From Flaviaestuariibacter flavus (lineage in GTDB: Bacteria > Bacteroidota > Bacteroidia > Chitinophagales > Chitinophagaceae): a stretch of DNA of 64,000 nt. A model generated the notes under the pieces. That model saw nothing but the letters and a program-made list of their open reading frames with translations, did not search any database and was not told the DNA's origin. Positions 1 through 64,000 of this stretch are shown piece by piece. A program made the position numbers and the translations under genes. The DNA lies in NCBI RefSeq assembly GCF_004337505.1, contig NZ_SJZI01000003.1, positions 62,001 through 126,000 of the forward strand. The letters run 5' to 3'. How positions within the stretch are numbered: position 1 is the stretch's first letter; every line of letters starts with the position of its first letter.

Positions 1-152
1 TCCTCCTCACCGCAGGACTATGGAATGCCACGCTCGCGCGCAGCGAGAAAGGCTTTTACGCGATGTCGTTTTTGCTGAGCATGTTCTCGGCCATCGTGGT
101 GCAGAAAAATACGCGCGACGCGCAGGGCGCCGACAGCCGGCGCGCGCAATAA
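1..152 (+). CDS. YiaA/YiaB-type two-helix membrane protein (3' end only)
   Basis: An open frame runs from the window edge to a TAA at 150-152 and encodes about 49 residues ending a protein. The visible part contains [18 protein letters not shown], then a hydrophobic helix and VQKNTRD. This is the pattern of the second helix of YiaA/YiaB family inner membrane proteins (short proteins with two helices per domain). The start lies outside the window. The stop is 8 bp from the stop of the convergent gene, with no terminator between them. Function of the family is unknown. The assignment rests on a short C-terminal segment. Confidence 0.6.
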
Positions 153-160
153 ACGGCAGC

Positions 161-814
161 TCAGGTGTTTTTGTCCGCGACTTTCTCCGCCAGCTCTTCC
201 TGGTCTATGCCTTCGGGCAGGAAGAAGATCACCGGTGGCACCAGCAGGCAGGCGTAGGCGATCCAGATGTTTACCCAGGCCAGCAGCGCCGCGCCGGCAT
301 AGAGCATCATGCCGATGAAGCTCTTGCGGCGGGCGCGGTAGGAAACCTTCTGGATCTCGCGGTCGAGCTGCTTGTCGGTGTCGTGGTGCCGCAGGTGCCG
401 TATGAGGCTGTAGTGGCGCATCAACAGAAAAGAAGCGGCCTGGAAGGCCAGTATCCCTGCGTAGAGCGACACCGAAACTGCCAGGTGCGGGTTGGCGCTC
501 ACGATGCCGGTGCCGTAGGGAATGAGGCTCATAAAGAACAGCAGCAGGAAGTTGAACCAGAGCAGCGTGGTATCGGTATGCTCCAGCAGGTGAAACATAT
601 GGTGGTGGTTGCTCCAGGAGATGCCGATGATCATGAAGGAAAACGCATAGGCGGCCAGGTAAGGCAACTGCCCTTTCAGGTGGTGGAGTATCTCCCAGGA
701 GGTCCTGTCGGCGCCGGAAAGGTCGGGCAGGCGGAACTGCAGCACCATGACGGTGATGATGATCGATATGACACAATCGCTGAAGGCCTCCAGCCGGTTG
801 GTAGCAACTTTCAT
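161..814 (-). CDS. TMEM175/DUF1211 family membrane protein
   Basis: 217 residues. The N-terminus RLEAFSDCVISIIITVMVLQ contains the FSD motif of the first helix of TMEM175-type proteins, a family that includes potassium channels. Further helices follow at about residues 45-65, 80-105, 110-130 and 165-185, and SNHHHMFHLL resembles the conserved region after helix 2. Bacterial members have six helices and work as oligomers. The start at 814 is preferred because it places the FSD motif right after the initiator Met; an in-frame ATG at 859 would add 15 residues unlike the family. Family identity is seen in the sequence; channel activity is inferred. Confidence 0.8.
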   Translation of the reverse strand: MKVATNRLEAFSDCVISIIITVMVLQFRLPDLSGADRTSWEILHHLKGQLPYLAAYAFSFMIIGISWSNHHHMFHLLEHTDTTLLWFNFLLLFFMSLIPYGTGIVSANPHLAVSVSLYAGILAFQAASFLLMRHYSLIRHLRHHDTDKQLDREIQKVSYRARRKSFIGMMLYAGAALLAWVNIWIAYACLLVPPVIFFLPEGIDQEELAEKVADKNT

Positions 815-888
815 GTGGTTCGCGGGCAGGGCTTCAATTCGTATGCCATGAGCCTTCACCCGGTGCGGAGCGGACCGTTCATCCGGCG

Positions 889-1776
889 CTACCGTGTTCC
901 AAACTGCGCCGCGATGGTCCGTACCGCCTCCAGCACCCGCGTGAGCACGGGGTTGTGGTCGTCTTTGCGCCAGGCGGCATAGAGGCGCGTCTTGTGCGGC
1001 AGCTCAATAAAGCGCACACCCGGCGGGGCGCTGCGTGCGTAAGATGCCGGCATTACCGATACACCGAGGCCGCGGGCCACCAGGCTCAGCACCATGCCGC
1101 CAAAATCCGACTCGATCCGCACGTCGGGGCTGATGCCGTAGCTGTCGAAGAGGCGGCGCAGCGAGGCCACGTAAAAGGTTTTGTGGTGAAGGCCCGGCAG
1201 GATAAAAGGCTCATCGCTCACCTGCTGCAGGCTGCTGAAGTTTTCCTGGGTGAGGCGGTGCCCTTCGGGTATGATGAGCGCGAAGGGCTCGTCGTACAGC
1301 GGCTCCGACCGCAGCGCGGCGTTCTCGGCCGGGTCGCGGCGGAAGGCGATGTCCATCTGGTAATTGAGCAGCAGCTGCTCGAAGGAGATATCGGTGGGCT
1401 CCACCAGCTCGATCTTGACCGCCGGCGCCTCCCGCGCCAGGTGCGCGATGAGCTCGGGCAGGAAGGCATAGGTGGTGGAGCCGGGGTAGCCGATGCGGAG
1501 AAAGCCCTGCGCGCCCTCGTGGATGCTGCGCGCCTGGCGGTGGATGCGCTCCACTTCCTCGAGCATCCGCGTCCACTGCCCGGCCAGGAAGGCACCCGCC
1601 GGCGTCAGCTTCACGCTGCGCTTGCTCCGCTCAAAGAGTTGTACGCCCAGCTCCTCCTCGAGGGCCTTGATCTGCCGGCTCAGGGCCGACTGGGTAATGA
1701 ACAACTTCTCGGCCGTGTTCCAGAAATGGAGCTCGCGGGAGAGGGCCAGGAAGTATTCGATCTGCAGCAGTTCCAT
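889..1776 (-). CDS. LysR family transcriptional regulator
   Basis: 295 residues with the usual LysR layout: an N-terminal winged helix-turn-helix (about residues 1-60, with QIEYFLALSRELHF and FITQSALSRQIKALEEELG) followed by a two-lobe substrate-binding domain (about 90-290). The start at 1776 gives the canonical MELLQIEYF beginning; an ATG ten codons upstream is less likely. It is divergent from the acetyltransferase gene, with 80 bp between the starts, so it may regulate that gene, itself, or both. LysR proteins bind a small effector and act on such divergent promoters. The effector cannot be read from the sequence. Confidence 0.92.
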   Translation of the reverse strand: MELLQIEYFLALSRELHFWNTAEKLFITQSALSRQIKALEEELGVQLFERSKRSVKLTPAGAFLAGQWTRMLEEVERIHRQARSIHEGAQGFLRIGYPGSTTYAFLPELIAHLAREAPAVKIELVEPTDISFEQLLLNYQMDIAFRRDPAENAALRSEPLYDEPFALIIPEGHRLTQENFSSLQQVSDEPFILPGLHHKTFYVASLRRLFDSYGISPDVRIESDFGGMVLSLVARGLGVSVMPASYARSAPPGVRFIELPHKTRLYAAWRKDDHNPVLTRVLEAVRTIAAQFGTR

Positions 1777-1856
1777 AAGCGGTGATGCATTTGGCGCATT
1801 AATCAATGAAGAACCGGCATTGCCCGGCCCCTTGCGAAGTACGTGCTTTGCATAAC

Positions 1857-2375
1857 ATGGAAGGGATCGAAATCAGAAGAGCAACGGCAGCCGACCTAAG
1901 CGCGCTGCAGCAGGTGGGTCGGCAAACCTTTGCCGAAACCTTTTCGGATACCAACACCGAGGAAAATATGCGGCGCTACCTCGCCGAGAGCTTTGCTGCG
2001 CAGAAGCTGACAGCGGAACTGAATGCGCCCCATTCGGAATTCTACTTCGCCGTGCTGAACGGCGCCGTGGCCGGCTACCTGAAGGTGAACAGCGGTCCCG
2101 CGCAGACCGGGCTGCAGGAAGCCGGAGCGCTCGAGATCGAGCGGATCTATGTGCTCCGGGAGTTCCAGGCTAAGAAGATCGGGCAGCTGCTGTTTGAAAA
2201 AGCAGTCCGTGTAGCGCGGCAGCAAGGCGCGGCTTACGTGTGGCTGGGTGTGTGGGAAGAAAATGAAAAGGCGATCGACTTCTATAAAAAGAATGGCTTT
2301 GTCGCCTTCGACAAGCACCTCTTCCGGCTGGGCAACGACGTGCAGACCGACATCTTAATGAAATTAAAACTGTAG
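1857..2375 (+). CDS. GNAT family N-acetyltransferase
   Basis: 172 residues with a complete GNAT fold: MEGIEIRRATAADLSALQQVG at the N-terminus, the beta-4 strand ALEIERIYVLREFQAKKIG with the Q/RxxG-like acetyl-CoA pyrophosphate loop, and the C-terminal ENEKAIDFYKKNGF helix-strand. Such proteins transfer an acetyl group from acetyl-CoA to an amine; the acceptor here is unknown. The start at 1857 is chosen because the upstream in-frame extension has no GNAT similarity. The next gene starts 3 bp after the stop, so the two are probably co-transcribed. Confidence 0.88.
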   Translation: MEGIEIRRATAADLSALQQVGRQTFAETFSDTNTEENMRRYLAESFAAQKLTAELNAPHSEFYFAVLNGAVAGYLKVNSGPAQTGLQEAGALEIERIYVLREFQAKKIGQLLFEKAVRVARQQGAAYVWLGVWEENEKAIDFYKKNGFVAFDKHLFRLGNDVQTDILMKLKL

Positions 2376-2378
2376 GCT

Positions 2379-2633
2379 ATGGCAATCGCACAGAAATACG
2401 TGGTGGAAGGAATCGGCTGGACGGGTGCCCTGTGCTCGCTGTCGGCCTATGCGGGCAACAGTCTCGGCGCCATCGCCAGCCAGTCGGTGACCTACCTGTT
2501 GCTGAACATCATCGGCTGCGCCTGCCTGATCTTTTACGCGGTGTCGAAAAAGGCCCATGCCAGCTGGGTGCTCAACAGCATCTGGCTGCTGTTTACCGCC
2601 ATCGCATTGTTGCGGGTGTGGAACGGCAGTTAA
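2379..2633 (+). CDS. small CBU_0592-like membrane protein
   Basis: 84 residues with three hydrophobic segments (about 10-28, 36-54 and 62-80). The pattern GWTGALCSLSAYAGNSLG, then YLLLNIIGCACLIFYAVS and SIWLLFTAIALLR, matches the small CBU_0592-type membrane proteins found across bacteria, which have no known function. It follows the acetyltransferase gene by 3 bp. Its TAA overlaps the TAA of the convergent pseudouridine synthase gene inside the shared bases TTAA, so there is no room for a separate terminator. Confidence 0.7.
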   Translation: MAIAQKYVVEGIGWTGALCSLSAYAGNSLGAIASQSVTYLLLNIIGCACLIFYAVSKKAHASWVLNSIWLLFTAIALLRVWNGS

Positions 2634-3235
2634 TCCGGCACCGGTATTCCCAGCCCGCCAAAGAAAGTTTCCGCGTCCAGCTCGCGCACCGCGCCCGGCT
2701 GCAGATCGCCGAGCTCGAGGCCCGAGATGGAGGTGCGCAGCAGGCGGATGCAGGGATGGCCGACGACGCGAACCATTTTGCGTACCTGGTGAAAGCGCCC
2801 TTCGGTGAGGCTGATCTTCAGCCAGCTGGTAGGAACGTATGGATTGTATTTATACGGCGAAGGAAAATAGTGCGGCGGCCCCGGCACGGCTTCTACAGTG
2901 CAAGGTGCGGAGGTGAAGGTGCGGCCGCCTTCGATCAGGAACGGCACACCGGTACGCAGGCGCTCCAGGTCGGCTTCGTCGGGTACGCCTTTTACCTCCA
3001 CATGATATACCCGCGGGTGCGGCACCGCCCCCTGGAAAAGCAGCTTCGTCATCCGTTTGTCGGTGGTGAGCAGCAGCAGGCCCTCCGACTCCAGGTCGAG
3101 GCGGCCCAAGGCATGCGTGCCTTCGGGAAAAGCGAAGCCGAGGTCGCCGAGCAGCCGCTGTGGGTAGGGGCTCACGAACTGCGAGAGCACGCCGTGGGGC
3201 TTGTGGAGGAGGAAATAACGGAAGGGAAGGGGCAT
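2630..3235 (-). CDS. RsuA/RluE-family pseudouridine synthase
   Basis: 201 residues. The catalytic motif GRLDLESEGLLLLT (about residues 43-56, catalytic Asp in GRLD) and the later motif LTEGRFHQVRKM define the RsuA/RluB/E/F group. There is no N-terminal S4 domain: the protein begins directly with FRYFLLHKPHGVLSQ, like RluE, which modifies U2457 of 23S rRNA in E. coli. The enzyme converts a specific uridine of rRNA to pseudouridine. The target here is inferred from domain layout only. It diverges from the DUF1801 gene across a short spacer that holds a period-8 repeat. Confidence 0.88.
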   Translation of the reverse strand: MPLPFRYFLLHKPHGVLSQFVSPYPQRLLGDLGFAFPEGTHALGRLDLESEGLLLLTTDKRMTKLLFQGAVPHPRVYHVEVKGVPDEADLERLRTGVPFLIEGGRTFTSAPCTVEAVPGPPHYFPSPYKYNPYVPTSWLKISLTEGRFHQVRKMVRVVGHPCIRLLRTSISGLELGDLQPGAVRELDAETFFGGLGIPVPD

Positions 3236-3262
3236 GGGGCAAAGAACGGAAACAACCCGGAT

Positions 3263-3294
3263 CTGAGGTTCTGAGGTTCCGGGGTTCTGGGGTT
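3263..3294. repeat. period-8 repeat, family A (unit TCTGAGGT)
   Basis: Four adjacent 8-bp units read TCTGAGGT, TCTGAGGT, TCCGGGGT and TCTGGGGT. The same family occurs at 15038-15060, 15554-15587, 20473-20500 and 52824-52852, in both orientations. Here it lies between the divergent pseudouridine synthase and DUF1801 genes. Confidence 0.85.
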
Positions 3295-3338
3295 GGTTGT
3301 GGGCAGGAGCCGCTATCTTGGGCCTGCAAACTAAAGCT

Positions 3339-3674
3339 ATGAATCCCGAAGTGACTGCCTATATCGCCGCCGCGCCCGAAGGGCAGCAGGCCTTGCTGGA
3401 AGCCATCCGCCGCCTCGTGCACGAAGCGCTGCCGGGCGTGCAGGAAGACTTTAAATGGAGCCGGCCCGTCTTCCGCGCGGGGCGCGACTTTGCCTACCTC
3501 AAAACACAAAAGAGCTATGTGACCTTTGGCTTCTACGATGCCGGCGGCCTTGAAGATCCGCAGGGGCTGCTGGAAGGCACGGGCAAGCAGATGCGGCACA
3601 TCAAGCTGCGGAATGAAGGCGACCTGGCAAAGGCCCCGCTGAAGGAGTGGATCCGGGCGGCGGCGATCAGATAG
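3339..3674 (+). CDS. DUF1801 domain protein
   Basis: 111 residues: MNPEVTAYIAAAPEGQQALLEAIRRLVHEALPGVQEDFKWSRPVF at the N-terminus, then YLKTQKSYVTFGFY and a C-terminal GTGKQMRHIKLRN segment. This is the DUF1801 (YdhG-like, frataxin-like fold) family, whose biochemical role is not established. The start at 3339 follows a near-consensus -7 element (TATCTTGG) at 3314-3321. The gene stands alone; downstream to 3846 is non-coding with CGCAGAG-type repeats. Confidence 0.85.
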   Translation: MNPEVTAYIAAAPEGQQALLEAIRRLVHEALPGVQEDFKWSRPVFRAGRDFAYLKTQKSYVTFGFYDAGGLEDPQGLLEGTGKQMRHIKLRNEGDLAKAPLKEWIRAAAIR

Positions 3675-3695
3675 CGTTTCTCTCGGGGAATTTTC

Positions 3696-3735
3696 TCGCA
3701 GAGGGCACAGCGCGTTCCGCAGAGTGCACAGAGCC
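3696..3735. repeat. CGCAGAG-type intergenic repeat
   Basis: Two related blocks, CGCAGAGGGCACAG and CGCAGAGTGCACAG, are repeated about 23 bp apart just downstream of the DUF1801 gene. Similar wording (AACGCAG, CGCAG) recurs in the inverted arms at 49424-49520. Confidence 0.5.
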
Positions 3736-3846
3736 TGTTCTTCGCTTACAGTTTTTGGAGATTGACCTGCAGGTTCCTGCTGTCCCACGCCATCGGCTTG
3801 CCGCCACTGCCGGCACTTTCTTCCTCCTTCGTATCTTTCCCGCACT

Positions 3847-4158
3847 ATGGCCCGACCCATCAAAGAAGAAGAACGCGCGCTCATCGCCTACCTGCTCACG
3901 AAAGTGAAAGACGGGCAGCGCTACGCCATCCCCGACGACGTGGAAAGCCTCGGCGAGGCCGGCATCCAGTTCACACAAAAAGGCGAGCACGCCGCCGACC
4001 TGGTGGAAGCCGAGTACACCGACTCCGACGGCCGCGCCGTGTTCATCACCCTCACCGCCAACGACGCCGGCGCGCTCTACGAGCTCGATCTCTGGAAGGT
4101 CGACTTCAGCCGGCTGCAATCTTATCCCACTCCGGGCGAGATCCGCTTCGAGGAATAG
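3847..4158 (+). CDS. small conserved protein, DUF6984-like
   Basis: 103 residues: MARPIKEEERALIAYLLTKV, a central acidic segment, and YELDLWKVDFSRLQSYP near the end. No signal peptide or membrane segment. The layout (RPxxEEExxLIxxLL at the start, ELDLWKxDFxxLxxxP at the end) resembles the DUF6984 group of small soluble proteins, with no known function. A near-consensus -7 element (TATCTTTC, 3830-3837) lies just upstream. Family placement is from memory of the pattern and is moderate. Confidence 0.6.
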   Translation: MARPIKEEERALIAYLLTKVKDGQRYAIPDDVESLGEAGIQFTQKGEHAADLVEAEYTDSDGRAVFITLTANDAGALYELDLWKVDFSRLQSYPTPGEIRFEE

Positions 4159-4183
4159 CTGCGGCGGCGGCAGGCGGCCTTTG

Positions 4184-4327
4184 CACACGACGGCAAGACG
4201 GCGCTACAACACGACGTTTTGTATCTTATGGTGCTGCCGGATGTCGCTCAACTGCTTCTACGCAGGTAAATGCCCGCCTGCAGAAAAAAATATTTTCGTC
4301 GTGCCTTCGTATCGTTGTGCCGTCGTG
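4184..4327. repeat. inverted pair of period-8 repeat arms, family F
   Basis: Left arm 4184-4215 has four 8-bp units ending in GAC/TAC (CACACGAC, GGCAAGAC, GGCGCTAC, AACACGAC). Right arm 4296-4327 has four 8-bp units (TCGTCGTG, CCTTCGTA, TCGTTGTG, CCGTCGTG) that are broadly the reverse complement. The centre is 80 bp. A second copy of this family lies at 60135-60238, after leuS. Confidence 0.85.
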
Positions 4328-4330
4328 AAT

Positions 4331-4358
4331 AAAGAGCCGCCCCAGGGGGCGGCTCTTT
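4331..4358. terminator. bidirectional terminator
   Basis: Perfect 13-bp stem AAAGAGCCGCCCC with its complement, two-base loop, and A/T runs on both sides. It lies between the DUF6984-like gene on the plus strand and a small possible gene on the minus strand. Confidence 0.85.
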
Positions 4359-4378
4359 GCTTTATCCTCAGTGACGTA

Positions 4379-4528
4379 TCAGGCTTCGCTGCCAGAGGTT
4401 GCGGCGGGTTGGGTGAGCTTGTCGTGGAACTCCTCGGTGATCTGGTTGACGGCAGTTATGATGCCCAGCCAGGGCTCGGCAGTGCAGTTGTACGCGCTTT
4501 CCGATTGCTTCATCAAGACCGCGCACAT
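4379..4528 (-). CDS. possible small protein, 49 residues
   Basis: A short frame begins MCAVLMKQSESAYNCTAEP and ends TQPAATSGSEA. A second possible start is the Met at 4513 (44 residues). The stop lies 21 bp before the bidirectional terminator at 4331-4358, the position expected for a real transcript end. The composition (amphipathic ITAVNQITEEFHDKL) reads like protein rather than the junk of the other frames. No family is recognised and there is no further support, so it may also be a fragment of a decayed gene. Confidence 0.35.
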   Translation of the reverse strand: MCAVLMKQSESAYNCTAEPWLGIITAVNQITEEFHDKLTQPAATSGSEA

Positions 4529-4639
4529 GAGCCAGGCTGCGGTCTTTAAGTTGTAAATTCATATAGTTCAACGCATGGCGCAAAGCCCCGGTCGTTAACT
4601 GCAACCCTGACAGCATTCTTCACAATAAAAATGTAGATC

Positions 4640-4948
4640 ATGCATGCCCAAATAATCACGTATCAGTTAAAGGATATTTCGCAGGCGGATTATCTAAAAA
4701 AGATGGTTGATCCGGATGCTCCTGTCCTGGCTAATGTAAATGGACTCATATCAAAGGTTTGGTTGGCAAATGAAGAGAAAAACACTTTTGGAGGTTTTTA
4801 CTTGTGGGAAAGCAAGGAAGCTATGGAAACCTTCATGCACTCAGACCTTGTAAAGACTGTTGTAAGCCGGCCATTTGTTACCAACGTTTCCTCGGTTGAT
4901 TACACAGTAAACGAAGTAGCATCAAAAATTACCCGTGGAGTGAAATAG
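4640..4948 (+). CDS. YdhR-like monooxygenase-fold protein
   Basis: 102 residues: MHAQIITYQLKDISQADYLK at the start, then NGLISKVWLANEEKNTFGGFYLWES, a pattern of the dimeric alpha-beta barrel proteins related to YdhR and antibiotic-biosynthesis monooxygenases. These small soluble proteins dimerise and often act on aromatic substrates; the substrate here is unknown. The base composition is clearly richer in A and T than the surrounding genes, which suggests recent acquisition together with the next gene. It stands alone. Confidence 0.7.
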   Translation: MHAQIITYQLKDISQADYLKKMVDPDAPVLANVNGLISKVWLANEEKNTFGGFYLWESKEAMETFMHSDLVKTVVSRPFVTNVSSVDYTVNEVASKITRGVK

Positions 4949-5125
4949 TCCGCCCGAATAAAGCTTACAAAAGGAGTGGTTATCTATTTTAATAGGTAGA
5001 CACTCGCTTTGTTTTTAGTGAATCCAGGTTGGAAAAAAGCAGCTGTTAACGCCCTGCCGCGCCTCGTTACCGGCACGGATTTGTTTCAGGATTGCAGGTG
5101 GATTCCGGCACTCTATACCGGCAGG

Positions 5126-5560
5126 CTACTCCTCCTTCTCCGGAAAAGGCTTTATGTTGGGTTTTGAAATAATCTTCACATCGTCCGGTATCGATATATC
5201 AAACAGACTTTGCCACGCGCCGGAGATCCGTTGTGGTGCGAACTCAAATTCACGGCTGAAATGCCGCCAGTTCCGGAGTAAGAAACAATAGAGCTCCGGG
5301 TTGAATCTTACGCCGGCAGCGTGTTCATCTCCTTTTTTCATCGGCCTTATTTTCCATAATTCAACAATGCATAAGGCCTTGCCGGCATTGGGGCCAACGG
5401 AGTTTGTTTTACCGCAGCAGATAACGATATCGCCGCGGTACTTAAAAGTCCGGTACCGGGTTTCGATTGTCTTTTTCCCGTTCTTTATCCAGTCCGCATA
5501 GGGCGCGCCGGGATAATCGTTCATGATCAGCGCCTTGTATATTCTTTGCTTTTCCGCCAT
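5126..5560 (-). CDS. ASCH domain protein
   Basis: 144 residues. The segment WIKNGKKTIETRYRTFKYRGDIVICC carries the GxKxxExR pattern of the ASCH (PUA-like) fold, followed by ALCIVELWKIRPM. ASCH proteins are RNA-binding or act on modified nucleosides; one characterised member (E. coli YqfB) is an N4-acetylcytidine amidohydrolase. The function of this member is not known. Like its neighbour at 4640 it has a lower GC content than the rest of the window. It is followed by no recognisable terminator. Confidence 0.82.
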   Translation of the reverse strand: MAEKQRIYKALIMNDYPGAPYADWIKNGKKTIETRYRTFKYRGDIVICCGKTNSVGPNAGKALCIVELWKIRPMKKGDEHAAGVRFNPELYCFLLRNWRHFSREFEFAPQRISGAWQSLFDISIPDDVKIISKPNIKPFPEKEE

Positions 5561-5866
5561 GGAGATCGGTATTAATATTCCCGGAGCCGGGGAATCCTCA
5601 GCTGACGAAAGTTACGGCCTGGAACACCGACTTGCTACGATGCGGCCAATGCAGAGGGGCCGAACACGTAATCGCTGTTGAACCGATTTACTCAAGTTGC
5701 GGTGAAGGGTCACGGTCAGCCGCTACTTCAGCTAGCCGGCAGGCCGCGCACCAAAGTCTGGCCGGCAGCCCGCGAACATATCGAAACATCGTACATTCAT
5801 CCCCGCCGAAACGCAAACCGGATCGTTTGCAGCGGCCCGAAAACAAAAAACAACAATTACAACCTT
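5561..5866. other. 306-bp gap without a recognised gene
   Basis: No convincing coding frame, hairpin or consensus promoter was found. A frame continues upstream of the RibD-C gene but its codons do not look like a protein extension. The stretch may be remnant sequence next to the low-GC patch. Confidence 0.5.
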
Positions 5867-6436
5867 ATGAGAAAGATAATCTCCTTCATGCACATTTCTC
5901 TTGATGGCTTTGTAGCCGGACCGAACGGCGAAATGAACTGGATCAATGTGGGTGAAGAGCTTTTCGACCACATCGGCCGGCGGGTGAGCCAGACGGACAG
6001 CGCCTTGTACGGACGGGTTACTTACGAGATGATGGAAGGCTACTGGCCCACCGCGGGCGACGAGCCGGATGCCTCCAGCCACGACATCCAGCACTCTAAG
6101 TGGTATAACGGGGCGCACAAGATCGTTTTGTCAAAAACGCTGAATGGTGCCGACCTGGCGAATACGACCGTTATCAGCGATAACCTTGCCGACAAAATCA
6201 ATGCGATCAGGCAAAAGGAAGGCAGCGAGATCCTGGTCTTCGGCAGCCCCACGGCAACGCATGCATTGATGGAGCAGAACCTGGTGGACGGCTACTGGCT
6301 TTTTGTGAACCCGGTGATCCTCGGCGAGGGGATTCCGCTGTTTACCGGCAACACCGGGAAAGTAAAGCTGCAGCTGGAGGCCACCCGTCAGTTTGCCAGC
6401 GGGGTAACGGAGCTTAGTTACACCGTGAACCGGTAA
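5867..6436 (+). CDS. dihydrofolate reductase-like RibD C-terminal domain protein
   Basis: 189 residues. It begins MRKIISFMHISLDGFVAGPNGEMNWI, the typical start of stand-alone RibD-C proteins, and continues with DSALYGRVTYEMMEGYWP, the KIVLSKTL strand, EGSEILVFGSPTATHALM (nucleotide-binding glycine region) and VNPVILGEGIPLF. These share the fold of dihydrofolate reductase and probably reduce a small molecule with NADPH, but the substrate is unknown. The start at 5867 is where family similarity begins. It is a single gene, followed by a palindromic repeat region. Confidence 0.9.
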   Translation: MRKIISFMHISLDGFVAGPNGEMNWINVGEELFDHIGRRVSQTDSALYGRVTYEMMEGYWPTAGDEPDASSHDIQHSKWYNGAHKIVLSKTLNGADLANTTVISDNLADKINAIRQKEGSEILVFGSPTATHALMEQNLVDGYWLFVNPVILGEGIPLFTGNTGKVKLQLEATRQFASGVTELSYTVNR

Positions 6437-6596
6437 TCTGCCGGATACGATTTCTGTCAAGCTCGTGCAGGGCCTCGTGCCTTTAATGGCGTAACTTACT
6501 AAGAGCCGGCTTCGGCCAAAACGCCGCCCGCTTACGTAAAGGTTTTCTTTAGCTATTTTCCGGAGCAGCGATGGAATAAGATCGCGGCCGCAAGCG

Positions 6597-6708
6597 ATCG
6601 GGATGACAAGGTCTCAAGGTGGTAACAGGGCGGCCCGTGGTGCGGCTCCGGGCTTCGCGACTGCCGCCCGGGCAGCCCGGTAAATTATCCTGGGCTTGTC
6701 ATCCCGAT
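6597..6708. repeat. palindromic element with 14-bp inverted arms
   Basis: The 14-bp arms ATCGGGATGACAAG (6597-6610) and its exact complement (6695-6708) enclose a GC-rich centre that itself contains inverted segments (CCGGGC/GCCCGG). The right arm is followed by GCGCAGCATTGGGATCT. Elements with CTTGTCATCCCGATGCGCAGCAT wording are a familiar intergenic palindrome type in Bacteroidota. It fills most of the gap 6437-6764. Confidence 0.75.
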
Positions 6709-6764
6709 GCGCAGCATTGGGATCTGGATCCGGCGATTTGGAGACGACTTCTAAACCTTCCTGC

Positions 6765-7178
6765 ATGAAACTCGAATACCTCAATGATATCACTGCCGGT
6801 GGCAAATACCCGCTGGCCGACCCGGACAAACTGATCCGGCTTTACGCCTTCACGCCGCTGGAGGCGCGGGAGCTGTGCCGGGCGATCGGGGAGCAGCTGG
6901 TGAGCGGTCATGGCCGGGTGGAGGTGCACGGGCTCAACTTCGTGCAGGCGCTCAACTGCACGCTTACACTGATCGCGGCCGATAAAAACGAAGGCATCGC
7001 GCTGCCGGCCGACGGCAAAAACTTTCGCTGCCTGCTCACCCGGGAGGCCTACACCACGATGGCCAGCCTCGTGGGACATTTCGCAAACCCGGGGCATGCG
7101 CTGATCGGTTACCACTGGCTCTACGTCGCCGATGAGGAACAGGTGGACCTGCTGCTTTCGCCGCGCGGCACCTGGTGA
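6765..7178 (+). CDS. conserved hypothetical protein, 137 residues
   Basis: Not recognised. The start at 6765 gives MKLEYLNDITAGGKYPLADP; upstream codons run into the palindromic repeat. The protein is soluble, without signal peptide. Notable segments are LIRLYAFTPLEARELCRAIGEQL, where it looks helical, VEVHGLNFVQALNCTLTLIAAD and HALIGYHWLYVADEEQVDLLLSP. The codon use matches the neighbouring real genes, and the frame ends with a TGA before the receptor promoter. A role cannot be given. Confidence 0.65.
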   Translation: MKLEYLNDITAGGKYPLADPDKLIRLYAFTPLEARELCRAIGEQLVSGHGRVEVHGLNFVQALNCTLTLIAADKNEGIALPADGKNFRCLLTREAYTTMASLVGHFANPGHALIGYHWLYVADEEQVDLLLSPRGTW

Positions 7179-7276
7179 ATGGCCGCGCTGCATAACATTC
7201 CCGTAACAATCGCTTCACACACCGGTAACTGACGCGTAACGGCGCCGTAACACCCGCTTGGGAGCTTTGCGGGCAA

Positions 7277-10090
7277 ATGCGGCAACACATGTATTTCCGG
7301 TCTGCTCTGATACTTGGCTTCATCCTTTTCCTCAACATCACCCTCCACGCGCAGTCGCGCATCGCGGGCAAGGTGCTCAACGACAAAAACGAGCCGCTGG
7401 CCGGCGTCAGCATCGCGGTAGCGGGCGGTGGCGGCACCAGCACCGGTGTAGACGGCAGCTTCCAGCTGGCACTGGCACCGGGCAAAACCTACACGCTTAC
7501 CATTACGGCCGTTGGCTATGCCGCGAAAACCATCAACGATTACGATCCTGCGAAAGACCCCGAGCTCACCATCGCCCTCGAAACCGCCGCGCGCAGCATG
7601 GATGCCGTGGTGGTTTCCGGGTCTTCTGGCCGCCGCCGCGAGTCGGTTACGTCGATGATCGCTTACCAGAAAAACACCAATACCGTAGCCCAGGTGGTAT
7701 CGGCCGAAGCCATCCGCCGCTCGCCCGACAAGAACACGGGCGAGGTGCTGCGCCGCGTAGCCGGCACCTCGTTGCTCGAAGGCAAATACCTGGTCGTGCG
7801 AGGCCTCGCCGACCGCTACAACCAGACGATGCTCAACGGTGTGCTCCTGTCGTCAACCGAACCAGACCGCAAGACCTTTTCCTATGACATCTTCCCAGCC
7901 TCGATGCTCGACAACATGGTCATCAACAAGGCCTTCGTGCCCGAGCTGCCCGGCGAGTGGGCCGGCGGCCTGGTGCAGATTAATACCAAGGAAATTCCCG
8001 CGACCGGTTTCCTGAATGCGCAGCTCGGCACCGGCTTCAACACCCGAACCATCGGAAAACCCTTCTACTCCTATCAGGGTGGCTCGCTCGACTTCCTCGG
8101 CATCGACGACGGCTACCGCGCCATCCCTGAAGGCGCCCAGTCGAAGTCGGGATTCAGCAGCACCGGCCCCGCCGCGCAGGCCGCCCTGGGCCGTCAGCTG
8201 CACAATCAGTGGACACCCGACCCGATGTCGCTGCAGCCGAATCAATCGGCACAGATCAATGGCGGTTTCAATACGCGCCTCTTCGGCAAAAAGCTCGGCG
8301 CAATGCTGGCCCTCACCTACAACCGCTCCTTCCGCCGCACCGACTACAGCAACACCTTTATCTCCAACCTGCAGGGCGACCGCGACTTTTTCTACACCAA
8401 CGAAAAGTACAATCAGGACGTGCTTGCCGGGGGGATGGCCAACTTCACCCTCCAGATCGACAACAACAATAAAATCGCGGTGCGCAACGTGCTTAACGTG
8501 AACAGCACCAAGTCGGTGATCGAGCGCCAGGGTCAGGACTACATCCTCGGCAGCGGCTCGGGGCAGAACATTACTGCCACCGAACTGGCGCTGCGTCAGA
8601 ACGTTTTCTTCAATACCCAGATTCAGGGCGATCATAACCTGTTTGGACGCAACGGCCTCAAAATCCAGTGGCGCGGCGGCTTCAACATCCTCGACCAGTA
8701 CATTCCTGACCAGCGTCGCCTGCAGTATGTGGAGGAAACACCGGGCAACAAGGACTACGTGGCCCTCATCGGCTCAGGCAACTCGCAGAAGTCGGGCTCC
8801 CGCTTCTACTCGATGCTGAGCGATTACATCTACAATGCCGGCGGCGATGTGAGCAAAAGCTTCAAATGGCTCGGTCAGAACCAGACCATCAAGGCCGGTT
8901 ACGCGCTCCAGGTAAAAGACCGCCTTTTCGACAGCCGTCCTTTCTTTTATGCGATCGCGCCCCGCACGCAGAATCCGAACGCATTGCTCCGGCTTCCGGC
9001 GAATGAGATCTTCGCACCCGCGCACGTTACCGGCGCCCCCGAGGCCTTCGAGTTCGACGAGCTTTCCGGTAAGCAGTATCGCTACCTCGCCAACACCATG
9101 CTCAACGCCGGCTATATTCAGTTCGACAATGCCTTCAGCGACAAGCTGCGCGCTGTGTGGGGCGTTCGCTACGAAAACTTCGACCAGCTGGTGGGCTCCG
9201 TGCATACTTCGGACGAACGCTACCTGCATTCGGTAGTGGGCGATTGGCTGCCGGGACTCAACCTGACCTACAAGCTCAACACCCGCACCAACATCCGCCT
9301 CTCGGGCTCGCAGACGGTGGTGCGCCCCGAATTTCGCGAGTTGAGCAACTTCGCCTTCTACGATTTCGAGCTCGGCGCTACGGTGCAGGGCGACCGGAGG
9401 CTAGTGCGCACGAAGGTCACGAATGCGGACCTCCGTTACGAGCTCTATCCCCGCGCCGGAGAACTGTTTACGGTCGGCGTGTTCTACAAGTATTTTGAAA
9501 AACCAATCGAGCTGTTTCCGAACCAGTCGGGTGTGGGTTCTTCCAACACGTTCAACTTCCTCAACGCCACATCGGCACAAGGTGCCGGTGTTGAACTGGA
9601 GGTGCGCAAGAAGCTGGATTTCGTGCCGGGGATGCAGAACTTCACGTTCTCTTCGAACGTATCGGTCATCTACAACCGTGTGAAGTTCGATGCGCAGGTG
9701 GCCGACCGCCCGATGCAAGGACAGAGCCCCTACCTCCTCAACTTCGGCCTTCAGTACGACCTGGAGAAATACGGAATCACCGGCAACCTGCTGTTCAACC
9801 GCATCGGTCGCCGCATCCTCTTCGCCGGAAATGTCAACCAGAGCACGGGCGTCGGCATCCCGGAGATCTGGGAGAACCCGCGCTCCCTCCTCGACCTGCA
9901 GCTCGGAAAGAAGGTACTCTCCGGCAAGGGCGAAGTAAGGATCAACCTCTCCGACATCCTTAACCAGCCCGCCATCTTCTACCACGATCTCGACAACAAC
10001 AAAAAGTTCAACAGTAACAAAGACGTACAGGCCATCCGCCGCATCTACGGAACCGGCGTGGGTGTCACGTTCGCGTACAACTTTAAGTAA
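7277..10090 (+). CDS. TonB-dependent outer membrane receptor
   Basis: 937 residues. A signal peptide (about 1-26, ending LHAQ) is followed by a carboxypeptidase-like regulatory domain (about 27-105, SRIAGKVLNDKNEPLAGVSI), a plug domain (about 115-245, with VVVSGSSGRRRES and LVVRGLADRYNQTMLNGV) and a long beta-barrel ending in GTGVGVTFAYNFK, with a terminal aromatic-rich strand. It would import a ligand across the outer membrane using TonB-ExbBD energy. The substrate is not visible. A near-consensus -7 element (GAGCTTTG, 7262-7269) is 7 bp before the ATG; an alternative start is the Met at 7289. The next gene, a surface lipoprotein, starts 96 bp downstream and is probably its partner. Confidence 0.93.
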   Translation: MRQHMYFRSALILGFILFLNITLHAQSRIAGKVLNDKNEPLAGVSIAVAGGGGTSTGVDGSFQLALAPGKTYTLTITAVGYAAKTINDYDPAKDPELTIALETAARSMDAVVVSGSSGRRRESVTSMIAYQKNTNTVAQVVSAEAIRRSPDKNTGEVLRRVAGTSLLEGKYLVVRGLADRYNQTMLNGVLLSSTEPDRKTFSYDIFPASMLDNMVINKAFVPELPGEWAGGLVQINTKEIPATGFLNAQLGTGFNTRTIGKPFYSYQGGSLDFLGIDDGYRAIPEGAQSKSGFSSTGPAAQAALGRQLHNQWTPDPMSLQPNQSAQINGGFNTRLFGKKLGAMLALTYNRSFRRTDYSNTFISNLQGDRDFFYTNEKYNQDVLAGGMANFTLQIDNNNKIAVRNVLNVNSTKSVIERQGQDYILGSGSGQNITATELALRQNVFFNTQIQGDHNLFGRNGLKIQWRGGFNILDQYIPDQRRLQYVEETPGNKDYVALIGSGNSQKSGSRFYSMLSDYIYNAGGDVSKSFKWLGQNQTIKAGYALQVKDRLFDSRPFFYAIAPRTQNPNALLRLPANEIFAPAHVTGAPEAFEFDELSGKQYRYLANTMLNAGYIQFDNAFSDKLRAVWGVRYENFDQLVGSVHTSDERYLHSVVGDWLPGLNLTYKLNTRTNIRLSGSQTVVRPEFRELSNFAFYDFELGATVQGDRRLVRTKVTNADLRYELYPRAGELFTVGVFYKYFEKPIELFPNQSGVGSSNTFNFLNATSAQGAGVELEVRKKLDFVPGMQNFTFSSNVSVIYNRVKFDAQVADRPMQGQSPYLLNFGLQYDLEKYGITGNLLFNRIGRRILFAGNVNQSTGVGIPEIWENPRSLLDLQLGKKVLSGKGEVRINLSDILNQPAIFYHDLDNNKKFNSNKDVQAIRRIYGTGVGVTFAYNFK

Positions 10091-10142
10091 TGTGCTGATT
10101 TGCTAATGGGGTATTGGAATAAGATTAAAAAGGCACCAACAG

Positions 10143-10182
10143 ACTAATTAACTACTTAACTAATAAACGATTTAACCAATCA
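10143..10182 (+). repeat. period-8 repeat in a gene leader, family I
   Basis: Five 8-bp units (ACTAATTA, ACTACTTA, ACTAATAA, ACGATTTA, ACCAATCA) run up to 5 bp before the ATG of the lipoprotein gene. The unit ACCAATCA occurs again, in the same position relative to a start codon, at 33497-33504. The low GC content of this leader would keep the start region unstructured. Confidence 0.75.
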
Positions 10183-10186
10183 CATC

Positions 10187-11596
10187 ATGAAACGCATCCT
10201 GATCCTTTCAGCTGCATCGCTTCTGGTCTTCGCCTCCTGCCGTAAAATCCAGGTGGACGGCATTGACAACAACACCGGTGGCGGTACCACCATCACGTCG
10301 GAGTCGGCAATCCTTTCGGGCGCCATCGGTTCCGACCTGACCCTCCGCTCGGGCAAGACCTACACGCTGCGCGGTATCGTTTACGTAGTGAACGGCGCTC
10401 AGCTCACCATCGAGCCGGGAGTGACCATCCTGGGTGACAAGAACTCGCGCGGTACGCTCGTGATCACCCGCGGCTCGCGCATCAATGCCACCGGCACTGC
10501 CAGCCAGCCCATCGTGTTCACTTCGAGCGAAGGCTCCGGCAGCCGCCCCGGCGACTGGGGTGGGCTTGTGATCCTGGGCCGTGCCCGCACCAATGCCGCC
10601 TACAACGGTACGGCCGGCCTCGGTGAAGCAGAAGGCGGTATCAACAACGGCGACGGCTATGGCCTTTACGGCGGCACCGATGATAACGACAACAGCGGTA
10701 CGCTGAAGTATGTGCGCATCGAGTATGCCGGTTATGCCTTCCTGCCCGACAAAGAGCTGAACGGACTAAGCCTGTATGCCGTAGGTCGTGGCACCACGAT
10801 CTCTTATGTGGAAGTGGCCTGGGCGGCCGACGACTCCTTCGAGTGGTTCGGCGGTACGGTGAATGCCGACCATATCATCGCCTACAAAGGACTCGATGAC
10901 GACTTCGACACCGACAACGGCTTCTCCGGCAAGGTGCAGTTCGCCATTGGCATCCGCGACTCCGCCGTGGCCGATATCTCCGGTTCCAACGGCTTCGAGA
11001 GCGACAACGATGCAGCCGGCTCCACGCTGACGCCGCAAACGAGCGCCATCTTCGCCAACGTTACCTCGGTAGGTCCGAAAGCGGTGCTGAATACGATCGG
11101 GAACACCTACTACCGCAACGCCGCGCAGATCCGCCGCAACTCCTCGCTGTCGGTGATCAACTCGGTGCTCATGGGTTGGAACACCGGCCTGCTGATCGAT
11201 GCGTCGACGGGCCGCCCCACCGACCTCAATATCACCGGCACGACGCCGACGTTGTGGTGGCGCGGCAATATCATCTCCGGCACCATTGCCGCCAACCAGG
11301 TGAAGTATTCGGCCAGCACCAATGCCGCTACCGGCTGGACCACCGCCGACGCGCTCGCCTGGCACAACACGACATCGTTCAACAACCTGCTCCTGGCCAC
11401 CAACAACGAGGTGGGTTATGCCGATGCGTTCAATTACAACAACCCTGACTTTACGGTAAGCACCACCTCCCCGCTGCTGACCAACAGCTATGCGGCCACC
11501 GATGCCCGCTTCAACGGCATGACGGCGGTAAACTACCGCGGCGCCGTTGGCCCGAACGACACCTGGTATAAGGGCTGGACACGTTTTGGGAACTAA
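10187..11596 (+). CDS. surface lipoprotein with beta-helix-like repeats
   Basis: 469 residues. A lipoprotein signal peptide ends at LVFASC (Cys about 17). The body begins with SAILSGAIGSDLTLRSGKTYTLRGIVYVVNGAQLTIEPGVTILGDKN and TLVITRGSRINATGTASQPIVF, a parallel beta-helix pattern. Aromatic and acidic surface segments follow, such as DDSFEWFGGTVNADH and KGLDDDFDTDNGFSGK. It is encoded 96 bp after a TonB-dependent receptor, in the place a SusD-type lipoprotein would occupy, but it is not SusD-like. It is therefore probably an outer-membrane partner that captures the same ligand. The substrate is unknown. Confidence 0.8.
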   Translation: MKRILILSAASLLVFASCRKIQVDGIDNNTGGGTTITSESAILSGAIGSDLTLRSGKTYTLRGIVYVVNGAQLTIEPGVTILGDKNSRGTLVITRGSRINATGTASQPIVFTSSEGSGSRPGDWGGLVILGRARTNAAYNGTAGLGEAEGGINNGDGYGLYGGTDDNDNSGTLKYVRIEYAGYAFLPDKELNGLSLYAVGRGTTISYVEVAWAADDSFEWFGGTVNADHIIAYKGLDDDFDTDNGFSGKVQFAIGIRDSAVADISGSNGFESDNDAAGSTLTPQTSAIFANVTSVGPKAVLNTIGNTYYRNAAQIRRNSSLSVINSVLMGWNTGLLIDASTGRPTDLNITGTTPTLWWRGNIISGTIAANQVKYSASTNAATGWTTADALAWHNTTSFNNLLLATNNEVGYADAFNYNNPDFTVSTTSPLLTNSYAATDARFNGMTAVNYRGAVGPNDTWYKGWTRFGN

Positions 11597-11643
11597 GCCC
11601 AGCCCCCATGCCCTTCCAAACCTCCCCAGGGGGAGGCTTACGA

Positions 11644-11675
11644 AAAAGCCCGGATCGCAAGCGATCCGGGCTTTT
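11644..11675. terminator. bidirectional terminator
   Basis: Perfect 15-bp stem AAAAGCCCGGATCGC with its complement around a two-base loop, flanked by A and T runs. It separates the plus-strand lipoprotein gene from the convergent 148-residue gene. Confidence 0.9.
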
Positions 11676-11720
11676 CTATTAGCTATCGACCTGACGATTA
11701 ATCGAAGATAAAATGAATGG

Positions 11721-12167
11721 TCAGCCTAGGTGCCTCCGCCAGCTGGCGAAGACCGGGGGCCTGAGCTCCTCGCGCCCCACCAGCATCAGGATGCCGGCAA
11801 GTTCTTCGGGCGAGCGGCCGGCCGCCGACCAGGTAAAGCGGTCGATGGCTTTGCCATCTACTTCGAGCGCGAGCTCATTGCCTTCGGTGCGGAAGCGCAT
11901 GCGCACGCCTTCCACCTCGAGGCTGCCGCGCAGGGGATGGTGGCTATCGAAGCGGCAGGTGCCGGTGCGGATGCCGTATTCAGAAAAAAGCTGCAGGCGT
12001 GCGGAGAACGGTTGGCGCTCGATGATAAATACGCGCTGCTCGTTTTCGGAATGAAGCCGCAGCGAGTGCGTGTGCTCGTTATAGCGGATGGACAGGGCAG
12101 AGCGCCCTTCCTGCTCCACCGAAATGCGGCCCGGCTGGGTGGGGTCGGTATAGATCCGGTTTGCCAT
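11721..12167 (-). CDS. hypothetical protein, 148 residues
   Basis: Not recognised. It begins MANRIYTDPTQPGRISVEQEG and consists of alternating polar and hydrophobic strands (LSIRYNEHTHSLRLHSENEQRVFIIERQ), which suggests a small beta-sheet domain. It has no signal peptide and no membrane segment. Codon use fits the genome, and the gene ends 45 bp from the bidirectional terminator. No function can be assigned. Confidence 0.65.
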   Translation of the reverse strand: MANRIYTDPTQPGRISVEQEGRSALSIRYNEHTHSLRLHSENEQRVFIIERQPFSARLQLFSEYGIRTGTCRFDSHHPLRGSLEVEGVRMRFRTEGNELALEVDGKAIDRFTWSAAGRSPEELAGILMLVGREELRPPVFASWRRHLG

Positions 12168-12253
12168 GACCTTAAGTTCGCACGGAAACCGGGAATCGAA
12201 CCTCTGCGGGAAAAGTTTTCGATATTAAGTAATTGTTAACAGAACCCGCTGCT

Positions 12254-12514
12254 TTACGGCGCCACCGAGATGCGGGAGGCGATGGGAGCTGCCCGCTGAC
12301 CGAGAAGGCGGCCCACCTGGATGCGTACCGAGGGGTCGTCGGTGCCTTCTACCAGCCAGCCGTCGGAGGCGGGGCGGGCGGTGAGCTCGGGCAGGCTGCG
12401 GGTTTGCATACCATAAGGATGGGGGGCAGGATGGAAGCGTACTTGTTCCCCGTTATCGGATACGGAGTATCCCGCGGGGGTTTCATCAAAAAATAAGACG
12501 ACGGCGTAGTTCAT
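12254..12514 (-). CDS. hypothetical protein, 86 residues
   Basis: Not recognised. It starts MNYAVVLFFDETPAGYSVSD and looks soluble, with several Arg residues in the second half (VRIQVGRLLGQRAAPIASR). It lies on the minus strand in a run of small genes, 86 bp upstream (in transcription order) of the 148-residue gene, so the two may share a transcript. Support is limited to an intact frame with genome-like codon use. Confidence 0.55.
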   Translation of the reverse strand: MNYAVVLFFDETPAGYSVSDNGEQVRFHPAPHPYGMQTRSLPELTARPASDGWLVEGTDDPSVRIQVGRLLGQRAAPIASRISVAP

Positions 12515-12573
12515 AGTGTCTTACCTAATCCAAGCGCCGTGCCGGAATTCCTGCATGCTCCCCTTTGAAGCGA

Positions 12574-12729
12574 TCAGCAGGCTCCCAGCAGGGCCACCAG
12601 GATGCAGCCGCAGTGGAACAGCAGGAGCAGGAGCACCACCCACCGGAATGCGGCGCGGCGGCCGGTAAATGCAATATGCGACCGGAAAAGCCGCAGCAGG
12701 AGCAGGCGGGTGATGCGGGTTGTGGACAT
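12574..12729 (-). CDS. possible small membrane protein, 51 residues
   Basis: A short frame encodes MSTTRITRLLLLRLFRSHIA, a basic linker (TGRRAAFRW), and one strongly hydrophobic segment (VVLLLLLFHCGCILVALLG) at about residues 31-49. That is the layout of a small single-helix inner membrane protein with a basic cytoplasmic N-terminus. It occupies the same DNA as a cysteine- and serine-rich frame in another phase that looks like a shadow. It lies 59 bp upstream of the 86-residue gene on the same strand. Function unknown. Confidence 0.42.
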   Translation of the reverse strand: MSTTRITRLLLLRLFRSHIAFTGRRAAFRWVVLLLLLFHCGCILVALLGAC

Positions 12730-12908
12730 AAGCGTAAGTTGGCGACGGGATGTAAAGTGATCATGAAGTGAAGGTCAAGGCATCATGAACGTTTTCAATA
12801 ACGCAGGCTTCACATTGCCATAACAATTGATTTACGCGGCTGCGGGAAATTTGGTTTTTCCTCAAGCAGACTATATACCGCCGCTGTTTCCACAGTGGCT
12901 TTTTTCGT

Positions 12909-13020
12909 GCGCTGTGAACCGTGAGCCCGCGATGCGCGGTAATAAAGAACAGATGCCGTTGGCATTCGTTCTTTGTTTCAGGCCTCAGCCGCTCACGGGT
13001 AACGGTTCACGGCTCACGCT
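12909..13020. repeat. inverted period-7 repeat arms, family G
   Basis: On the minus strand the right arm (12990-13020) reads as units GTGAGCC, GTGAACC, GTTACCC and GTGAGCG, each 7 bp. A shorter inverted counterpart (GTGAACCGTGAGCCC) is at 12914-12928. The TGA stop of the histidine kinase gene (13014-13016) is part of the first unit. Confidence 0.7.
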
Positions 13021-14066
13021 TTCCGTGCGGCGAGCGTGAACCCGATGGTGGTGCCCACGCCTTCGGTGCTGCGCACGTGGATGGCGTGACCGTGGGCCTC
13101 GATAATGTGCTTACAGATGGAAAGTCCCAGGCCGGAGCCGGTAACGTCGCGGCCGCGGCCTTCGGGGGTGCGGTAGAAGCGCTCGAAGATGCGGCTCAGC
13201 GAGCCCTCGGGGATGCCCATACCGTCGTCGGAGATCTCGACGAGGATGTTCTTGCCATCGGTATTGTACATCGACGCGGTGACCGATCCGTTGGCGCGGC
13301 CGTACTTGATGGCGTTTTCTACGAGGTTGATCAGCACCTGCCGGATCTTTTCCTTGTCGGCCCACACCGCGATGGGCGCTTCGCAGCCCTTTTTGATCTG
13401 GAGGGCGATGTGTTGCGGCTCGGCGAGCAGCGAAAGGCTTTCGAACACTTCGCGTACCAGGTCCTGTATGATAAAGGAGCCGGGATGCAGCTTGAGCTCG
13501 CCGCGCTCGAGGCGCGAGATCTCGTCGAGGTCCTGGATAAGGTGGGAGAGGCGCTCTACGTTCTTCTGGGCTTTCTGCAAAAAGCGCTCGGTGATGGCCC
13601 GGTCTTCCACGGCGCCCTGGAGCAGGGTTTCGATATAGCCCTGGATGGCAAAGACGGGCGTTTTGAATTCGTGCGAAAGGTTCTGGAGAAACTCCTTGCG
13701 GAAGGTCTCGTTGCGTTTCAGCAGCTCGATCTCGCGGCGGCGCTGCTTGCCCCAGGCTTCCACGTCCTGCCGCACTTCGTCGATGCTTTTCTGGGGCAGG
13801 ATGTATTTGTAATAGGTTTCCTGTTTCTTGGATGCTTTTGTCTGGTAGATGAACTTGTAAATGAGCTTCAGCTTGCGGTAGATAAAGCGCTGGAAGATAT
13901 ACGAGATAAGCCCGTAGGAGCCGGCGAGGATGAGCACGAAGGCCACGGTGGCTTCCTTCCAGCTATGACCGCCATAGGCAAAGAACCCGAGCCCGATGGG
14001 TATGGAAAGCACCAGGGCCGTGAAGAGCGCGAGCTGGCGGGGGGAAAGGTTTTTTTCTTTGAACAT
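13014..14066 (-). CDS. sensor histidine kinase, PhoR-like
   Basis: 350 residues. Two membrane helices (about 9-29 and 39-58) are followed by a linker, a HisKA dimerisation domain with the phospho-acceptor motif LSHEFKTP (His about 132), and an ATPase domain with the N box (LINLVENAIKYG), G1 (DDGMGIPEG) and G2 (GSGLGLSICKHI). There is no large extracytoplasmic domain, as in PhoR-type kinases that sense through partners. The start at 14066 is preferred; the frame extends upstream into a repeat arm. It is transcribed after the response regulator gene, separated by 213 bp of repeats. Assignment to phosphate control is inference from the domain layout. Confidence 0.9.
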   Translation of the reverse strand: MFKEKNLSPRQLALFTALVLSIPIGLGFFAYGGHSWKEATVAFVLILAGSYGLISYIFQRFIYRKLKLIYKFIYQTKASKKQETYYKYILPQKSIDEVRQDVEAWGKQRRREIELLKRNETFRKEFLQNLSHEFKTPVFAIQGYIETLLQGAVEDRAITERFLQKAQKNVERLSHLIQDLDEISRLERGELKLHPGSFIIQDLVREVFESLSLLAEPQHIALQIKKGCEAPIAVWADKEKIRQVLINLVENAIKYGRANGSVTASMYNTDGKNILVEISDDGMGIPEGSLSRIFERFYRTPEGRGRDVTGSGLGLSICKHIIEAHGHAIHVRSTEGVGTTIGFTLAARKA

Positions 14067-14109
14067 GGCGGAAGGAGGAAGATAGCGAAGAAAAGAAGGA
14101 GGGAAGATT

Positions 14110-14266
14110 ACATGAGTAAATGAATACATGATTACATGAGGGCAGAAGCAGATCTACTGAACTCGGATCTCAGGATCCCGGATCTGAATCAAATCAGACC
14201 TCGGAGATCGGAGATCAATAAATTCCCTCCCCGGCTCATGTAATCATGTACTCATGTAATCATTTG
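14110..14266. repeat. inverted period-8 repeat arms, family D, with family B centre
   Basis: Left arm 14110-14141 has units ACATGAGT, AAATGAAT, ACATGATT and ACATGAGG. Right arm 14237-14268 has units CATGTAAT, CATGTACT, CATGTAAT and CATTTGCT, the approximate reverse complement. The centre (14160-14218) contains GGATCTCA/GGATCCCG/GATCTGAA-type units resembling family B. The whole fills the space between the response regulator and kinase genes of one operon. Confidence 0.82.
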
Positions 14267-14279
14267 CTCTCCCCTCGAA

Positions 14280-14960
14280 TCACAGATCAAACTTATAGCC
14301 TACCCCCTTCACCGTCGTAATACAGTCGATCCCCAGCTTCTGGCGGATCTTGCGGATGTGCACGTCGATGGTGCGGTCGCCGACGATGACGTCGTTGCCC
14401 CACACCTGGCTCAGGATCTCGTTGCGGAGAAATACCTTGCCGGGGCGGGTGGCGAGCAGGTGAAGGAGCTCGAATTCTTTCTTGGCCAGCACGAAGGAGC
14501 GGCCCTGGTACTGCACCTCGAAGCGCTCAGGGTCGATCACAAGACCGTTGACCTCCAGGACGCGGTTTTCACCCTTGGGCGTGGCGCGGCGCAGGAGGGC
14601 CTGCACCTTACTCACAAAAACCTTGGGCGAAACGGGCTTGGCGATATAGTCGTCGGCGCCGGTGCCGAGGCCCTTGATCTGGGTGGCCTCGTCGTTGAGC
14701 GCGGTGAGGAAGATGATGAGCGTGTCTTTGAGCGCGGGCTGGGCGCGGAGGATCTGGCAGACCTCCACGCCGGTCTTGCCGGGCATCATGATGTCGAGCA
14801 CTACCAGGTCGGGCTGCAGGCTCTGGGCCTTCGCCACCGCCTCGTCGCCGTCTTCGGCGGTAAACACCTGGTAGCCTTCCCGCGCCAGGTTGAACTGGAG
14901 GATCTCCAGGATATCGGGCTCGTCGTCGGCGATCAGTACTTTCCAGGAACGGTTGTCCAT
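14280..14960 (-). CDS. OmpR/PhoB-family response regulator
   Basis: 226 residues. The receiver domain (about 1-120) has the acidic pocket ADDEPD, the phosphorylated Asp in LVVLDIMMPGKTG (Asp56), the conserved Thr (FLTA) and Lys108 in IAKPVSP. The C-terminal winged helix (about 130-226) contains FVLAKKEFELLHLL, FLRNEILSQVWG, DRTIDVHIRKIRQKLG and GVGYKF. It is a DNA-binding regulator activated by the kinase encoded downstream on the same strand. PhoB similarity is good but the regulated genes cannot be seen; the receptor-lipoprotein pair at 7.3-11.6 kb is a neighbour that could belong to its regulon. Confidence 0.92.
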   Translation of the reverse strand: MDNRSWKVLIADDEPDILEILQFNLAREGYQVFTAEDGDEAVAKAQSLQPDLVVLDIMMPGKTGVEVCQILRAQPALKDTLIIFLTALNDEATQIKGLGTGADDYIAKPVSPKVFVSKVQALLRRATPKGENRVLEVNGLVIDPERFEVQYQGRSFVLAKKEFELLHLLATRPGKVFLRNEILSQVWGNDVIVGDRTIDVHIRKIRQKLGIDCITTVKGVGYKFDL

Positions 14961-15037
14961 GCGTTCAGATGTGTGCCGCAAACCTAAAGGAAAAGCGGGG
15001 CGGTTCATAGTTCGTTAATGATAACTTAACTAAAGAA

Positions 15038-15060
15038 GGGTTCTGGGGTTCTGGGGATGG
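15038..15060. repeat. family A repeat, left arm of a pair
   Basis: Two TTCTGGGG units plus flanks. It is inverted relative to 15554-15587. The two arms enclose the four-helix-bundle gene, and the sequence outside them is also similar (AAGAAG next to the arm on each side). Confidence 0.7.
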
Positions 15061-15161
15061 TTTCAATGTCGTTGGAAAAGTATCCGGCGGCCTGTTTAAA
15101 ACAGCAAAAAATAGCGGGTAAAATCACCGGGAACTGAAAAAAGGCATATTTAGTTTCGGAC

Positions 15162-15548
15162 ATGCCTACTTTCAAACGTATCGAAGATATCGAGGCCTGG
15201 CAGCTCGCCCGGTCGCTTTTCAGGGAAATTCTGCAGATCTGTGAAGAAACGGGGTTGGCGAAAGACTTTAAGCTCCGCGACCAGATCAAAGCCTCCTCGG
15301 GTTCGGTGATGGATAATATCGCCGAAGGGTTTGGAAGGGGCGGAAATAAAGAGTTCGTTCAGTTTCTTGAAGTTAGTCATGCCTCCTGCACAGAAACACA
15401 ATCACAGCTTTATCGCGTACTCGACAACCGCTTTATAGACCAGGAGCGGTTTGATCATATTTACAACATCGCGAAGCGCACCGATGGTGCCGTGCTGGGT
15501 TTAATCCGCTACCTTCAGAGCAGTGACTTTCGCGGTCCACGGTTCTAA
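15162..15548 (+). CDS. four-helix bundle protein (S23/intervening-sequence family)
   Basis: 128 residues with the family signature: IEDIEAWQLARSLFREILQI at the start, DQIKASSGSVMDNIAEGFGRGGNKEFVQFLEVSHASCTETQSQL in the middle, and a C-terminal helix with RTDGAVLGLIRYL. These proteins were first found encoded in intervening sequences of 23S rRNA genes and are related in fold to the Avd accessory proteins of diversity-generating retroelements; their own function is unclear. Here no rRNA gene is nearby. A near-consensus -7 element (TAGTTTCG, 15151-15158) lies 3 bp before the ATG. The gene sits alone between inverted family A arms. Confidence 0.93.
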   Translation: MPTFKRIEDIEAWQLARSLFREILQICEETGLAKDFKLRDQIKASSGSVMDNIAEGFGRGGNKEFVQFLEVSHASCTETQSQLYRVLDNRFIDQERFDHIYNIAKRTDGAVLGLIRYLQSSDFRGPRF

Positions 15549-15553
15549 ACCAA

Positions 15554-15587
15554 CCTCAGAACCCCAGAATCCCAGAACCTCAGAACC
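15554..15587. repeat. family A repeat, right arm of a pair
   Basis: Four 8-bp units CCTCAGAA, CCCCAGAA, TCCCAGAA and CCTCAGAA start 6 bp after the stop codon of the four-helix-bundle gene, inverted relative to 15038-15060. Confidence 0.85.
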
Positions 15588-15619
15588 GCTTCTTAACACC
15601 CTCATAAACCGGCGGGTAC

Positions 15620-15627
15620 TAAATTTG
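15620..15627 (+). promoter_or_regulatory. -7 promoter element of the 744-residue protein gene
   Basis: TAAATTTG matches the Bacteroidota consensus TAnnTTTG exactly. It ends 4 bp before the ATG at 15632, so the mRNA would be leaderless or start just inside the frame; in the latter case translation could begin at the Met at 15641. Confidence 0.6.
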
Positions 15628-15631
15628 CTCT

Positions 15632-17866
15632 ATGGGCCGTATGTACCTGATCTTCCGTGTTTTGCTGGTGGCTGTGCTGATGGGGGCGCTCGGAACGGCA
15701 AATGCCCAGAAAGCCGGCGCCCACAAGACGCCGGACCAAGGCTGCAAGCCGCCCCTCAACCGCCAGTTGCGTCATGATTTCGTGGACCAGGCCCAGCAGC
15801 TGGCCCTGCGTGCCGACGGAAAGGCCGACAATGAGTTCTATGCCGGCAATAACCCCGAGGTAAACTTCCAGGTAACGCAGACGATCACCAGGCGCGTGGA
15901 CAACCTGCAGTGCGTGATCGAGAACGACACCCTTACCCGCGACCAGAAAAAAGTAGCGTACCTGAAAGGGCTCGAGGTCATCCTGAAGAACTTCGCCAAA
16001 CTCTACCGCAACCGCCAGGTGCTGCCTTCGCACCTGCCCGCCGTGTTTGACGCCTACGAGGCCGCCATGGCCCTCGACGAGCGCGGCGCGTCCATTGTGC
16101 CCGTAATAGAACGCTCCTCGTACGAAGTGGGCAATTTCCTCATCGGCTCGCAGGGCTTCGATGCCAACAGCGGCCGGGCGGAAGCAAAGAACATCGTGCT
16201 GTCGAAATACCTCGCCCAGCACCCCGACCGCATTCTTGCCACCCTGAAGGACAATACGAACCTGCCCAACCGCGATTCGCTCATCATCCTGGCGGCCTAC
16301 CGCAACCCGGCGCAGCTATACGATTACGCCTCGGCCAACAATGACCTCGGCTACTTCATCCGCCGTATGGACGACTCGCTGGTACGCACCGTATCACGGA
16401 TGGCTACCTCGGGCGGCGCCGGGCAGAAACAGCTGCCCTTCCTCGACAATATTCTCCGCGGCAAGATCACCCTCGAGCAGGTGAATGCCGTAAAAGACGA
16501 CCCCGTTAAATACTATAAACTGCTGGTGCGGACGCGGATCGATTATGTACAGCAGCAGGTGCAGCAGAAAGACACCGTGATGGGCATGAAGGCCATTAAC
16601 GACATGCTCCGCCGCCGCGCCATGGACCCCTTCATCAACACCATCAACGGCCTCCACGAAGAGCCCGATGCGAAGCGCTTTAAGGTCCTGCAGGAGCTGA
16701 GCGCCACCGAGCTTTATTACCTCATCGTCATCGGCGGCGAGGAGCTGTATACTTCCAGCTATGTGCGCGGCGTGTTCCCGCTGATGATGCAGAAAAGCGC
16801 CAACCGCGGCGACTCCCTGCTGATGAGCGTTTCCTTCGACCGCTTTAAGAAATTCATCAAGATGGCCGCGGGCTACAATACGCTCGACGACTTCCTGGCT
16901 TCCTTCCCGAATAAAGGAAACGCCGAGGCGCTGATGACCGAGTTTGTGAACGGTCTGGAAAAGACCCAGACACTCGAAGACGGCGTGGATGTGGCGGACT
17001 CCTATGCCTCCATTGTACAAACGAACAAGGATATGGCGGCACGGATGCTGGCCAACGTGCAGGCCAACCTGGAGCGCAACAGGGCACGCAACAACCAGCG
17101 CGGCATCGTGCTCTACAACCTGCTCGACAAGCTGTTCCGCTCGGCCGACTCCACCAGCAAGATCGACCTGTCGAAGGAGTTTGGCGTGCCGCCGGTGTAT
17201 ACGGTCGACTACAACTCGCTGCTTGCCGACACCAACCGCGTGTTTGTGCAGGCCTTCTTCTATGGCGATAAAGACGGCGTCAACAACTACAATATCCAGG
17301 TGGCGCAGCTGGCCAGGACCGGCTGGAAGAAGATCGAGGATACAAAGCAATGGCAGGCCTGGGCGTCCACGACGGGCAAGCCCGTCACCCTTTATTTCAA
17401 CAAGCCCCTCGACGAGGAAAGCGGCGAGCTGGAGCGTGCCCAGGCCGCTCTTGACGATCACCTGAGCGGCCGCGGCATCCAACCCACCGTGGTCATCCAC
17501 CGCGGGCACAGCTACTATGCCGGCGCCACCATCGACCAGATCCAGCCGGCGGCCAAGATCGTGTTCCTCGGCTCCTGCGGCGGCTACCACCTCATTCATG
17601 ATGTGCTGGAGCATGCTCCCGACGCGCACATTGTTGCCTCCAAGCAGACCGGCTTCAACGTCATCAACCAGAATTTCCTCAACCTGATGTTCAGCAAGCT
17701 CCGCGAAGGCAAGACCATCGAGTGGATTCCCTTCTGGAAGGAATTTGAAAAGAACGCGGGCAAGCTCGCGGGCTTCGAGGATTATATCCCGCCGCACCGG
17801 AACCTCGGCGCCATTTTCATCAAGGCCTACAACAGCCAGATGGGAGCGGTTGCCTACAACGAATAA
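15632..17866 (+). CDS. large secreted protein with possible clan CD peptidase site
   Basis: 744 residues with a signal peptide (about 1-25, ending TANAQ). The first 600 residues are mostly helical with no recognised domain. Near the C-terminus VVIHRGHSYYAG (His623, His626) is followed 23 residues after His626 by IVFLGSCGGY (Cys649). A His-Gly-His element after one beta-strand and a Gly-Ser-Cys at the end of the next is the arrangement of clan CD cysteine peptidases (separase, CHAT, gingipain). The family is otherwise not recognised, so peptidase activity is inference. It would act in the periplasm or outside the cell. The gene has its own promoter and terminator. Met at 15641 is an alternative start. 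Confidence 0.7.
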   Translation: MGRMYLIFRVLLVAVLMGALGTANAQKAGAHKTPDQGCKPPLNRQLRHDFVDQAQQLALRADGKADNEFYAGNNPEVNFQVTQTITRRVDNLQCVIENDTLTRDQKKVAYLKGLEVILKNFAKLYRNRQVLPSHLPAVFDAYEAAMALDERGASIVPVIERSSYEVGNFLIGSQGFDANSGRAEAKNIVLSKYLAQHPDRILATLKDNTNLPNRDSLIILAAYRNPAQLYDYASANNDLGYFIRRMDDSLVRTVSRMATSGGAGQKQLPFLDNILRGKITLEQVNAVKDDPVKYYKLLVRTRIDYVQQQVQQKDTVMGMKAINDMLRRRAMDPFINTINGLHEEPDAKRFKVLQELSATELYYLIVIGGEELYTSSYVRGVFPLMMQKSANRGDSLLMSVSFDRFKKFIKMAAGYNTLDDFLASFPNKGNAEALMTEFVNGLEKTQTLEDGVDVADSYASIVQTNKDMAARMLANVQANLERNRARNNQRGIVLYNLLDKLFRSADSTSKIDLSKEFGVPPVYTVDYNSLLADTNRVFVQAFFYGDKDGVNNYNIQVAQLARTGWKKIEDTKQWQAWASTTGKPVTLYFNKPLDEESGELERAQAALDDHLSGRGIQPTVVIHRGHSYYAGATIDQIQPAAKIVFLGSCGGYHLIHDVLEHAPDAHIVASKQTGFNVINQNFLNLMFSKLREGKTIEWIPFWKEFEKNAGKLAGFEDYIPPHRNLGAIFIKAYNSQMGAVAYNE

Positions 17867-17872
17867 TCAGGA

Positions 17873-17898
17873 AGCCCCCGCGAACGCGGGGGCTTTTT
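17873..17898. terminator. bidirectional terminator
   Basis: Perfect 10-bp stem AGCCCCCGCG with its complement and loop AA, followed by a T run on the plus strand. It lies between convergent genes. Confidence 0.9.
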
Positions 17899-17943
17899 GC
17901 TGGAGTGCCGGGAGATGAAGTGACAGGTCTTCATCAAACCCGC

Positions 17944-19839
17944 TTACTCACTCTGGACCATCTTGCCGCTTGCCGTCATGCTGCCGATCCGCAGCCGGTA
18001 AAACAGCAGCGCGCCGATCTTCTGGCGGGGACTGTAATGAAGCTCCCGCGTTGCTCCGGCGCTGATGCTGCCATAGCTGGTGGCCGATACCCGCCGGCCG
18101 GTATTGTCGTACACTTCCAGGCTCACGGAGCCCGAAACCGGCGCGGTAAACCGGAAATTCACCGAGTTGCGGAAGGGGTTGGGATACACCTTTACCGTTA
18201 CGGCGTCTTCCGGCGTCGCTTCGGCGGGGGCGCGTTTTTCCGCACGGGCGGTCGGGGGAGCCAGGCGGGCGGTTGTGGTGCAGGTAACCGCATCGCTGCA
18301 ATTGGCGGCCGCGGAAACGCAGCCACTGCCGTCCTTCGCCACGATGCTCGGGTTGGAGCCGGGCGCCACATTGGAGAAGGTTACGCCCGTTTGCCAGTGC
18401 TGGCCGTTATCGATGCTGTACTGGTAGGTGCTGCCTACAGGACTGGTTACAGTAAGTGTACCGGTGGCGGGTCCGCACATGCTGGGCTGCACCGCGCAAA
18501 GCGCCGGCGCGGAGGGATTCGAATACACCGACACCGTTACGGCTTCAATGTCCGAACAGGACGGCGTCGTGCCCGTACTGGCCTTGATGTAGTAGGTGCC
18601 GGCGCCCACAGCTGTTGGAGAAGACAGCGAAGAAGTGGCCGCGGAGTTGGTCCAGTACGAGAGCGTGGAGCCCGAAGGCAGCGTGCTGCCCGAGGTCACG
18701 GCTGCGGCCGTCAGGTCGACAGTGGAGGGCGAGCAAACTGCGTTCGGGTTTGTGATCGAAAGTACGGGAGTGGTCCGCACAGTTACCACAACAGACCGGA
18801 TGTCGGAGCAGGCGGGGGTCGTATTGGTGCTTGCCTTGATGTAATAAGTACCGTCACCGGCAGCGGTCGGCGTTGTCATGGAGGCAGTAGCCCCGGAGTT
18901 GGTCCAGTAGGATAAGCTTGTGCCTGTTGGCAAGGTACTACCGGAAGTCACTGCGGCTGTAAGATCGGCCGTAGCCGGGCTGCATAACGCAGTGGGATTC
19001 GTTATCGAAAGCGCCGGCCCGGCAAGCACTGTCAGGGTTACTGCTGCTTTGCTGTAGGCGCTGGTGTTGGTGCTGCTCGTGACCTTGGCATATGCCGTAG
19101 TGCTGACTGTACTGTAGGCAGCGGGTGTACCGACCGGCGAGAGCAGGCCGGAGTCGCGATACCAGGTCACCGTTACATTGCTGGCATTGTTCGATACCTC
19201 CCCGTTGAGGGCGGTCAGGTTAAATGTGGCCGTAGTGCGGCCTGCCGTGTCCGGGCACAGCGAGCGGGAGACGTTCTGCGCCATCGGAATTTCGATGGTA
19301 ATATAATTTCCATCAATCTGCGACCAGCACTTCGAAGGTGTGCCTGGGCAACGGAAGGCTGAAAGTCCCTGGCAGAAATCAGTATTGCCGGTGCCCCAAC
19401 CCATGAAAACATTGGTCAGCGCGATGGGTGTCCCGCAAGACCAGGTGAAGGCTCCCGAAAAAACCACCTGGTTGGAAGGCCGGTTGAGCACGGTGCCAAA
19501 GCATTCTTTTTTGTTAGCGAGAATGTTGCCGGGGGTGCCGTTGACGAGGAATTTGATATTGGCATATACCACCACGCCCACGCGGGGCGTATTGGTGGTC
19601 AGGTCGAGTGCCAGTCTTACCTTAACCGAACCGCGGCATTGATACCCTGCGGACAATGGCTGCAGGGTAGCCGAATCCACAAGGTAGGCCCGCATGATCT
19701 GGACGTCGTTGGAGGTACAGCCTGTCTTGCAGTCGGAGGGCGTCTGCGGCGTCTGCGCGCTGCTGTTATAGGCTGCGCCGATTCCCAGTAGAAATACGGT
19801 ACACGGCAGGAAAGACTTCAACATAGAATTTATTTTCAT
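17944..19839 (-). CDS. secreted protein with T9SS type A sorting domain
   Basis: 631 residues. Signal peptide about 1-27 (ending NSSAQ). An N-terminal cysteine-rich domain (DCKTGCTSNDVQIMRAYLVD) is followed by two near-identical Ig-like repeats of about 85 residues, each starting SITNPxAxCSPxTxDLTAA and containing SYWTNSxAT and GTYYIKAST. Then comes a third related domain and a C-terminal sorting domain (VYPNPFRNSVNF and later strands). T9SS carries such proteins to the cell surface, where the sorting domain is removed. The start at 19839 gives a proper signal peptide; upstream codons do not. Likely a surface or adhesive protein; no enzymatic motif is seen. Confidence 0.85.
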   Translation of the reverse strand: MKINSMLKSFLPCTVFLLGIGAAYNSSAQTPQTPSDCKTGCTSNDVQIMRAYLVDSATLQPLSAGYQCRGSVKVRLALDLTTNTPRVGVVVYANIKFLVNGTPGNILANKKECFGTVLNRPSNQVVFSGAFTWSCGTPIALTNVFMGWGTGNTDFCQGLSAFRCPGTPSKCWSQIDGNYITIEIPMAQNVSRSLCPDTAGRTTATFNLTALNGEVSNNASNVTVTWYRDSGLLSPVGTPAAYSTVSTTAYAKVTSSTNTSAYSKAAVTLTVLAGPALSITNPTALCSPATADLTAAVTSGSTLPTGTSLSYWTNSGATASMTTPTAAGDGTYYIKASTNTTPACSDIRSVVVTVRTTPVLSITNPNAVCSPSTVDLTAAAVTSGSTLPSGSTLSYWTNSAATSSLSSPTAVGAGTYYIKASTGTTPSCSDIEAVTVSVYSNPSAPALCAVQPSMCGPATGTLTVTSPVGSTYQYSIDNGQHWQTGVTFSNVAPGSNPSIVAKDGSGCVSAAANCSDAVTCTTTARLAPPTARAEKRAPAEATPEDAVTVKVYPNPFRNSVNFRFTAPVSGSVSLEVYDNTGRRVSATSYGSISAGATRELHYSPRQKIGALLFYRLRIGSMTASGKMVQSE

Positions 19840-20472
19840 GGTCAGTTGTTTGAGTGTAGGGAAATGCCTTTCGGCCGCGCGGGCGCCCGGGCGTGTAGAT
19901 TGAAATAAATGGAAGGAAGGGCGGTCGGGGGAGAAGGGTCTGCAAACCGAAAGCAGACCCCGGGGCACACGGAGGTACCACTTGCATGCTGCAACTGCAT
20001 AAAAGGGTTTTAGGTTAGCAACGTCGGGACAACAGGAGCCGGGACGCCCTGGAAAACGGGCATACCGGTGCCTGGTCAATGGGTAATAACAGGTCGCGGC
20101 CGAGGTTTCCGGTCAGGGGAAAAAGTGTCGGGAAAGATAGCGGAGCATAAGCGTGTTTTTTATGTTGGTAGGTTAGCTGAAGTGTGTCGTGACGGATGCG
20201 CTCCGGTGCCGGGCGGTACCTGAATTCTAATACAATTTTCACACCGATATAAGTGATTCGTATTAATACGGTACAGATGCATGGATTTGCGGCGATGCAG
20301 TCTGCGGCTAATGACCTGTTTTTTAGCCGGTTGATTTTTGGAGGACAACCCATATTTTTTTGGATTTGCTACCGGCGGGGGATATACGGCTCAGGCCGCA
20401 CCTGAATCCGTGCGTTGCGTGTTCCCCAAAACCACGGGCGTGATGTCTCCGCCATCCAAGCCTAAAACCATA

Positions 20473-20500
20473 GAACCTCAGAACCTCAGAGTCCGGAACC
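20473..20500. repeat. family A period-8 repeat
   Basis: Units GAACCTCA, GAACCTCA and GAGTCCGG, directly upstream of the exporter promoter. Confidence 0.75.
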
Positions 20501-20512
20501 TTGTTCCGGTCC

Positions 20513-20520
20513 TACTTTTG
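20513..20520 (+). promoter_or_regulatory. -7 promoter element of the ABC exporter gene
   Basis: TACTTTTG, an exact TAnnTTTG match, 18 bp before the TTG start codon. No clear -33 element was found. Confidence 0.6.
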
Positions 20521-20538
20521 TTCCCTAAAATTGCCTGA

Positions 20539-22302
20539 TTGTCTCAGCCCGATAAGAAACCCGCTTTCAGTCTTACCTCCCTTCAACGCGTGCTTCGCTT
20601 TGCTCGGCCCTATAAGCGCACCTTCTGGGGCTCTATTGCCCTGGCGGTCGTGCTGGCGGTGCTGACACCGGTGCGCCCCGCGCTTATTGACAAAACGATC
20701 CGGGAGTTCGTTGCCAGCGGGAACGCGGTGTGGGTAGTACGGATCACGCTCATCCAGATCGGGCTGCTGCTGGTGGAAACCGCCCTGCGCTTTATTTTCT
20801 CCTACCTTACTTCCTGGCTCGGGCAGTCGGTGGTGAAAGACCTGCGCGTGACCACCTATCGCAAGGTACTCGGCCTCAACCTCCGCCAGTTCGACCGCAC
20901 GCCCATCGGCACCCTCACCACGCGCACCGTGGATGATATCGAGCGGATCAACGACATCTTCGCCGACGGGCTTATCCCCATCCTGGCCGACCTGCTTTCC
21001 ATCGTGGCGGTGCTGGCTTATATGTTCTCCACCAACCCGCAGCTCACCCTGGTCTGCCTGATCCCGTTCCCCGTCCTGATCGTGGCGACCTATTATTTCA
21101 AGGAGAGCGTCAACAAGTCGTTTCACCGCGTGCGCAACGCCGTGTCGGCGCTCAACGCCTTCGTGCAGGAACATATCACGGGTATGTACGTGGTGCAGGC
21201 CTTCGCCGCTGAAAAGCGGGAGATGAACAAGTTCGACGCCATCAACCGCGAGCACCGCGACGCCAACATTCACTCCATCTTCGCCTACTCGGTGTTTTTT
21301 CCTGTGGTGGAGATCATCCTGGCCACTTCAACCGGCCTTATTGTCTGGTTCGTGGCCCATCCCAACGTAGGCGTCGGCATCATGACCTCCTTTATCCTTT
21401 GCCTCAACCTGCTCTTCCGCCCGCTGCGGGTGATCGCCGACAAATTCAATACCCTGCAGATGGGGCTCATCGCCGGCGACCGGGTGTTCAAGGTGCTGGA
21501 TAACGAAGATGTGACGCAGGACACGGGTACCTATGCGCCGGCGCAGGTGGCCGGGCGCATCGATTTCGAGAACGTGACCTTCGGCTATAGCCCCGAGAAC
21601 ACGGTGCTGCACAATGTGTCCTTCTCGGTACCGCCCGGCCAGACCCTGGCTATTGTGGGCCATACCGGGTCGGGCAAGACCACTATCATTTCCCTGCTCA
21701 ACCGCCTTTACGAAGTGCGCTCCGGAAGTATCAAGATCGACGAGGTGCCGGTAGGAGCGTGGCAGCTCGACGCGCTGCGCGCCAACGTGGGCGTGGTGCT
21801 CCAGGATGTGTTCCTGTTCTCCGGCTCGGTGCGCGACAACCTGACGCTGCGCAACCCGGCCATCCCGCAGGAGCGGGTGGAGGCGGCGGCGAAGCTCATC
21901 GGGATGCATGATTTCATCCTGAGCCTCCCGGGCGGCTACGATTACAACGTAATGGAGCGTGGCGCCACGCTTTCGCTGGGGCAGCGACAGCTGCTCAGCT
22001 TCATCCGGGCCCTGCTCTACAACCCGGCGATCCTGGTGCTCGACGAGGCCACCTCTTCTATCGATACGGAAAGCGAGGCCCTGATCGAACACGCGATCCG
22101 GACCTTGGTTGCGGGACGCACTTCCATCATCATCGCGCACCGCCTCAGCACCATCCAGCGCGCCGACCAGATCCTGGTGCTCGACAAGGGTGAGGTGAAG
22201 GAGACGGGCACCCATGCGGAGCTGCTCCGGCGCAGCGGCTTCTATGCCCGTCTCTACGAAATGCAGTTCGAGCGAAAAATAAATTCACCCGCAGGGCGTT
22301 AA
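20539..22302 (+). CDS. ABC exporter, fused membrane and ATPase domains (MsbA-like)
   Basis: 587 residues. Six membrane helices lie in residues 1-310, followed by a nucleotide-binding domain with Walker A GHTGSGKTT (about 372), signature LSLGQRQ (about 477), Walker B ILVLDEAT (about 498) and the H loop AHRLST. It would work as a homodimer in the inner membrane, exporting a lipid or hydrophobic compound. The best start is a TTG at 20539 (MSQPDKKPAFSL), because similarity begins there and no ATG is close; the promoter element 18 bp upstream fits. It is not obviously part of an operon. The substrate cannot be read. Confidence 0.92.
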   Translation: MSQPDKKPAFSLTSLQRVLRFARPYKRTFWGSIALAVVLAVLTPVRPALIDKTIREFVASGNAVWVVRITLIQIGLLLVETALRFIFSYLTSWLGQSVVKDLRVTTYRKVLGLNLRQFDRTPIGTLTTRTVDDIERINDIFADGLIPILADLLSIVAVLAYMFSTNPQLTLVCLIPFPVLIVATYYFKESVNKSFHRVRNAVSALNAFVQEHITGMYVVQAFAAEKREMNKFDAINREHRDANIHSIFAYSVFFPVVEIILATSTGLIVWFVAHPNVGVGIMTSFILCLNLLFRPLRVIADKFNTLQMGLIAGDRVFKVLDNEDVTQDTGTYAPAQVAGRIDFENVTFGYSPENTVLHNVSFSVPPGQTLAIVGHTGSGKTTIISLLNRLYEVRSGSIKIDEVPVGAWQLDALRANVGVVLQDVFLFSGSVRDNLTLRNPAIPQERVEAAAKLIGMHDFILSLPGGYDYNVMERGATLSLGQRQLLSFIRALLYNPAILVLDEATSSIDTESEALIEHAIRTLVAGRTSIIIAHRLSTIQRADQILVLDKGEVKETGTHAELLRRSGFYARLYEMQFERKINSPAGR

Positions 22303-22398
22303 ACTATTCGTAATATTACCGGTCACAGCGCCCTTGGCGCAGGTTTGCCCGCCCCGGGCGGGCCGCATAACCTTGATTAGCAACCCATCTGAACTCTT

Positions 22399-24018
22399 AT
22401 GCAATTGACGCGTTCTCTCTGGGCACTGCCGGCGCTCCTGCTGCTGCTGCTCACCTCCTGCCGCCGCGAGGAAAGCCTGGAACTGGGCAGCCCCGCCCGC
22501 TACGACCTCCAGGACATTTTCGGTGATTGCCTTGGCGACAGCGTCGTCGGTAACTACGTGGCCGGTCGCGCCCTCAACGGCGATTCCTCCTACATCGTGC
22601 TGAAGGTGAACGTACGCACCCTCGGTAATTACAGCATCAACTCCGACATCCAGAACGGGTTTTCCTTTGCCGGCACCGGCACTTTCAGCGACACCGGTCT
22701 CGTATCGCTGCGCATCCCGGCGCGGGGCACCCCCCAGCAGGCGGTGCCCACCACGCTGCGCTTTACCCGCGACTCGGCTTTCTGCGAGGTGATTGTAAAC
22801 GTAACGGCTACGGCCCAGGGCGGCGGCACCTGCAATGCCCAGGTAGCCGGTAACTATTATAAGGATACGGCCCTGCTCGGTGGAAACAATGTGACCCTGA
22901 CCCACAACTACAGCGCCGCCGGAACTTATAACGTAACTACCGATACCATCAACGGTTATTTCTTTTCGAAATCGGTGGTGGTAACCACCCCGGGAGCTAC
23001 CACCATTGTGCTCAACGGCAGCGGCACGCCAGCCGCAACGGGTACCCATAATTTTACCGTACGTTTCGGCGACAGCACCAGCTGCGGCTTCCCGGTGACA
23101 GTAGGCGCGCCTCCCCCCGCGGGTGGCTGCGGTGGCTCCATCACCGGCACCTATACGGCGGGGACGCCCGTTCCGGCCGGCAACGGCATCCAGGTGAGCG
23201 GCCATGCCTATGCGCAGCCGGGCTCCTACACGATTTCGGCGGCTCCCGTAAACGGCGTTTCCTTTGCCTCCACCAACGTCAACGTGACGGCGGCCGGCGG
23301 GACGCCCACGGCCACCCTGGCGGCAACGGGCACACCTACGGCTGCGGGCACCTTTACGGTGCCGGTTAATTTCGGCGACGGCAGCACCTGCACCTATACG
23401 CTGACCGTTGTGACCGGCGGCACCACGCCTTCCGGCGACTATTTCCCCCTGGGCGCCAACAGCTACTGGACCTATACAGACCCCAGCGATCCTACCGACA
23501 CGGTCAAGCATATCAATGAAGCCTCCACGACCGTCGGCACCCAGACCTACCGGGTGTTCCGGGAGTATAACAGCCTGGGCAACGTCACTGATTCCTTCCT
23601 GTTCCGGAAAGAGGCGGGTACAACCTACCAGGCCGTGGCCCTGGAAGACCTTGGCCTCACGATGGGCGTGACCTTCCCGGCCGGTGCCCTCGCCGAGCTG
23701 CCGGTGGTGAAAGACGCGCTGACCACCGGTGCCAGCTGGACCTCCGCCGCTTACAGCGGTTCCAACAGCACCCAGATCCGCGCGGTGTTCAACTGTGTCA
23801 ACAACAACGTAACGCTTACGGTAAACGGCCGCACTTATACGAATGTGTACCAGGTCACCGGCGCCCTCCAGTTCAATATTATGAACACGGGCTGGCAAAA
23901 CAACCCCTTTGGCGGCGACCTGGGAACAGCCTGGTTCGCACCCGGCGTTGGCATTATCCAGCAACAGGTGCCCGGTCTTTCGGGGATGCTGATGCTGCGG
24001 TATTACCAGATATTCTGA
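22399..24018 (+). CDS. lipoprotein with Ig-like repeats
   Basis: 539 residues. Lipoprotein signal peptide ending LLTSC (Cys about 21). Residues about 45-345 hold three tandem beta-sandwich repeats of about 95 residues, each containing a GNY/GTY strand, NGxxF and a closing STCxxxVTV-type strand with one Cys. The C-terminal part (about 350-539) starts YFPLGANSYWTYTD, a segment common in Bacteroidota surface lipoproteins, and ends with GTAWFAPGVGII. Probably exposed on the outer membrane. Function is not known. A strong terminator follows. Confidence 0.75.
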   Translation: MQLTRSLWALPALLLLLLTSCRREESLELGSPARYDLQDIFGDCLGDSVVGNYVAGRALNGDSSYIVLKVNVRTLGNYSINSDIQNGFSFAGTGTFSDTGLVSLRIPARGTPQQAVPTTLRFTRDSAFCEVIVNVTATAQGGGTCNAQVAGNYYKDTALLGGNNVTLTHNYSAAGTYNVTTDTINGYFFSKSVVVTTPGATTIVLNGSGTPAATGTHNFTVRFGDSTSCGFPVTVGAPPPAGGCGGSITGTYTAGTPVPAGNGIQVSGHAYAQPGSYTISAAPVNGVSFASTNVNVTAAGGTPTATLAATGTPTAAGTFTVPVNFGDGSTCTYTLTVVTGGTTPSGDYFPLGANSYWTYTDPSDPTDTVKHINEASTTVGTQTYRVFREYNSLGNVTDSFLFRKEAGTTYQAVALEDLGLTMGVTFPAGALAELPVVKDALTTGASWTSAAYSGSNSTQIRAVFNCVNNNVTLTVNGRTYTNVYQVTGALQFNIMNTGWQNNPFGGDLGTAWFAPGVGIIQQQVPGLSGMLMLRYYQIF

Positions 24019-24028
24019 TGAGCTCCCG

Positions 24029-24067
24029 CAAAAGAAAAGGCGCCCGCACCGGGCGCCTTTTCTTTTG
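24029..24067. terminator. strong bidirectional terminator
   Basis: Perfect 18-bp stem CAAAAGAAAAGGCGCCCG with its complement and loop CAC, giving A and T tracts in both directions. It isolates the lipoprotein gene from the ATP synthase operon. Confidence 0.92.
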
Positions 24068-24088
24068 CCGAAAGGACGCACTTTGTCC

Positions 24089-24118
24089 TTTGTTTTTGGG
24101 CACGCACCCTTATCTTTG
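24089..24118 (+). promoter_or_regulatory. promoter of the atpBEFHA operon
   Basis: -33 element TTTG (24089-24092), 18-bp spacer and an exact -7 element TATCTTTG (24111-24118). The atpB start codon is 22 bp further downstream. Confidence 0.7.
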
Positions 24119-24139
24119 CGCCAAATTTCGGGAACAGAT

Positions 24140-25372
24140 ATGAAGGTTAGACGTGTCAAATCCTTGATGGTAGCGGTTTTCAGCCTGTTTTCGGTGCTTG
24201 CTTTCGCCCAAAACGATCACGGCACACCGGTTGGTGAAAAAACGCCCGATGGCCACGTGGCCAGCGAGGAGCCCGCCAAAGAAGGCAATAAGTTCGACGC
24301 CAACGAGGTGATCTTCGGCCACGTGCTGGACGCGCACTCTTTCCACTTCTTCGATCTCAACGGTCACCCCTATGGTCTCAGCCTGCCGGTGATTCTGTAT
24401 GATAAAGAGAACGGCGGCATCAAAACCTTTAGCTCCGCCCGCTTCGAGCACGGCCACAGCGTTGCCGAAGGCCGCTACCAGCTTGTAACCGAGCACTGGC
24501 GCCACGAGATGGTTTCCGAAGGCCACCTCACCGAGGAGCAGGCCAAAGGCTACCGCAACGAGAACATTATAGCCGTTGACCCCAGCACCAAAGCGCCCCT
24601 CGCCGGCGCCAAGGTGTACGACTTCTCCATCACCCGCAACGTGGTGCAGATGATGCTGGCGCTCATCCTGCTGGTGTGGATCATGCTGGGCGTTGCCAAG
24701 CGCTACAAGAGCGGCCAGGGCGTTACCAGCGCTCCCCGCGGCATGCAGAACGCCATCGAGCCGGTGATCACCTTTGTGCGCGACGAGGTAGCCAAGCCTA
24801 ACCTCGGCCACCACTACCGCAAGTTCATGCCCCTGCTGCTGACGATCTTCTTCTTCATCCTGATCAACAACCTGTTCGGCCTCATCCCCGGCTCGGCCAA
24901 CGTAACGGGCAATATCGCCTTCACGGCCATGCTGGGCCTCGTGTCCTTCCTGGTGATCAATATCTCGGGCAACAAGCATTACTGGGGTCACATCTTCAAC
25001 CCCCCGGTGCCCTTCGGTATCAAGTTCATCATGGTGCCGGTAGAGATCCTGTCGATCATCACCAAGCCCTTCGCCCTCATCATCCGTCTTTTCGCCAACA
25101 TGCTGGCGGGGCACATCATCATTATCTGTCTCATCTCCCTCATATTCATCTTCGGTTCACTGGCCAAGGTAGCGGGCTGGGGCTTTATGCCCATCTCGAT
25201 CGCCTTCTCGGTGTTCATTTTCGTGATCGAAGTGCTGGTGGCCTTTATCCAGGCCTTCATCTTCACCAACCTCACGGCGGTGTTCATCGGCCAGGCCACG
25301 GAAGATCATCACCAGCATGAAGGCGAAGCCCACGCAGGCCACCCGCCCACCGAGCCGGTGATCATTGGATGA
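24140..25372 (+). CDS. atpB: ATP synthase F0 subunit a
   Basis: 410 residues. It has a signal peptide-like N-terminus (about 1-24, ending LAFAQ) and a long extension before the first membrane helix, which is typical for Bacteroidota AtpB. The core has the conserved channel regions: NNLFGLIPGSANVTGN, then IIRLFANMLAGHIIIICL, which contains the essential Arg of helix 4 (R in IIRLFAN). Subunit a forms the two proton half-channels against the c ring. It is first in the operon, followed by a 163-bp spacer full of period-7 repeats before atpE. The ORF upstream of 24140 overlaps the promoter and is not used. Confidence 0.96.
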   Translation: MKVRRVKSLMVAVFSLFSVLAFAQNDHGTPVGEKTPDGHVASEEPAKEGNKFDANEVIFGHVLDAHSFHFFDLNGHPYGLSLPVILYDKENGGIKTFSSARFEHGHSVAEGRYQLVTEHWRHEMVSEGHLTEEQAKGYRNENIIAVDPSTKAPLAGAKVYDFSITRNVVQMMLALILLVWIMLGVAKRYKSGQGVTSAPRGMQNAIEPVITFVRDEVAKPNLGHHYRKFMPLLLTIFFFILINNLFGLIPGSANVTGNIAFTAMLGLVSFLVINISGNKHYWGHIFNPPVPFGIKFIMVPVEILSIITKPFALIIRLFANMLAGHIIIICLISLIFIFGSLAKVAGWGFMPISIAFSVFIFVIEVLVAFIQAFIFTNLTAVFIGQATEDHHQHEGEAHAGHPPTEPVIIG

Positions 25373-25374
25373 AC

Positions 25375-25491
25375 ATCTAAGATCTCAGATCGCTGATCTC
25401 GGATCTTTAGGAGAAAGCAGTAAACGGGTCTTCGGTTGCTTGATGACGGTTCTGTCTGAAAAAATCAGACATCAGACATCAGACATCAGAG
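25375..25491. repeat. two period-7 repeat blocks, family B, in the atpB-atpE spacer
   Basis: Block 1 (25375-25409) has 7-bp units ATCTAAG, ATCTCAG, ATCGCTG, ATCTCGG and ATCTTTA. Block 2 (25464-25491) has ATCAGAC three times; it can pair with GTCTGA just upstream (25453-25458) across an A-rich loop. Confidence 0.85.
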
Positions 25492-25508
25492 ATTCTCTCA
25501 AAGTGTGA

Positions 25509-25784
<276 letters not shown>

Positions 25785-25847
25785 GAGCTGCCAACAAAAG
25801 AAGTTACCGCGCCCGACGCACAGGGCCGAGGGCGCGGTTTCTTAAAT

Positions 25848-25915
25848 TTTTCGATCTCGGATCTCGGATGTCCGATCTAAATCGGACATCGGATATCGGG
25901 CATCAGCAAATCGAT
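25848..25915. repeat. period-7 repeat with perfect hairpin in the atpE-atpF spacer
   Basis: 7-bp units starting GATCTCG, GATCTCG, GATGTCC and continuing as ATCGGAC, ATCGGAT and ATCGGGC form a self-complementary block. Its core is a perfect 10-bp stem GATGTCCGAT (25867-25876), loop CTAA, complement at 25881-25890. Confidence 0.88.
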
Positions 25916-25948
25916 CGACAAATCAAGAAATACCCAAATCCCTAGATA

Positions 25949-26443
25949 ATGGATCTGTTAATACCCGGCACCGGCCTATTCTTCTGGACGCTGCTTTCCT
26001 TCCTGATCGTGTTCTTCCTGCTCCGCAAGTTCGCCTGGGGACCCATCCTGAACTCGCTCGGCGAGCGGGAGAAAGGCATTGCCGATTCGCTGGAGACCGC
26101 GCAGCGTGTGAAGGCCGAGATGGCCCAGATGAAGAGTGAGAATGAAGAGCTGATGGCCAAGGCCCGCGAAGAGCGCGCCCTGATGCTGAAGGAAGCCCGC
26201 GACACCCGCGACAAGATCGTGAACGAAGCGAAAGACGCGGCGAAGAACGAAGCCAACAAGATCATCGCCGAAGCCCAGCAGGCCATCAACGCACAGAAGA
26301 TGGCAGCCCTCACCGAGGTGAAGAACCAGGTGGGCAAGCTCGTGATCGAGGTGACCGAGAAGGTGCTGCGCAAGCAACTCGACACGCCCCAGGCCCAGGA
26401 AGCCCACATCAACGGCCTCGTGAACGAAATCAAATTGAATTAA
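25949..26443 (+). CDS. atpF: ATP synthase F0 subunit b
   Basis: 164 residues: one N-terminal membrane helix (about 8-28, TGLFFWTLLSFLIVFFLL, then RKFAWGPI) followed by a long charged coiled-coil (about 40-140) and a C-terminal region that binds subunit delta. Two copies form the outer stalk. Its TAA stop (26441-26443) is the first triplet of the repeat unit TAATGCGG that fills the spacer to atpH. Confidence 0.95.
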   Translation: MDLLIPGTGLFFWTLLSFLIVFFLLRKFAWGPILNSLGEREKGIADSLETAQRVKAEMAQMKSENEELMAKAREERALMLKEARDTRDKIVNEAKDAAKNEANKIIAEAQQAINAQKMAALTEVKNQVGKLVIEVTEKVLRKQLDTPQAQEAHINGLVNEIKLN

Positions 26444-26547
26444 TGCGGTAATGCGGTAATCCGGTAATGTGGTAAACAGAGAAGCCACATGTAGGAGAGA
26501 CCGGATTTGATTACCGCATTATCACATTACCACATTATCACATTAAT
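26441..26547. repeat. inverted period-8 repeat arms, family C, between atpF and atpH
   Basis: Left arm 26441-26475 has units TAATGCGG, TAATGCGG, TAATCCGG and TAATGTGG. Right arm 26511-26547 has the inverse units (ATTACCGC, ATTATCAC, ATTACCAC, ATTATCAC). The arms can pair over about 35 bp. The left arm begins on the atpF stop codon and the right arm ends 3 bp before the atpH start. Confidence 0.9.
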
Positions 26548-26550
26548 ACC

Positions 26551-27114
26551 ATGCCTAATCCCCGTTTAGCTTCGAGATATGCCAAGTCGCTGCTGGACCT
26601 CGCCAAGGAGCGCGGGCAGCTGGAGTCGGTGTATACCGATATGCAGTTCCTGCGTGAGGTGATCCGCCAGAGCCCCGACTTCAATACGATGCTGAAAAGC
26701 CCCGTGGTATCGAGCGACAAGAAGCAGGCTGTGATCAACGCGGTGACCGCCGGCAATATCGGCGAGCTGACGCTGGCCTTCACCAAGCTGCTCGTGGCCA
26801 AAGGCCGCGAAGGCGAGCTCGTGGAGATCATCCCGTCCTTCATCAACCAGTACAAGCAGCTCAAAGGCATCCACACCGTGAAGCTGACCACCGCCGCGCC
26901 CGTAAGCGAAGAAGTCAAAAGCCGCATTGTGGCGCAGGTGAAGCAGTCGGGTCATATGGACCAGATCGAGCTGGAAACGAGCGTGAACCCCGACCTTATC
27001 GGTGGCTTCGTGCTGCAGACCGGCGACAAGCTGGTCGACGCCTCCATTGCCTATGAGCTCCAGGAGATCGGCCGCCAGTTTGACAAGAACGACTTTATTT
27101 ATAAGATCAACTAA
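26551..27114 (+). CDS. atpH: ATP synthase F1 subunit delta
   Basis: 187 residues with the OSCP/delta pattern. The N-terminal six-helix domain is MPNPRLASRYAKSLLDLAKERGQLESVY, and the C-terminal domain contains VKLTTAAPVSEEVKSRI and NPDLIGGFVLQTGDKLVDASI. Subunit delta joins the outer stalk to the top of F1. It is separated from atpA by 63 bp without a repeat. Confidence 0.95.
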   Translation: MPNPRLASRYAKSLLDLAKERGQLESVYTDMQFLREVIRQSPDFNTMLKSPVVSSDKKQAVINAVTAGNIGELTLAFTKLLVAKGREGELVEIIPSFINQYKQLKGIHTVKLTTAAPVSEEVKSRIVAQVKQSGHMDQIELETSVNPDLIGGFVLQTGDKLVDASIAYELQEIGRQFDKNDFIYKIN

Positions 27115-27177
27115 CTGCATTGCGTAGTTAGAAGTGTGTAGTAATACAATCAATTAGAAACAAGTAAATCAGCAACA

Positions 27178-28755
27178 ATGCCTGAAATAAAGCCTGATGA
27201 AATTAGTGCCATCCTTCGCCAGCAGCTGAGCGGTGCCAACACCACCGCCGAGTTGGAGGAAGTAGGAACCGTTCTGCAGATCGGTGATGGTATCGCCCGT
27301 GTATACGGCCTCGGCAACGTACGTGCCGGTGAGCTCGTTGAATTCGAGAACGGTGTGCAGGGCATCGCCCTCAACCTCGAGGAAGACAACGTAGGTGCCG
27401 TACTCATGGGTGAAATGGGAACCCTCCAGGAAGGTGCCAAGGTGCGCCGCACCGGCCAGATCGCCTCCATCAAGGTAGGCGACGGCATGGTAGGCCGCGT
27501 GGTAAACACCCTCGGTGAGCCCATCGACGGCAAAGGCCCCATCGCCGGCGAGCGCTACGAAATGCCGCTGGAGCGCAAGGCCCCCGGTGTAATCTACCGC
27601 CAGCCCGTAACCGAGCCCCTGCAAACCGGTATCAAGGCCATCGACGCCATGATCCCGATCGGCCGCGGCCAGCGTGAGCTTGTGATCGGTGACCGTCAGA
27701 CCGGCAAGACCGCCATCTGCATCGACACCATCATCAACCAGAAAGAATTCTTCCAGGCAGGTAAGCCCGTATACTGCATCTACGTCGCCATCGGCCAGAA
27801 GGCATCGACCATCGCCGGTGTGATGAAGACCCTGCAGGAAGCCGGTGCCATGGACTATACCGTGATCGTAGCCGCCTCTGCCTCGGAGCCCGCTCCGCTG
27901 CAGTTCTACGCGCCCTTCGCCGGTGCCGCCATCGGTGAGTTCTTCCGCGACACCGGACGTCCGGCCCTCATCATCTTTGATGACCTGTCAAAGCAGGCCG
28001 TAGCCTACCGCGAGGTATCGCTGCTGCTCCGCCGCCCCCCGGGCCGCGAGGCTTATCCCGGTGACGTATTCTACCTCCACAGCCGCCTGCTGGAGCGCGC
28101 CGCCAAGGTGATCAACAACGACGCCATCGCCCGCCAGATGAACGACCTGCCCGAGAGCATCAAGCACCTCGTAAAAGGTGGTGGCTCGCTGACGGCCCTG
28201 CCGATCATCGAAACCCAGGCTGGTGACGTATCCGCTTATATCCCCACCAACGTGATCTCGATCACCGACGGACAGATCTTCCTTGAGTCGAACCTGTTCA
28301 ACGCCGGTATCCGCCCCGCCATCAACGTAGGTATCTCGGTTAGCCGCGTAGGTGGCTCCGCCCAGATCAAGTCGATGAAGAAGGTGGCCGGTACCCTGAA
28401 GCTCGACCAGGCCCTCTACCGCGAGATGGAAGCCTTCTCGAAGTTCGGTGGTGACCTCGACGCGGCTACCAAGCTGGTTATCGACAAGGGTGCCCGTAAC
28501 GTGGAGATCCTGAAGCAGCCCCAGTACTCGCCGATGCCGGTGGAGAAGCAGGTAGCCATCATCTACCTCGGTACCCAGGGCCTCATCCGCGAAGTACCCG
28601 TACGTCGCGTGAAGGAATTCGAAGAGCACCTCCTGATGGAACTCGAGAACAAGCACCCCGAAGTGCTCGCCGAGTTCAAGAAGGGTGGTCTTTCGGATGA
28701 TTCGATCAGCAAGCTGACGGCGCTGACGAACAGCCTCATTCCCCAGTACAAGTAA
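27178..28755 (+). CDS. atpA: ATP synthase F1 subunit alpha
   Basis: 525 residues with all alpha-subunit motifs. These are the N-terminal beta-barrel ([27 protein letters not shown]), the P-loop [10 protein letters not shown] (about residues 175-185), the [43 protein letters not shown] region, and the alpha family segment [16 protein letters not shown]. It binds a non-catalytic nucleotide and forms the F1 hexamer with beta. It is the last gene of the cluster: a strong terminator follows and no atpG is present next to it. Confidence 0.97.
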
Positions 28756-28773
28756 GCACCCGGTGCTTTTTAA

Positions 28774-28806
28774 ATAAAACCCTTCGCCAGAGGCGAAGGG
28801 TTTTAT
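28774..28806. terminator. terminator of the ATP synthase operon
   Basis: Perfect 15-bp stem ATAAAACCCTTCGCC with its complement and loop AGA, bidirectional, between atpA and the convergent deacetylase fusion gene. Confidence 0.92.
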
Positions 28807-28855
28807 CGTGCCATATTCTTTGCTCCCGTGAGGTGCAGTGCTCCTGGAAGCTGTT

Positions 28856-30871
28856 TCAAAAAGAGCTATGATTGCTGATGCAGACCGATGGCTCACTTTG
28901 CCGGGTAGCTGGCTTCCCGGTTACAGGGATAGCCTCGAACCGGTAGCCAAGTGCAGTAAAATGCGCCAGCAGGCGCGGCAGCATCACCCTGAGGTTAGGT
29001 GCCGACGAATCAATGTCGTGGCATAGTATGATCGACCCCGGTCCCGCGGCATTGACCACGTTGTGGAAGCTCTGCTCCGGAGTGATGCCCGAATCGTAAT
29101 CCTTGCTATCTACCGACCAGAGTACGAGCTGCATTGGTTGGCCGCCGTGCCGCATCCGCCGCATCCGCGAGCGGTTGATATGCCCATACGGAGGGCGGAA
29201 GAGCGGAGAGTCGATAAGGCTGGCGGCCTCGCTCACATCCGCGAGGTAGGCCTTCGCCGGGGTTTCCCAGCTATCCAAGTGCCGGTACGTATGGTTTCCG
29301 ACGGCGTGGCCTTCGGCACGGACGCGTTCGTAAAGTTCGGGGTGTCGCGCCACGGCGGCGCCAAGGCAAAAGAAGGTGGCCCGGGCATCATAGCGCCGAA
29401 GTTGCTCCAGCACAAAGGGGGTTCCCAACGGATCCGGGCCGTCGTCGAAGGTGAGGTAAAGTACGCGCTCTGTAGTATCGACACGGCGGGTAGCTTCCAC
29501 CAGCGGTCCGTAGCGGAACGCGAGGCCCGCTACTGTCGACTTCGGCGCGCGCGCGGCAATTTCCGATAGCGTGTGCAGCAGGTTATTGACAATCCGACCC
29601 GGGTGCGGGAATTGGGAAGGAAGGTCCGGATCCTGGTGGAGGCGCAGGTAAATCAGGTAAGCGCCGAAGAGGAGCGCTTCCGTCAACGTCAGGAGAAAGG
29701 CCGCTCCGTTGCTGTGCCAGAACCCCTTGAACAGGATCAGGAGGCCCATATTCAGGAAAAAACCAAAACCAAAAGAACGCAGATATTCCCGCTTTCGCTT
29801 CGTGTTGAGAAACAGCTGCAGTCCCAGCAGGGTATTCATCAGGTGGAAAAAGAGTACCGGCGATAACACGGAAACGATGGCCGTGGCACCGGCGAAGCGA
29901 ATGCCCAGGTAGTGGGTTACAATCACATCGGAAAGAAACAGGGCGATGATTGTGGCCCCGAGCGATAACAGCATCACATAAGGCATGAGGCGCTGCAGCC
30001 GTTCGAGACCGTCGCGCCGGCTCCGGATATAGGCGACCTGCACAAAAGGCAGCAGGAAGCCGATCACCGGGAAAAGAAAGAGCGCCTGCTCCAGCAGGAA
30101 GACATTGATCGCCCCGGCAAGCACCCAGGCATCTTCCTCCATTGGCAGGAAAGCCACCAGCAGCAGCACGGCTACGGAAAATTGATTCGCGATCCAGTAC
30201 TTTATCGGGAAGGAAGCGCCATTGTGCAGGAAGCGGCGCAGCGCCGCGATCCACAAAGAGGCCTGGCGCAGTCCTGTCTTGTGCAGGGACTGCCGCAATT
30301 GCCAGAGAACCAAAAGCGCATAGACGGCTGCAACCAGCGGCAGCAGCTGCAGCGCTCCGGGGATGATGGTCAGCAGGGTGGCTACGATACAAAAGGCCAG
30401 GTGGGGCAGCAATACGTGCCGATCTATCGATAAGCGCCCATTACTTCCGGGCAGCCAGGCAGGCAGCAGCAGGCTGGCCGATATTATGGCGAACAAACTG
30501 TTTGTGATCGCCTCGTAACTGGTGGCGCCTGTATACCGGACACTGCACAGGATATAGCCTGCCAAGGCCAGCAGCCAAAGACAGGCTTTGGCCAGCAGAA
30601 GCGGGCAGGCAATTTGCGCTCGTTCCGCCTTGGTGCCGAAGCTGAGCAACAGGCGGCCAGCCGCATACATTTCCAGACCGGTATTGACAAACAGGATGGC
30701 ATAAAGCACCAGCACGTAAGCCGTTTCCGTGCCCTTCCCAGCCTCCGGGCCGGCAAGCAGGAAAATGGCCCGCAGCAGCTGCAGGGGGAGGATGCATTGA
30801 GCAAGCGGCAACAATAAGAATTTCTTCCGGCTGTGCAGGAAGAATGGTCTGCCAAGTGGTTGTGTTGTCAC
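28856..30871 (-). CDS. fusion of a flippase-like membrane domain and a NodB polysaccharide deacetylase
   Basis: 671 residues. The first 430 or so form about 12 hydrophobic helices in a pattern like polysaccharide flippases of the MOP superfamily (no charged cluster typical of transport ATPases). After a linker, the NodB domain starts at about 466: TFDDGPD (474-480, catalytic base and metal Asp), GNHTYRH (metal His 527 and 531), RPPYGHIN and LWSVDSKDYD, then IILCHD. The enzyme removes acetyl groups from N-acetylated sugars; the membrane part could move or hold the lipid-linked glycan. Both halves are in one uninterrupted frame. The flippase assignment is weaker than the NodB one. Confidence 0.82.
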   Translation of the reverse strand: MTTQPLGRPFFLHSRKKFLLLPLAQCILPLQLLRAIFLLAGPEAGKGTETAYVLVLYAILFVNTGLEMYAAGRLLLSFGTKAERAQIACPLLLAKACLWLLALAGYILCSVRYTGATSYEAITNSLFAIISASLLLPAWLPGSNGRLSIDRHVLLPHLAFCIVATLLTIIPGALQLLPLVAAVYALLVLWQLRQSLHKTGLRQASLWIAALRRFLHNGASFPIKYWIANQFSVAVLLLVAFLPMEEDAWVLAGAINVFLLEQALFLFPVIGFLLPFVQVAYIRSRRDGLERLQRLMPYVMLLSLGATIIALFLSDVIVTHYLGIRFAGATAIVSVLSPVLFFHLMNTLLGLQLFLNTKRKREYLRSFGFGFFLNMGLLILFKGFWHSNGAAFLLTLTEALLFGAYLIYLRLHQDPDLPSQFPHPGRIVNNLLHTLSEIAARAPKSTVAGLAFRYGPLVEATRRVDTTERVLYLTFDDGPDPLGTPFVLEQLRRYDARATFFCLGAAVARHPELYERVRAEGHAVGNHTYRHLDSWETPAKAYLADVSEAASLIDSPLFRPPYGHINRSRMRRMRHGGQPMQLVLWSVDSKDYDSGITPEQSFHNVVNAAGPGSIILCHDIDSSAPNLRVMLPRLLAHFTALGYRFEAIPVTGKPATRQSEPSVCISNHSSF

Positions 30872-31110
30872 GGTATAGGTTTGACTGGAATAGAAAAGTT
30901 GGTTTCAGGCGATTATTCCACGATTTCTCCGGGTTTCAGAGAAACCGATGGTGTATTATCTATCGCGAAAACATAATGCCAAACGTTGGCAAGCCACTTT
31001 TGCGCAAATAAGTGCTCCCCTAAATGCAGAGCGGGAAAGCCCTTTTCTTTAATATTCGGGTCCTGATGGCGCTCCCGGCGCGATTAATGCAACCAGGCTT
31101 TAAAATTTAG

Positions 31111-31142
31111 TTTGGTTTATATTGTAAACCAGTTTACGTTTG
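31111..31142 (+). promoter_or_regulatory. promoter with internal operator-like palindrome
   Basis: -33 TTTG (31111-31114), a 20-bp spacer and the exact -7 element TACGTTTG (31135-31142). Within the spacer, GGTTTA (31114-31119) and its complement TAAACC (31125-31130) form an inverted repeat with a 5-bp centre. This is the position where a repressor would block RNA polymerase. Confidence 0.65.
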
Positions 31143-31159
31143 TCCTACAATTGCATTTT

Positions 31160-33403
31160 ATGAGAGCCGCTTTTTTCACCCTCTTTGTTTTGATCGCCGC
31201 CATCGCGGGCGCCCAGCCCATCAGCGGCACCGTACGCGACGGCAAAGGCGCACCGGTGGCGGGTGCTTCCATCGCGATCCGTGGCTCCTACGACGGTGCC
31301 ACAGCCGACTCCATGGGCCGCTTTTCGTTCCGCAGTACCGAGAAGGGAGCGCAGGTGCTGGAGGTGAGCGCGGTGGGCTTCAAGGCCGCCAGCCAGCCGG
31401 TGCAGCTCAACGGCAGCCCCCTGGAAGTACAATTCAGCATCCGCGAGGAAGTCACCGAGCTCAAAGCCGTGGTGATCACCGCCGGCTCCTTCGAGGCTTC
31501 GGATAAGAAAAAAGGCACGGTGCTCAGCCCGATCGATATCGTGACCACCGCCTCTGCAAACGCCGACGTAACGGCCGCGGTGAAGACGCTTCCCGGCGCG
31601 CAGCAGGTAGGGGAGAGCGAAGGGCTCTTTGTACGCGGCGGCACCGCGCAGGAAACCAAGACCTTCATCGACGGCACCCTGGTCAATAATTTCTTTTACA
31701 GCTCGGTGCCCAATGTGGCCCAGCGCGGACGCTTTTCGCCTTTTATTTTTAAGGGCACCGTGTTCAGCGCCGGCGGCTATTCGGCCCTTTACGGACAAGC
31801 ACTATCCTCGGCGCTCATCCTCGAGTCGATCGACCTGCCCGAGCAAAGCGCCGGCAGCGTCGGCATTTCGGTAATCGGCGCCAACGCCGGCATCCAGAAG
31901 CTGGCGAAGAACAAGAAGTCGTCCTGGGGCGCATCGTACGGCTATACCAATATCTGGCTGGGCTTTCAGCTGATTAAGCTGCGCGACGAATACACCCACA
32001 TCCCCGAATACCACACCGCCGATGCCAACTTCCGCATCAAAACCTCTGCTTCCGGCATGCTGAAATACTATGGTTACTTCAGCTACAACAAGCTCGGTCT
32101 GCGGCAGACGAGCATCGACACGCTTGGTTATAAAGACGCGTTCGGACTGGCCAACGATAATATGTACCACAACCTGTCGTGGCGCGAGAACCTGGGCCGC
32201 GGCTGGAAGCTGCAGCTGGGCGCTTCTTATGCAACGAACCACGACGATATCAACAGCAGCCTGGTGAATGCCGATAACGACGCCAGGCTGGTGGGAGGCC
32301 TGGAAGAGCGCAACTTCGGGCTCCGCACAAAAGGGCACTATGCCAACGCCAAGGCTGTTTTCGAGCACCGGCTGAAGGGACTGAGCGCACTGCGCGTCGG
32401 CACCGAATACAACTACAGCAGCGACCGCTCCGACTTCACCCGGTACAACGGGCAGCAAATTCCGAACAACGTTACCGAGCAAATCAAATCGCTGTTCGGC
32501 GAGGCCGATATCTACCTTACCAATGAGCTGGCCGCCCGCGCCGGACTGCGTGCCGAGCATTCGTCGCTGCTGAATAAAGTCAACGTGGCGCCCCGCCTTT
32601 CACTGGCTTATAAGCTGGGCCAGGGCGGGCAGGCATCGCTGGCCTACGGCGAGTTTTACCAGTCGCCCGAGCGCCGCTACCTGCCCGCGCCGGTGACGCT
32701 CGACTACGCGAGGGCCACCCATTACATTGCGCAGTACCAGCGCATCAGCGCCCAGCAGACGCTGCGCCTCGAGGCCTTTTACAAGCGTTACCAGAGCCTG
32801 CTCAAGACGGGCATCGTGGGTGGCCATGAGCTCGCCACCGGCTCAACGGGCTATGGCGATGCAAAGGGTTTCGAGCTGTTCTGGCGCGACAAGAAAACGA
32901 TCAAGAACCTGGACTACTGGGTGTCGTACTCCTTCCTCAACACAAAGCGCGACTACCTCAATTTCCCCGCCGCTATAGAGCCGTCCTTTGCCGCGAAGCA
33001 CACCGCTTCGCTCGTGTTGAAGCGCTTCGTACCCGGTATCAAAACACAGTTCAATGCCTCGTATACCTATGCTTCGGGCCGTCCTTACTATAACATCGGC
33101 TACGACGCTTCCAGCAAGCCGGTGCTGACCGACGCCGGCCGCACCATCGACTATCACAGCGCTTCCATCAGCGTCAACTACCTGCCGAAACTGTTTTCGA
33201 AAAAAGGCGCCAGCCGCTTTACGGTGCTCGTGTTCTCGGTTTCGAATGTGCTGGGCAACCAGCAGGTATACGGCTACAAGTATGCCTACAACGGGATGCG
33301 CAAGGAAGCCATCACCCCGCCCACGAATATGTTTGTTTTTCTCGGGGCCTTTATCTCCTTCGGCGTGGACCGCACGGAGGATGTGATCAACAGCAACCTC
33401 TAG
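31160..33403 (+). CDS. TonB-dependent outer membrane receptor
   Basis: 747 residues. Signal peptide about 1-19 (ending IAGAQ), carboxypeptidase-like domain about 20-100 (ISGTVRDGKGAPVAGASI), plug domain about 110-230 (VVITAGSFEASDKKKG, LFVRGGTAQETKTFIDGT), then the beta-barrel with a C-terminal strand ending FGVDRTEDVINSNL. The start at 31160 gives the proper signal peptide and lies 18 bp after the promoter. It imports an unknown ligand. Downstream genes on the same strand (2TM protein, TPR-like protein, two membrane proteins, winged-helix regulator) are spaced by 50-150 bp and may depend on the same signal. Confidence 0.92.
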   Translation: MRAAFFTLFVLIAAIAGAQPISGTVRDGKGAPVAGASIAIRGSYDGATADSMGRFSFRSTEKGAQVLEVSAVGFKAASQPVQLNGSPLEVQFSIREEVTELKAVVITAGSFEASDKKKGTVLSPIDIVTTASANADVTAAVKTLPGAQQVGESEGLFVRGGTAQETKTFIDGTLVNNFFYSSVPNVAQRGRFSPFIFKGTVFSAGGYSALYGQALSSALILESIDLPEQSAGSVGISVIGANAGIQKLAKNKKSSWGASYGYTNIWLGFQLIKLRDEYTHIPEYHTADANFRIKTSASGMLKYYGYFSYNKLGLRQTSIDTLGYKDAFGLANDNMYHNLSWRENLGRGWKLQLGASYATNHDDINSSLVNADNDARLVGGLEERNFGLRTKGHYANAKAVFEHRLKGLSALRVGTEYNYSSDRSDFTRYNGQQIPNNVTEQIKSLFGEADIYLTNELAARAGLRAEHSSLLNKVNVAPRLSLAYKLGQGGQASLAYGEFYQSPERRYLPAPVTLDYARATHYIAQYQRISAQQTLRLEAFYKRYQSLLKTGIVGGHELATGSTGYGDAKGFELFWRDKKTIKNLDYWVSYSFLNTKRDYLNFPAAIEPSFAAKHTASLVLKRFVPGIKTQFNASYTYASGRPYYNIGYDASSKPVLTDAGRTIDYHSASISVNYLPKLFSKKGASRFTVLVFSVSNVLGNQQVYGYKYAYNGMRKEAITPPTNMFVFLGAFISFGVDRTEDVINSNL

Positions 33404-33407
33404 GAGA

Positions 33408-33440
33408 ATGTCTGATGTCGGATGTCTGATTTCTGATTTG
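33408..33440. repeat. period-7 repeat, family B
   Basis: 7-bp units ATGTCTG, ATGTCGG, ATGTCTG and ATTTCTG begin 5 bp after the receptor stop codon. The same family is at 34532-34560, 25375-25491, 25848-25915 and 46474-46569. Confidence 0.8.
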
Positions 33441-33480
33441 TGCAGTGGTTGCCGGCCCTGAGTTCACTACAGCCTTAAAG

Positions 33481-33512
33481 ACCAATTAGCCAATTAACCA
33501 ATCAACCAAATA
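33481..33512 (+). repeat. period-8 repeat in a gene leader, family I
   Basis: Units ACCAATTA, GCCAATTA, ACCAATCA and ACCAAATA end 2 bp before the ATG of the 2TM gene, as at 10143-10182. Confidence 0.8.
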
Positions 33513-33514
33513 CC

Positions 33515-33811
33515 ATGGATACACAAACGAATGCTGAGGGCCGTGACCCGCACCTGTGGCGCATCGCCCGCCGCCGCGCGGCCTTCCGCCGTAGCCTCGC
33601 CACTTACCTTGTGGTGAATGCCTTTCTCTGGGCCATCTGGTTTTTTACCGGTCGCCCTTATTACAGCGGTGGAGTTCCCTGGCCCATCTGGCCCACACTC
33701 GGCTGGGGCATCGGCATCGCCCTGGGCTGGTACCACGCCTACGGCGGCGGCTCCGACGCCGAGGAGCGCGAGTATGAGCGGCTGAGCCGCCAGCGCGGCA
33801 GCCGTCCGTAG
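33515..33811 (+). CDS. 2TM domain protein
   Basis: 98 residues: a basic N-terminal segment (WRIARRRAAFRRSLATYLVVNAFLWAIWFFTG), a short loop with PYYSGGVPWPIWP, a second helix (TLGWGIGIALGWYHAY) and a basic tail. This is the 2TM domain (two membrane helices with a Pro/Trp-rich turn) found in many Bacteroidota, sometimes fused to histidine kinases; the stand-alone form has no assigned function. It sits between the receptor and the TPR-like protein gene. Confidence 0.82.
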   Translation: MDTQTNAEGRDPHLWRIARRRAAFRRSLATYLVVNAFLWAIWFFTGRPYYSGGVPWPIWPTLGWGIGIALGWYHAYGGGSDAEEREYERLSRQRGSRP

Positions 33812-33865
33812 AAATACTATAAACCCTGACAACAATCTTATAATCGAAATTCAATCCCAACACAC

Positions 33866-34525
33866 ATGAAAAAGTTACTCCTTCTCGTTCTTTCCGCTGC
33901 CGCTTTCGCAGGCGCAGAGGCACAGTCAGAAAAATTCGTGTCGGCCATGCAGCCGCGCGTTATTGCCATCGACACCACGCGTACCCCCGCGGCGCTTGAA
34001 GATCTTTCCAACAGCTTTGAGCGCATTGCCGAAGCGGAGAAGACCCAGTGGCAGCCATACTATTATGCCGCCCTCGCCAAGGTGAATGCCGGCATGCTGC
34101 AGATGAACGGCCTGCGCGGCGGCATAGCCGACAAGATTGATCCGATGGCCGACAAGGCGGAGGCCCTGCTCGACAAAGCCGAGGCGCTCAGCAAAGACAA
34201 CTCCGAGATCTGGGTGGTGCGCAAGATGATCGCCTCGATGCGGATGATCGCCGACCCGATGAGCCGCTATATGACCTACGGTCCCAAGGCTGCTGAGGCG
34301 CTGGCCATGGCGCGCAAGCTCAACCCCGAGAACCCGCGCATCTACCTGCTCGAAGGCCAGGATAAGTTCTTCACCCCCGAGCAATTCGGCGGCAGCAAAA
34401 CCGAAGCGAAGAAGCTTTTTGAAACCGCACTGGAGAAATACAATGGCTTCAAGCCTGCCGACGCCCTGGCCCCGAACTGGGGACGTCCCGCTACGCAGTA
34501 TTTCCTGGCGCAGGCAAGTAAATAG
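33866..34525 (+). CDS. periplasmic TPR-like protein
   Basis: 219 residues with a signal peptide (about 1-19, ending AEAQS). The mature part consists of helical pairs resembling degenerate tetratricopeptide repeats: QPYYYAALAKVNAGML, DKAEALLDKAEALSKDNSEIWVV and KLNPENPRIYLLEGQDKFFTP. These serve in protein contacts. The gene follows the 2TM gene by 54 bp and is followed by a family B repeat. Exact role unknown. Confidence 0.75.
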   Translation: MKKLLLLVLSAAAFAGAEAQSEKFVSAMQPRVIAIDTTRTPAALEDLSNSFERIAEAEKTQWQPYYYAALAKVNAGMLQMNGLRGGIADKIDPMADKAEALLDKAEALSKDNSEIWVVRKMIASMRMIADPMSRYMTYGPKAAEALAMARKLNPENPRIYLLEGQDKFFTPEQFGGSKTEAKKLFETALEKYNGFKPADALAPNWGRPATQYFLAQASK

Positions 34526-34531
34526 AACTTT

Positions 34532-34560
34532 CGATCCCGGATCTCTGATCTCAGATCTTT
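34532..34560. repeat. period-7 repeat, family B
   Basis: Units GATCCCG, GATCTCT, GATCTCA and GATCTTT begin 7 bp after the stop codon of the TPR-like protein gene. Confidence 0.82.
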
Positions 34561-34676
34561 GGGCGCGGCGGATGCCGGGGAAGCAGCGGTACCGATAGCT
34601 GCGCCCCGGCATTGCCGATTGCCGCTCCTTCCGCTCCCTGCCTCTTATCTTTACCCTGCCCGCATTAATACGAATT

Positions 34677-35258
34677 ATGGACAATTCTTTCACCCCCGAA
34701 GACAGCCTGGCCCTGATCCGGTCGATGATCGGGAAGACGCGCTCCAATTTGAGCTCTAACCGCTTCTATTTCCTTTTCTGGGGATGGGTGGCTTTCACGG
34801 CCCTGCTGGCGCAGTTCGCGCTCAAAGTTTTTATCGGATACCCGCATCATTACCTCGTGTGGCTGGTGACCATTCCCGCTGTTATCATCACCATCGTCTA
34901 CTCGCGCCGCCACAGCAGCGCCGGCACGCGCACCTACGTCGGCGATTTCATGACCTACCTGTGGACGGGCATCGGTATTTCCTTTTTCGTGTTGAGTATC
35001 CTCATCGGCAATTCGCGCGAGGGTTTCCTCTACGCTTATCCTTTCTTCATTATGTTTTACGGGCTCGGTACCTATATCTCCGGGCGCCTGCTGCATTTCC
35101 GTCCGCTCGTGGCCGGCGGCATCCTCAATTGGGTTCTTGCCATCGCCTGCGTGTATGTGCCCTACGACTACCAGATGCTGCTTACGGCCGGGGCGATCCT
35201 ATGCAGCTACATTATTCCCGGCTACCTGCTGGGCCGTATCAAAAACGAACAGGCATGA
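34677..35258 (+). CDS. integral membrane protein, 193 residues
   Basis: A short soluble N-terminus (DSLALIRSMIGKTRSNLSSNRFYF) precedes five or six membrane helices (about 30-50, 57-76, 90-110, 115-133, 140-157, 162-180). The next protein begins with a very similar segment (SLRLITEMIGKAKKNFHETG), so the two are paralogues. Its stop overlaps the next start in ATGA, indicating translational coupling. A near-consensus -7 element (TATCTTTA, 34646-34653) precedes it. No function is known for the family. Confidence 0.75.
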   Translation: MDNSFTPEDSLALIRSMIGKTRSNLSSNRFYFLFWGWVAFTALLAQFALKVFIGYPHHYLVWLVTIPAVIITIVYSRRHSSAGTRTYVGDFMTYLWTGIGISFFVLSILIGNSREGFLYAYPFFIMFYGLGTYISGRLLHFRPLVAGGILNWVLAIACVYVPYDYQMLLTAGAILCSYIIPGYLLGRIKNEQA

Positions 35259-35932
35259 ACGAGCAACCAATGAGCGAGCAGGAAAGCCTGCGGCTTATCA
35301 CCGAGATGATCGGTAAGGCGAAGAAGAACTTTCACGAAACCGGTACCAGCGCCATCCTCTGGGGAACGGACATTGCTGTTTGCGGCCTTACCAGCTTCGC
35401 GGAGCGCTATTGGAATTTCAAGGTCGGCTTCGACGTCTGGATGCTCACGCTGGCGGCCCTTGTGCCGCAGGTGGTGATCTCGGTGCGCGAGTCGCGGCAG
35501 CGCGTCGTACGTACCCATGTGCAGGAAGCGATGAACGCGGTGTGGCTGGTATACGGCCTGAGCATCTTCGCGCTCGTGTTTTACTTCAACGTGGTGCCGG
35601 GGGCCGAAGAGCGGGCGCTGGCGGCGCGGGGCACGGTGTTGCTGGAGCAGGTCAACGGCGTCACCCGCGACGGGCATATCCGCATTCCCAGCTATGGCAG
35701 CCTGCTGATCCTGCTATACGGCATTCCTACTCTCGCCACCGGCATCGCCCAGCGCTTTCGGCCCATGCTCGTAGGGGCTGTGCTCTGCTACCTTTTCTTT
35801 ATAGCCTCCTGCTTTACCACCACAACCTGGGACATGCTCTTTAATGGACTCGCCGGTATCGCCAACTGGCTCGTTCCGGGACTGATCCTGCGCGCCCGTC
35901 ACCGCAAACAGCAACGTTCCCTGCATGTTTAA
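35255..35932 (+). CDS. integral membrane protein, 225 residues, paralogue of its neighbour
   Basis: Begins MNEQPMSEQESLRLITEMIGKAKKNF and contains about six membrane helices with a periplasmic loop (about 112-145, PGAEERALAARGTVLLEQVNG). It overlaps the previous gene by 4 bp and the next by 8 bp, so the three are one translationally coupled unit. Pairs of such membrane proteins next to a winged-helix regulator recur in Bacteroidota; a role in sensing or envelope response is inference. Confidence 0.75.
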   Translation: MNEQPMSEQESLRLITEMIGKAKKNFHETGTSAILWGTDIAVCGLTSFAERYWNFKVGFDVWMLTLAALVPQVVISVRESRQRVVRTHVQEAMNAVWLVYGLSIFALVFYFNVVPGAEERALAARGTVLLEQVNGVTRDGHIRIPSYGSLLILLYGIPTLATGIAQRFRPMLVGAVLCYLFFIASCFTTTTWDMLFNGLAGIANWLVPGLILRARHRKQQRSLHV

Positions 35933-36209
35933 AGACCTCGATCCCATATTGCATTCGCAGCTGCGGCTGGCGGTTATGTCGCTCCTGATCGGGGTGAAGG
36001 AAGCGGAATTCACCTTCCTGCGCGAAAAGACCGGCGCCACCGCCGGCAACCTGAGCGTGCAGGTGCAGAAGCTCAAAGAGGCGGGCTATATCGAGGTGAC
36101 CAAGCAGTTCAAGGATAATTACCCCCAGACCCTCTGCCGGGTGACGCCCAAAGGGGTAGACGCTTTTGAGGCCTATGTGCGGGCCCTCCAGGGATATATT
36201 CAGAAATAA
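35925..36209 (+). CDS. winged helix-turn-helix regulator
   Basis: 94 residues: LDPILHSQLRLAVMSLLIGVKEAEFTFLREKTGATAGNLSVQVQKLKEAGYIEVTKQF, then a wing and TPKGVDAFEAYVRAL. This is the compact MarR-like winged helix (HTH_34 type) found next to small membrane proteins in Bacteroidota. It probably represses its own operon. The start codon overlaps the end of the preceding gene by 8 bp. Confidence 0.88.
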   Translation: MFKDLDPILHSQLRLAVMSLLIGVKEAEFTFLREKTGATAGNLSVQVQKLKEAGYIEVTKQFKDNYPQTLCRVTPKGVDAFEAYVRALQGYIQK

Positions 36210-36232
36210 TTCTACATTTTCCGTATTTCTAC

Positions 36233-36265
36233 TATATTGGTCGTCTAAACTCATCTGACCAATAT
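36233..36265 (+). promoter_or_regulatory. inverted repeat spanning promoter and start codon
   Basis: Perfect 9-bp arms ATATTGGTC (36234-36242) and GACCAATAT (36257-36265) are separated by 14 bp. The left arm overlaps a near-consensus -7 element (TATATTGG, 36233-36240); the right arm contains the first two bases of the start codon at 36264. Confidence 0.65.
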
Positions 36266-37028
36266 GTATGTCCCTATCTACCGGGAAGCCGCCCGAATCT
36301 GGAAGCAGCTTGCCGGAGACGCACCCGAAGCAGCACCCGTACCCGAAAATGAGCTTTCGAAAAAGCTACAGGCTTTCTTCCAGGTGGGCGACTATTACTA
36401 TTTCCTGTTCAACAGCATCACGGCTTCCTTTGATTATCTGAGCGAGGAGATAACCGCCGTTCTTGGGTATGAAATCAACCAGATTGATGTTCCCTTTTTG
36501 CTTTCGGTGATGCATCCGCACGACCAGCCGCATTTTCTCAACTTTGTCGTCAAGACGGGCGAGTTTTTCAAAAGCCTCCCGATCGAAAAGATTCCCCACT
36601 ATAAGACCCGCTACGATGTGCGCCTCCGGCGCAACGACGGACAGTATATCCGGGTACTGCACCAGTCGGTGGTGCTGCGGTCCGATAACCAAGGCAACAT
36701 TCTGCAGACCCTGGCGGTGCATACCGACATCACCCATATCAAGGAAACGGGCATGCTGGTTCTGTCGTTCATCGGGCTCAATGGTGAGCCGTCCTATATC
36801 GATGTCGATGTGACCCGGGTCTTCCCGCTGGCCAACGACAACCTGAGCCGCCGGGAAAAAGAGATCCTTGCGCTTCTGATTGAAGGTCTTCGCAGCTCCG
36901 ACATAGCAGAGCGCCTTGCCATCAGCGAAGCCACCGTGCACACCCATCGCAAGAACATGCTTCGCAAGGCGGGCGTCGCCAACTCCTCACAGCTGATCGC
37001 CAAGGCGATCCGGGAGGGGTTGGTCTAG
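36264..37028 (+). CDS. PAS domain LuxR-type regulator
   Basis: 254 residues. A PAS domain (about 50-165; ITASFDYLSEEITAVLGYEIN, MHPHDQPHFLNFV, VRLRRNDGQYIRVLHQSV, HTDITHIKE) is followed by a LuxR/GerE helix-turn-helix (about 190-254; NLSRREKEILALLIEGLRSSDIAERLAISEATVHTHRKNMLRKAG). The protein senses a small ligand or redox state through PAS and activates transcription. It has no receiver domain. An inverted repeat over its start codon suggests autoregulation. The ABC transporter operon begins 71 bp downstream with its own promoter. Confidence 0.9.
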   Translation: MYVPIYREAARIWKQLAGDAPEAAPVPENELSKKLQAFFQVGDYYYFLFNSITASFDYLSEEITAVLGYEINQIDVPFLLSVMHPHDQPHFLNFVVKTGEFFKSLPIEKIPHYKTRYDVRLRRNDGQYIRVLHQSVVLRSDNQGNILQTLAVHTDITHIKETGMLVLSFIGLNGEPSYIDVDVTRVFPLANDNLSRREKEILALLIEGLRSSDIAERLAISEATVHTHRKNMLRKAGVANSSQLIAKAIREGLV

Positions 37029-37083
37029 ACGTTGACTCAACTTTTTAACGGATCGCGTGTTTCTGCTCAGGCTGGCCCCGCGC

Positions 37084-37091
37084 TAGCTTTG
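37084..37091 (+). promoter_or_regulatory. -7 promoter element of the ABC-LolA-like operon
   Basis: TAGCTTTG, an exact TAnnTTTG match, ends 8 bp before the ATG, leaving a leader of only a few bases. Confidence 0.6.
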
Positions 37092-37099
37092 TAGCCCGA

Positions 37100-38023
37100 A
37101 TGACGCCCATCATCTCCGTACAGCACCTTTCGAAGTTTTATCCCAACCTCAAGGCGGTAGACGACCTTTCTTTCAGCGTGGAGGAAGGGGAGGTGTACGG
37201 CTTCCTCGGGCAGAACGGCGCGGGCAAGTCCACCACCATCCGCATGCTGCTGACGCTGGTGCAGCCCTCGGCCGGCCGCATCGAACTTTTTGGAAAAGAG
37301 CTGCAGCGCCACCGCCACGAGGTGCTGGCGCAGGTGGGTGCCGTCATCGAGCGGCCCGACCTGTATCAATACCTCAGCGCCTACGATAATGTGCGCCTGC
37401 TGGCGCAGCTGTCGGGCCTGCGGCCCACGCGCGAAGCCGTGTTGCGGCAGCTCGAAGTGGTGGGCCTCCGCGAACGCGCCTTCGACAAGGCGAAGACCTT
37501 TTCGCAGGGCATGAAGCAGCGGCTTGGCCTTGCCTGCGCGCTCATCCACAACCCGCGCCTGCTCGTGCTCGACGAGCCCACCAACGGCCTCGACCCGCAG
37601 GGCATCGCCGAGGTGCGGGAACTGCTTCGCCGCCTCAGCCGTGAGGAGGGCAAGACCGTGCTGGTGTCTTCGCACCTGCTGAGCGAAGTGGAGCTCGTGG
37701 CTGATGCCATGATCATTATCGACCGGGGCCGCAAGGTGGCCGAAGGCAAGGTGCGCCAGCTCCTCAACCCCGCCGATATGCAGGTGGAGCTGCTTACAGC
37801 CGACGCCGCCGACGCGCGGCGCAAGTTGCTCGCTTCTTCCTGGGCCGGGGCCGTGCAGCCCGCCGGCGACCGCCTGCTGCTCCGCATGGCCCGCACCGAC
37901 GTGCCCCGCCTCGCCCGCGACCTGGTAGCTATGAACGTAGATATCCTGGCCCTGCAGCCCCGGCATTCGCTTGAAGACTATTTCCTCTCCATAACCCAGA
38001 AAGCAGATGTGGCGACTCATTAA
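37100..38023 (+). CDS. ABC transporter ATP-binding protein
   Basis: 307 residues. Walker A GQNGAGKSTT (about 39-48), signature FSQGMKQRLG (about 134-143), Walker B LLVLDEPTNGLDP (about 154-166), the H loop SSHLLSEVE, and a C-terminal extension of about 80 residues typical of BcrA/DrrA-type ATPases. It powers the permease encoded next; the genes overlap by 17 bp. Such pairs export antibiotics, lipids or other compounds. The third gene of the operon, LolA-like, hints at a lipid or lipoprotein substrate, which is inference. Confidence 0.93.
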   Translation: MTPIISVQHLSKFYPNLKAVDDLSFSVEEGEVYGFLGQNGAGKSTTIRMLLTLVQPSAGRIELFGKELQRHRHEVLAQVGAVIERPDLYQYLSAYDNVRLLAQLSGLRPTREAVLRQLEVVGLRERAFDKAKTFSQGMKQRLGLACALIHNPRLLVLDEPTNGLDPQGIAEVRELLRRLSREEGKTVLVSSHLLSEVELVADAMIIIDRGRKVAEGKVRQLLNPADMQVELLTADAADARRKLLASSWAGAVQPAGDRLLLRMARTDVPRLARDLVAMNVDILALQPRHSLEDYFLSITQKADVATH

Positions 38024-38846
38024 GATCGAGCTGTTCAAGATCGCGAAAAAGCCGCGCACCTATATCGCCTTCGGCGCGATCGCAGCCATCGTGTGGCTGC
38101 TGCAGCTGGCGCTCTGGGCCGACGGCCGCACCTACCTGGGTTTCGCGCTGCAGTCGGTGGAAAGTACGTTTTCCATATCCGGGCAGATCATCAACGGCTG
38201 GTTTGTGTGCTTCGTCATCCTGCAGACCCTGCTGGTACATGTGCCCCTGCTCATCGCGCTGGTGGCCGGCGATTCCATCGCGGGGGAGGCCAACATGGGC
38301 ACCCTGCGCCTGCTTTTTTCGCGGCCGGTGAGCCGCTCGGCGCTGCTGCTTTCGAAGTTCATCGCCGCTACGCTGTATACGCTGCTGCTCCTGCTGTTCA
38401 TGGCCCTGCTCGCCCTCGGCGGCTCGCTGCTCCTCTTCGGCACCGGCGACCTCATCATCCTGAAGAGCGACATGATTGTCATCCTCGACAGCGCCGACGT
38501 GCTGTGGCGCTACGCGGCGGCCTTCGGCTTCGCGGCCCTCGCCATGACCACCGTGGCGGCGCTGGCCTTTTTCTTCTCGCTTTTTGCCGAGAATGCCGTT
38601 GGCCCGATCATCGCCACCATGAGCGTCATCATCGTGTGTACCATCCTCACCACGATGGACATACCGCTGTTCCAGTCGCTGAAGCCCTGGCTTTTTACCA
38701 ACCATATGCTCAACTGGAAGGGCTTTTTCGAGCGCCCCGTCGACGGTCCCGAGATCGCGCGCTCGGCGTCCATCCTGCTGGCACATATCCTGCTTTTTGT
38801 AGGCGCCACCATTTTCATCGCCCGTAAAAAAGACATTCTCTCATGA
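38007..38846 (+). CDS. ABC transporter permease (ABC-2 type)
   Basis: 279 residues with six membrane helices (about 18-38, 62-90, 108-135, 160-185, 195-215, 250-272) and the ABC-2 pattern GDSIAGEANMGTLRLLFSRPVSRSALLLSKF after the second helix. It overlaps the ATPase gene by 17 bp and the next gene by 4 bp (ATGA), so the three are one operon. Confidence 0.92.
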   Translation: MWRLIKIELFKIAKKPRTYIAFGAIAAIVWLLQLALWADGRTYLGFALQSVESTFSISGQIINGWFVCFVILQTLLVHVPLLIALVAGDSIAGEANMGTLRLLFSRPVSRSALLLSKFIAATLYTLLLLLFMALLALGGSLLLFGTGDLIILKSDMIVILDSADVLWRYAAAFGFAALAMTTVAALAFFFSLFAENAVGPIIATMSVIIVCTILTTMDIPLFQSLKPWLFTNHMLNWKGFFERPVDGPEIARSASILLAHILLFVGATIFIARKKDILS

Positions 38847-39529
38847 TCCGGAAACTGTTTCTGCTGCTGTTGCCCCTGCTTTGCCTGCAGCCTGCCCGCG
38901 CACAGGATGCGGCTACCCTGGTGCGCCAGGTAAAGGCGCGGCTCGACAAGGTGCATGACTATAAGGCGGCCGCCACGATGGATATCAACGTGCCTTTTAT
39001 CAATGCCCCGAAGTCGGCGGTGCTGGTGTTCTTCCGCTACCCCGACAAGTTCAGCGTGCAAAAGCCCGACGGCCTTTCGGTGCTGCCCAAGGGAGGCGTC
39101 CGCGTGAACATGGCCGCCCTGCTGGCCGGCGGCAATTACAGCATCGTGGATGCCGGCAACGCGCGCATCGGGAACACCAATACCCGCGTGATAAAGCTGC
39201 TGCCGAACAGCGAGACGGACAACGTGGTGCTGAGCACGCTCTATATCGACGCAGCGGCCCAGGTGATCCGCAAGAGTACCGTGGTGACCCGCGACGGCGG
39301 CGTCTATGAAATGCAGCTGGAATACGGAAAGTACACCGCCTGGGGCCTGCCCGGCAAAGTCACTTTCCTGTTCGATACCAAAGAATTCAAGCTGCCCAAA
39401 GGCGTTACGTTCGACTACGAAAAAAGCGGCCCCAAAAAAGCGGCGCCGAAAAGCGGCAAAGGAAGCGTCGTGCTTACCTATAGTAATTATACGATCAATA
39501 AGGGTGTGCCGGATAGCGTATTTAAGTAA
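38843..39529 (+). CDS. LolA-like periplasmic protein
   Basis: 228 residues. Signal peptide about 1-20 (ending ARAQD). The mature domain is a half-barrel of strands with DKVHDYKAAATMDINVPF, LVFFRYPDKFSVQKPDG, YIDAAAQVIRKSTV and WGLPGKVTFLFDTK, the pattern of LolA/LolB-type outer membrane lipoprotein-sorting proteins. These carry a lipid in a hydrophobic cavity between the membranes. Coupled to an ABC transporter it may pass the exported lipid on. Its TAA stop is the first triplet of a TAATGCGG repeat unit. Confidence 0.78.
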   Translation: MIRKLFLLLLPLLCLQPARAQDAATLVRQVKARLDKVHDYKAAATMDINVPFINAPKSAVLVFFRYPDKFSVQKPDGLSVLPKGGVRVNMAALLAGGNYSIVDAGNARIGNTNTRVIKLLPNSETDNVVLSTLYIDAAAQVIRKSTVVTRDGGVYEMQLEYGKYTAWGLPGKVTFLFDTKEFKLPKGVTFDYEKSGPKKAAPKSGKGSVVLTYSNYTINKGVPDSVFK

Positions 39530-39651
39530 TGCGGTAATGTGATAATGCGGTAATCCGGTAATAAAGAACCTCGCCATCGGCGAGGTTCTTTATAATTTCA
39601 ACAGTTATCACATTATCACATTACCACATTATCACATTACCGCATTATCCG
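39527..39651. repeat. inverted period-8 repeat arms, family C, around a terminator
   Basis: Left arm 39527-39562 has units TAATGCGG, TAATGTGA, TAATGCGG and TAATCCGG. Right arm 39604-39651 has six inverse units (such as ATTATCAC and ATTACCGC). The arms enclose the terminator at 39561-39593 and can form a long stem. The left arm starts on the stop codon of the LolA-like gene, and the right arm contains the stop codon of pdxA (39645-39647) as the TAA of TAATGCGG on the minus strand. Confidence 0.92.
39561..39593. terminator. bidirectional terminator
   Basis: Perfect 15-bp stem ATAAAGAACCTCGCC with its complement and loop ATC, between convergent genes and inside the family C repeat. Confidence 0.9.
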
Positions 39652-40730
39652 ATCGTATCGTCGATCCGTTCGTCGACAACGTTTTTCAGTACTTCGCTCG
39701 TCACCTTACGGAGCGGGTTCTTGGTGCGCTCTTCGTATTCGCTGCGTCGGTTGATGATGTCGACGCATTCGAATACGGCGGTGGTGAACGACGAGGCATC
39801 GGCGATACCCTTGCCGGCGATATCGAAGGCGGTGCCGTGGTCGGGGGAGGTGCGTACAAAGGGCAGGCCCGCGGTGAAGTTGACGCCCTCACCGGAGGCG
39901 ATGGTCTTGAAGGGGATAAGACCCTGGTCGTGGTACATGGCCAGCACGGCGTCGAACTGCAGGTAGGAGCGGCGGGCGAAGAAGGCGTCTGCGCTGTAGG
40001 GGCCGAATACCAGCGCGCCGCTGTTCTTGGCGTCTTTGATGGCGGGGCGGATGATGGTTTCTTCCTCGGAGCCGATCAGTCCTTCGTCGCCGGCGTGCGG
40101 GTTAAGGCCCAGCACGGCGATCCGCGGCTTGTCGATGCCGAAGTCGCGGCGAAGGCTTTGCTGCAGCAGCTGCAGCTTGCTCAGGATGGCGCCCTTGGTG
40201 ATCTGCTTGCCCACTTCAGCCACCGGTACGTGCTCGGTAACGAGGGCTACGCGGATATTGTCGGCATAAAGCAGCATCAGCACGTCGCGGGCCTTGGCGG
40301 CGTCTTTGAAAAAGGGCGTATGGCCCGTGTATTTGAAGTTTTCTGATTGAACGTTCTTCTTGTGGATGGGGGCGGTAACAAGGCCGTGGATATGGCCTTC
40401 GAGCAGCGCCTGCGTGGCGGCTTGCAGCGCTTTTACAGCGTAAATTCCGCCTGTTTCGTTGAGTTCACCGGGGGTGATGGCGACGTCTTCCTCCCAGCAA
40501 TTAAAGATATTCACCTGCTTGTGGTTCACCTTTGTCAGGTCCTTCAGGCTCTGGTAGTTGAGGTTGGCCTCGGGAAGCGTTTTCTTGTAAAAATTCACCA
40601 GTTTATTCGACCCGAAGATCACCGGGGTGCAGTGTTCCAGCAGGCGGTGGTCCGAAAAGGTCTTTATGATCAGCTCGGTGCCGATGCCATTCAGATCGCC
40701 GCAGGTAATACCGATAACAGGTTTTTGCAT
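39645..40730 (-). CDS. pdxA: 4-hydroxythreonine-4-phosphate dehydrogenase
   Basis: 361 residues. It begins MQKPVIGITCGDLNGIGTELI, as PdxA does, and has the metal-binding and active-site segments TAPIHK, YTGHTPFFKDAA, LGLNPHAGDEGLIGSEEE and MYHDQGLIPFK. The enzyme oxidises 4-phosphohydroxy-threonine in the synthesis of pyridoxal phosphate, as a homodimer in the cytoplasm. A near-consensus -7 element (TA-type, read on the minus strand at 40735-40742) abuts the start, so the mRNA has almost no leader. The gene is alone; no pdxJ is next to it. Confidence 0.95.
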   Translation of the reverse strand: MQKPVIGITCGDLNGIGTELIIKTFSDHRLLEHCTPVIFGSNKLVNFYKKTLPEANLNYQSLKDLTKVNHKQVNIFNCWEEDVAITPGELNETGGIYAVKALQAATQALLEGHIHGLVTAPIHKKNVQSENFKYTGHTPFFKDAAKARDVLMLLYADNIRVALVTEHVPVAEVGKQITKGAILSKLQLLQQSLRRDFGIDKPRIAVLGLNPHAGDEGLIGSEEETIIRPAIKDAKNSGALVFGPYSADAFFARRSYLQFDAVLAMYHDQGLIPFKTIASGEGVNFTAGLPFVRTSPDHGTAFDIAGKGIADASSFTTAVFECVDIINRRSEYEERTKNPLRKVTSEVLKNVVDERIDDTIG

Positions 40731-41035
40731 AACGCAAAGTTGGGGAAAATTCAGGTAGGGAAAAACACCGACGGCTTATCGTAAGATTACTATAAAAAAT
40801 CACCAAGTTTTACCCTTGTTTAGAACGAATAGAACGTTAATTTTGAGGCTGTCAATCGTTATGCTTCGTTTATTCGTACATAACAGTGGCAGAAACCGAA
40901 TCCGTACCCCTCCTGATCTGAAAAAAAAGTTTTGTCGCGCCCCGTGCGGCCGCTTTGCGGACGTCCGGAGGGTATGGTGCAGGTCGTTTTATACCAGTGA
41001 ACAGTGTGATCCGATCCTCTCTAAAACCAAACCCT
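40731..41035. other. 305-bp divergent intergenic region with a promoter
   Basis: Contains a good plus-strand promoter: TTG at 40816-40818, a 19-bp spacer and TAATTTTG at 40838-40845. This gives the GEVED protein gene a leader of about 190 bases. The leader includes a GC-rich stretch (CGGACGTCCG) that can fold back. The frame that starts inside it at 40955 is only an upstream extension. Confidence 0.6.
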
Positions 41036-43567
41036 ATGCTGCGACTTTTACGCCTTACCCTGGCCGTAATGGTCTTTTCCTCCGCTGCTTCGGCTCAATG
41101 CCCCGCCGGATTTTCCAGCGCCCAGATCAACTGGGACGCCCTGGAGTTTCTCCGCACCGGCGGCAGCTTTTCCGGTTATGTCACCAACGCACAGGCTGCC
41201 ACGCAATATATCGCCTTCGCTACGCAGAAAGTGACGGTAACGCACAACTTCACCGGCGGCAACAACCTGGGTGTTTCCACCGCGCACACCGCCGAAACCA
41301 ATGCGACGGGCAAAGGGTCCGACCTTCGCTTCCTGGGCAACGGCGCCATTACATTCACCTTCGAGAGCCCGGTACAGAACGTCAGGTTCTCCCTGTTCGA
41401 CATCGACGTGAACCAGCGCGTGGAAGTGTCTGCCCTCGCCGCGGTTTCGATGACGCGTGTTACCACCACCACACTCACTCTTACAAACAACAACACAACA
41501 GTAGCCCGCGTGGATGCGAACGCGACAGCTACGGCACTGACATCGGAAAACGGTACGGTCAACGTTTCGATCGCCGGCCCGGTGTCTTCATTTACGATCA
41601 CGACAACTAACACCGGGGTCGTTACGAGCGGTAACGCCGCGGGCCGGGAAGACGGCTCGATCTTTATTTCCGACATCAATGCCTGTACCAACGCCGCCGC
41701 CTTTCCCACGAATTATTACGGCACGAGCAAGCCCTGGAATAACCAGCCCGGCTACGTGCTTTCGGTGGTGAACAATAAGATCCTGCAGACCGACCCCGCT
41801 ACGGGCAAGTCGAAGCTGATCTTCGCAGATCCTACCGGCAACAACATCAACTCGATGGCCTACGATCCGTATAACTACGTGATCTATTATTGCTACAGCC
41901 TTACGGGCTCGCCGGCGACCAACAAGTCGGTGAAGAAATACGACATCACCACCGGAACACTCAGCACCTTTATTTCCGATATTACGACCCTGGGCGTTCC
42001 CGTTTATGAGTCGGGCGTGGAATCAGGCGCCGCGGGCTTTTACAACGGTTCGCTCTACCTCGGGGTGGAAGGCTACGCCAGCGGCGGCTCGGGCTCCCTG
42101 GGCCGCAAGTCGATCGTTTGGCGTATCGACATTTCCGGTGGAACGCCGGCCACGGCCGTCCAGGCCTATGCCGCCGTCGCCGACGACGGTGTCACCGCCA
42201 ATATCCTGCACGACTGGAGCGATATTGGTCTCAACAACGGTGTGCTTTACGATTTTGACGGTGCCGCCGGCGACCCGGACATCTACCAGTATGATATGTA
42301 TAGCGGTTCGCTGACGCGCATCACTCCGTCGAGCAACTGGGTGCCGCGGCAGATCTGTGTGGACTGGGCGGGCACGATATACAACCTCGACGGTACCATT
42401 GCGCCTTATACCGGTGGTGCCAATATCACCACGGCTTCGCAGAAGACGATCACTTCGACTACCACGACCATCCCCTCCGGCGGAAGCTGGGGCGACGCGG
42501 CAGAAGCCTTTAAGCCCAAAGGCGACCTCGGCGACGCACCTTCTTCTTACGACCCCGTGGCCAATGCGCCCGCGGTGCACGAGATCAACACCAACCTGCG
42601 CCTCGGTGCTACCATTACCAGCGAGTGGTCGAAAAACACGTCGCTCTTCGCCGCCGGCGACAACGACGACGGCATGCCCACGCCTTCCATCGTGATCAAC
42701 AACAGCAACTACCTCACCGACGTCAACGTGTTCAACAACACGGGTGCCCCCGCAACGGTGTGCGCCTGGGTTGACTTCAACAATAACGGCATCTTCGATG
42801 CCAGTGAAGGCATTTCGGTGAATGTGCCTTCGAGTGCTTCCACACAGACGGTGCAGCTTTTCTGGCCCAACCCGACCACGACGCTGGCGCCTTATTCCTA
42901 TACCTTCATCCGCATCCGGGTTACCTCGGCCGCCAACGGCATGACCACCGCCAATCCCACCGGATGGTTCGATGACGGTGAGGTGGAAGACTACCGTGTG
43001 CAGGTGAACGCCTACGCGCTGCCGAGCATGCTCGTTGACTTCGACGCCCGCAAGCACGATGTCCGCAAAGGCCTCGTCACCTGGAAGATATCCGATGAAG
43101 TGGCGGGCACCCGTTACCTGCTGCAGCACAGCCGCGATGGTCGCCGCTGGAGCGACCTGCAGCAATCGGCAGCTACCGGCACCGCAACCACCCGCACCTA
43201 CAGCTTCCTCCACAGCCAGCCGGCAGATGGCAGCAACTACTACCGCCTCCAGGTGCTGCGCCCCGGCGCCGCGCCCCAATGGAGCGGCATCCGCGAGCTG
43301 CGCTTCAACGACGATAACAACTTCCTGCTGGCGCCCAACCCGGCCCGCGGCAGCGTCAACCTCCAGGTGACGGGGATCGAAGGACCGGCGCTGTGCCGCG
43401 TCTATGCCGCTTCCGGCGCGCTCGTACTCGAGCGCCGCATCCAGCTGGTAGCCGCCGGAAGTACGCACAATATCCCCCTGCCCGAGTCGCTGCCCGAGGC
43501 TACGTATATCGTAGAACTACGGACGGAGTCCGTACGGCAGGTACGTACGCTGGTGCTGCGCCGCTGA
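41036..43567 (+). CDS. secreted surface protein with GEVED and T9SS sorting domains
   Basis: 843 residues. Signal peptide about 1-21 (ending ASAQC). A beta-rich N-terminal domain with NVRFSLFDIDVNQRVEV is followed by a propeller-like middle part (about 225-480; YVLSVVNNKILQTDPATGK, YDPYNYVIYYCY, WRIDISGGTP). Then comes a GEVED domain (about 560-660; WVDFNNNGIFDASEG and WFDDGEVEDYRV) and a T9SS type A sorting domain at the end (LAPNPARGSVNLQV). GEVED domains occur in bacterial surface and adhesion proteins. The start at 41036 gives a correct signal peptide. The next gene is another T9SS substrate 55 bp downstream, so the two may form an operon. Confidence 0.85.
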   Translation: MLRLLRLTLAVMVFSSAASAQCPAGFSSAQINWDALEFLRTGGSFSGYVTNAQAATQYIAFATQKVTVTHNFTGGNNLGVSTAHTAETNATGKGSDLRFLGNGAITFTFESPVQNVRFSLFDIDVNQRVEVSALAAVSMTRVTTTTLTLTNNNTTVARVDANATATALTSENGTVNVSIAGPVSSFTITTTNTGVVTSGNAAGREDGSIFISDINACTNAAAFPTNYYGTSKPWNNQPGYVLSVVNNKILQTDPATGKSKLIFADPTGNNINSMAYDPYNYVIYYCYSLTGSPATNKSVKKYDITTGTLSTFISDITTLGVPVYESGVESGAAGFYNGSLYLGVEGYASGGSGSLGRKSIVWRIDISGGTPATAVQAYAAVADDGVTANILHDWSDIGLNNGVLYDFDGAAGDPDIYQYDMYSGSLTRITPSSNWVPRQICVDWAGTIYNLDGTIAPYTGGANITTASQKTITSTTTTIPSGGSWGDAAEAFKPKGDLGDAPSSYDPVANAPAVHEINTNLRLGATITSEWSKNTSLFAAGDNDDGMPTPSIVINNSNYLTDVNVFNNTGAPATVCAWVDFNNNGIFDASEGISVNVPSSASTQTVQLFWPNPTTTLAPYSYTFIRIRVTSAANGMTTANPTGWFDDGEVEDYRVQVNAYALPSMLVDFDARKHDVRKGLVTWKISDEVAGTRYLLQHSRDGRRWSDLQQSAATGTATTRTYSFLHSQPADGSNYYRLQVLRPGAAPQWSGIRELRFNDDNNFLLAPNPARGSVNLQVTGIEGPALCRVYAASGALVLERRIQLVAAGSTHNIPLPESLPEATYIVELRTESVRQVRTLVLRR

Positions 43568-43622
43568 TCGCCGTCCCGCTTTTAACCGTCATCCAATACC
43601 AACCAAATCCAACCGAAGAACC

Positions 43623-46394
43623 ATGAGGAAAACGCTATTCCTGATGCTTTCACTGTGCGTATTTTTTGTGCTGTCATCACACGCGCAGGACAAATATTCG
43701 AAGGTGCGCATCCCGATGAAGTCGCCCGACGTAAAGGCTTTCGTTTTTGACAACCTGGAGATCGATCACTACCAAATGAACAACGGCGCCATGGAAGTGG
43801 TGCTGGACCAGGAAGAGCTGGCGCGGCTCCGCGCCTCCGGCTTCCGCTATACGGTGCTGGTAGACGACGTGGTGCGCTACACTACCGAGCTGAACCGCCG
43901 CATCGGCGCCAACTGGTCGCGCTACGAAACCGCGAAGGCGCCTTATGCCGTGAGCTGCAGCAACGCTGCCGGCATTTTTACCACGCCCACCTCCTTTGGC
44001 AACGGCGGCTCCCTGCGCCTCGGCGCCGCCACCGGCACCGGCTACTTTACCTATGCCGAAATGATCTCTGAAATGCAGGCACTCGTTGCGGCTTATCCCA
44101 ACCTGGTTTCGCTTTATTCGATCGGCAAGACAATAAACAATAACGACATCTGGGGGGTGAAGATTTCCGATAACGTGGCCACAGACGAAAGCGAGCCCGA
44201 GGTACTGTTCACCGGCATCCAGCATGCGCGGGAAGCCATCGGCGGCACCAGCCTGATCTTTTTCATGGAATACCTCTGTGAGAGTTACAGCACGGATGCG
44301 AAGATCAAAGAGCTTGTAGACAGCCGCGAGATCTTCATCATCCCCTGTGTGAACGTGGACGGTTACATGTATAACTACAGCGGCGCCAGCGGCTACCCAA
44401 CCACCGGCGGTGGCCTGTGGCGCAAGAACCGCCGCCTTATCAGCGGCAGCACCTATGGCGTCGACATCAACCGTAACTACAGCGTGGACTGGGGCAACTG
44501 CGCCGGTGCCAGCACCAGCTGTGGTTCCAACACGGCATCCCAGGATACCTACTACGGTCCGAGCGCTTTTTCCGAAAAAGAAACGCAGGCCATTCGCGCC
44601 TTCGTCAGCGCCCACAAGTTCGTCACCGCCATCGACCAGCATTGCTATGGTCCCTATTATTCGCTGCCCTTCGGACGCCCGTCGCTGCATACGATGAGTG
44701 CTTCGGATGCGAATTTCTATACCGCGATCCCGGCACTGATGGGAGCGTACAACTGCCACCGCGCGGGCAACTCACCGGAGACCGTTAACTACGAAGTAGC
44801 CGGCGGCATTAAAGACTGGTTGCTGATGGGCGATATCGGCCTCGGCACCAAGGGCAAGATCTACGGCATGACCGGCGAGGCCGGCGGCGGCGACTTCTGG
44901 GCGCCCATCAGCCAGATCAAGACCCTTTGCCAGCAGAACTGCATGCAGAACATCCAGCTCTCCTACGCGGCCGGGCAGTATTACGATATCCAGGACATGA
45001 ACGACGTGGCGCTGACCTCCAAGACCGGCACCCTGTCTTTCCAGCTCCGTAACATCGGGCTCACCAGCGGTCCTGCAACAGTGACCCTTGTGCCGGTGGA
45101 GAATATGGTAAACGCCGGCGCCAGCGTCGCTACCGAGTTAACCGCCTACTACGATACGTATACCGGATCGGTTTCCTATACCTTGCCGGGAAATATCGCT
45201 GCGGGCTACCGCGTGCGGTACAACTGGGTAGTGAGCGCAGGCGGTGTTACCTACGTGGATTCGGTGACCAAGCTGTATAATCCCGTGACGATGCTGTCTG
45301 ATGACATGGAGGGCAACATCACCACCAACTGGACCACCGCAAGCAACGTAGCCGGTAACGGCGGCAGTTGGGCCTACACCAACTCGAGCGCATTCGGTGG
45401 CAGCAACTCGCTCACCGAGTCGCCCAGCGGCAACTATACTACCAGCACCACCCGCACCATCACCTATAAGAACACACTTGACCTCAGTGACGCGACCAAC
45501 TCTTACCTGACCTTCTGGGTAAAGCACCGCTCCGAAAACTGCCGCGACAAGCTGCAGGTGCAAGTGAACACCACGGGCAACAATAACTCCTGGGTAGCAG
45601 TATGCGGTTCGCACACGATCGCCGAAGCCACCGCCACCGGTTCCGGATCGCTTGGCGGCAACCCCGCCCTCACCGGCATCCGCGACCAGTGGACACGTGT
45701 CTGGTACGACCTTACTTCTTATGCCGGTCAGCCGGGTCTCAACCTGCGCCTCCAGTTTACTTCTGACGCCGATGCCGACGCCTTCGCCCATGAGCTCGAC
45801 GACGGGTTTTACATCGACAACCTGAAAGTGGTGAAGACGACGCAGACCTTCAATGTGCTGCCGGTACGCTTTGTGAATTTCAAGGGACAGCTGCAGCCCA
45901 ACGGCACGGTGCGTCTTCACTGGGAAGCCTACACCGACGAGCAGCACGATCACTTCGAGATCGAGCGCTCCGCCGATGGTGTGCGCTTCGAAACGATCGG
46001 CCGCCTCAGCACGCCGCCGCCTTATATCTACTTCGACGCACAGCCCCTGGCCGGTGCCAACCATTACCGCATCCGCCAGGTAGACCACAACGGTCACGCT
46101 ACCTACAGCAATATCGTATTGATTCACCTCGGGCTGCAGGTGCAGCTCCAGGTGTATCCCAACCCGGCCACCGACCGCCTGCAGGTGCAGCTCCAGTGCA
46201 CGCAGCCCGGGCTGCTGCAACTGCGGCTCAACGACCTCCAGGGCCGCCCCCTGTGGCAGCAGTCGACCGTTGCCGGGCGCAGCGCCAGCAGCCTCCAGGT
46301 ACCGCTTTTCGGTATGGCCAGCGGCACCTATGTGCTCCAGGTGCGCGATGCCGAAGGGCGCCTGCTCAGCACCCAGCGCGTTGTAAAACTTTAG
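43623..46394 (+). CDS. secreted M14 zinc carboxypeptidase with T9SS sorting domain
   Basis: 923 residues. Signal peptide about 1-21. The M14 domain (about 130-440) has the zinc ligands in QHAREAIGG (His201, Glu204) and IDQHCYGPYY (His340), the substrate-binding GVDINRNY, and the catalytic Glu419 in MTGEAGGG. Two beta-sandwich domains follow (one with a MAM-like pattern at about 560-740), then a T9SS sorting domain (VYPNPATDRLQVQL) at the end. The enzyme trims amino acids from the C-termini of peptides outside the cell. Its presence with the GEVED protein indicates a proteolytic surface programme. Confidence 0.93.
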   Translation: MRKTLFLMLSLCVFFVLSSHAQDKYSKVRIPMKSPDVKAFVFDNLEIDHYQMNNGAMEVVLDQEELARLRASGFRYTVLVDDVVRYTTELNRRIGANWSRYETAKAPYAVSCSNAAGIFTTPTSFGNGGSLRLGAATGTGYFTYAEMISEMQALVAAYPNLVSLYSIGKTINNNDIWGVKISDNVATDESEPEVLFTGIQHAREAIGGTSLIFFMEYLCESYSTDAKIKELVDSREIFIIPCVNVDGYMYNYSGASGYPTTGGGLWRKNRRLISGSTYGVDINRNYSVDWGNCAGASTSCGSNTASQDTYYGPSAFSEKETQAIRAFVSAHKFVTAIDQHCYGPYYSLPFGRPSLHTMSASDANFYTAIPALMGAYNCHRAGNSPETVNYEVAGGIKDWLLMGDIGLGTKGKIYGMTGEAGGGDFWAPISQIKTLCQQNCMQNIQLSYAAGQYYDIQDMNDVALTSKTGTLSFQLRNIGLTSGPATVTLVPVENMVNAGASVATELTAYYDTYTGSVSYTLPGNIAAGYRVRYNWVVSAGGVTYVDSVTKLYNPVTMLSDDMEGNITTNWTTASNVAGNGGSWAYTNSSAFGGSNSLTESPSGNYTTSTTRTITYKNTLDLSDATNSYLTFWVKHRSENCRDKLQVQVNTTGNNNSWVAVCGSHTIAEATATGSGSLGGNPALTGIRDQWTRVWYDLTSYAGQPGLNLRLQFTSDADADAFAHELDDGFYIDNLKVVKTTQTFNVLPVRFVNFKGQLQPNGTVRLHWEAYTDEQHDHFEIERSADGVRFETIGRLSTPPPYIYFDAQPLAGANHYRIRQVDHNGHATYSNIVLIHLGLQVQLQVYPNPATDRLQVQLQCTQPGLLQLRLNDLQGRPLWQQSTVAGRSASSLQVPLFGMASGTYVLQVRDAEGRLLSTQRVVKL

Positions 46395-46419
46395 ATTTGG
46401 ATTTGGTTTCCTCTGGTAT

Positions 46420-46467
46420 GATCACGGACAGCAAGGGTCCTCTGCCCTTTGCGACCGTGATCTTTTT
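46420..46467 (+). terminator. terminator after the carboxypeptidase gene
   Basis: Stem GATCACGG (46420-46427) with its complement at 46455-46462, an inner imperfect stem (AAGGG/CCCTT), followed by TTTTT. Confidence 0.8.
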
Positions 46468-46473
46468 CATGTA

Positions 46474-46569
46474 GGATGTCTGATGGCTGATGTGGGATAT
46501 AGTGGTTGTGGGATTATGTATGCGGAGGCTTGCTGAACATCAGACATCCCACATCTGACATCTGACATA
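46474..46569. repeat. inverted period-7 repeat arms, family B
   Basis: Left arm has units ATGTCTG, ATGGCTG and ATGTGGG. Right arm 46538-46569 has CATCAGA, CATCCCA, CATCTGA and CATCTGA. The right arm runs into the rsmA promoter. Confidence 0.82.
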
Positions 46570-46575
46570 ACTTTG
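46568..46575 (+). promoter_or_regulatory. -7 promoter element of rsmA
   Basis: TAACTTTG, an exact TAnnTTTG match, ends 4 bp before the ATG at 46580. Transcription should start at or next to the A of the start codon, giving a leaderless mRNA. Confidence 0.65.
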
Positions 46576-46579
46576 AGGT

Positions 46580-47332
46580 ATGTACACCCTGAAGAAGTCG
46601 CTTGGGCAGCATTTCCTGAAAGACGAGAACATCTGCCGCAAGATCGTGTCGGCGCTGGAAGCAAAGCCATTCGCGCGCCTGCTGGAAGTAGGGCCGGGCG
46701 GGGGCGCGTTGACGAAATACCTGTTGCAGCTGCCCGGCATCGACTTCAAGGCGGTAGAAGTGGACGATGAAAAGGTGGTCTACCTGAAGCAGACCTATCC
46801 CGGGATCGAAGACAAGCTGATCCACAAAAGCTTTCTCGATATCGGCGCGCCTTTCACAGAGCCGTTTACCGTGGTGGGCAACTTCCCGTATAATATCTCC
46901 ACCGAGATCGTCTTCAAGATCATAGCCTGGCGGGCACTTGTGGAAGGTTGCGTGGGCATGTTCCAGAAAGAAGTGGCCCAGCGTTTTGCGGCGGCGCACG
47001 GCAACAAAGTCTATGGCGTCACCAGCGTGCTCACCCAGGCTTTCTTTGATGTGGAATACCTCTTCGACGTGCCGCAGGGCGCCTTCAACCCGCCGCCCAA
47101 GGTGATGAGCGGGGTGATCCGCCTCACGCCGCGCCGCGAGCCGCTCGCCATCGCTTCGGAGAAAAAACTCTTTACGCTCGTGAAGGCCGCCTTCAACCAG
47201 CGGCGCAAGCAGCTGCGGAACGCAGTGAAGGGCCTCTTCAGCGCAGAGGAGCTGCAGGACGAAGGCTTCAACCGCCGCGCCGAGCAACTGAGCGTATCTG
47301 AATTTGCTGAACTTACCCACCGTATGTTATGA
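46580..47332 (+). CDS. rsmA: 16S rRNA dimethyladenosine transferase
   Basis: 250 residues. It has the S-adenosylmethionine motif [15 protein letters not shown] (about 35-49), the acidic motif VEVDDEK, the catalytic [10 protein letters not shown] (about 99-108) and [10 protein letters not shown]. It dimethylates two adjacent adenines near the 3' end of 16S rRNA (A1518 and A1519 in E. coli) during maturation of the small subunit. It overlaps the dehydrogenase gene by 4 bp (ATGA). Confidence 0.96.
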
Positions 47333-48264
47333 AGAATGCGATCCTGACGGCACCTGCTCACCCGATGCTCGGGGAGGCTCTTGCCGGCCGCGGTTACGCG
47401 GTGCTGGATTTTCCGTCCATCACTTACGAAGAACTCGAAGCGCTCATCGTTGATGCGGAAGGGCTGGTTGTGACGACGCGGCTGCGCATCGACGCGCCGC
47501 TGCTGGATAAGGCACCGCGCCTTCGCTGGATCGGCCGCCTCGGCTCGGGAATGGAACTGATTGATGCAGCCTATGCGCGGCAGAAAGGGATTACCTGTAT
47601 CAGCACGCCCGAAGGAAACCGCAATGCCGTAGCCGAGCACACCCTGGCCCTCGCCCTTAACCTGATGAACCATGTATGCCGTTCCTTTGGCGAGGTGAAG
47701 CAGGGGCTCTGGCGCCGCAACGAAAACCGCGGCACCGAGCTCGGGGGCAAAACCGTGGGCATCGTGGGGTACGGCAATACCGGGAGCGCCTTCGCCCGCC
47801 TGCTCGCACCCTTTGGCGTGCGGGTGCTTGCCTGCGATAAATACCGGGAGAACTTCGGGCACGATTACGTGGAGGAAGCCACCATGGAACAAATTGCCGG
47901 GGCCGCCGACCTTGTGAGCCTGCACCTGCCGCTGACGGACGAGACAAGGCATCTGGCAGGCGATGCCTTTTTCGGCAAGCTCCGGCGCCGTCCCTGGTTT
48001 GTCAGCACCTGCCGGGGCCGGGTGACCGACACGGCCGCCCTGCTGCGGGCGCTGGATGCGGGTCTCATCGCCGGTGCGGGACTCGACGTGCTGGAAAACG
48101 AAAAGCTCCACACGTACACCGATGCCGAACGGGCACACCTGGAGCAGCTTTGCGCACATCCCGACGTGATCGTTACACCGCACATCGCGGGCTACAGCTT
48201 CGAAGCCTACGAGCGCATGAGTTCAGTGCTGATCGATAAGCTGGATACCGCCGGGGTGCTCTGA
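47329..48264 (+). CDS. D-2-hydroxyacid dehydrogenase (phosphoglycerate dehydrogenase-like)
   Basis: 311 residues. The NAD-binding domain has [20 protein letters not shown] (about 143-162), and the catalytic triad is visible as Arg in [10 protein letters not shown], Glu in DVLENEK and His in VTPHIAGYS. The length matches the short form of phosphoglycerate dehydrogenase without an ACT domain. The reaction is the NAD-dependent interconversion of a 2-hydroxy acid and a 2-oxo acid; serine synthesis is possible but the substrate is not certain. It is translationally coupled to rsmA. Confidence 0.88.
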
Positions 48265-48287
48265 CAGGTCCGTTTTGCGATTTTTAT

Positions 48288-48295
48288 TATATTTG
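48288..48295 (+). promoter_or_regulatory. -7 promoter element upstream of greA
   Basis: TATATTTG, an exact TAnnTTTG match, 73 bp before the greA start. A terminator-like hairpin begins about 10 bp after it. Confidence 0.6.
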
Positions 48296-48305
48296 TCCAA
48301 CGTAC

Positions 48306-48346
48306 AGCAACGCTTTGGTGAACCACTGAGGCGTTGCTCTTTTTTT
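48306..48346 (+). terminator. terminator-like hairpin in the greA leader
   Basis: Stem AGCAACGC (48306-48313) with its complement at 48331-48338, an inner stem TGGT/ACCA, then CTTTTTTT (48339-48346). It lies after the putative promoter and 22 bp before greA. It could be an attenuator or the end of the dehydrogenase transcript. Confidence 0.75.
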
Positions 48347-48368
48347 CATTTATCTCAACCGAACGACC

Positions 48369-48842
48369 ATGAGTGGAATTCAATACGTGACCAAGGAAAC
48401 CCTCGAGCAGATGAAGAACGAGCTGCAGCATATGAAAGGCGTAGAGCGTCCCGCCGCTTCCCGCGCCATCGCTGAAGCCCGCGAGAAGGGCGACCTGCGC
48501 GAGAACGCCGAGTACGACGCCGCCAAAGAAGCCCAGGGCCTGCTGGAAGCCAAGATCTCGCAGCTCGAAGGACAGATCGCCACGGCCCGCATCGTCGACG
48601 AATCGACCATCGATACCTCCAAGGTGTCGATCCTTACCAAGGTGAAGGTGACCAATCTCAATAATAACAAGCAGGTAACTTACCAGATCGTCTCCGAAAA
48701 AGAGGCCGACCTCAAAAGCGGCAAGATCTCCTCTACCTCGCCCATCGGGAAAGGCCTGCTGGGCAAGGCCGTCGGCGAAGTGGCCGAGGTGACCGCGCCT
48801 GCCGGCGTGCTGAAATTCCGGGTGGAAGAAATAAGTGTTTAA
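48369..48842 (+). CDS. greA: transcription elongation factor GreA
   Basis: 157 residues: an N-terminal coiled-coil (about 8-75) with the acidic tip REKGDLRENAEYDAAKEAQ (Asp and Glu residues that enter the RNA polymerase channel), and a C-terminal FKBP-like domain (SPIGKGLLGKAVGEVAEVTAPAG). It rescues backtracked RNA polymerase by stimulating transcript cleavage. It has its own promoter and a leader with a terminator-like hairpin, and is followed by a terminator inside a family H repeat pair. Confidence 0.97.
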   Translation: MSGIQYVTKETLEQMKNELQHMKGVERPAASRAIAEAREKGDLRENAEYDAAKEAQGLLEAKISQLEGQIATARIVDESTIDTSKVSILTKVKVTNLNNNKQVTYQIVSEKEADLKSGKISSTSPIGKGLLGKAVGEVAEVTAPAGVLKFRVEEISV

Positions 48843-48852
48843 AGTAAAAGAA

Positions 48853-49007
48853 GCGTTTCTCACCGCTAAGAAAAGGAGTCAAAGAAGCGATACGCTAAGG
48901 ATATGGGTCCCGCCTGAAGGCGGGACTTTCGTTTGCGATCTACGTGAAATAAAAACTTAGCGTAAACCTTAGCTCCTTCTTTTCTTCGCGGTGAAAGACT
49001 CTTATTC
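48853..49007. repeat. inverted repeat arms around a terminator, family H
   Basis: The left arm contains TTTCTCACCGCTAAGAAAAG (48855-48874) and GATACGCTAAGG (48889-48900). The right arm contains the inverse wording (CTTAGCGTAAACC at 48957-48969, CTTTTCTTCGCGGTGAAAGA around 48975-49000). The terminator at 48907-48926 is in the centre. Confidence 0.75.
48907..48926. terminator. terminator of greA
   Basis: Stem GTCCCGCC with its complement and loop TGAA, followed by TTTCG. Confidence 0.82.
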
Positions 49008-49023
49008 TCCTTAATTTTCCTTC

Positions 49024-49410
49024 ATGAGCATCTTCACCAAAATCATCGCCGGCGAAATTCCTTCCTACAAGATCGCCGAAGACGAGCGCTTCTTTGCATT
49101 TCTCGACATCTTTCCGCTGCGCGAAGGGCATGTGCTGGTCATTCCGAAAGTGGAAGTGGACAAGATCTACGACTTGCCGGAAGAGTACCTCTCGGGGATG
49201 CTGGTGTTTGCGCAGCCCATCGCCAAAGCCATTGAGAAGGCCTTCGGCAAGCGCGTGGGCATGGCCGTGATCGGGATCGAAGTGCCGCATGCGCATCTAC
49301 ACCTCGTGCCCATTTCTTCTTCCAACGATATCAATTTCACGCAGCCGAAGATGAAGCTGAGCGAAGCGCAGCTGAAGTCGGTGCAGGAAAAGATTTTGGC
49401 TCACCTGTAA
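49024..49410 (+). CDS. HIT family protein
   Basis: 128 residues. It begins MSIFTKIIAGEIPSYKIAEDERFFAFLDIFPLREGHVLVIPK and ends with the histidine triad VPHAHLHLVPIS (about 96-103). HIT proteins bind nucleotides and hydrolyse phosphoramidate or dinucleotide bonds. The physiological substrate is unknown. A near-consensus -7 element (TAATTTTC, 49012-49019) lies 4 bp before the ATG, again implying a very short leader. Confidence 0.94.
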   Translation: MSIFTKIIAGEIPSYKIAEDERFFAFLDIFPLREGHVLVIPKVEVDKIYDLPEEYLSGMLVFAQPIAKAIEKAFGKRVGMAVIGIEVPHAHLHLVPISSSNDINFTQPKMKLSEAQLKSVQEKILAHL

Positions 49411-49423
49411 ACGAAAGCAGGAT

Positions 49424-49520
49424 CGAACGCAGCTGACGCAGGTTGTTATGATTCATCGTGGCATTGCAGAATAAGCATCCGCGCTCATCTTAAAAATCAT
49501 AATAAATCTGCGTTCTTTCA
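49424..49520. repeat. inverted arms with AACGCAG wording
   Basis: Left arm contains GAACGCAG and GACGCAG followed by TTGTTATGATT (to 49463). Right arm (49495-49518) contains AATCATAATAAATCTGCGTTC, the inverse. It lies between convergent HIT and ruvC genes and seems to be the only candidate terminator there. Confidence 0.7.
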
Positions 49521-49531
49521 CTGCCGGCAAA

Positions 49532-50122
49532 TCAGCCCAGTCTTCCCGGGTTCTGCGCGATAAACGCATCCCAGGCGGAGGCGGCCTTTGCCTTACGCGG
49601 GTTGCGGGCGCGGCCCGTGCTCCGGTTGGCCTGCGGGATGCCGTCGGAGAAATAATGACAGATGGCCACGGCCAGGGCGTCGGTGGCGTCGAAGGATTTG
49701 GGTGACTCCTCCATTTTTACAATGCGGTGGAGCATCTGCCACACCTGCTCCTTGTCGGCATTACCGTTGCCGGTGATGGCCTGCTTGACGCGCTTGGGTG
49801 AATACTCGGTCACCGGGATGCCGCCGCTCATGGCCGCGGCGATAGCCACGCCCTGCGCCCGTCCCAGCTTGAGCATCGACTGCACGTTTTTGCCGAAAAA
49901 GGGCGCCTCGATGGCGAAGGTGTGCGGGCGGTGCACTTTTACCAGCTCGGTCACCTTTTCGTGGATCAGTTGCAGGCGCACATAGCTGTCTTCCTTCACC
50001 GGCAGCTTCAGCGCATCCACCTCCAGCACCTGGATGACGCCGGCGGTAACGGCGATAACGCCATAGCCCATCACTACGGTTCCGGGATCGATCCCAAGGA
50101 TGATTTTTGAAGGTCTTTGCAA
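49532..50122 (-). CDS. ruvC: crossover junction endodeoxyribonuclease RuvC
   Basis: 196 residues from a TTG start. RNase H-like nuclease motifs are present: IILGIDPGT (first catalytic Asp, residue 12), FAIEAPFFGKN (Glu72), and SFDATDALAVAICH near the C-terminus (last two Asp). The C-terminal 30 residues are a basic tail. RuvC cuts Holliday junctions as a dimer with RuvAB. TTG at 50122 is chosen because family similarity begins there; the upstream ATG at 50179 would overlap the divergent gene. The two divergent starts are then only 22 bp apart. Confidence 0.93.
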   Translation of the reverse strand: MQRPSKIILGIDPGTVVMGYGVIAVTAGVIQVLEVDALKLPVKEDSYVRLQLIHEKVTELVKVHRPHTFAIEAPFFGKNVQSMLKLGRAQGVAIAAAMSGGIPVTEYSPKRVKQAITGNGNADKEQVWQMLHRIVKMEESPKSFDATDALAVAICHYFSDGIPQANRSTGRARNPRKAKAASAWDAFIAQNPGRLG

Positions 50123-50144
50123 GGTGGCTGTTATATTTACGGCG

Positions 50145-51140
50145 ATGCGGGCCGGTAAAATTAGTAAAAAATTTAGCAATTACTTCCTGGGCCCGCTGCT
50201 TTTCAGCTGGCTCCTGTATTCCATCGGCAGGCAACTGCAGCACCAACCCCAGCTCCTGGAGTCCTGGGGAAGCATCCGCGCCTCTTTCCACTCACCCCGC
50301 ATCGTTTACTTTATCGCGCTTTGCCTGCTGATGCTGGCCAATTGGGGCATCGAGGCGCTTAAATGGCGGATGCTGGTACGCCCCATCGAGCCCATCAGTT
50401 TCGGGCAGTCGTTCCGCGCCGTTCTGTCGGGCGTTTCTTTTTCGGTAAGCACACCCAACCGGGTCGGGGAGTACCTCGGCCGGATGCTGTACATGCCCGA
50501 AGGCAAGCGGCTCCAGGTGGTGGCCCTTACCCTGGTGGGCAGCCTGGCGCAGCTGTTGCTGACGCTCTGGGCCGGCACCATTGCGTTTATTTTCCTGTAC
50601 GCAAAACTTACCGGCAGCGGGATGATGCATCCCTTCGTCTACCGGGTGGGGCTGGCCGCACTGGTGCTCGGGACCGGTGTTTTAACACTATTTTATTTTA
50701 ACATCGCTGCTCTTGAAAAATGGCTGGAACGCTTGCTGCGCAAGGCTTCCTGGCTTTACCTGGTGGCGGCACTGAAGGAATTCGGCATGCAACGCCTGAG
50801 CCGTCTTTTGGGTCTATCTGCTGTCCGGTATGCAGTGTTCGTGGTACAGTACCTTTTAGCTTTTCGTTTGTTTTCGGTTGATGTATCATTGCTGCAGGCC
50901 GTTGGGGTAATGGGCCTGGTTTTTTTAGCACTGGCCATTATCCCGAGCGTGGTGCTCCTGGAAGTGGGCATCCGGGGCGAAGTAAGTCTCAAGCTCATCG
51001 GCCTTTTTTCGGCCAATAGCCTGGGGATAATAGTAACGACGGTCACGATCTGGCTCATCAACCTGGTGCTGCCGGCCCTGGCGGGTAGCCTGCTGATCCT
51101 GGGCGTCAAAATATTTAAAAAGCGATATGAGGAACGTTAA
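50145..51140 (+). CDS. lysylphosphatidylglycerol synthase-like membrane protein
   Basis: 331 residues with about eight membrane helices and the family pattern: LKWRMLVRPIEPISFGQSFRAVLSGVSFSVSTPNRVGEYLGR between the second and third helices, and FLALAIIPSVVLLEVGIRGEVS later. This is the UPF0104/MprF-type membrane domain without the catalytic aminoacyl domain. It may move lipids across the inner membrane. The start at 50145 follows a TATATTTA element. It overlaps the DUF3108 gene by 14 bp. Confidence 0.85.
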   Translation: MRAGKISKKFSNYFLGPLLFSWLLYSIGRQLQHQPQLLESWGSIRASFHSPRIVYFIALCLLMLANWGIEALKWRMLVRPIEPISFGQSFRAVLSGVSFSVSTPNRVGEYLGRMLYMPEGKRLQVVALTLVGSLAQLLLTLWAGTIAFIFLYAKLTGSGMMHPFVYRVGLAALVLGTGVLTLFYFNIAALEKWLERLLRKASWLYLVAALKEFGMQRLSRLLGLSAVRYAVFVVQYLLAFRLFSVDVSLLQAVGVMGLVFLALAIIPSVVLLEVGIRGEVSLKLIGLFSANSLGIIVTTVTIWLINLVLPALAGSLLILGVKIFKKRYEER

Positions 51141-51963
51141 ACCCCTTTTGGCTGCCGCACTCACCCTGACCGTTCTCGGCGGCCACGCCGGTAAAGAAGT
51201 GACGCCTGCCCAGGAAGGGACGGTGCATCCGGAGGATTTTTGCGGAACCCGCAATACGACCTTCCAGGATGGCGAGGTGCTTACCTACAATGTTTACTAT
51301 TCCATCATCGGCATCTACGTAAACGCGGCCAATGCCCTCATCAACGTCAATACGGAGCGACTTAACAACCGGCCCGTATACCATATTACGGCCACGGGAA
51401 AAACCACGTCCTCGCTCGATTGGATATCGAAGGTGAACGACCGCTTCGAAACCTATATTGATACCGCCACGCTGCAGCCTTACAAGTTTGTTCGCAATAT
51501 CCAGGAAGACAGCTACCGCAAGTACGAGTCGGTGACCTTCAACCGCAACGCCAACACGGCTATCACCAACGACGGTGTGTATAAGGTGCCGGGCTGCGTG
51601 CAGGATGTCATCAGCTCGCTCTACTACGCCCGCAACATCAACTTCGACAAGTACAAGCAGGGCGACAAGATCTCGTTCAACATGTTTCTCGACAACGAGG
51701 TGTACAGCATGTATATCCGCTACGAGGGCCGCGATAATATCAAGACCAAGTACGGTAAGTTCCGCGCCATCAAGTTCAAGCCCCTGCTCATCAAGGGCAC
51801 CGTGTTTGATGGCGGCGAAAAGATGACCGTGTGGGTGAGCGACGACGAAAACCGCATCCCCCTCCGCGTGGAAACGCCGCTCAAAGTGGGCTCGCTCAAG
51901 GTGGATATGATGGGCTATCAGAACCTGCGGTATCCGCTGAGCAGCCTGAAAAGTTTGCGCTAG
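51127..51963 (+). CDS. DUF3108 domain protein
   Basis: 278 residues with a signal peptide-like N-terminus (about 1-20, LLAAALTLTVLGGHAG). The DUF3108 pattern is clear: FQDGEVLTYNVYYSIIGIYVNAANALI at the start, then SYRKYESVTFNRN, DVISSLYYARNI and VWVSDDENRIPLRVETPLKVGSLKVDM. The family is periplasmic with a beta-sandwich resembling lipid-binding proteins; its function is not established. Coupling to the LPG synthase-like gene supports a shared envelope task. Confidence 0.9.
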   Translation: MRNVKPLLAAALTLTVLGGHAGKEVTPAQEGTVHPEDFCGTRNTTFQDGEVLTYNVYYSIIGIYVNAANALINVNTERLNNRPVYHITATGKTTSSLDWISKVNDRFETYIDTATLQPYKFVRNIQEDSYRKYESVTFNRNANTAITNDGVYKVPGCVQDVISSLYYARNINFDKYKQGDKISFNMFLDNEVYSMYIRYEGRDNIKTKYGKFRAIKFKPLLIKGTVFDGGEKMTVWVSDDENRIPLRVETPLKVGSLKVDMMGYQNLRYPLSSLKSLR

Positions 51964-52820
51964 ATCTCGCTCAGCGCAAATTCTCTTCCCATCCGCACTC
52001 CTTTCTCCGTCATCACCACCTCGCAGCATTCGCGCTGGTGATCATGCTCGAAGAAGAGCACGTAATTGTTTTCCGCGGCCTCGGTGAGGAAGCCTTTCTT
52101 TTCCGTGAGCGTCATCAGGGGGCGGGTATCGTAAGCCATCACGTAAGCGATGGGAATATGGCCCGCGGAAGGAAGCAGGTCGGCCATGTATACGATCGTG
52201 CGGCCCTTGTAGTGGATCTGCGGCAGCATCATCTTTTCGGTATGCCCGTTAACGAAGCGCACATTGAAATGATCCGCGAAGGGCTGCGTGGCCAGCCGCC
52301 CGTCGACAGCCTCGGGCGCCTGCAGGAACTTCAGCTGCCCGCTTTCCTGGATGGGCAGGATGTTCTCCTTCAGAAAAGATGCCTTCTCGCGGTCGTTGGG
52401 ACTGACGGCCCAGTTCCAGTGCTTTTCATTGCTCCAGTAGGTGGCGTTCGCAAAGGCCGGCACCAGCTTGTCGCCCTGCCGCTCGATAGAGCCGCCGCAG
52501 TGGTCGAAGTGGAGGTGCGTGAGAAAAACATCGGTAATGTCCGACCGGTGAAAGCCGTGCGCGGCAAGGCTCTTGTCGAGCGTATCGTCGCCGTGCAAAT
52601 AATAATGCCCGAAGAACTTCTCATCCTGCTTGTTGCCGATGCCGTTGTCTACGAGGATCAGCCGCGCGCCGTCTTCGATGAGCAGGCAGCGCATGGCCCA
52701 GGTGCACAGGTTGTTGGCGTCGGGTGTATTGATCTTTTGCCAGATGGTTTTGGGCACCACGCCAAACATGGCGCCGCCATCGAGTTTAAAGTTGCCCGTA
52801 TTAATACTATAAAGATTCAT
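51960..52820 (-). CDS. metallo-beta-lactamase fold hydrolase
   Basis: 286 residues. Zinc ligands are visible in FLTHLHFDHCGGS (HxHxDH, about 104-109), FVNGHTEKM and YMADLLPSAGH. The closing FFEHDHQRECC fits the family. Such enzymes hydrolyse lactones, esters or thioesters; the substrate is unknown. It starts 35 bp after the stop of the transporter gene on the same strand, and that spacer is almost wholly a family A repeat. The stop overlaps that of the convergent DUF3108 gene. Confidence 0.9.
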   Translation of the reverse strand: MNLYSINTGNFKLDGGAMFGVVPKTIWQKINTPDANNLCTWAMRCLLIEDGARLILVDNGIGNKQDEKFFGHYYLHGDDTLDKSLAAHGFHRSDITDVFLTHLHFDHCGGSIERQGDKLVPAFANATYWSNEKHWNWAVSPNDREKASFLKENILPIQESGQLKFLQAPEAVDGRLATQPFADHFNVRFVNGHTEKMMLPQIHYKGRTIVYMADLLPSAGHIPIAYVMAYDTRPLMTLTEKKGFLTEAAENNYVLFFEHDHQRECCEVVMTEKGVRMGREFALSEI

Positions 52821-52823
52821 AAA

Positions 52824-52852
52824 GGTTCTGGGGTTCTGAGGTTCTGGGGTTG
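52824..52852. repeat. family A period-8 repeat filling a short spacer
   Basis: Units TTCTGGGG, TTCTGAGG and TTCTGGGG occupy nearly all of the 35 bp between the transporter stop and the hydrolase start. Confidence 0.85.
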
Positions 52853-52855
52853 TTA

Positions 52856-54220
52856 TCAGCGGGCCGCGCGCTGCTTTTGCAGGGTAAGGTACAGGCCGGC
52901 GAGGCCGATGGCGAAGAAGAGCACCAGCGTCAGCACCGAGTTGCGTTGCGAGCCGGTGAGCTCGATGATGCCGCCGAAGGAAAGCATCCCGATCACGATG
53001 GCGATTTTCTCGGTTACGTCGTAGAACGAAAAGAAAGAAGTAGTGTCGCGGGTTTCGGGCATCAGCTTGGCATAGGTGCTGCGGCTGAGGCTCTGGATGC
53101 CGCCCATGACAAAACCCACCGCCGCGGCGAGCCCGTAGAACTCGTAGATGCCGCCCACCGGCAGCAGGTAGCCGATCACGCAGAGCAGGATCCAGAACAC
53201 CACGCAGCACATGAGCGCCTTGATGTTGCCGATCTTTTCCGACAGCCGTGAAATAACCAGCGCTCCCGGCACCGCGATGAGCTGGATCAGCACGATGGAG
53301 ATGATCAGGTTGGTGGTGGGAATCCGCAGCTCGCTTTTGCCATAGAGAGCGGCCGCCAGCATCACCGTCTGCACCCCCATATTATAGAAGAAGAAGGAAG
53401 CCAGGAAGCGTTTCAGCACAGGGATGTGGGCCAATTGCCCCAACACCTTGCGCAGCTCCTTGTAGCCACCGAGCAGGGCCTCCCGGGGTACGTCGCGCAC
53501 CACCGGGCTGGGCAGGGTGCGGAGCGGTATCTGCGCAAAGCCGAACCACCAGAGCGCCACCGCGAGAAAGGAAGCCTGGAACTCGATATAGCTGCCTTTA
53601 CCGCCACCGCCAAGCAGGCCGGGGAAGAACACGAACACAAAGCAGATGATCTGTAATAACACCGACCCTACGTATCCATAGGAGAAGCCGCGGGCCGATA
53701 CCCGGTCGCGGTCCTGCGGCGCGGCAATCTCGGGGAGGTAGGAGTTATAGAACACCAGCGACGACCAGTAGCCGATGCAGGCAACCACCATGCAGGCGAT
53801 GCCGATGGCGAGGAAGTGCGGGTAGTTGGGCGTGAAGAAGAATAGCCCCGCGCAGGCCAGCGATCCAATGGTGAGGAAGAAGCCCATAAAGGTCTTCTTG
53901 TTGCCCCGCGTATCCGCAATGGAGGAAAGCAACGGCGACAGCAGCGCCACCACCATAAAGGCCACGGCAAGCGCATAGTTGTACAGCGCCGTATTCACGA
54001 AGGTGCGGCCCAGGAAGGTGACCTTGTCGTTGATCACGTTGCCGGCGGCGTCGGTTTTGGAGGTGATGCCCTCGTAGTAGGCGGGGAAGATCGTGGAGGT
54101 GATGACCAGGTTGTAGGCACTGTTGGCCCAGTCGTACATCGCCCAGGCGTTGATCACTTTTTTGGGGGCGGTCACTTGTGTCGTGCCTTCCGGGGCGGGC
54201 GCAATTGCGGTCGATTCCAT
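52856..54220 (-). CDS. MFS transporter, UMF1/Atg22-like
   Basis: 454 residues with 12 membrane helices. The N-terminal WAMYDWANSAYNLVITSTIFPAYYEG and the central GVQTVMLAAALYGKSELRIP and GGIQSLSRSTYAKLMPE are characteristic of the UMF1 subfamily, related to yeast Atg22, which moves amino acids. The start at 54220 gives the family-like N-terminus after a short Pro-rich lead; the longer frame runs into a palindromic repeat. It is followed by the hydrolase gene, probably in the same transcript. Confidence 0.9.
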   Translation of the reverse strand: MESTAIAPAPEGTTQVTAPKKVINAWAMYDWANSAYNLVITSTIFPAYYEGITSKTDAAGNVINDKVTFLGRTFVNTALYNYALAVAFMVVALLSPLLSSIADTRGNKKTFMGFFLTIGSLACAGLFFFTPNYPHFLAIGIACMVVACIGYWSSLVFYNSYLPEIAAPQDRDRVSARGFSYGYVGSVLLQIICFVFVFFPGLLGGGGKGSYIEFQASFLAVALWWFGFAQIPLRTLPSPVVRDVPREALLGGYKELRKVLGQLAHIPVLKRFLASFFFYNMGVQTVMLAAALYGKSELRIPTTNLIISIVLIQLIAVPGALVISRLSEKIGNIKALMCCVVFWILLCVIGYLLPVGGIYEFYGLAAAVGFVMGGIQSLSRSTYAKLMPETRDTTSFFSFYDVTEKIAIVIGMLSFGGIIELTGSQRNSVLTLVLFFAIGLAGLYLTLQKQRAAR

Positions 54221-54274
54221 GCAGCAATTTTTGGAGGTACTAAAGTAAGTGGTGGCACGCACAAACCGCGGAAA

Positions 54275-54442
54275 ACGTCCGGAGCAATGCGAAGCATTGC
54301 TCCGGACGTCATTGCGAGCGCAGCGAAGCAAGCTCCACGACCTTAGGACAGGCCGTAACCTGAAAGTGCTCCCATTACGGCTTCTTCGGGCTACCAACAA
54401 CCTGCGTAACGCCGGAGTTTGCTTCGCTACGCTCGCAATGAC
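54275..54442. repeat. palindromic element (GTCATTGCGAG type)
   Basis: A perfect 16-bp hairpin ACGTCCGGAGCAATGC with its complement and loop GAA (54275-54309) is followed by GTCATTGCGAGCGCAGCGAA (54308-54327). The inverse TTCGCTACGCTCGCAATGAC is at 54423-54442. The same element type occurs at 60637-60836. Confidence 0.85.
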
Positions 54443-54475
54443 GGTAAAAGCCTCGTTTTGCGAGGCTTTTACCGT
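54441..54475. terminator. terminator of uppP
   Basis: Perfect 15-bp stem ACGGTAAAAGCCTCG with its complement and a 5-base loop, 24 bp after the uppP stop. Confidence 0.88.
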
Positions 54476-54498
54476 ATCAGTTCTGCGTTTTCCGCGTG

Positions 54499-55371
54499 CT
54501 ATAATTTCCCGGCCGCGATCAGCGCCAGCAGCACGGCGCCCAGCACGATGCGGTAAATCCCGAACATGCGGAAGCCATAGCGCTTCAATACGGCGATAAA
54601 GAATTTGATGGCGGCGAGCGCCACGATGAAGGCCACCACGTTACCCACCGCGAAGGCTTTGATGTTTTCGGAAGAGGCCGTGATGAGCTCGTAGCCCTTT
54701 TGCTTCATGCCGTTGCCCGTGTCCCACTTCTTCAGCAGCACGGAGTACAGGGTGGCGGCGGCCATGGTAGGGACCGCGAGGAAGAAGGAGAATTCGGCGG
54801 CGAAGTTGCGGGTGAGGCGCTGCTGCATCCCGCCGATGATGGAGGCGGCCGAGCGGCTCACACCCGGGATCATGGCCAGCACCTGCCAGAGGCCGATAAC
54901 CAGTGAGCGGCTGTAGGTCAGGTGTGTGTCTGCTTCGATGAGTTCCTTCTTCGTGGTTTCCGCCGCCAGCAGGTCGGAGCCGGGCGCCGCGGTGGGCTGC
55001 GGGAAAAGGCGGTCAATGAACAGCAACACAAAGCCGCCCAGCAGCAGGCTGATGGCCACGATAGACTGGCTGGCGAGCATGGTGTCGAGCGCATCGTTGA
55101 ACAGGAAGCCGAAGAGCAGGGCCGGGATGACGCCGATGGCCAGCTTGGCATAAAACTCCCAGTGCGTAAACTGGAAGAACTTGCGCCAGTACACCAGCAC
55201 CACGGCCAGGATGGCCCCTAGCTGGATGGCTACCTCGAAAACCTTGGTAAAAGCGCTCTCCTCGATCCCCAGGATAGAGGAGGCGATGATCATATGGCCG
55301 GTGGAGGATACGGGCAAAAACTCGGTCACGCCCTCAACGACGGCGATGATAATGGCTTCAACAATAGTCAT
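54499..55371 (-). CDS. uppP: undecaprenyl-diphosphatase
   Basis: 290 residues, eight membrane helices. The catalytic motifs are EGVTEFLPVSSTGH (about 13-26) and IPGVSRSAASII (about 172-183). The enzyme dephosphorylates undecaprenyl diphosphate to recycle the lipid carrier for cell wall synthesis and confers bacitracin tolerance. It overlaps the DUF3098 gene by 1 bp (TAATG-type junction). The order ftsX, DUF3098, uppP is common in Bacteroidota. Confidence 0.96.
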   Translation of the reverse strand: MTIVEAIIIAVVEGVTEFLPVSSTGHMIIASSILGIEESAFTKVFEVAIQLGAILAVVLVYWRKFFQFTHWEFYAKLAIGVIPALLFGFLFNDALDTMLASQSIVAISLLLGGFVLLFIDRLFPQPTAAPGSDLLAAETTKKELIEADTHLTYSRSLVIGLWQVLAMIPGVSRSAASIIGGMQQRLTRNFAAEFSFFLAVPTMAAATLYSVLLKKWDTGNGMKQKGYELITASSENIKAFAVGNVVAFIVALAAIKFFIAVLKRYGFRMFGIYRIVLGAVLLALIAAGKL

Positions 55372-55682
55372 TATTGCTCCTTAACGTTCTGCTTGACAGG
55401 TGTTGCGGACTTGCGGAAGAGGGCGTAGATCTCGATCACGAGGCCGGCCAGGATCACGATGGGGGCCAGGGTGATGCGGCGGAAGCCGTATACTTCGTCT
55501 TTATTGAAAACGTTGGGGTCCTCGCTGCGGCCGCCGGCCATCAGCAGGAAGCCGAGGATGATCACGGCGGCGCCGATACCCATCCACATCAGGTTTTCAC
55601 GGCCGAAAAGCGGCTTGTCACTCAGGTGCAGCTCCTCGCGGGCAGCGGGGCGGCGGGTGGTTGTAGAAGAAGAAGTAGCCAT
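55371..55682 (-). CDS. DUF3098 membrane protein
   Basis: 103 residues: LFGRENLMWMGIGAAVIILGFLLMAGGRSEDPNVFNKDEVYGFRRITLAPIVILAGLVIEIYALF. The two helices joined by the DPNVF/FRRIT segment define DUF3098, a Bacteroidota family encoded between ftsX and uppP. A role in cell division or wall synthesis is suggested by that context only. Confidence 0.93.
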   Translation of the reverse strand: MATSSSTTTRRPAAREELHLSDKPLFGRENLMWMGIGAAVIILGFLLMAGGRSEDPNVFNKDEVYGFRRITLAPIVILAGLVIEIYALFRKSATPVKQNVKEQ

Positions 55683-55691
55683 AGGTCGGGC

Positions 55692-55915
55692 AAGTTAGGG
55701 AGAATATCGAATATCGATCAAGGAACAACGAAAGGAGAATGAAGGGGAGAATGTTAATATTCAATAATCAATGTTCAATATTCAAGGCTCGGGGTTTGCG
55801 TCATTCCTTTATCATTGATTTATTGAACATCGATTATTTAACGCGAAAAGCCCCGCCACCGGCAGGGCTTTGCTATTTCGAATTTCGATATTCCCTGATC
55901 GATATTCGATATTCA
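55692..55915. repeat. several period-7 repeat blocks, family E, in the ftsX-DUF3098 spacer
   Basis: Blocks with 7-bp units such as AATATCG (55694 on), ATATTCA/ATAATCA/ATGTTCA (55757-55784), TCATTGA-like units (55800-55840) and TATTCGA (55873-55915) form inverted pairs. An imperfect hairpin AAAGCCCCGCC/GGCAGGGCTTT (55847-55871) is in the centre. Confidence 0.8.
55847..55871. terminator. imperfect hairpin between ftsX and DUF3098
   Basis: An 11-bp stem with one mismatch, A and T runs on both sides. It would partly separate ftsX transcription from that of the two downstream genes. Confidence 0.6.
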
Positions 55916-56785
55916 ATAGAGTTCGTCCAGCTTCATCCGCAGGTACTTCAGCACACTCCGATACGTACTGAACAGCGTAATACTGACCCCGATTACCAGC
56001 AGGCCCAGGAAGAGCAGCAGGAACAGGTTGGTGTCGAACAGCGCGTTCATGCCGGGAAAGAAGCCCTCGAGGAGGCGGATGACGATATAGAGCACCGCCG
56101 TGGCGATGGCCGCGCTGAGCGCTCCGTTGATCACCGCGCGGATATTGAGCGGGCGGGCGATGAAGCCGCGCGTGGCGCCTACCATCTGCATCGTCTTAAT
56201 AAGGAAGCGGTTGGAGAACATCGCCAGGCGGATGGTGTTGTCGATGAGGATAATCACCATGATGCTTACCCCGATGACGATGGCCAGCAGGATCAGCGAG
56301 GCGATGCGGAAGTTGCGCTGCATGGAGCCCACTACGGCCTTTGAGTACTGCACTTCATCCACGATCGGGTTCTGCTGCAGGCGCGTCTTGATGTTCATCA
56401 GCTGCGTGGAATCCACGAACTCCTCCTTCAGGTTGAAGTTGATGGAATTGGGCAGCAGGTTGTTGTCGAGGAACTCCGAAAAGTCTTCGTTGCCGCTCTT
56501 CACCCATTCTTTCTTGGCGGCTTCCTTGTCGGTGTAGCGTACGGTCTTTACCGCGGGGAGGGCGGCGATGGAGTCCTGCAGGAGGGCCCGGTCGCGGTCG
56601 TTGATACCGTTCTTCAGGTACACCTGCACCTCGATGCTCTCCTTATAGTATTGCATCAGCTTTTTGGCGTTGATGCCCAGCCAGCCGAGCACGCCCAGGA
56701 GGAACAGGACCAGGGTCACGCCGAGTACCGACATGAAATAAGAAGGTTTGCCACGCTTGAGGGATGCTCTACCGGATTGTGCCAT
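55913..56785 (-). CDS. ftsX: cell division permease FtsX
   Basis: 290 residues. A first membrane helix (about 18-38) is followed by a periplasmic domain (SIEVQVYLKNGINDRDRALLQ...) and three helices in the FtsX arrangement, including MVGATRGFIARPLNIRAVINGALSAAIATAVLY. FtsX works with the ATPase FtsE to control peptidoglycan hydrolases at the division site; ftsE is not in this window. A consensus promoter read on the minus strand (-7 TATTTTTG) lies 20 bp upstream. Confidence 0.93.
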   Translation of the reverse strand: MAQSGRASLKRGKPSYFMSVLGVTLVLFLLGVLGWLGINAKKLMQYYKESIEVQVYLKNGINDRDRALLQDSIAALPAVKTVRYTDKEAAKKEWVKSGNEDFSEFLDNNLLPNSINFNLKEEFVDSTQLMNIKTRLQQNPIVDEVQYSKAVVGSMQRNFRIASLILLAIVIGVSIMVIILIDNTIRLAMFSNRFLIKTMQMVGATRGFIARPLNIRAVINGALSAAIATAVLYIVIRLLEGFFPGMNALFDTNLFLLLFLGLLVIGVSITLFSTYRSVLKYLRMKLDELY

Positions 56786-56805
56786 GCGAACGATTTGGAG
56801 TGGAA

Positions 56806-56834
56806 CAAAAATAGCGGATTGCGACCAACGGCAA
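56806..56834 (-). promoter_or_regulatory. promoter of ftsX
   Basis: On the minus strand: TTG (56832-56834), an 18-bp spacer and TATTTTTG (56806-56813), an exact -7 match. The start codon is 20 bp downstream. Confidence 0.65.
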
Positions 56835-56879
56835 GGAGCCGCGGCTTAAAGCTTTGTCAAAACGGAAGGGCGCAAGGGC

Positions 56880-56925
56880 TAAATTTGCCCCTCTAACGAC
56901 GGAAGCCCGGCCGATATTGCCGGGC
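56880..56925 (+). promoter_or_regulatory. -7 element and leader hairpin of leuS
   Basis: TAAATTTG (56880-56887) is an exact -7 match, giving a leader of about 130 bases. Near its start a perfect 7-bp stem GCCCGGC (56905-56911) pairs with 56919-56925 around a 7-base loop. No T-box features were found. Confidence 0.55.
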
Positions 56926-57026
56926 CGCTCCGCCGGCAATTTCAAACCAGAAGCCGCCGCAGCACCCACGAACACCCGGCCACGGAGGTTCCGCCGGCGC
57001 CCGCGCGGCAACAGCGAAAACAAGCA

Positions 57027-60000
57027 ATGGAGTATAATTTCAGAGCGATCGAGCAGAAATGGCAGCAGCAGTGGGCCGACAGCGGCGCCTATAAAGTGAG
57101 CAACGAATCGTCGAAGCCGAAGTTCTACGTGCTCGACATGTTTCCCTACCCCAGCGGCGCCGGCCTGCATGTGGGCCACCCGCTTGGCTATATCGCCTCC
57201 GACATCTTTGCCCGCTACAAGCGCAACAAGGGCTTCAACGTGCTGCACCCCATGGGCTACGACGCCTTCGGCCTCCCCGCCGAGCAATACGCCATCGAGC
57301 ACGGCGTGCACCCCGCCGTGAGTACCGCCAAAAACATCGCCACCTTCCGCTCGCAGCTCGATAAGATCGGCTTTTGCTTCGATTGGAGCCGCCAGGTGAA
57401 CACCTCCGAGCCGCGCTATTACAAATGGACGCAGTGGATCTTCCTGCAGCTGTTCAACAGCTGGTACAACCGCCGGACGAACCGCACCGAAAAGATCGAT
57501 ACGCTCATCGCGGCTTTCGAAAAGGAGGGCAATGCATCCCACCCGCTGCCCGCCTTCGGAAAGGCTCAGGCTGACAACGGGCCGGATTTCCCCGAAAAGT
57601 TCACGGCCGGTGAATGGAAGGCTTTCGATGAAAAAACGAAGATGGCCATCCTCATGGAATACCGCACCGCCTATTGCGGCTACGGTGAGGTGAACTGGTG
57701 CGAAGCCCTCGGCACCGTGCTGGCCAACGACGAAGTGGTGAACGGCGTAAGCGAGCGCGGCGGCTATCCCGTTATCAAAAAACGCCTCCGGCAGTGGTAT
57801 CTCCGCATCACCGAGTACGCCGACCGCCTCCTCGAAGGCCTGCAGACCGTCGACTTCTCCGATGCGATGAAGGAGATGCAAAGCAACTGGATCGGGAAGT
57901 CGAGCGGCGCCGAAATTGACTTCGAGGTCGTTTCCCCTCTCCGCTCCGGAGAGGCAACCAAGCAAAGCGAAGGTTGGTCGCGGAGCGAGGGGGGTGAGGT
58001 CATCCGTGTCTACACAACCCGCCCCGACACCATCTTCGGCGTCGACTTCATGGTGCTCGCCCCCGAGCACGACCTCGTGCTGCAGATCGCCTCCGGCGAG
58101 CAACGTGCCGCCGTGGAAGAATACGTGGCCTACGTGAAGAGCCGATCCGAGCGCGAGCGCATGGCCGAGAAGAAGATCTCGGGTGTGTTCACCGGCGCTT
58201 ACGTGCAGCATCCTTTCAGCGACAAAAAGATCCCCGTGTGGATCTCCGAATATGTGCTGGCCGGCTACGGCACGGGCGCCATCATGGCCGTGCCGAGCGG
58301 CGACGAGCGCGATCATAAGTTTGCCCGTCACTTCAATATTCCCATCACCAATATCTGGGGCGACGCCTACACCGGCGAAGACGCCGTTACCGACAAGAGC
58401 CTCGTGCTGCACGGGTCGGATTTCGTGAACGGCAAGACGGCGAAAGAGGCCATCGGGCTCGTGATCGACAAGCTGGTGGAAAAAGGCATCGGCATCCGCA
58501 AGATCAACTTCCGCCTCCGCGACGCGGCCTTCAGCCGCCAGCGCTACTGGGGCGAGCCCTTCCCCATCAAGTGGATCGACGGCGTGGCCTATCCCCTGGA
58601 TGAAAGCGAGCTGCCGCTCGAGCTCCCGTACGTGGAGAAATACGGTCCCGGCCCCGAGGGTGAAGGCCCGCTGGCCAACGTGCCCGAGTGGACGGCGCAG
58701 CACCTCGAGACCAACACGATGCCGGGCTATGCCGGCTCCTCCTGGTATTTCCTCCGCTACATGGATCCGCACAACGACGCCGAGTTCTGCTCGAAGAAGG
58801 CATCCGACTACTGGCGCCAGGTTGACCTTTACGTGGGCGGCACCGAGCACGCCGTGGGTCACCTGCTGTATAGCCGCATGTGGACGAAGTGCCTGTTTGA
58901 TCTTGGATTGATTTCGTTTGACGAGCCGTTTAAGCGCTTGCTTAACCAGGGGATGATCCAGGGCTCAAGCCGGTTTGTGTATCGTTTGTCGTTGGCTCCA
59001 GAGTTCGCGCAGCCCGAGCTCGATAATGGAATTGTTTCTCCTACTGTGTTAGTATCAAAGACGTTTGTTGATAATTACGACAGCTCAGAAGTGCAAACTT
59101 TTTTAGAAAAGAAATTAGCCGAGCTGGATCTACAAGCGGCTTACTCCGGGGTGGTAAAATCCTTTTATCAATTTGACAAGCCGGTTCCTTTGCATGTTGA
59201 CGTAAATCTTGTTGATGGAGTAGAGTTAGATATCGAAGCTTACAGAAACTGGAAACCAGACTTTAAGAGCGCAATCTTTATTTTGGAAGACGGCACTATC
59301 TCCCTCCCCCTAGGGGAGGGCCGGGGTGGGGTCTCTTCGGAAAGCGGTGAGACAGCCCGGGGTGGTGTTTATATCTGTGGCGTCGAAGTCGAAAAGATGT
59401 CCAAGTCCAAAGTCAACACCGTCAACCCCGACGTACTCGTTGAAAAATACGGCGCCGACACCTTCCGCATGTACGAGATGTTCCTCGGCCCGGTGGAGAT
59501 GTCGAAGCCCTGGGATACCAAAGGCATCGAAGGCGTGCACCGCTTCCTCAAAAAACTCTGGCGCCTTTTCTACAACGAAGGCGGACTGCAGGTTACCAAC
59601 GAAGCGCCGACGAAAGACGAACTCAAGACGCTGCACAAAACGATCAGGAAGATCGAGGAAGACACGGAGCGCTTCTCCTTCAATACGGCGGTGTCTACGT
59701 TCATGATCGCCGTCAACGAGCTCACGGATCTCAAGTCTTCGAAGAAGGATATTCTTTCTCCGCTGCTGGTGCTGCTGACACCCTATGCCCCGCACATCGC
59801 GGAGGAACTCTGGGCGGCACTCGGCAACAGCGACTCCGTGCTCGACGCGCCCTTCCCGAAGTTCGAAGCCGAATACCTCGTGGAGTCTTCGAAGGAATAC
59901 CCGGTCTCGATCAACGGCAAGAACCGCACGCAGATCAACATCGCCCTCGACGCCACCGAAGAACAGGTGAAGGAGATCGTGCTGGCCAACGAGATCGTGC

Positions 60001-60074
60001 AGAAGTGGATGGAAGGCAAGCCGCTGAAGAAGCTCGTTTTTGTAAAAGGACGGATGGTGAATCTCGTGGTTTGA
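57027..60074 (+). CDS. leuS: leucyl-tRNA synthetase with two palindrome-derived insertions
   Basis: 1015 residues, longer than most LeuRS. Class I motifs are present: PYPSGAGLHVGHP (HIGH-type, about 41-53) and EKMSKSKVNTVNP (KMSKS, about 788-800). The editing domain (about 225-430) has YTTRPDTIFGVDF. The ADTFRMYEMFLGP segment and C-terminal anticodon-binding and tRNA-contact domains are intact. Two insertions are odd: residues about 302-323 (PLRSGEATKQSEGWSRSEGG) and about 758-781 (SLPLGEGRGGVSSESGETAR). Both are encoded by palindromic DNA and keep the frame. The part from about 58900 to 59290 has an AT-rich codon use unlike the rest. The enzyme charges tRNA-Leu in the cytoplasm. Confidence 0.96.
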   Translation: MEYNFRAIEQKWQQQWADSGAYKVSNESSKPKFYVLDMFPYPSGAGLHVGHPLGYIASDIFARYKRNKGFNVLHPMGYDAFGLPAEQYAIEHGVHPAVSTAKNIATFRSQLDKIGFCFDWSRQVNTSEPRYYKWTQWIFLQLFNSWYNRRTNRTEKIDTLIAAFEKEGNASHPLPAFGKAQADNGPDFPEKFTAGEWKAFDEKTKMAILMEYRTAYCGYGEVNWCEALGTVLANDEVVNGVSERGGYPVIKKRLRQWYLRITEYADRLLEGLQTVDFSDAMKEMQSNWIGKSSGAEIDFEVVSPLRSGEATKQSEGWSRSEGGEVIRVYTTRPDTIFGVDFMVLAPEHDLVLQIASGEQRAAVEEYVAYVKSRSERERMAEKKISGVFTGAYVQHPFSDKKIPVWISEYVLAGYGTGAIMAVPSGDERDHKFARHFNIPITNIWGDAYTGEDAVTDKSLVLHGSDFVNGKTAKEAIGLVIDKLVEKGIGIRKINFRLRDAAFSRQRYWGEPFPIKWIDGVAYPLDESELPLELPYVEKYGPGPEGEGPLANVPEWTAQHLETNTMPGYAGSSWYFLRYMDPHNDAEFCSKKASDYWRQVDLYVGGTEHAVGHLLYSRMWTKCLFDLGLISFDEPFKRLLNQGMIQGSSRFVYRLSLAPEFAQPELDNGIVSPTVLVSKTFVDNYDSSEVQTFLEKKLAELDLQAAYSGVVKSFYQFDKPVPLHVDVNLVDGVELDIEAYRNWKPDFKSAIFILEDGTISLPLGEGRGGVSSESGETARGGVYICGVEVEKMSKSKVNTVNPDVLVEKYGADTFRMYEMFLGPVEMSKPWDTKGIEGVHRFLKKLWRLFYNEGGLQVTNEAPTKDELKTLHKTIRKIEEDTERFSFNTAVSTFMIAVNELTDLKSSKKDILSPLLVLLTPYAPHIAEELWAALGNSDSVLDAPFPKFEAEYLVESSKEYPVSINGKNRTQINIALDATEEQVKEIVLANEIVQKWMEGKPLKKLVFVKGRMVNLVV
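57927..57998. repeat. palindromic insertion inside leuS, editing domain
   Basis: CTCTCCG/CGGAGAG and CAACC/GGTTG inverted pairs, with CCCCTC at one end and GAGGGGGG at the other, make a nested palindrome of about 70 bp that is translated in frame. Confidence 0.7.
59298..59371. repeat. palindromic insertion inside leuS, before KMSKS
   Basis: CCCTCCCC/GGGGAGGG (loop CTA) is followed by GCCGGGGTGGGGTCTC and the inverse-type GAGAC-GCCCGGGGTGGTG. It resembles the CCCCTAGGGG-type palindromes common between Bacteroidota genes, but is translated in frame here. Confidence 0.72.
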
Positions 60075-60102
60075 TCAACTTTGAAATATGTTTTAGTAGA
60101 AG

Positions 60103-60127
60103 GAGGGCCTTGCGGCCCTCTTTTTTT
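60103..60127 (+). terminator. terminator of leuS
   Basis: Stem GAGGGCC with its complement and loop TTGC, followed by a run of T. Confidence 0.9.
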
Positions 60128-60134
60128 CGCGAAG

Positions 60135-60238
60135 GCACGACGGCGCAACGGCACAACGAATAATATTCAGAGGCAGGACGGCGCCGTAAGCAAGTGTAAA
60201 AAATAAACGTCGTGTCTTCGTGCCGTCGTGCCGTCGTG
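60135..60238. repeat. inverted period-8 repeat arms, family F
   Basis: Left arm 60135-60158 has units GCACGACG, GCGCAACG and GCACAACG. Right arm 60207-60238 has ACGTCGTG, TCTTCGTG, CCGTCGTG and CCGTCGTG. The centre is 48 bp. Confidence 0.9.
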
Positions 60239-60264
60239 ACCCAAGGCCGCCTGCGGCCAAAAAG

Positions 60265-60600
60265 TCCCGGAAAACTCCGCAAACCCCTCCGCGATCGCCG
60301 GAAGGCTTCCGGAAAAGTCTTTAAGCCCCCCTTCGATCGACACAGGTGTTCCGGAAAACTCTTTGGTGCCGCCTTCGATCGAAGGAGGCTTTGCCGGAAT
60401 TCCATAACTGCCTCCCGCGAACGCGACCGGGCTTCCCGGAAATCCGGGAAGGCTTGCCGCGTTCGAAGGAAGGATCCCGGGAAATCCCGGAAGGCTTTCT
60501 TCGTCTGAAAGAAGGGTTCCCGGAAATCCGGGAAGGCTTCGTTCGTCCGACGGACCCTTTCCCGGAAATCCGGGAAGGGTTGCGTTGAACGCGTAAGGGG
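60265..60600. repeat. array of eight exact 42-bp units with paired palindromes
   Basis: Units start at 60265, 60307, 60349, 60391, 60433, 60475, 60517 and 60559, always 42 bp apart. Each begins with a version of TTCCCGGAAATCCGGGAA (complete in units 5, 7 and 8, shortened to TTCCGGAAA or similar in units 1-4). The second half of the unit holds a different palindrome each time, for example CCTTCGATCGAAGG in unit 3, GTCCGACGGAC in unit 7 and GCGTTGAACGC in unit 8. All three frames on one strand stay open for long distances because 42 is divisible by 3. No cas or transposase gene is near. Confidence 0.93.
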
Positions 60601-60636
60601 TTCATTGATAGTGTATTGTGTGTGTTTTCAGGCGCG

Positions 60637-60836
60637 TCATTGCGAGGAGGCTACCCAACAGTGCCGTCATTGCGAGGAGGCGAGCGGAGCTAGACGACGA
60701 AGCAAGCTTCTGATCTATGGGACAACTGCGTTGCTTCGGCTTAGGGCAGTGCCATAGATGGGAGATTGCTTCGCTCCACTGCGTTTCGCTCGCAATGACG
60801 GCTCTAAAGAAGCGCTGCGCTCGCAATGGCAGCCTT
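60637..60836. repeat. palindromic element (GTCATTGCGAG type), compound
   Basis: Two copies of GTCATTGCGAGGAGGC (about 60638 and 60664) face inverse copies GCTCGCAATGACGG (about 60789) and GCGCTCGCAATGG. Same family as 54275-54442. It fills the space up to the next gene. Confidence 0.82.
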
Positions 60837-60924
60837 GAAGCGGCAGTGGAACAGGCGCCCAATCTTTAAGCCCCCTTTCGCAAACAAAAGCATGCCTTTT
60901 GCTGTTTTTCCGGAAAGCATTTTC

Positions 60925-61437
60925 ATGGCTTACCCGAACCTGACCCTCATCAGCGCCCTCCGCAACGCGGCCCGGCAGCTCCGCGGGGGCGCGCCCTATG
61001 CCTGGGGCGACCACGGCTCCTGCAACTGCGGCCACCTGCTGCAGGTGGTGACGCACCTGAGCCGCGAGGAGATCCTGCGGCATGCCCGCACCGGCATCGG
61101 CGAGTGGACCGAGATCGCCGAAGACTATTGCGGCGTTACCGAGGCTCCCGTCACCCTGCTGATGAGCCGCCTCGAGGCCATCGGCCTTACCCCCACCGAT
61201 ATCCATTGCCTGGAATATCTGCAGGACCGCGCCGTGCTCGGGCGCCTGCCCGGCGGCTTCCGCTGGCTGCAGAAGAATGTGCGCGCAGACGTCATCCTGT
61301 ATTTCGAAACCTTCGCTGATTTACTCGAAGAGCAGCTGCTGCCGCGGGTGGATATTTCGCTTGCGCTGCCGAAGCCCGATCTTTGCCCACATGCGCACGG
61401 AAGAATTTCTACAGAAGCTGCAGGGGCAGCACATTGA
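60925..61437 (+). CDS. conserved hypothetical protein, 170 residues
   Basis: The protein starts MAYPNLTLISALRNAARQLRG and contains YAWGDHGSCNCGHLLQVVTHLSREEI, a Cys-His cluster that may bind a metal, then GIGEWTEIAEDYCG and PTDIHCLEYLQDRAVL. I recognise it as a protein conserved in Bacteroidota but without a known function. The start at 60925 is where this conserved sequence begins. The last 47 bp overlap the M23 peptidase gene in another frame. Confidence 0.78.
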   Translation: MAYPNLTLISALRNAARQLRGGAPYAWGDHGSCNCGHLLQVVTHLSREEILRHARTGIGEWTEIAEDYCGVTEAPVTLLMSRLEAIGLTPTDIHCLEYLQDRAVLGRLPGGFRWLQKNVRADVILYFETFADLLEEQLLPRVDISLALPKPDLCPHAHGRISTEAAGAAH

Positions 61438-62080
61438 GCCGGTGGTGCCGCTTGCGCCCGGCGATAAGCTGCTGCGGATGAACCTGACGGCCGAAAACAG
61501 CGCGCTCAACGCAGAAACGTTTACGAGCACCGACCGCTTCTCGGCCTGGGTGGAAGACCTGCTGCACCGCGAAGGCGCCCGCTACGGCGTGGGCGGCTGG
61601 GGCGAGCACCGCACCATCTATGCCCGCAGCGAAAAATTCGATACCGGCGAGGAGCCGCGTCGCCTGCACCTGGGCATCGACATCTGGGGAGCCGCGGGCA
61701 CGCCCGTATCGGCACCGCTGGCCGGCACGGTGCACAGCTATGCCATCAACCGGGCCTTTGGCGATTACGGCGGCACCGTAATTCTGCAGCACAACGTAAA
61801 CGGCTTTGTGTTTCATACGCTTTACGGGCACCTGAGCCACGCTTCGGTCGCCGGCAAGACGGAGGGCGCGCCGGTAGCCGCGGGTGCGCAGATCGCCACC
61901 TTCGGCATCCCCGAAGAAAACGGCCAGTGGCCGCCGCACCTGCACTTCCAGGTGATCATCGATATGCAGGGACATTGGGGCGACTACCACGGCGTGTGCC
62001 GCTTTTCGCAGCGGGAACGCTGGCTGGAGAATTGTCCCGATCCCGACGTGCTGCTGCGGATGATGGCGCGGGCGGTGTAA
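61391..62080 (+). CDS. M23 family metallopeptidase
   Basis: 229 residues without a signal peptide. The zinc motifs are RRLHLGIDIWG (HxxxD) and PPHLHFQVII (HxH), with YGHLSH between them, as in LytM/M23 enzymes, which cut peptide cross-links in peptidoglycan. The start at 61391 (MRTEEFLQKLQ) lies inside the end of the preceding gene, an unusually long overlap of 47 bp that implies co-translation or a later start. The absence of an export signal is odd for a wall hydrolase; a cytoplasmic or non-classical role is possible. Confidence 0.88.
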   Translation: MRTEEFLQKLQGQHIEPVVPLAPGDKLLRMNLTAENSALNAETFTSTDRFSAWVEDLLHREGARYGVGGWGEHRTIYARSEKFDTGEEPRRLHLGIDIWGAAGTPVSAPLAGTVHSYAINRAFGDYGGTVILQHNVNGFVFHTLYGHLSHASVAGKTEGAPVAAGAQIATFGIPEENGQWPPHLHFQVIIDMQGHWGDYHGVCRFSQRERWLENCPDPDVLLRMMARAV

Positions 62081-62103
62081 GAAAGTGGGATGCCCGGCTG
62101 GTA

Positions 62104-62763
62104 TCAGCGAACGATCTTGTAGTTGAACATACCGGTGCCGATGTGCCCGTAAAGCACCACCCAGAGCGGCACGATCGCCTCCATGGTGCGGGCGAGCGAA
62201 ATACCTCCAAGGTCGCGGATGTGCGCGCTTTCCCAGTTGAAGTTTTCTTCGAGAAACTTGCAGACGTATGCTTTGGCGGAGGTGCTGTCGCCGCAAAGAA
62301 AAAGTTCGTGGTCGCCGCTGTTAACCTGGCGGGCGTCTACCATCAGCTGGCAGTTCATGGTGTTGAGCGCCTTGACGATGTGCGAGCCCGTGAGTGCATG
62401 CTGCATCTGCTCGCCGAGGGAAACGTCCTGGTATTCTTTCAGGATCCGCGGCGGCATTCCCTGCGAAAAGTCGAGCGGGTTGGTAACGTCGATCACGATC
62501 TTGCCGCGCAGGTTATCAACGCCGGCCATATGTATGGCGTGCAGCGTGGCGCCGCCGTGGGTGGCTACGAAGATCAGCTCGCCGAAGTCGGCGGCATCGG
62601 CAAAGGAGCCGTGGGATGCATCGGGGCCGGCCTTCTTCGCCCAGGCGGCCGCTTTTTCGTTGCCGGCGCTGCGGCTGCCCATGCAGGTGGAATGTCCTTG
62701 ATGTACCAACGCGGTGGCCAGTGTTTCGCCCACCATACCCGTTCCCAATACGCCGATTTTCAT
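62104..62763 (-). CDS. NADP-dependent F420 reductase-like oxidoreductase
   Basis: 219 residues. The Rossmann motif GVLGTGMVGETLATAL (about 4-19), the NADP-favouring GSRSAGNEKA, VIDVTNPLDFSQG and IVKALNTMNC match the family of F420-dependent NADP reductases and relatives annotated as predicted dinucleotide-binding enzymes. Bacteroidota do not usually make F420, so the natural substrate is another small molecule. It converges with the M23 gene. Confidence 0.88.
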   Translation of the reverse strand: MKIGVLGTGMVGETLATALVHQGHSTCMGSRSAGNEKAAAWAKKAGPDASHGSFADAADFGELIFVATHGGATLHAIHMAGVDNLRGKIVIDVTNPLDFSQGMPPRILKEYQDVSLGEQMQHALTGSHIVKALNTMNCQLMVDARQVNSGDHELFLCGDSTSAKAYVCKFLEENFNWESAHIRDLGGISLARTMEAIVPLWVVLYGHIGTGMFNYKIVR

Positions 62764-62869
62764 CTGGATCTGGTTTCAGTTAAGTTACGAAAAGTACGGC
62801 GATCGTTTGCCCATCCATGAAAGATGAATTTGCCCGCAAATGCTGCTGCAGCCCGGCTTTTTGGGTTGA

Positions 62870-62934
62870 AATAAAAATGCTCCGGAGCACGGGCGTCCTG
62901 GACGCGGCACCCCGGAGCAACAGAGGCATTTTAA
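62870..62934. terminator. possible terminator between two oxidoreductase genes
   Basis: AAAATGC (62874 on) and GCATTTT (62927 on) form the outer stem, and GCTCCGG/CCGGAGC an inner stem. It lies after the NmrA-like gene on the minus strand. Confidence 0.6.
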
Positions 62935-62936
62935 GT

Positions 62937-63833
62937 TTATCCTGCCTGGTAAGCAGCCGCGAACTCCGGCGCGAAATCCTCGAGCTTGTGCTTGCCCACC
63001 GGCTGGTGCTTGCCGTTGAAATAGTCGCCCTGCATCTTGCCCGTGCGGATGGCGGCGCCCATCTCCACGTAGTTCTTCGCGATTTCTTCGGGTACACCCG
63101 CGCCGCGCATGCCACCGAGGCTGTCTTCGTCGGAGAAGCCGACCCAGGGCAGTTCCGGCTTGCCGATGACCTTGCCGATAGCGCCCGCAACCTCGCCGCC
63201 GGTGCGCACGTCGCTAACTACGTACTGCACGCCGTGCCCGGTGAAGGAGCGCTGCTCCAGTGCTTTTGCAGCTACGTCGGCGATGTCTTCCGGGTGCGCC
63301 ATCACCAGCTGTGCCTGCGCGTCGCCGTTGTTGCCGCCGATGATGCCGGCGCCTTTTACCATACCGATGCTGCTGAAGAAATTGGTGTAGAAGTAACCTG
63401 CACGAAGGTGCAGTACGTTGACTCCTTCCAGTTTATTGAAGTCCTGCTCTACGTAGTACAAGCCACTTACGGGTCCGCAACCTTCGGGCTGGTCGGCGCC
63501 GACAGAGCTCAGGTTCACCACGTATTGCACGCCGCTGGCCTTGATGGCTTCGGCATAGCCGCGGCCTACGCCGGCGATCCACTGCTTCCAGTCGCCCTGT
63601 ACGCCGAAGTTGGGCGGCACCATCGTATAAATGGCATCGGCGCCGCGGAAGGTCTCCGTGAGGAAAGCCACGTCTTCCACCGAGCCGATGGCGGCATGCG
63701 CCCCTTTGTCGGTGAGGGGCTTCAGGTTTTCAGCATTGCGTCCAACCACGGTGACATCATGACCGGAGGCGAGCAGGGTTTCGGCGAGGGGGCGGGTAAT
63801 ATGACCGGCGGCGCCAAGGAGAACGAATTTCAT
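62937..63833 (-). CDS. NmrA-like NAD(P)-binding protein
   Basis: 298 residues. The N-terminal glycine motif GAAGHITRPLAETLLASGHDVTVVGRN (about 7-33) and the segments IGSVEDVAFLTETFRGADAIYTMVPP, VVNLSSVGAD and LHLRAGYFYTNF match NmrA-type atypical short-chain dehydrogenases. These often sense redox or bind quinones. The promoter region contains a 12-bp palindrome, and the next gene upstream is probably a MarR-type regulator. Confidence 0.9.
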   Translation of the reverse strand: MKFVLLGAAGHITRPLAETLLASGHDVTVVGRNAENLKPLTDKGAHAAIGSVEDVAFLTETFRGADAIYTMVPPNFGVQGDWKQWIAGVGRGYAEAIKASGVQYVVNLSSVGADQPEGCGPVSGLYYVEQDFNKLEGVNVLHLRAGYFYTNFFSSIGMVKGAGIIGGNNGDAQAQLVMAHPEDIADVAAKALEQRSFTGHGVQYVVSDVRTGGEVAGAIGKVIGKPELPWVGFSDEDSLGGMRGAGVPEEIAKNYVEMGAAIRTGKMQGDYFNGKHQPVGKHKLEDFAPEFAAAYQAG

Positions 63834-63905
63834 AATAAAGGCTTTTTAGGGGGTATAAAAGTTTAGAAGTTTTGTTGTTTTCCAGGCAGGAATACTCTTC
63901 GATAA

Positions 63906-63917
63906 TTGTATATACAA
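63906..63917. promoter_or_regulatory. operator-like palindrome
   Basis: TTGTATATACAA, a perfect 12-bp palindrome, 73 bp before the NmrA-like gene start and 21 bp after the upstream gene's stop. Its size and AT-rich dyad fit a MarR-family binding site. Confidence 0.55.
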
Positions 63918-63937
63918 CTGAATTTTTAAAAAAATAG

Positions 63938-64000
63938 TTACCCGTCCAGGCGGTCGGCGAGGCTGCCCATGGTGCCGAGCAGGCGGCCCGCCTCCTGGGG
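63938..64000 (-). CDS. C-terminal fragment, probably a MarR-type regulator
   Basis: About 20 residues (EAGRLLGTMGSLADRLDG then TAA at 63938-63940). The pattern of a short C-terminal helix with LLGxxxxLADRL resembles the dimerisation helix of MarR family regulators. The gene reads towards the NmrA-like gene and enters from beyond the window, so the rest is not visible. Confidence 0.4.
   Translation of the reverse strand, partial: PQEAGRLLGTMGSLADRLDG

Follow-up and report, generated by a model that had tools for sequence, protein, structure and literature searches.

A tandem array of 42-bp two-dyad units in Flaviaestuariibacter flavus is an orphan member of an array class that, in the genomes examined, is usually found just upstream of genes from two protein families of uncharacterised function

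Iterons, parS-like sites and phased operator arrays are made of repeated dyads in helical phase, the sequence of which is conserved for one protein. REP/BIME elements and integron attC sites are dispersed palindromic DNA in which structure counts for more than sequence, and they occur as single sites or small clusters. The arrays described here share with the former the repeated dyads in helical phase, and with the latter their dispersal, their palindromic nature and the greater weight of structure over sequence. Unlike iterons and their like, they change between close paralogs and are present in many copies per genome; unlike REP/BIME and attC, they are 40-43-bp arrays of about six units that front particular gene families. 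CRISPR arrays offer another comparison, as the array in the window (the whole stretch of 64,000 nucleotides analysed) also alternates constant and changing segments at fixed length. However, its constant part is degenerate, its changing parts are dyads with CGNNCG common to most units, and most other dyad arrays repeat both halves; the combination of near-identical repeats and unrelated spacers by which a CRISPR array is recognised was not found in the window array. Finally, the excerpted text of PMC4627078 describes the repeats of type III toxin-antitoxin systems as lying directly upstream of a small gene and differing greatly in sequence and length between loci. The present arrays resemble those of ToxIN, CptIN and TenpIN in being tandem repeats that differ strongly from locus to locus and stand immediately ahead of a small gene, which the window copy lacks. 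They differ from them in having a unit fixed near four helical turns with two dyads each, and in showing neither a toxin-family match in the example proteins nor a pooled RNA-type mismatch pattern. The literature listings searched contained nothing on such arrays, and a single paper in them named the Pfam family DUF6261. The finding connects an unexplained repeat with two protein families of uncharacterised function, and the arrays offer a directly testable case of conserved DNA geometry with unconserved sequence.

The window array and its neighbours are the following.

57027..60074, + strand: leuS, the upstream neighbour, named from sequence alone; its C-terminal portion aligns with sequence in L290 and L291
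60265..60600, + strand: eight-unit 42-bp dyad array; strand set to read like the related C52 array, itself upstream of its gene
60265..60432, + strand: units 1-4; first dyad diverged, with core CGATCG in units 1-3 and CGAACG in unit 4
60433..60600, + strand: units 5-8; TTCCCGGAAATCCGGGAA exact in 5, 7 and 8 and near-exact in 6; second dyad changing
60601..60927, no strand: array-to-next-gene stretch, which holds a CATTGCGAGG...CGCAATGACG repeat
60928..61437, + strand: next gene; without a Pfam hit up to E 1

The eight units start exactly 42 bp apart, at 60265 + 42n (n = 0-7), as the first-pass annotation had reported. The lag-42 match over 60265-60600 was 0.653, the runner-up among lags 10-69 being 63 with 0.396, and Tandem Repeats Finder placed period 42 at 60434-60583 with a score of 140, the top of its 11 rows in the window. 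The axis of the first dyad, whose best form is TTCCCGGAAATCCGGGAA, falls at unit position 9.5; that of the second, which in most units has the core CGNNCG at unit positions 28-33, falls at 30.5. This gives one dyad every 21 bp. The same annotation had described each unit as a constant half followed by a palindrome of its own. The constant half holds exactly in 3/8 units and nearly in a fourth, but not in the diverged units 1-4. Likewise, the second halves of units 3, 4, 7 and 8 are clean palindromes, each with its own axis, but those of units 1 and 2 keep 8-bp cores only, that of unit 6 has an interrupted stem, and unit 5 has no stem of at least 4 bp with a loop of up to 8.

Base pairing had been said to persist while the sequence changes. 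On the common axis 30.5, 40/72 cells of the second half pair against 38.9 expected from column shuffling, a value reached by 2049/5000 shuffles; since this is the shuffle level, the statement is unsupported on the common axis of the window array. The constant half exceeded its shuffles, with 47/72 pairing cells against 40.9 expected (reached by 21/5000 shuffles), but that of the related C52 array did not, with 41/63 against 44.6 in shuffles. As a single strand, the window array folds better than 100/100 dinucleotide shuffles, with z -4.9 under DNA and z -5.9 under RNA parameters. A coding repeat was rejected: conservation is equal at the three codon positions (top-base counts summed over 15 units and added by hand were 143, 143 and 143), and the periods of 41 and 43 found at other loci exclude coding.

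By BLAST, a second array was found in the same genome at G000:C52:148405-148585 (E 2.1e-10, 68% identity, period 42). It precedes a 229-residue gene without a Pfam match, a member of a family referred to here as family B. A sequence model of two units led to a weaker third array, C8:573588-573667 (E 1.6e-4), ahead of a DUF6261 gene, and also found arrays in the congener G011. BLAST of the window array against 97 relatives gave no comparable match (best E 0.0054), though several of them carry such arrays. Other genomes, in which a search had been proposed, do have such arrays, and these occur in five families of the class. DUF6261 (PF19775) was detected in 5/58 relatives, all in the window's genus (33 genes), in 7/395 genomes of the class (16 further genes) and in 88/123 genomes of one other family, where the listed matches reach 29 in a single genome. 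Family B, to which the C52 gene and G011:C14 belong, was detected in 4/18 genomes of the genus, each of which also has DUF6261.

We read 119 DUF6261 loci (33, 16, 30 and 40) and assessed the 114 with at least 250 bp upstream, 5 being shorter. Start codons at scored loci were chosen by rule, and an array was called at a period of 40-43 bp with a match of at least 0.5 over 126 bp. In this set, in which loci L174-L203 are high-scoring family matches rather than a random draw and loci L204-L243 were picked from listed matches of four genomes and not by array, an array lies just upstream of 100/114 DUF6261 genes (28/33, 13/16, 21/25 and 38/40); with each of three near-identical sets counted once, the figure is 94/108. 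All 16/16 family-B genes have an array upstream and 0/16 have one downstream. Among the DUF6261 genes without a call, eight peak at 40-43 below 0.5, near background, and six do not, one of them being partly masked. Some of these misses peak near multiples of 21 (L144 at 83 with 0.97, L129 at 82 with 0.50, L149 at 129 with 0.50), and the region upstream of L144 (G016:C14) holds a higher-order 83-bp unit with dyads 20.5 bp apart.

For comparison by Fisher tests, an array was called in 2/72 downstream regions and in 1/488 other windows, the latter taken from loci that had been retrieved through weak BLAST or model matches; loci known to carry arrays or matched by model R1, L120/L083 among them, had been removed by hand. 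L120/L083 carry a 21/42-bp repeat adjoining neither gene family, which in L120 (4850-5220, G008:C212) lies between a gene and a miaE gene and is without clear dyads. The sole control match, L012 at about 920-1300 (G000:C42), is a 42-bp repeat scoring 0.56 that directly follows a small gene of 258 residues belonging to neither family; that gene perhaps represents a further gene family with arrays. Four database records outside the counts also carry an array: a Prevotella nigrescens record (period 41, score 0.69), a Parabacteroides distasonis plasmid (42, 0.80) and two unverified faecal 'Bacteriophage sp.' scaffolds (periods 41 and 41, scores 0.52 and 0.52). A scan of viral_contigs for viral spread gave 62 pattern matches, none of which was confirmed.

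The window array is an orphan member of this class, which usually lies just upstream of the two families. No DUF6261 or family-B gene was found adjoining it, and no relic of one was found in 60601-60927 (tblastn with 135 DUF6261 and family-B proteins, best E 0.003 within the 4-kb piece). The next gene was rejected as a partner, its homologues in 16 relatives having no array upstream. In the window, leuS and the next gene are separated by about 860 bp, against 330 in G011 and 110 in G016, and neither of the two shorter gaps has an array; the homologues of the next gene in a further 14 relatives, in most of which leuS is out of reach, also have no array upstream. Because the gap in these two relatives is short and array-free, the window array was most probably inserted in this lineage, or it is a copy that has lost its gene. 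Neither family has a gene next to the G011:C30 array, which adjoins hutI. A palindrome at 60245-60258, taken earlier for a possible older unit, looks like a piece of another dispersed repeat; the stretch ahead of unit 1 has matches at nine further places of the genome, one with E 3.6e-4 and the others, singly weak, at E 0.37-4.5. Downstream of the array, at window 60637-60810, the inverted-repeat element seen before the next gene is presumably a dispersed intergenic repeat as well. Far from the array, on the minus strand at window 4382-4549, lies a C-terminal DUF6261 fragment whose 47 aligned residues are 57% identical to L147 (E 1.2e-11), apparently a decayed copy.

The geometry of the class was examined in the 116 arrays beside DUF6261 and family-B genes. 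Their period is 42 in 58, 41 in 43, 43 in 13 and 40 in 2; the median number of units is 6.3, and the median distance from array end to start codon is 77 bp (18-188 at the 10th-90th percentile). The consensus sequences of 65 arrays have a best dyad stronger than that of their shuffles (Fisher p 4e-23), with 22/65 singly palindromic at p 0.05. At half a period from it, a second dyad has a paired fraction of 0.436 against 0.253 in shuffles, and a fraction of at least 0.55 in 28/65 consensuses against 5% of shuffles. Dyad pairing peaks about 2.5-6 bp from the axis and is low at the centre. The periods and the half-period dyad fit four and two helical turns and are not expected of coding sequence or RNA hairpins, and the dyads lie at whole-helical-turn spacing, as in a phased operator array. 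The phased protein-binding array suggested earlier as a role is therefore supported in kind as to its geometry, and the protein is what we infer from it. A constant and a changing palindrome did not prove to be a general rule inside arrays, the dyad difference averaging 0.155 against 0.126 for random axes, and compensation between units within arrays is weak (998 cells against 951, z 3.2; 880 against 857.5, z 1.4).

Comparison between paralogs showed that array geometry is kept while sequence is not. Among 15 protein pairs of at least 85% identity, 9 have the same array and 6 share part of it, all six with the same period. Whole-array alignment of loci encoding proteins 87-96% identical revealed one dyad swapped for a different palindrome and the other kept: in L229/L236 the TTCCAACGTGATTGGAA dyad is retained and ATTGCGTGGACGCAAT gives way to ATTTCTATCGGAAAT, and in L227/L228 GAAGTCCGACTTC stands at the same place as GAATCATTGATTC. 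Among 11 pairs of 71-77% identity, 5 array pairs are no more alike than random (95% level). In L236/L237, where array similarity is lost, a conserved stretch from array to gene remains (spacer score 73). The period agrees in 17/23 pairs of at least 70% identity, against 1184/3209 pairs without a BLAST hit. Arrays are homogenised within loci and diverge quickly between them. Selection on structure, which had been read from the window array, gets no support from covariation inside that array, but it is seen when close paralogs, or different loci, are compared: the dyad letters change, and the dyad and its spacing stay.

A promoter-like motif, TTG-N17-22-TAnnTT, is present in the last 130 bp before the gene at 31/113 loci against 6.2 expected. 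It is also raised upstream of the arrays (15/103 against 4.3 expected), and this, together with arrays ending within 20 bp of the start codon, indicates that the promoter does not lie downstream of the array in every case.

The two- and four-turn spacing, the dyad symmetry and the position before the gene point to a dimer bound side by side on duplex DNA near the promoter. The reading that we prefer, to which we give an even chance, is that the array class is a cis-acting duplex-DNA platform for a dimeric protein that sets the expression of the adjacent gene, and that the window copy is an orphan. The array would act as double-stranded DNA, along one helix face of which a dimeric DNA-binding protein would assemble side by side; sitting near the promoter of the adjacent gene, the bound protein would set that gene's expression. 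Since dyad symmetry and phase persist through the turnover of the letters, the protein that binds would mainly read geometry, or would itself often be replaced. The window copy would have lost its gene, or arrived without it, and would now stand in the leuS intergenic region. If the arrays do control or address these genes, dozens per genome would make a large regulatory set missed by sequence-based searches. A further-reaching proposal, which we regard as tentative and rather less probable, is that these loci form a new class of gene cassette, composed of a small helical-protein gene and an upstream array defined by geometry alone, with one dyad per two helical turns and letters freely exchangeable. 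With up to dozens of cassettes per genome bearing mostly different dyads, the arrays could then serve as interchangeable address tags, or as sensors of dimeric DNA-binding proteins, including foreign ones, by which the adjacent gene is switched on.

The tight linkage of array and gene (100/114 and 16/16) would also be expected if the DUF6261 or family-B protein bound its own array as operator, array and protein specificity co-evolving, and the arrays shared wholly or partly by the most similar pairs, as well as the agreement of period among related proteins, speak for such autoregulation. However, array similarity is gone in 5/11 pairs at 71-77% identity, and a dyad can be swapped between proteins 87-96% identical. 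The DUF6261 proteins are acidic (median pI 5.6), and no DNA-binding domain was recognised by Pfam or NCBIfam in DUF6261 or family-B example proteins; the DUF6261 proteins are not obvious candidates as array binders, which weighs on the preferred reading as well. The predicted DUF6261 structure is all-helical and of low confidence (pLDDT 58, pTM 0.46), and its comparison with PDB folds gave no match at E 0.001 or better. Moreover, family B has the same array type, although no homology to DUF6261 was detected for it (hhalign probability 1.5%). We consider autoregulation unlikely, if still worth keeping in mind. RNA stems predict more G-T than A-C mismatches on the sense strand. The pooled dyad mismatches were 740 G-T against 852 A-C on-axis and 1126 against 1331 off-axis, and this lack of a G-U bias favours duplex DNA over RNA hairpins; the chain of RNA hairpins once proposed for the window array is not supported by these counts. 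In family B alone there is an A-C excess (98 G-T against 191 A-C), for which the excess of C-C over G-G mismatches on the sense strand of its arrays may account. The same mismatches weigh on a type III toxin-antitoxin-like system, in which the array would be transcribed and processed into repeat RNAs that keep the downstream protein inactive. Its appeal lies in tandem repeats placed directly upstream of a small gene and varying greatly between loci, as in the excerpted text of PMC4627078, in the RNA folding of the window array (z -5.9), in the nearness of some arrays to the start codon, and in the family-B A-C excess, which could mean antisense RNA. Yet the pooled G-U excess is absent, the promoter-like motif stands between array and gene at 31/113 loci, and no toxin match, ToxN, CptN and TenpN included, was found with Pfam, NCBIfam or PADLOC in 2-4 DUF6261 and 2-3 family-B example proteins. 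An Rfam scan of window 59000-62000 gave three matches, all below the gathering threshold (best MH_s15, 21.4 bits against the 123 needed). We consider a system of this type improbable.

Spread of the arrays bears on two remaining explanations. In G561, array and gene spread as a cassette. Of its 20 loci read, 18 carry arrays, on sight mutually different except for one set of three, which show 95-97% identity across some 1.42-1.45 kb and stand in contexts unrelated to each other. What the three have in common begins at the first dyad, 22-25 bp ahead of the array start as drawn automatically, and stops no more than 1 bp from the stop codon. The expanding repeat element suggested at first thus has in its favour that arrays are dispersed and that in this genome array and gene were copied to three places. 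The array could accordingly mark a mobile-cassette end recognised by a recombinase or a replication process, its regulatory position being incidental; the G561 borders and the gene-less window array in its widened intergenic region suit this. Against it, the flanks of the three copies show no visible target-site duplication, and similarity in other pairs does not end at the G561 borders: in L231/L239 it extends from about 100 bp ahead of the array to a point within the gene, in L227/L228 from 36 bp inside the gene to 124 bp beyond its end, and in L124/L132 from 39 bp ahead of the array to 466 bp beyond the stop. An exact cassette is therefore shown once, and we see little probability in a role as cassette end. 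Neutral tandem duplication through slippage at palindromes would explain why arrays are homogenised within loci and diverge fast between them, but the 40-43-bp unit held across unrelated sequences, the half-period dyad and the upstream position make it very improbable. The unit counts do not resemble the replication slippage of one sequence that had been named at the outset as a refuting outcome.

G561 is a single 3.0-Mb contig in which no fewer than 28 DUF6261 matches were scored, with 61 candidates at first look, so that the family of paralogs is very large. In G000, three identical DUF6261 copies (L263-L265, on C42, C15 and C21) lie on or near contig ends. The C15 copy carries about 740 bases immediately ahead of its array that the C42 copy lacks, and both edges share 44 bases.
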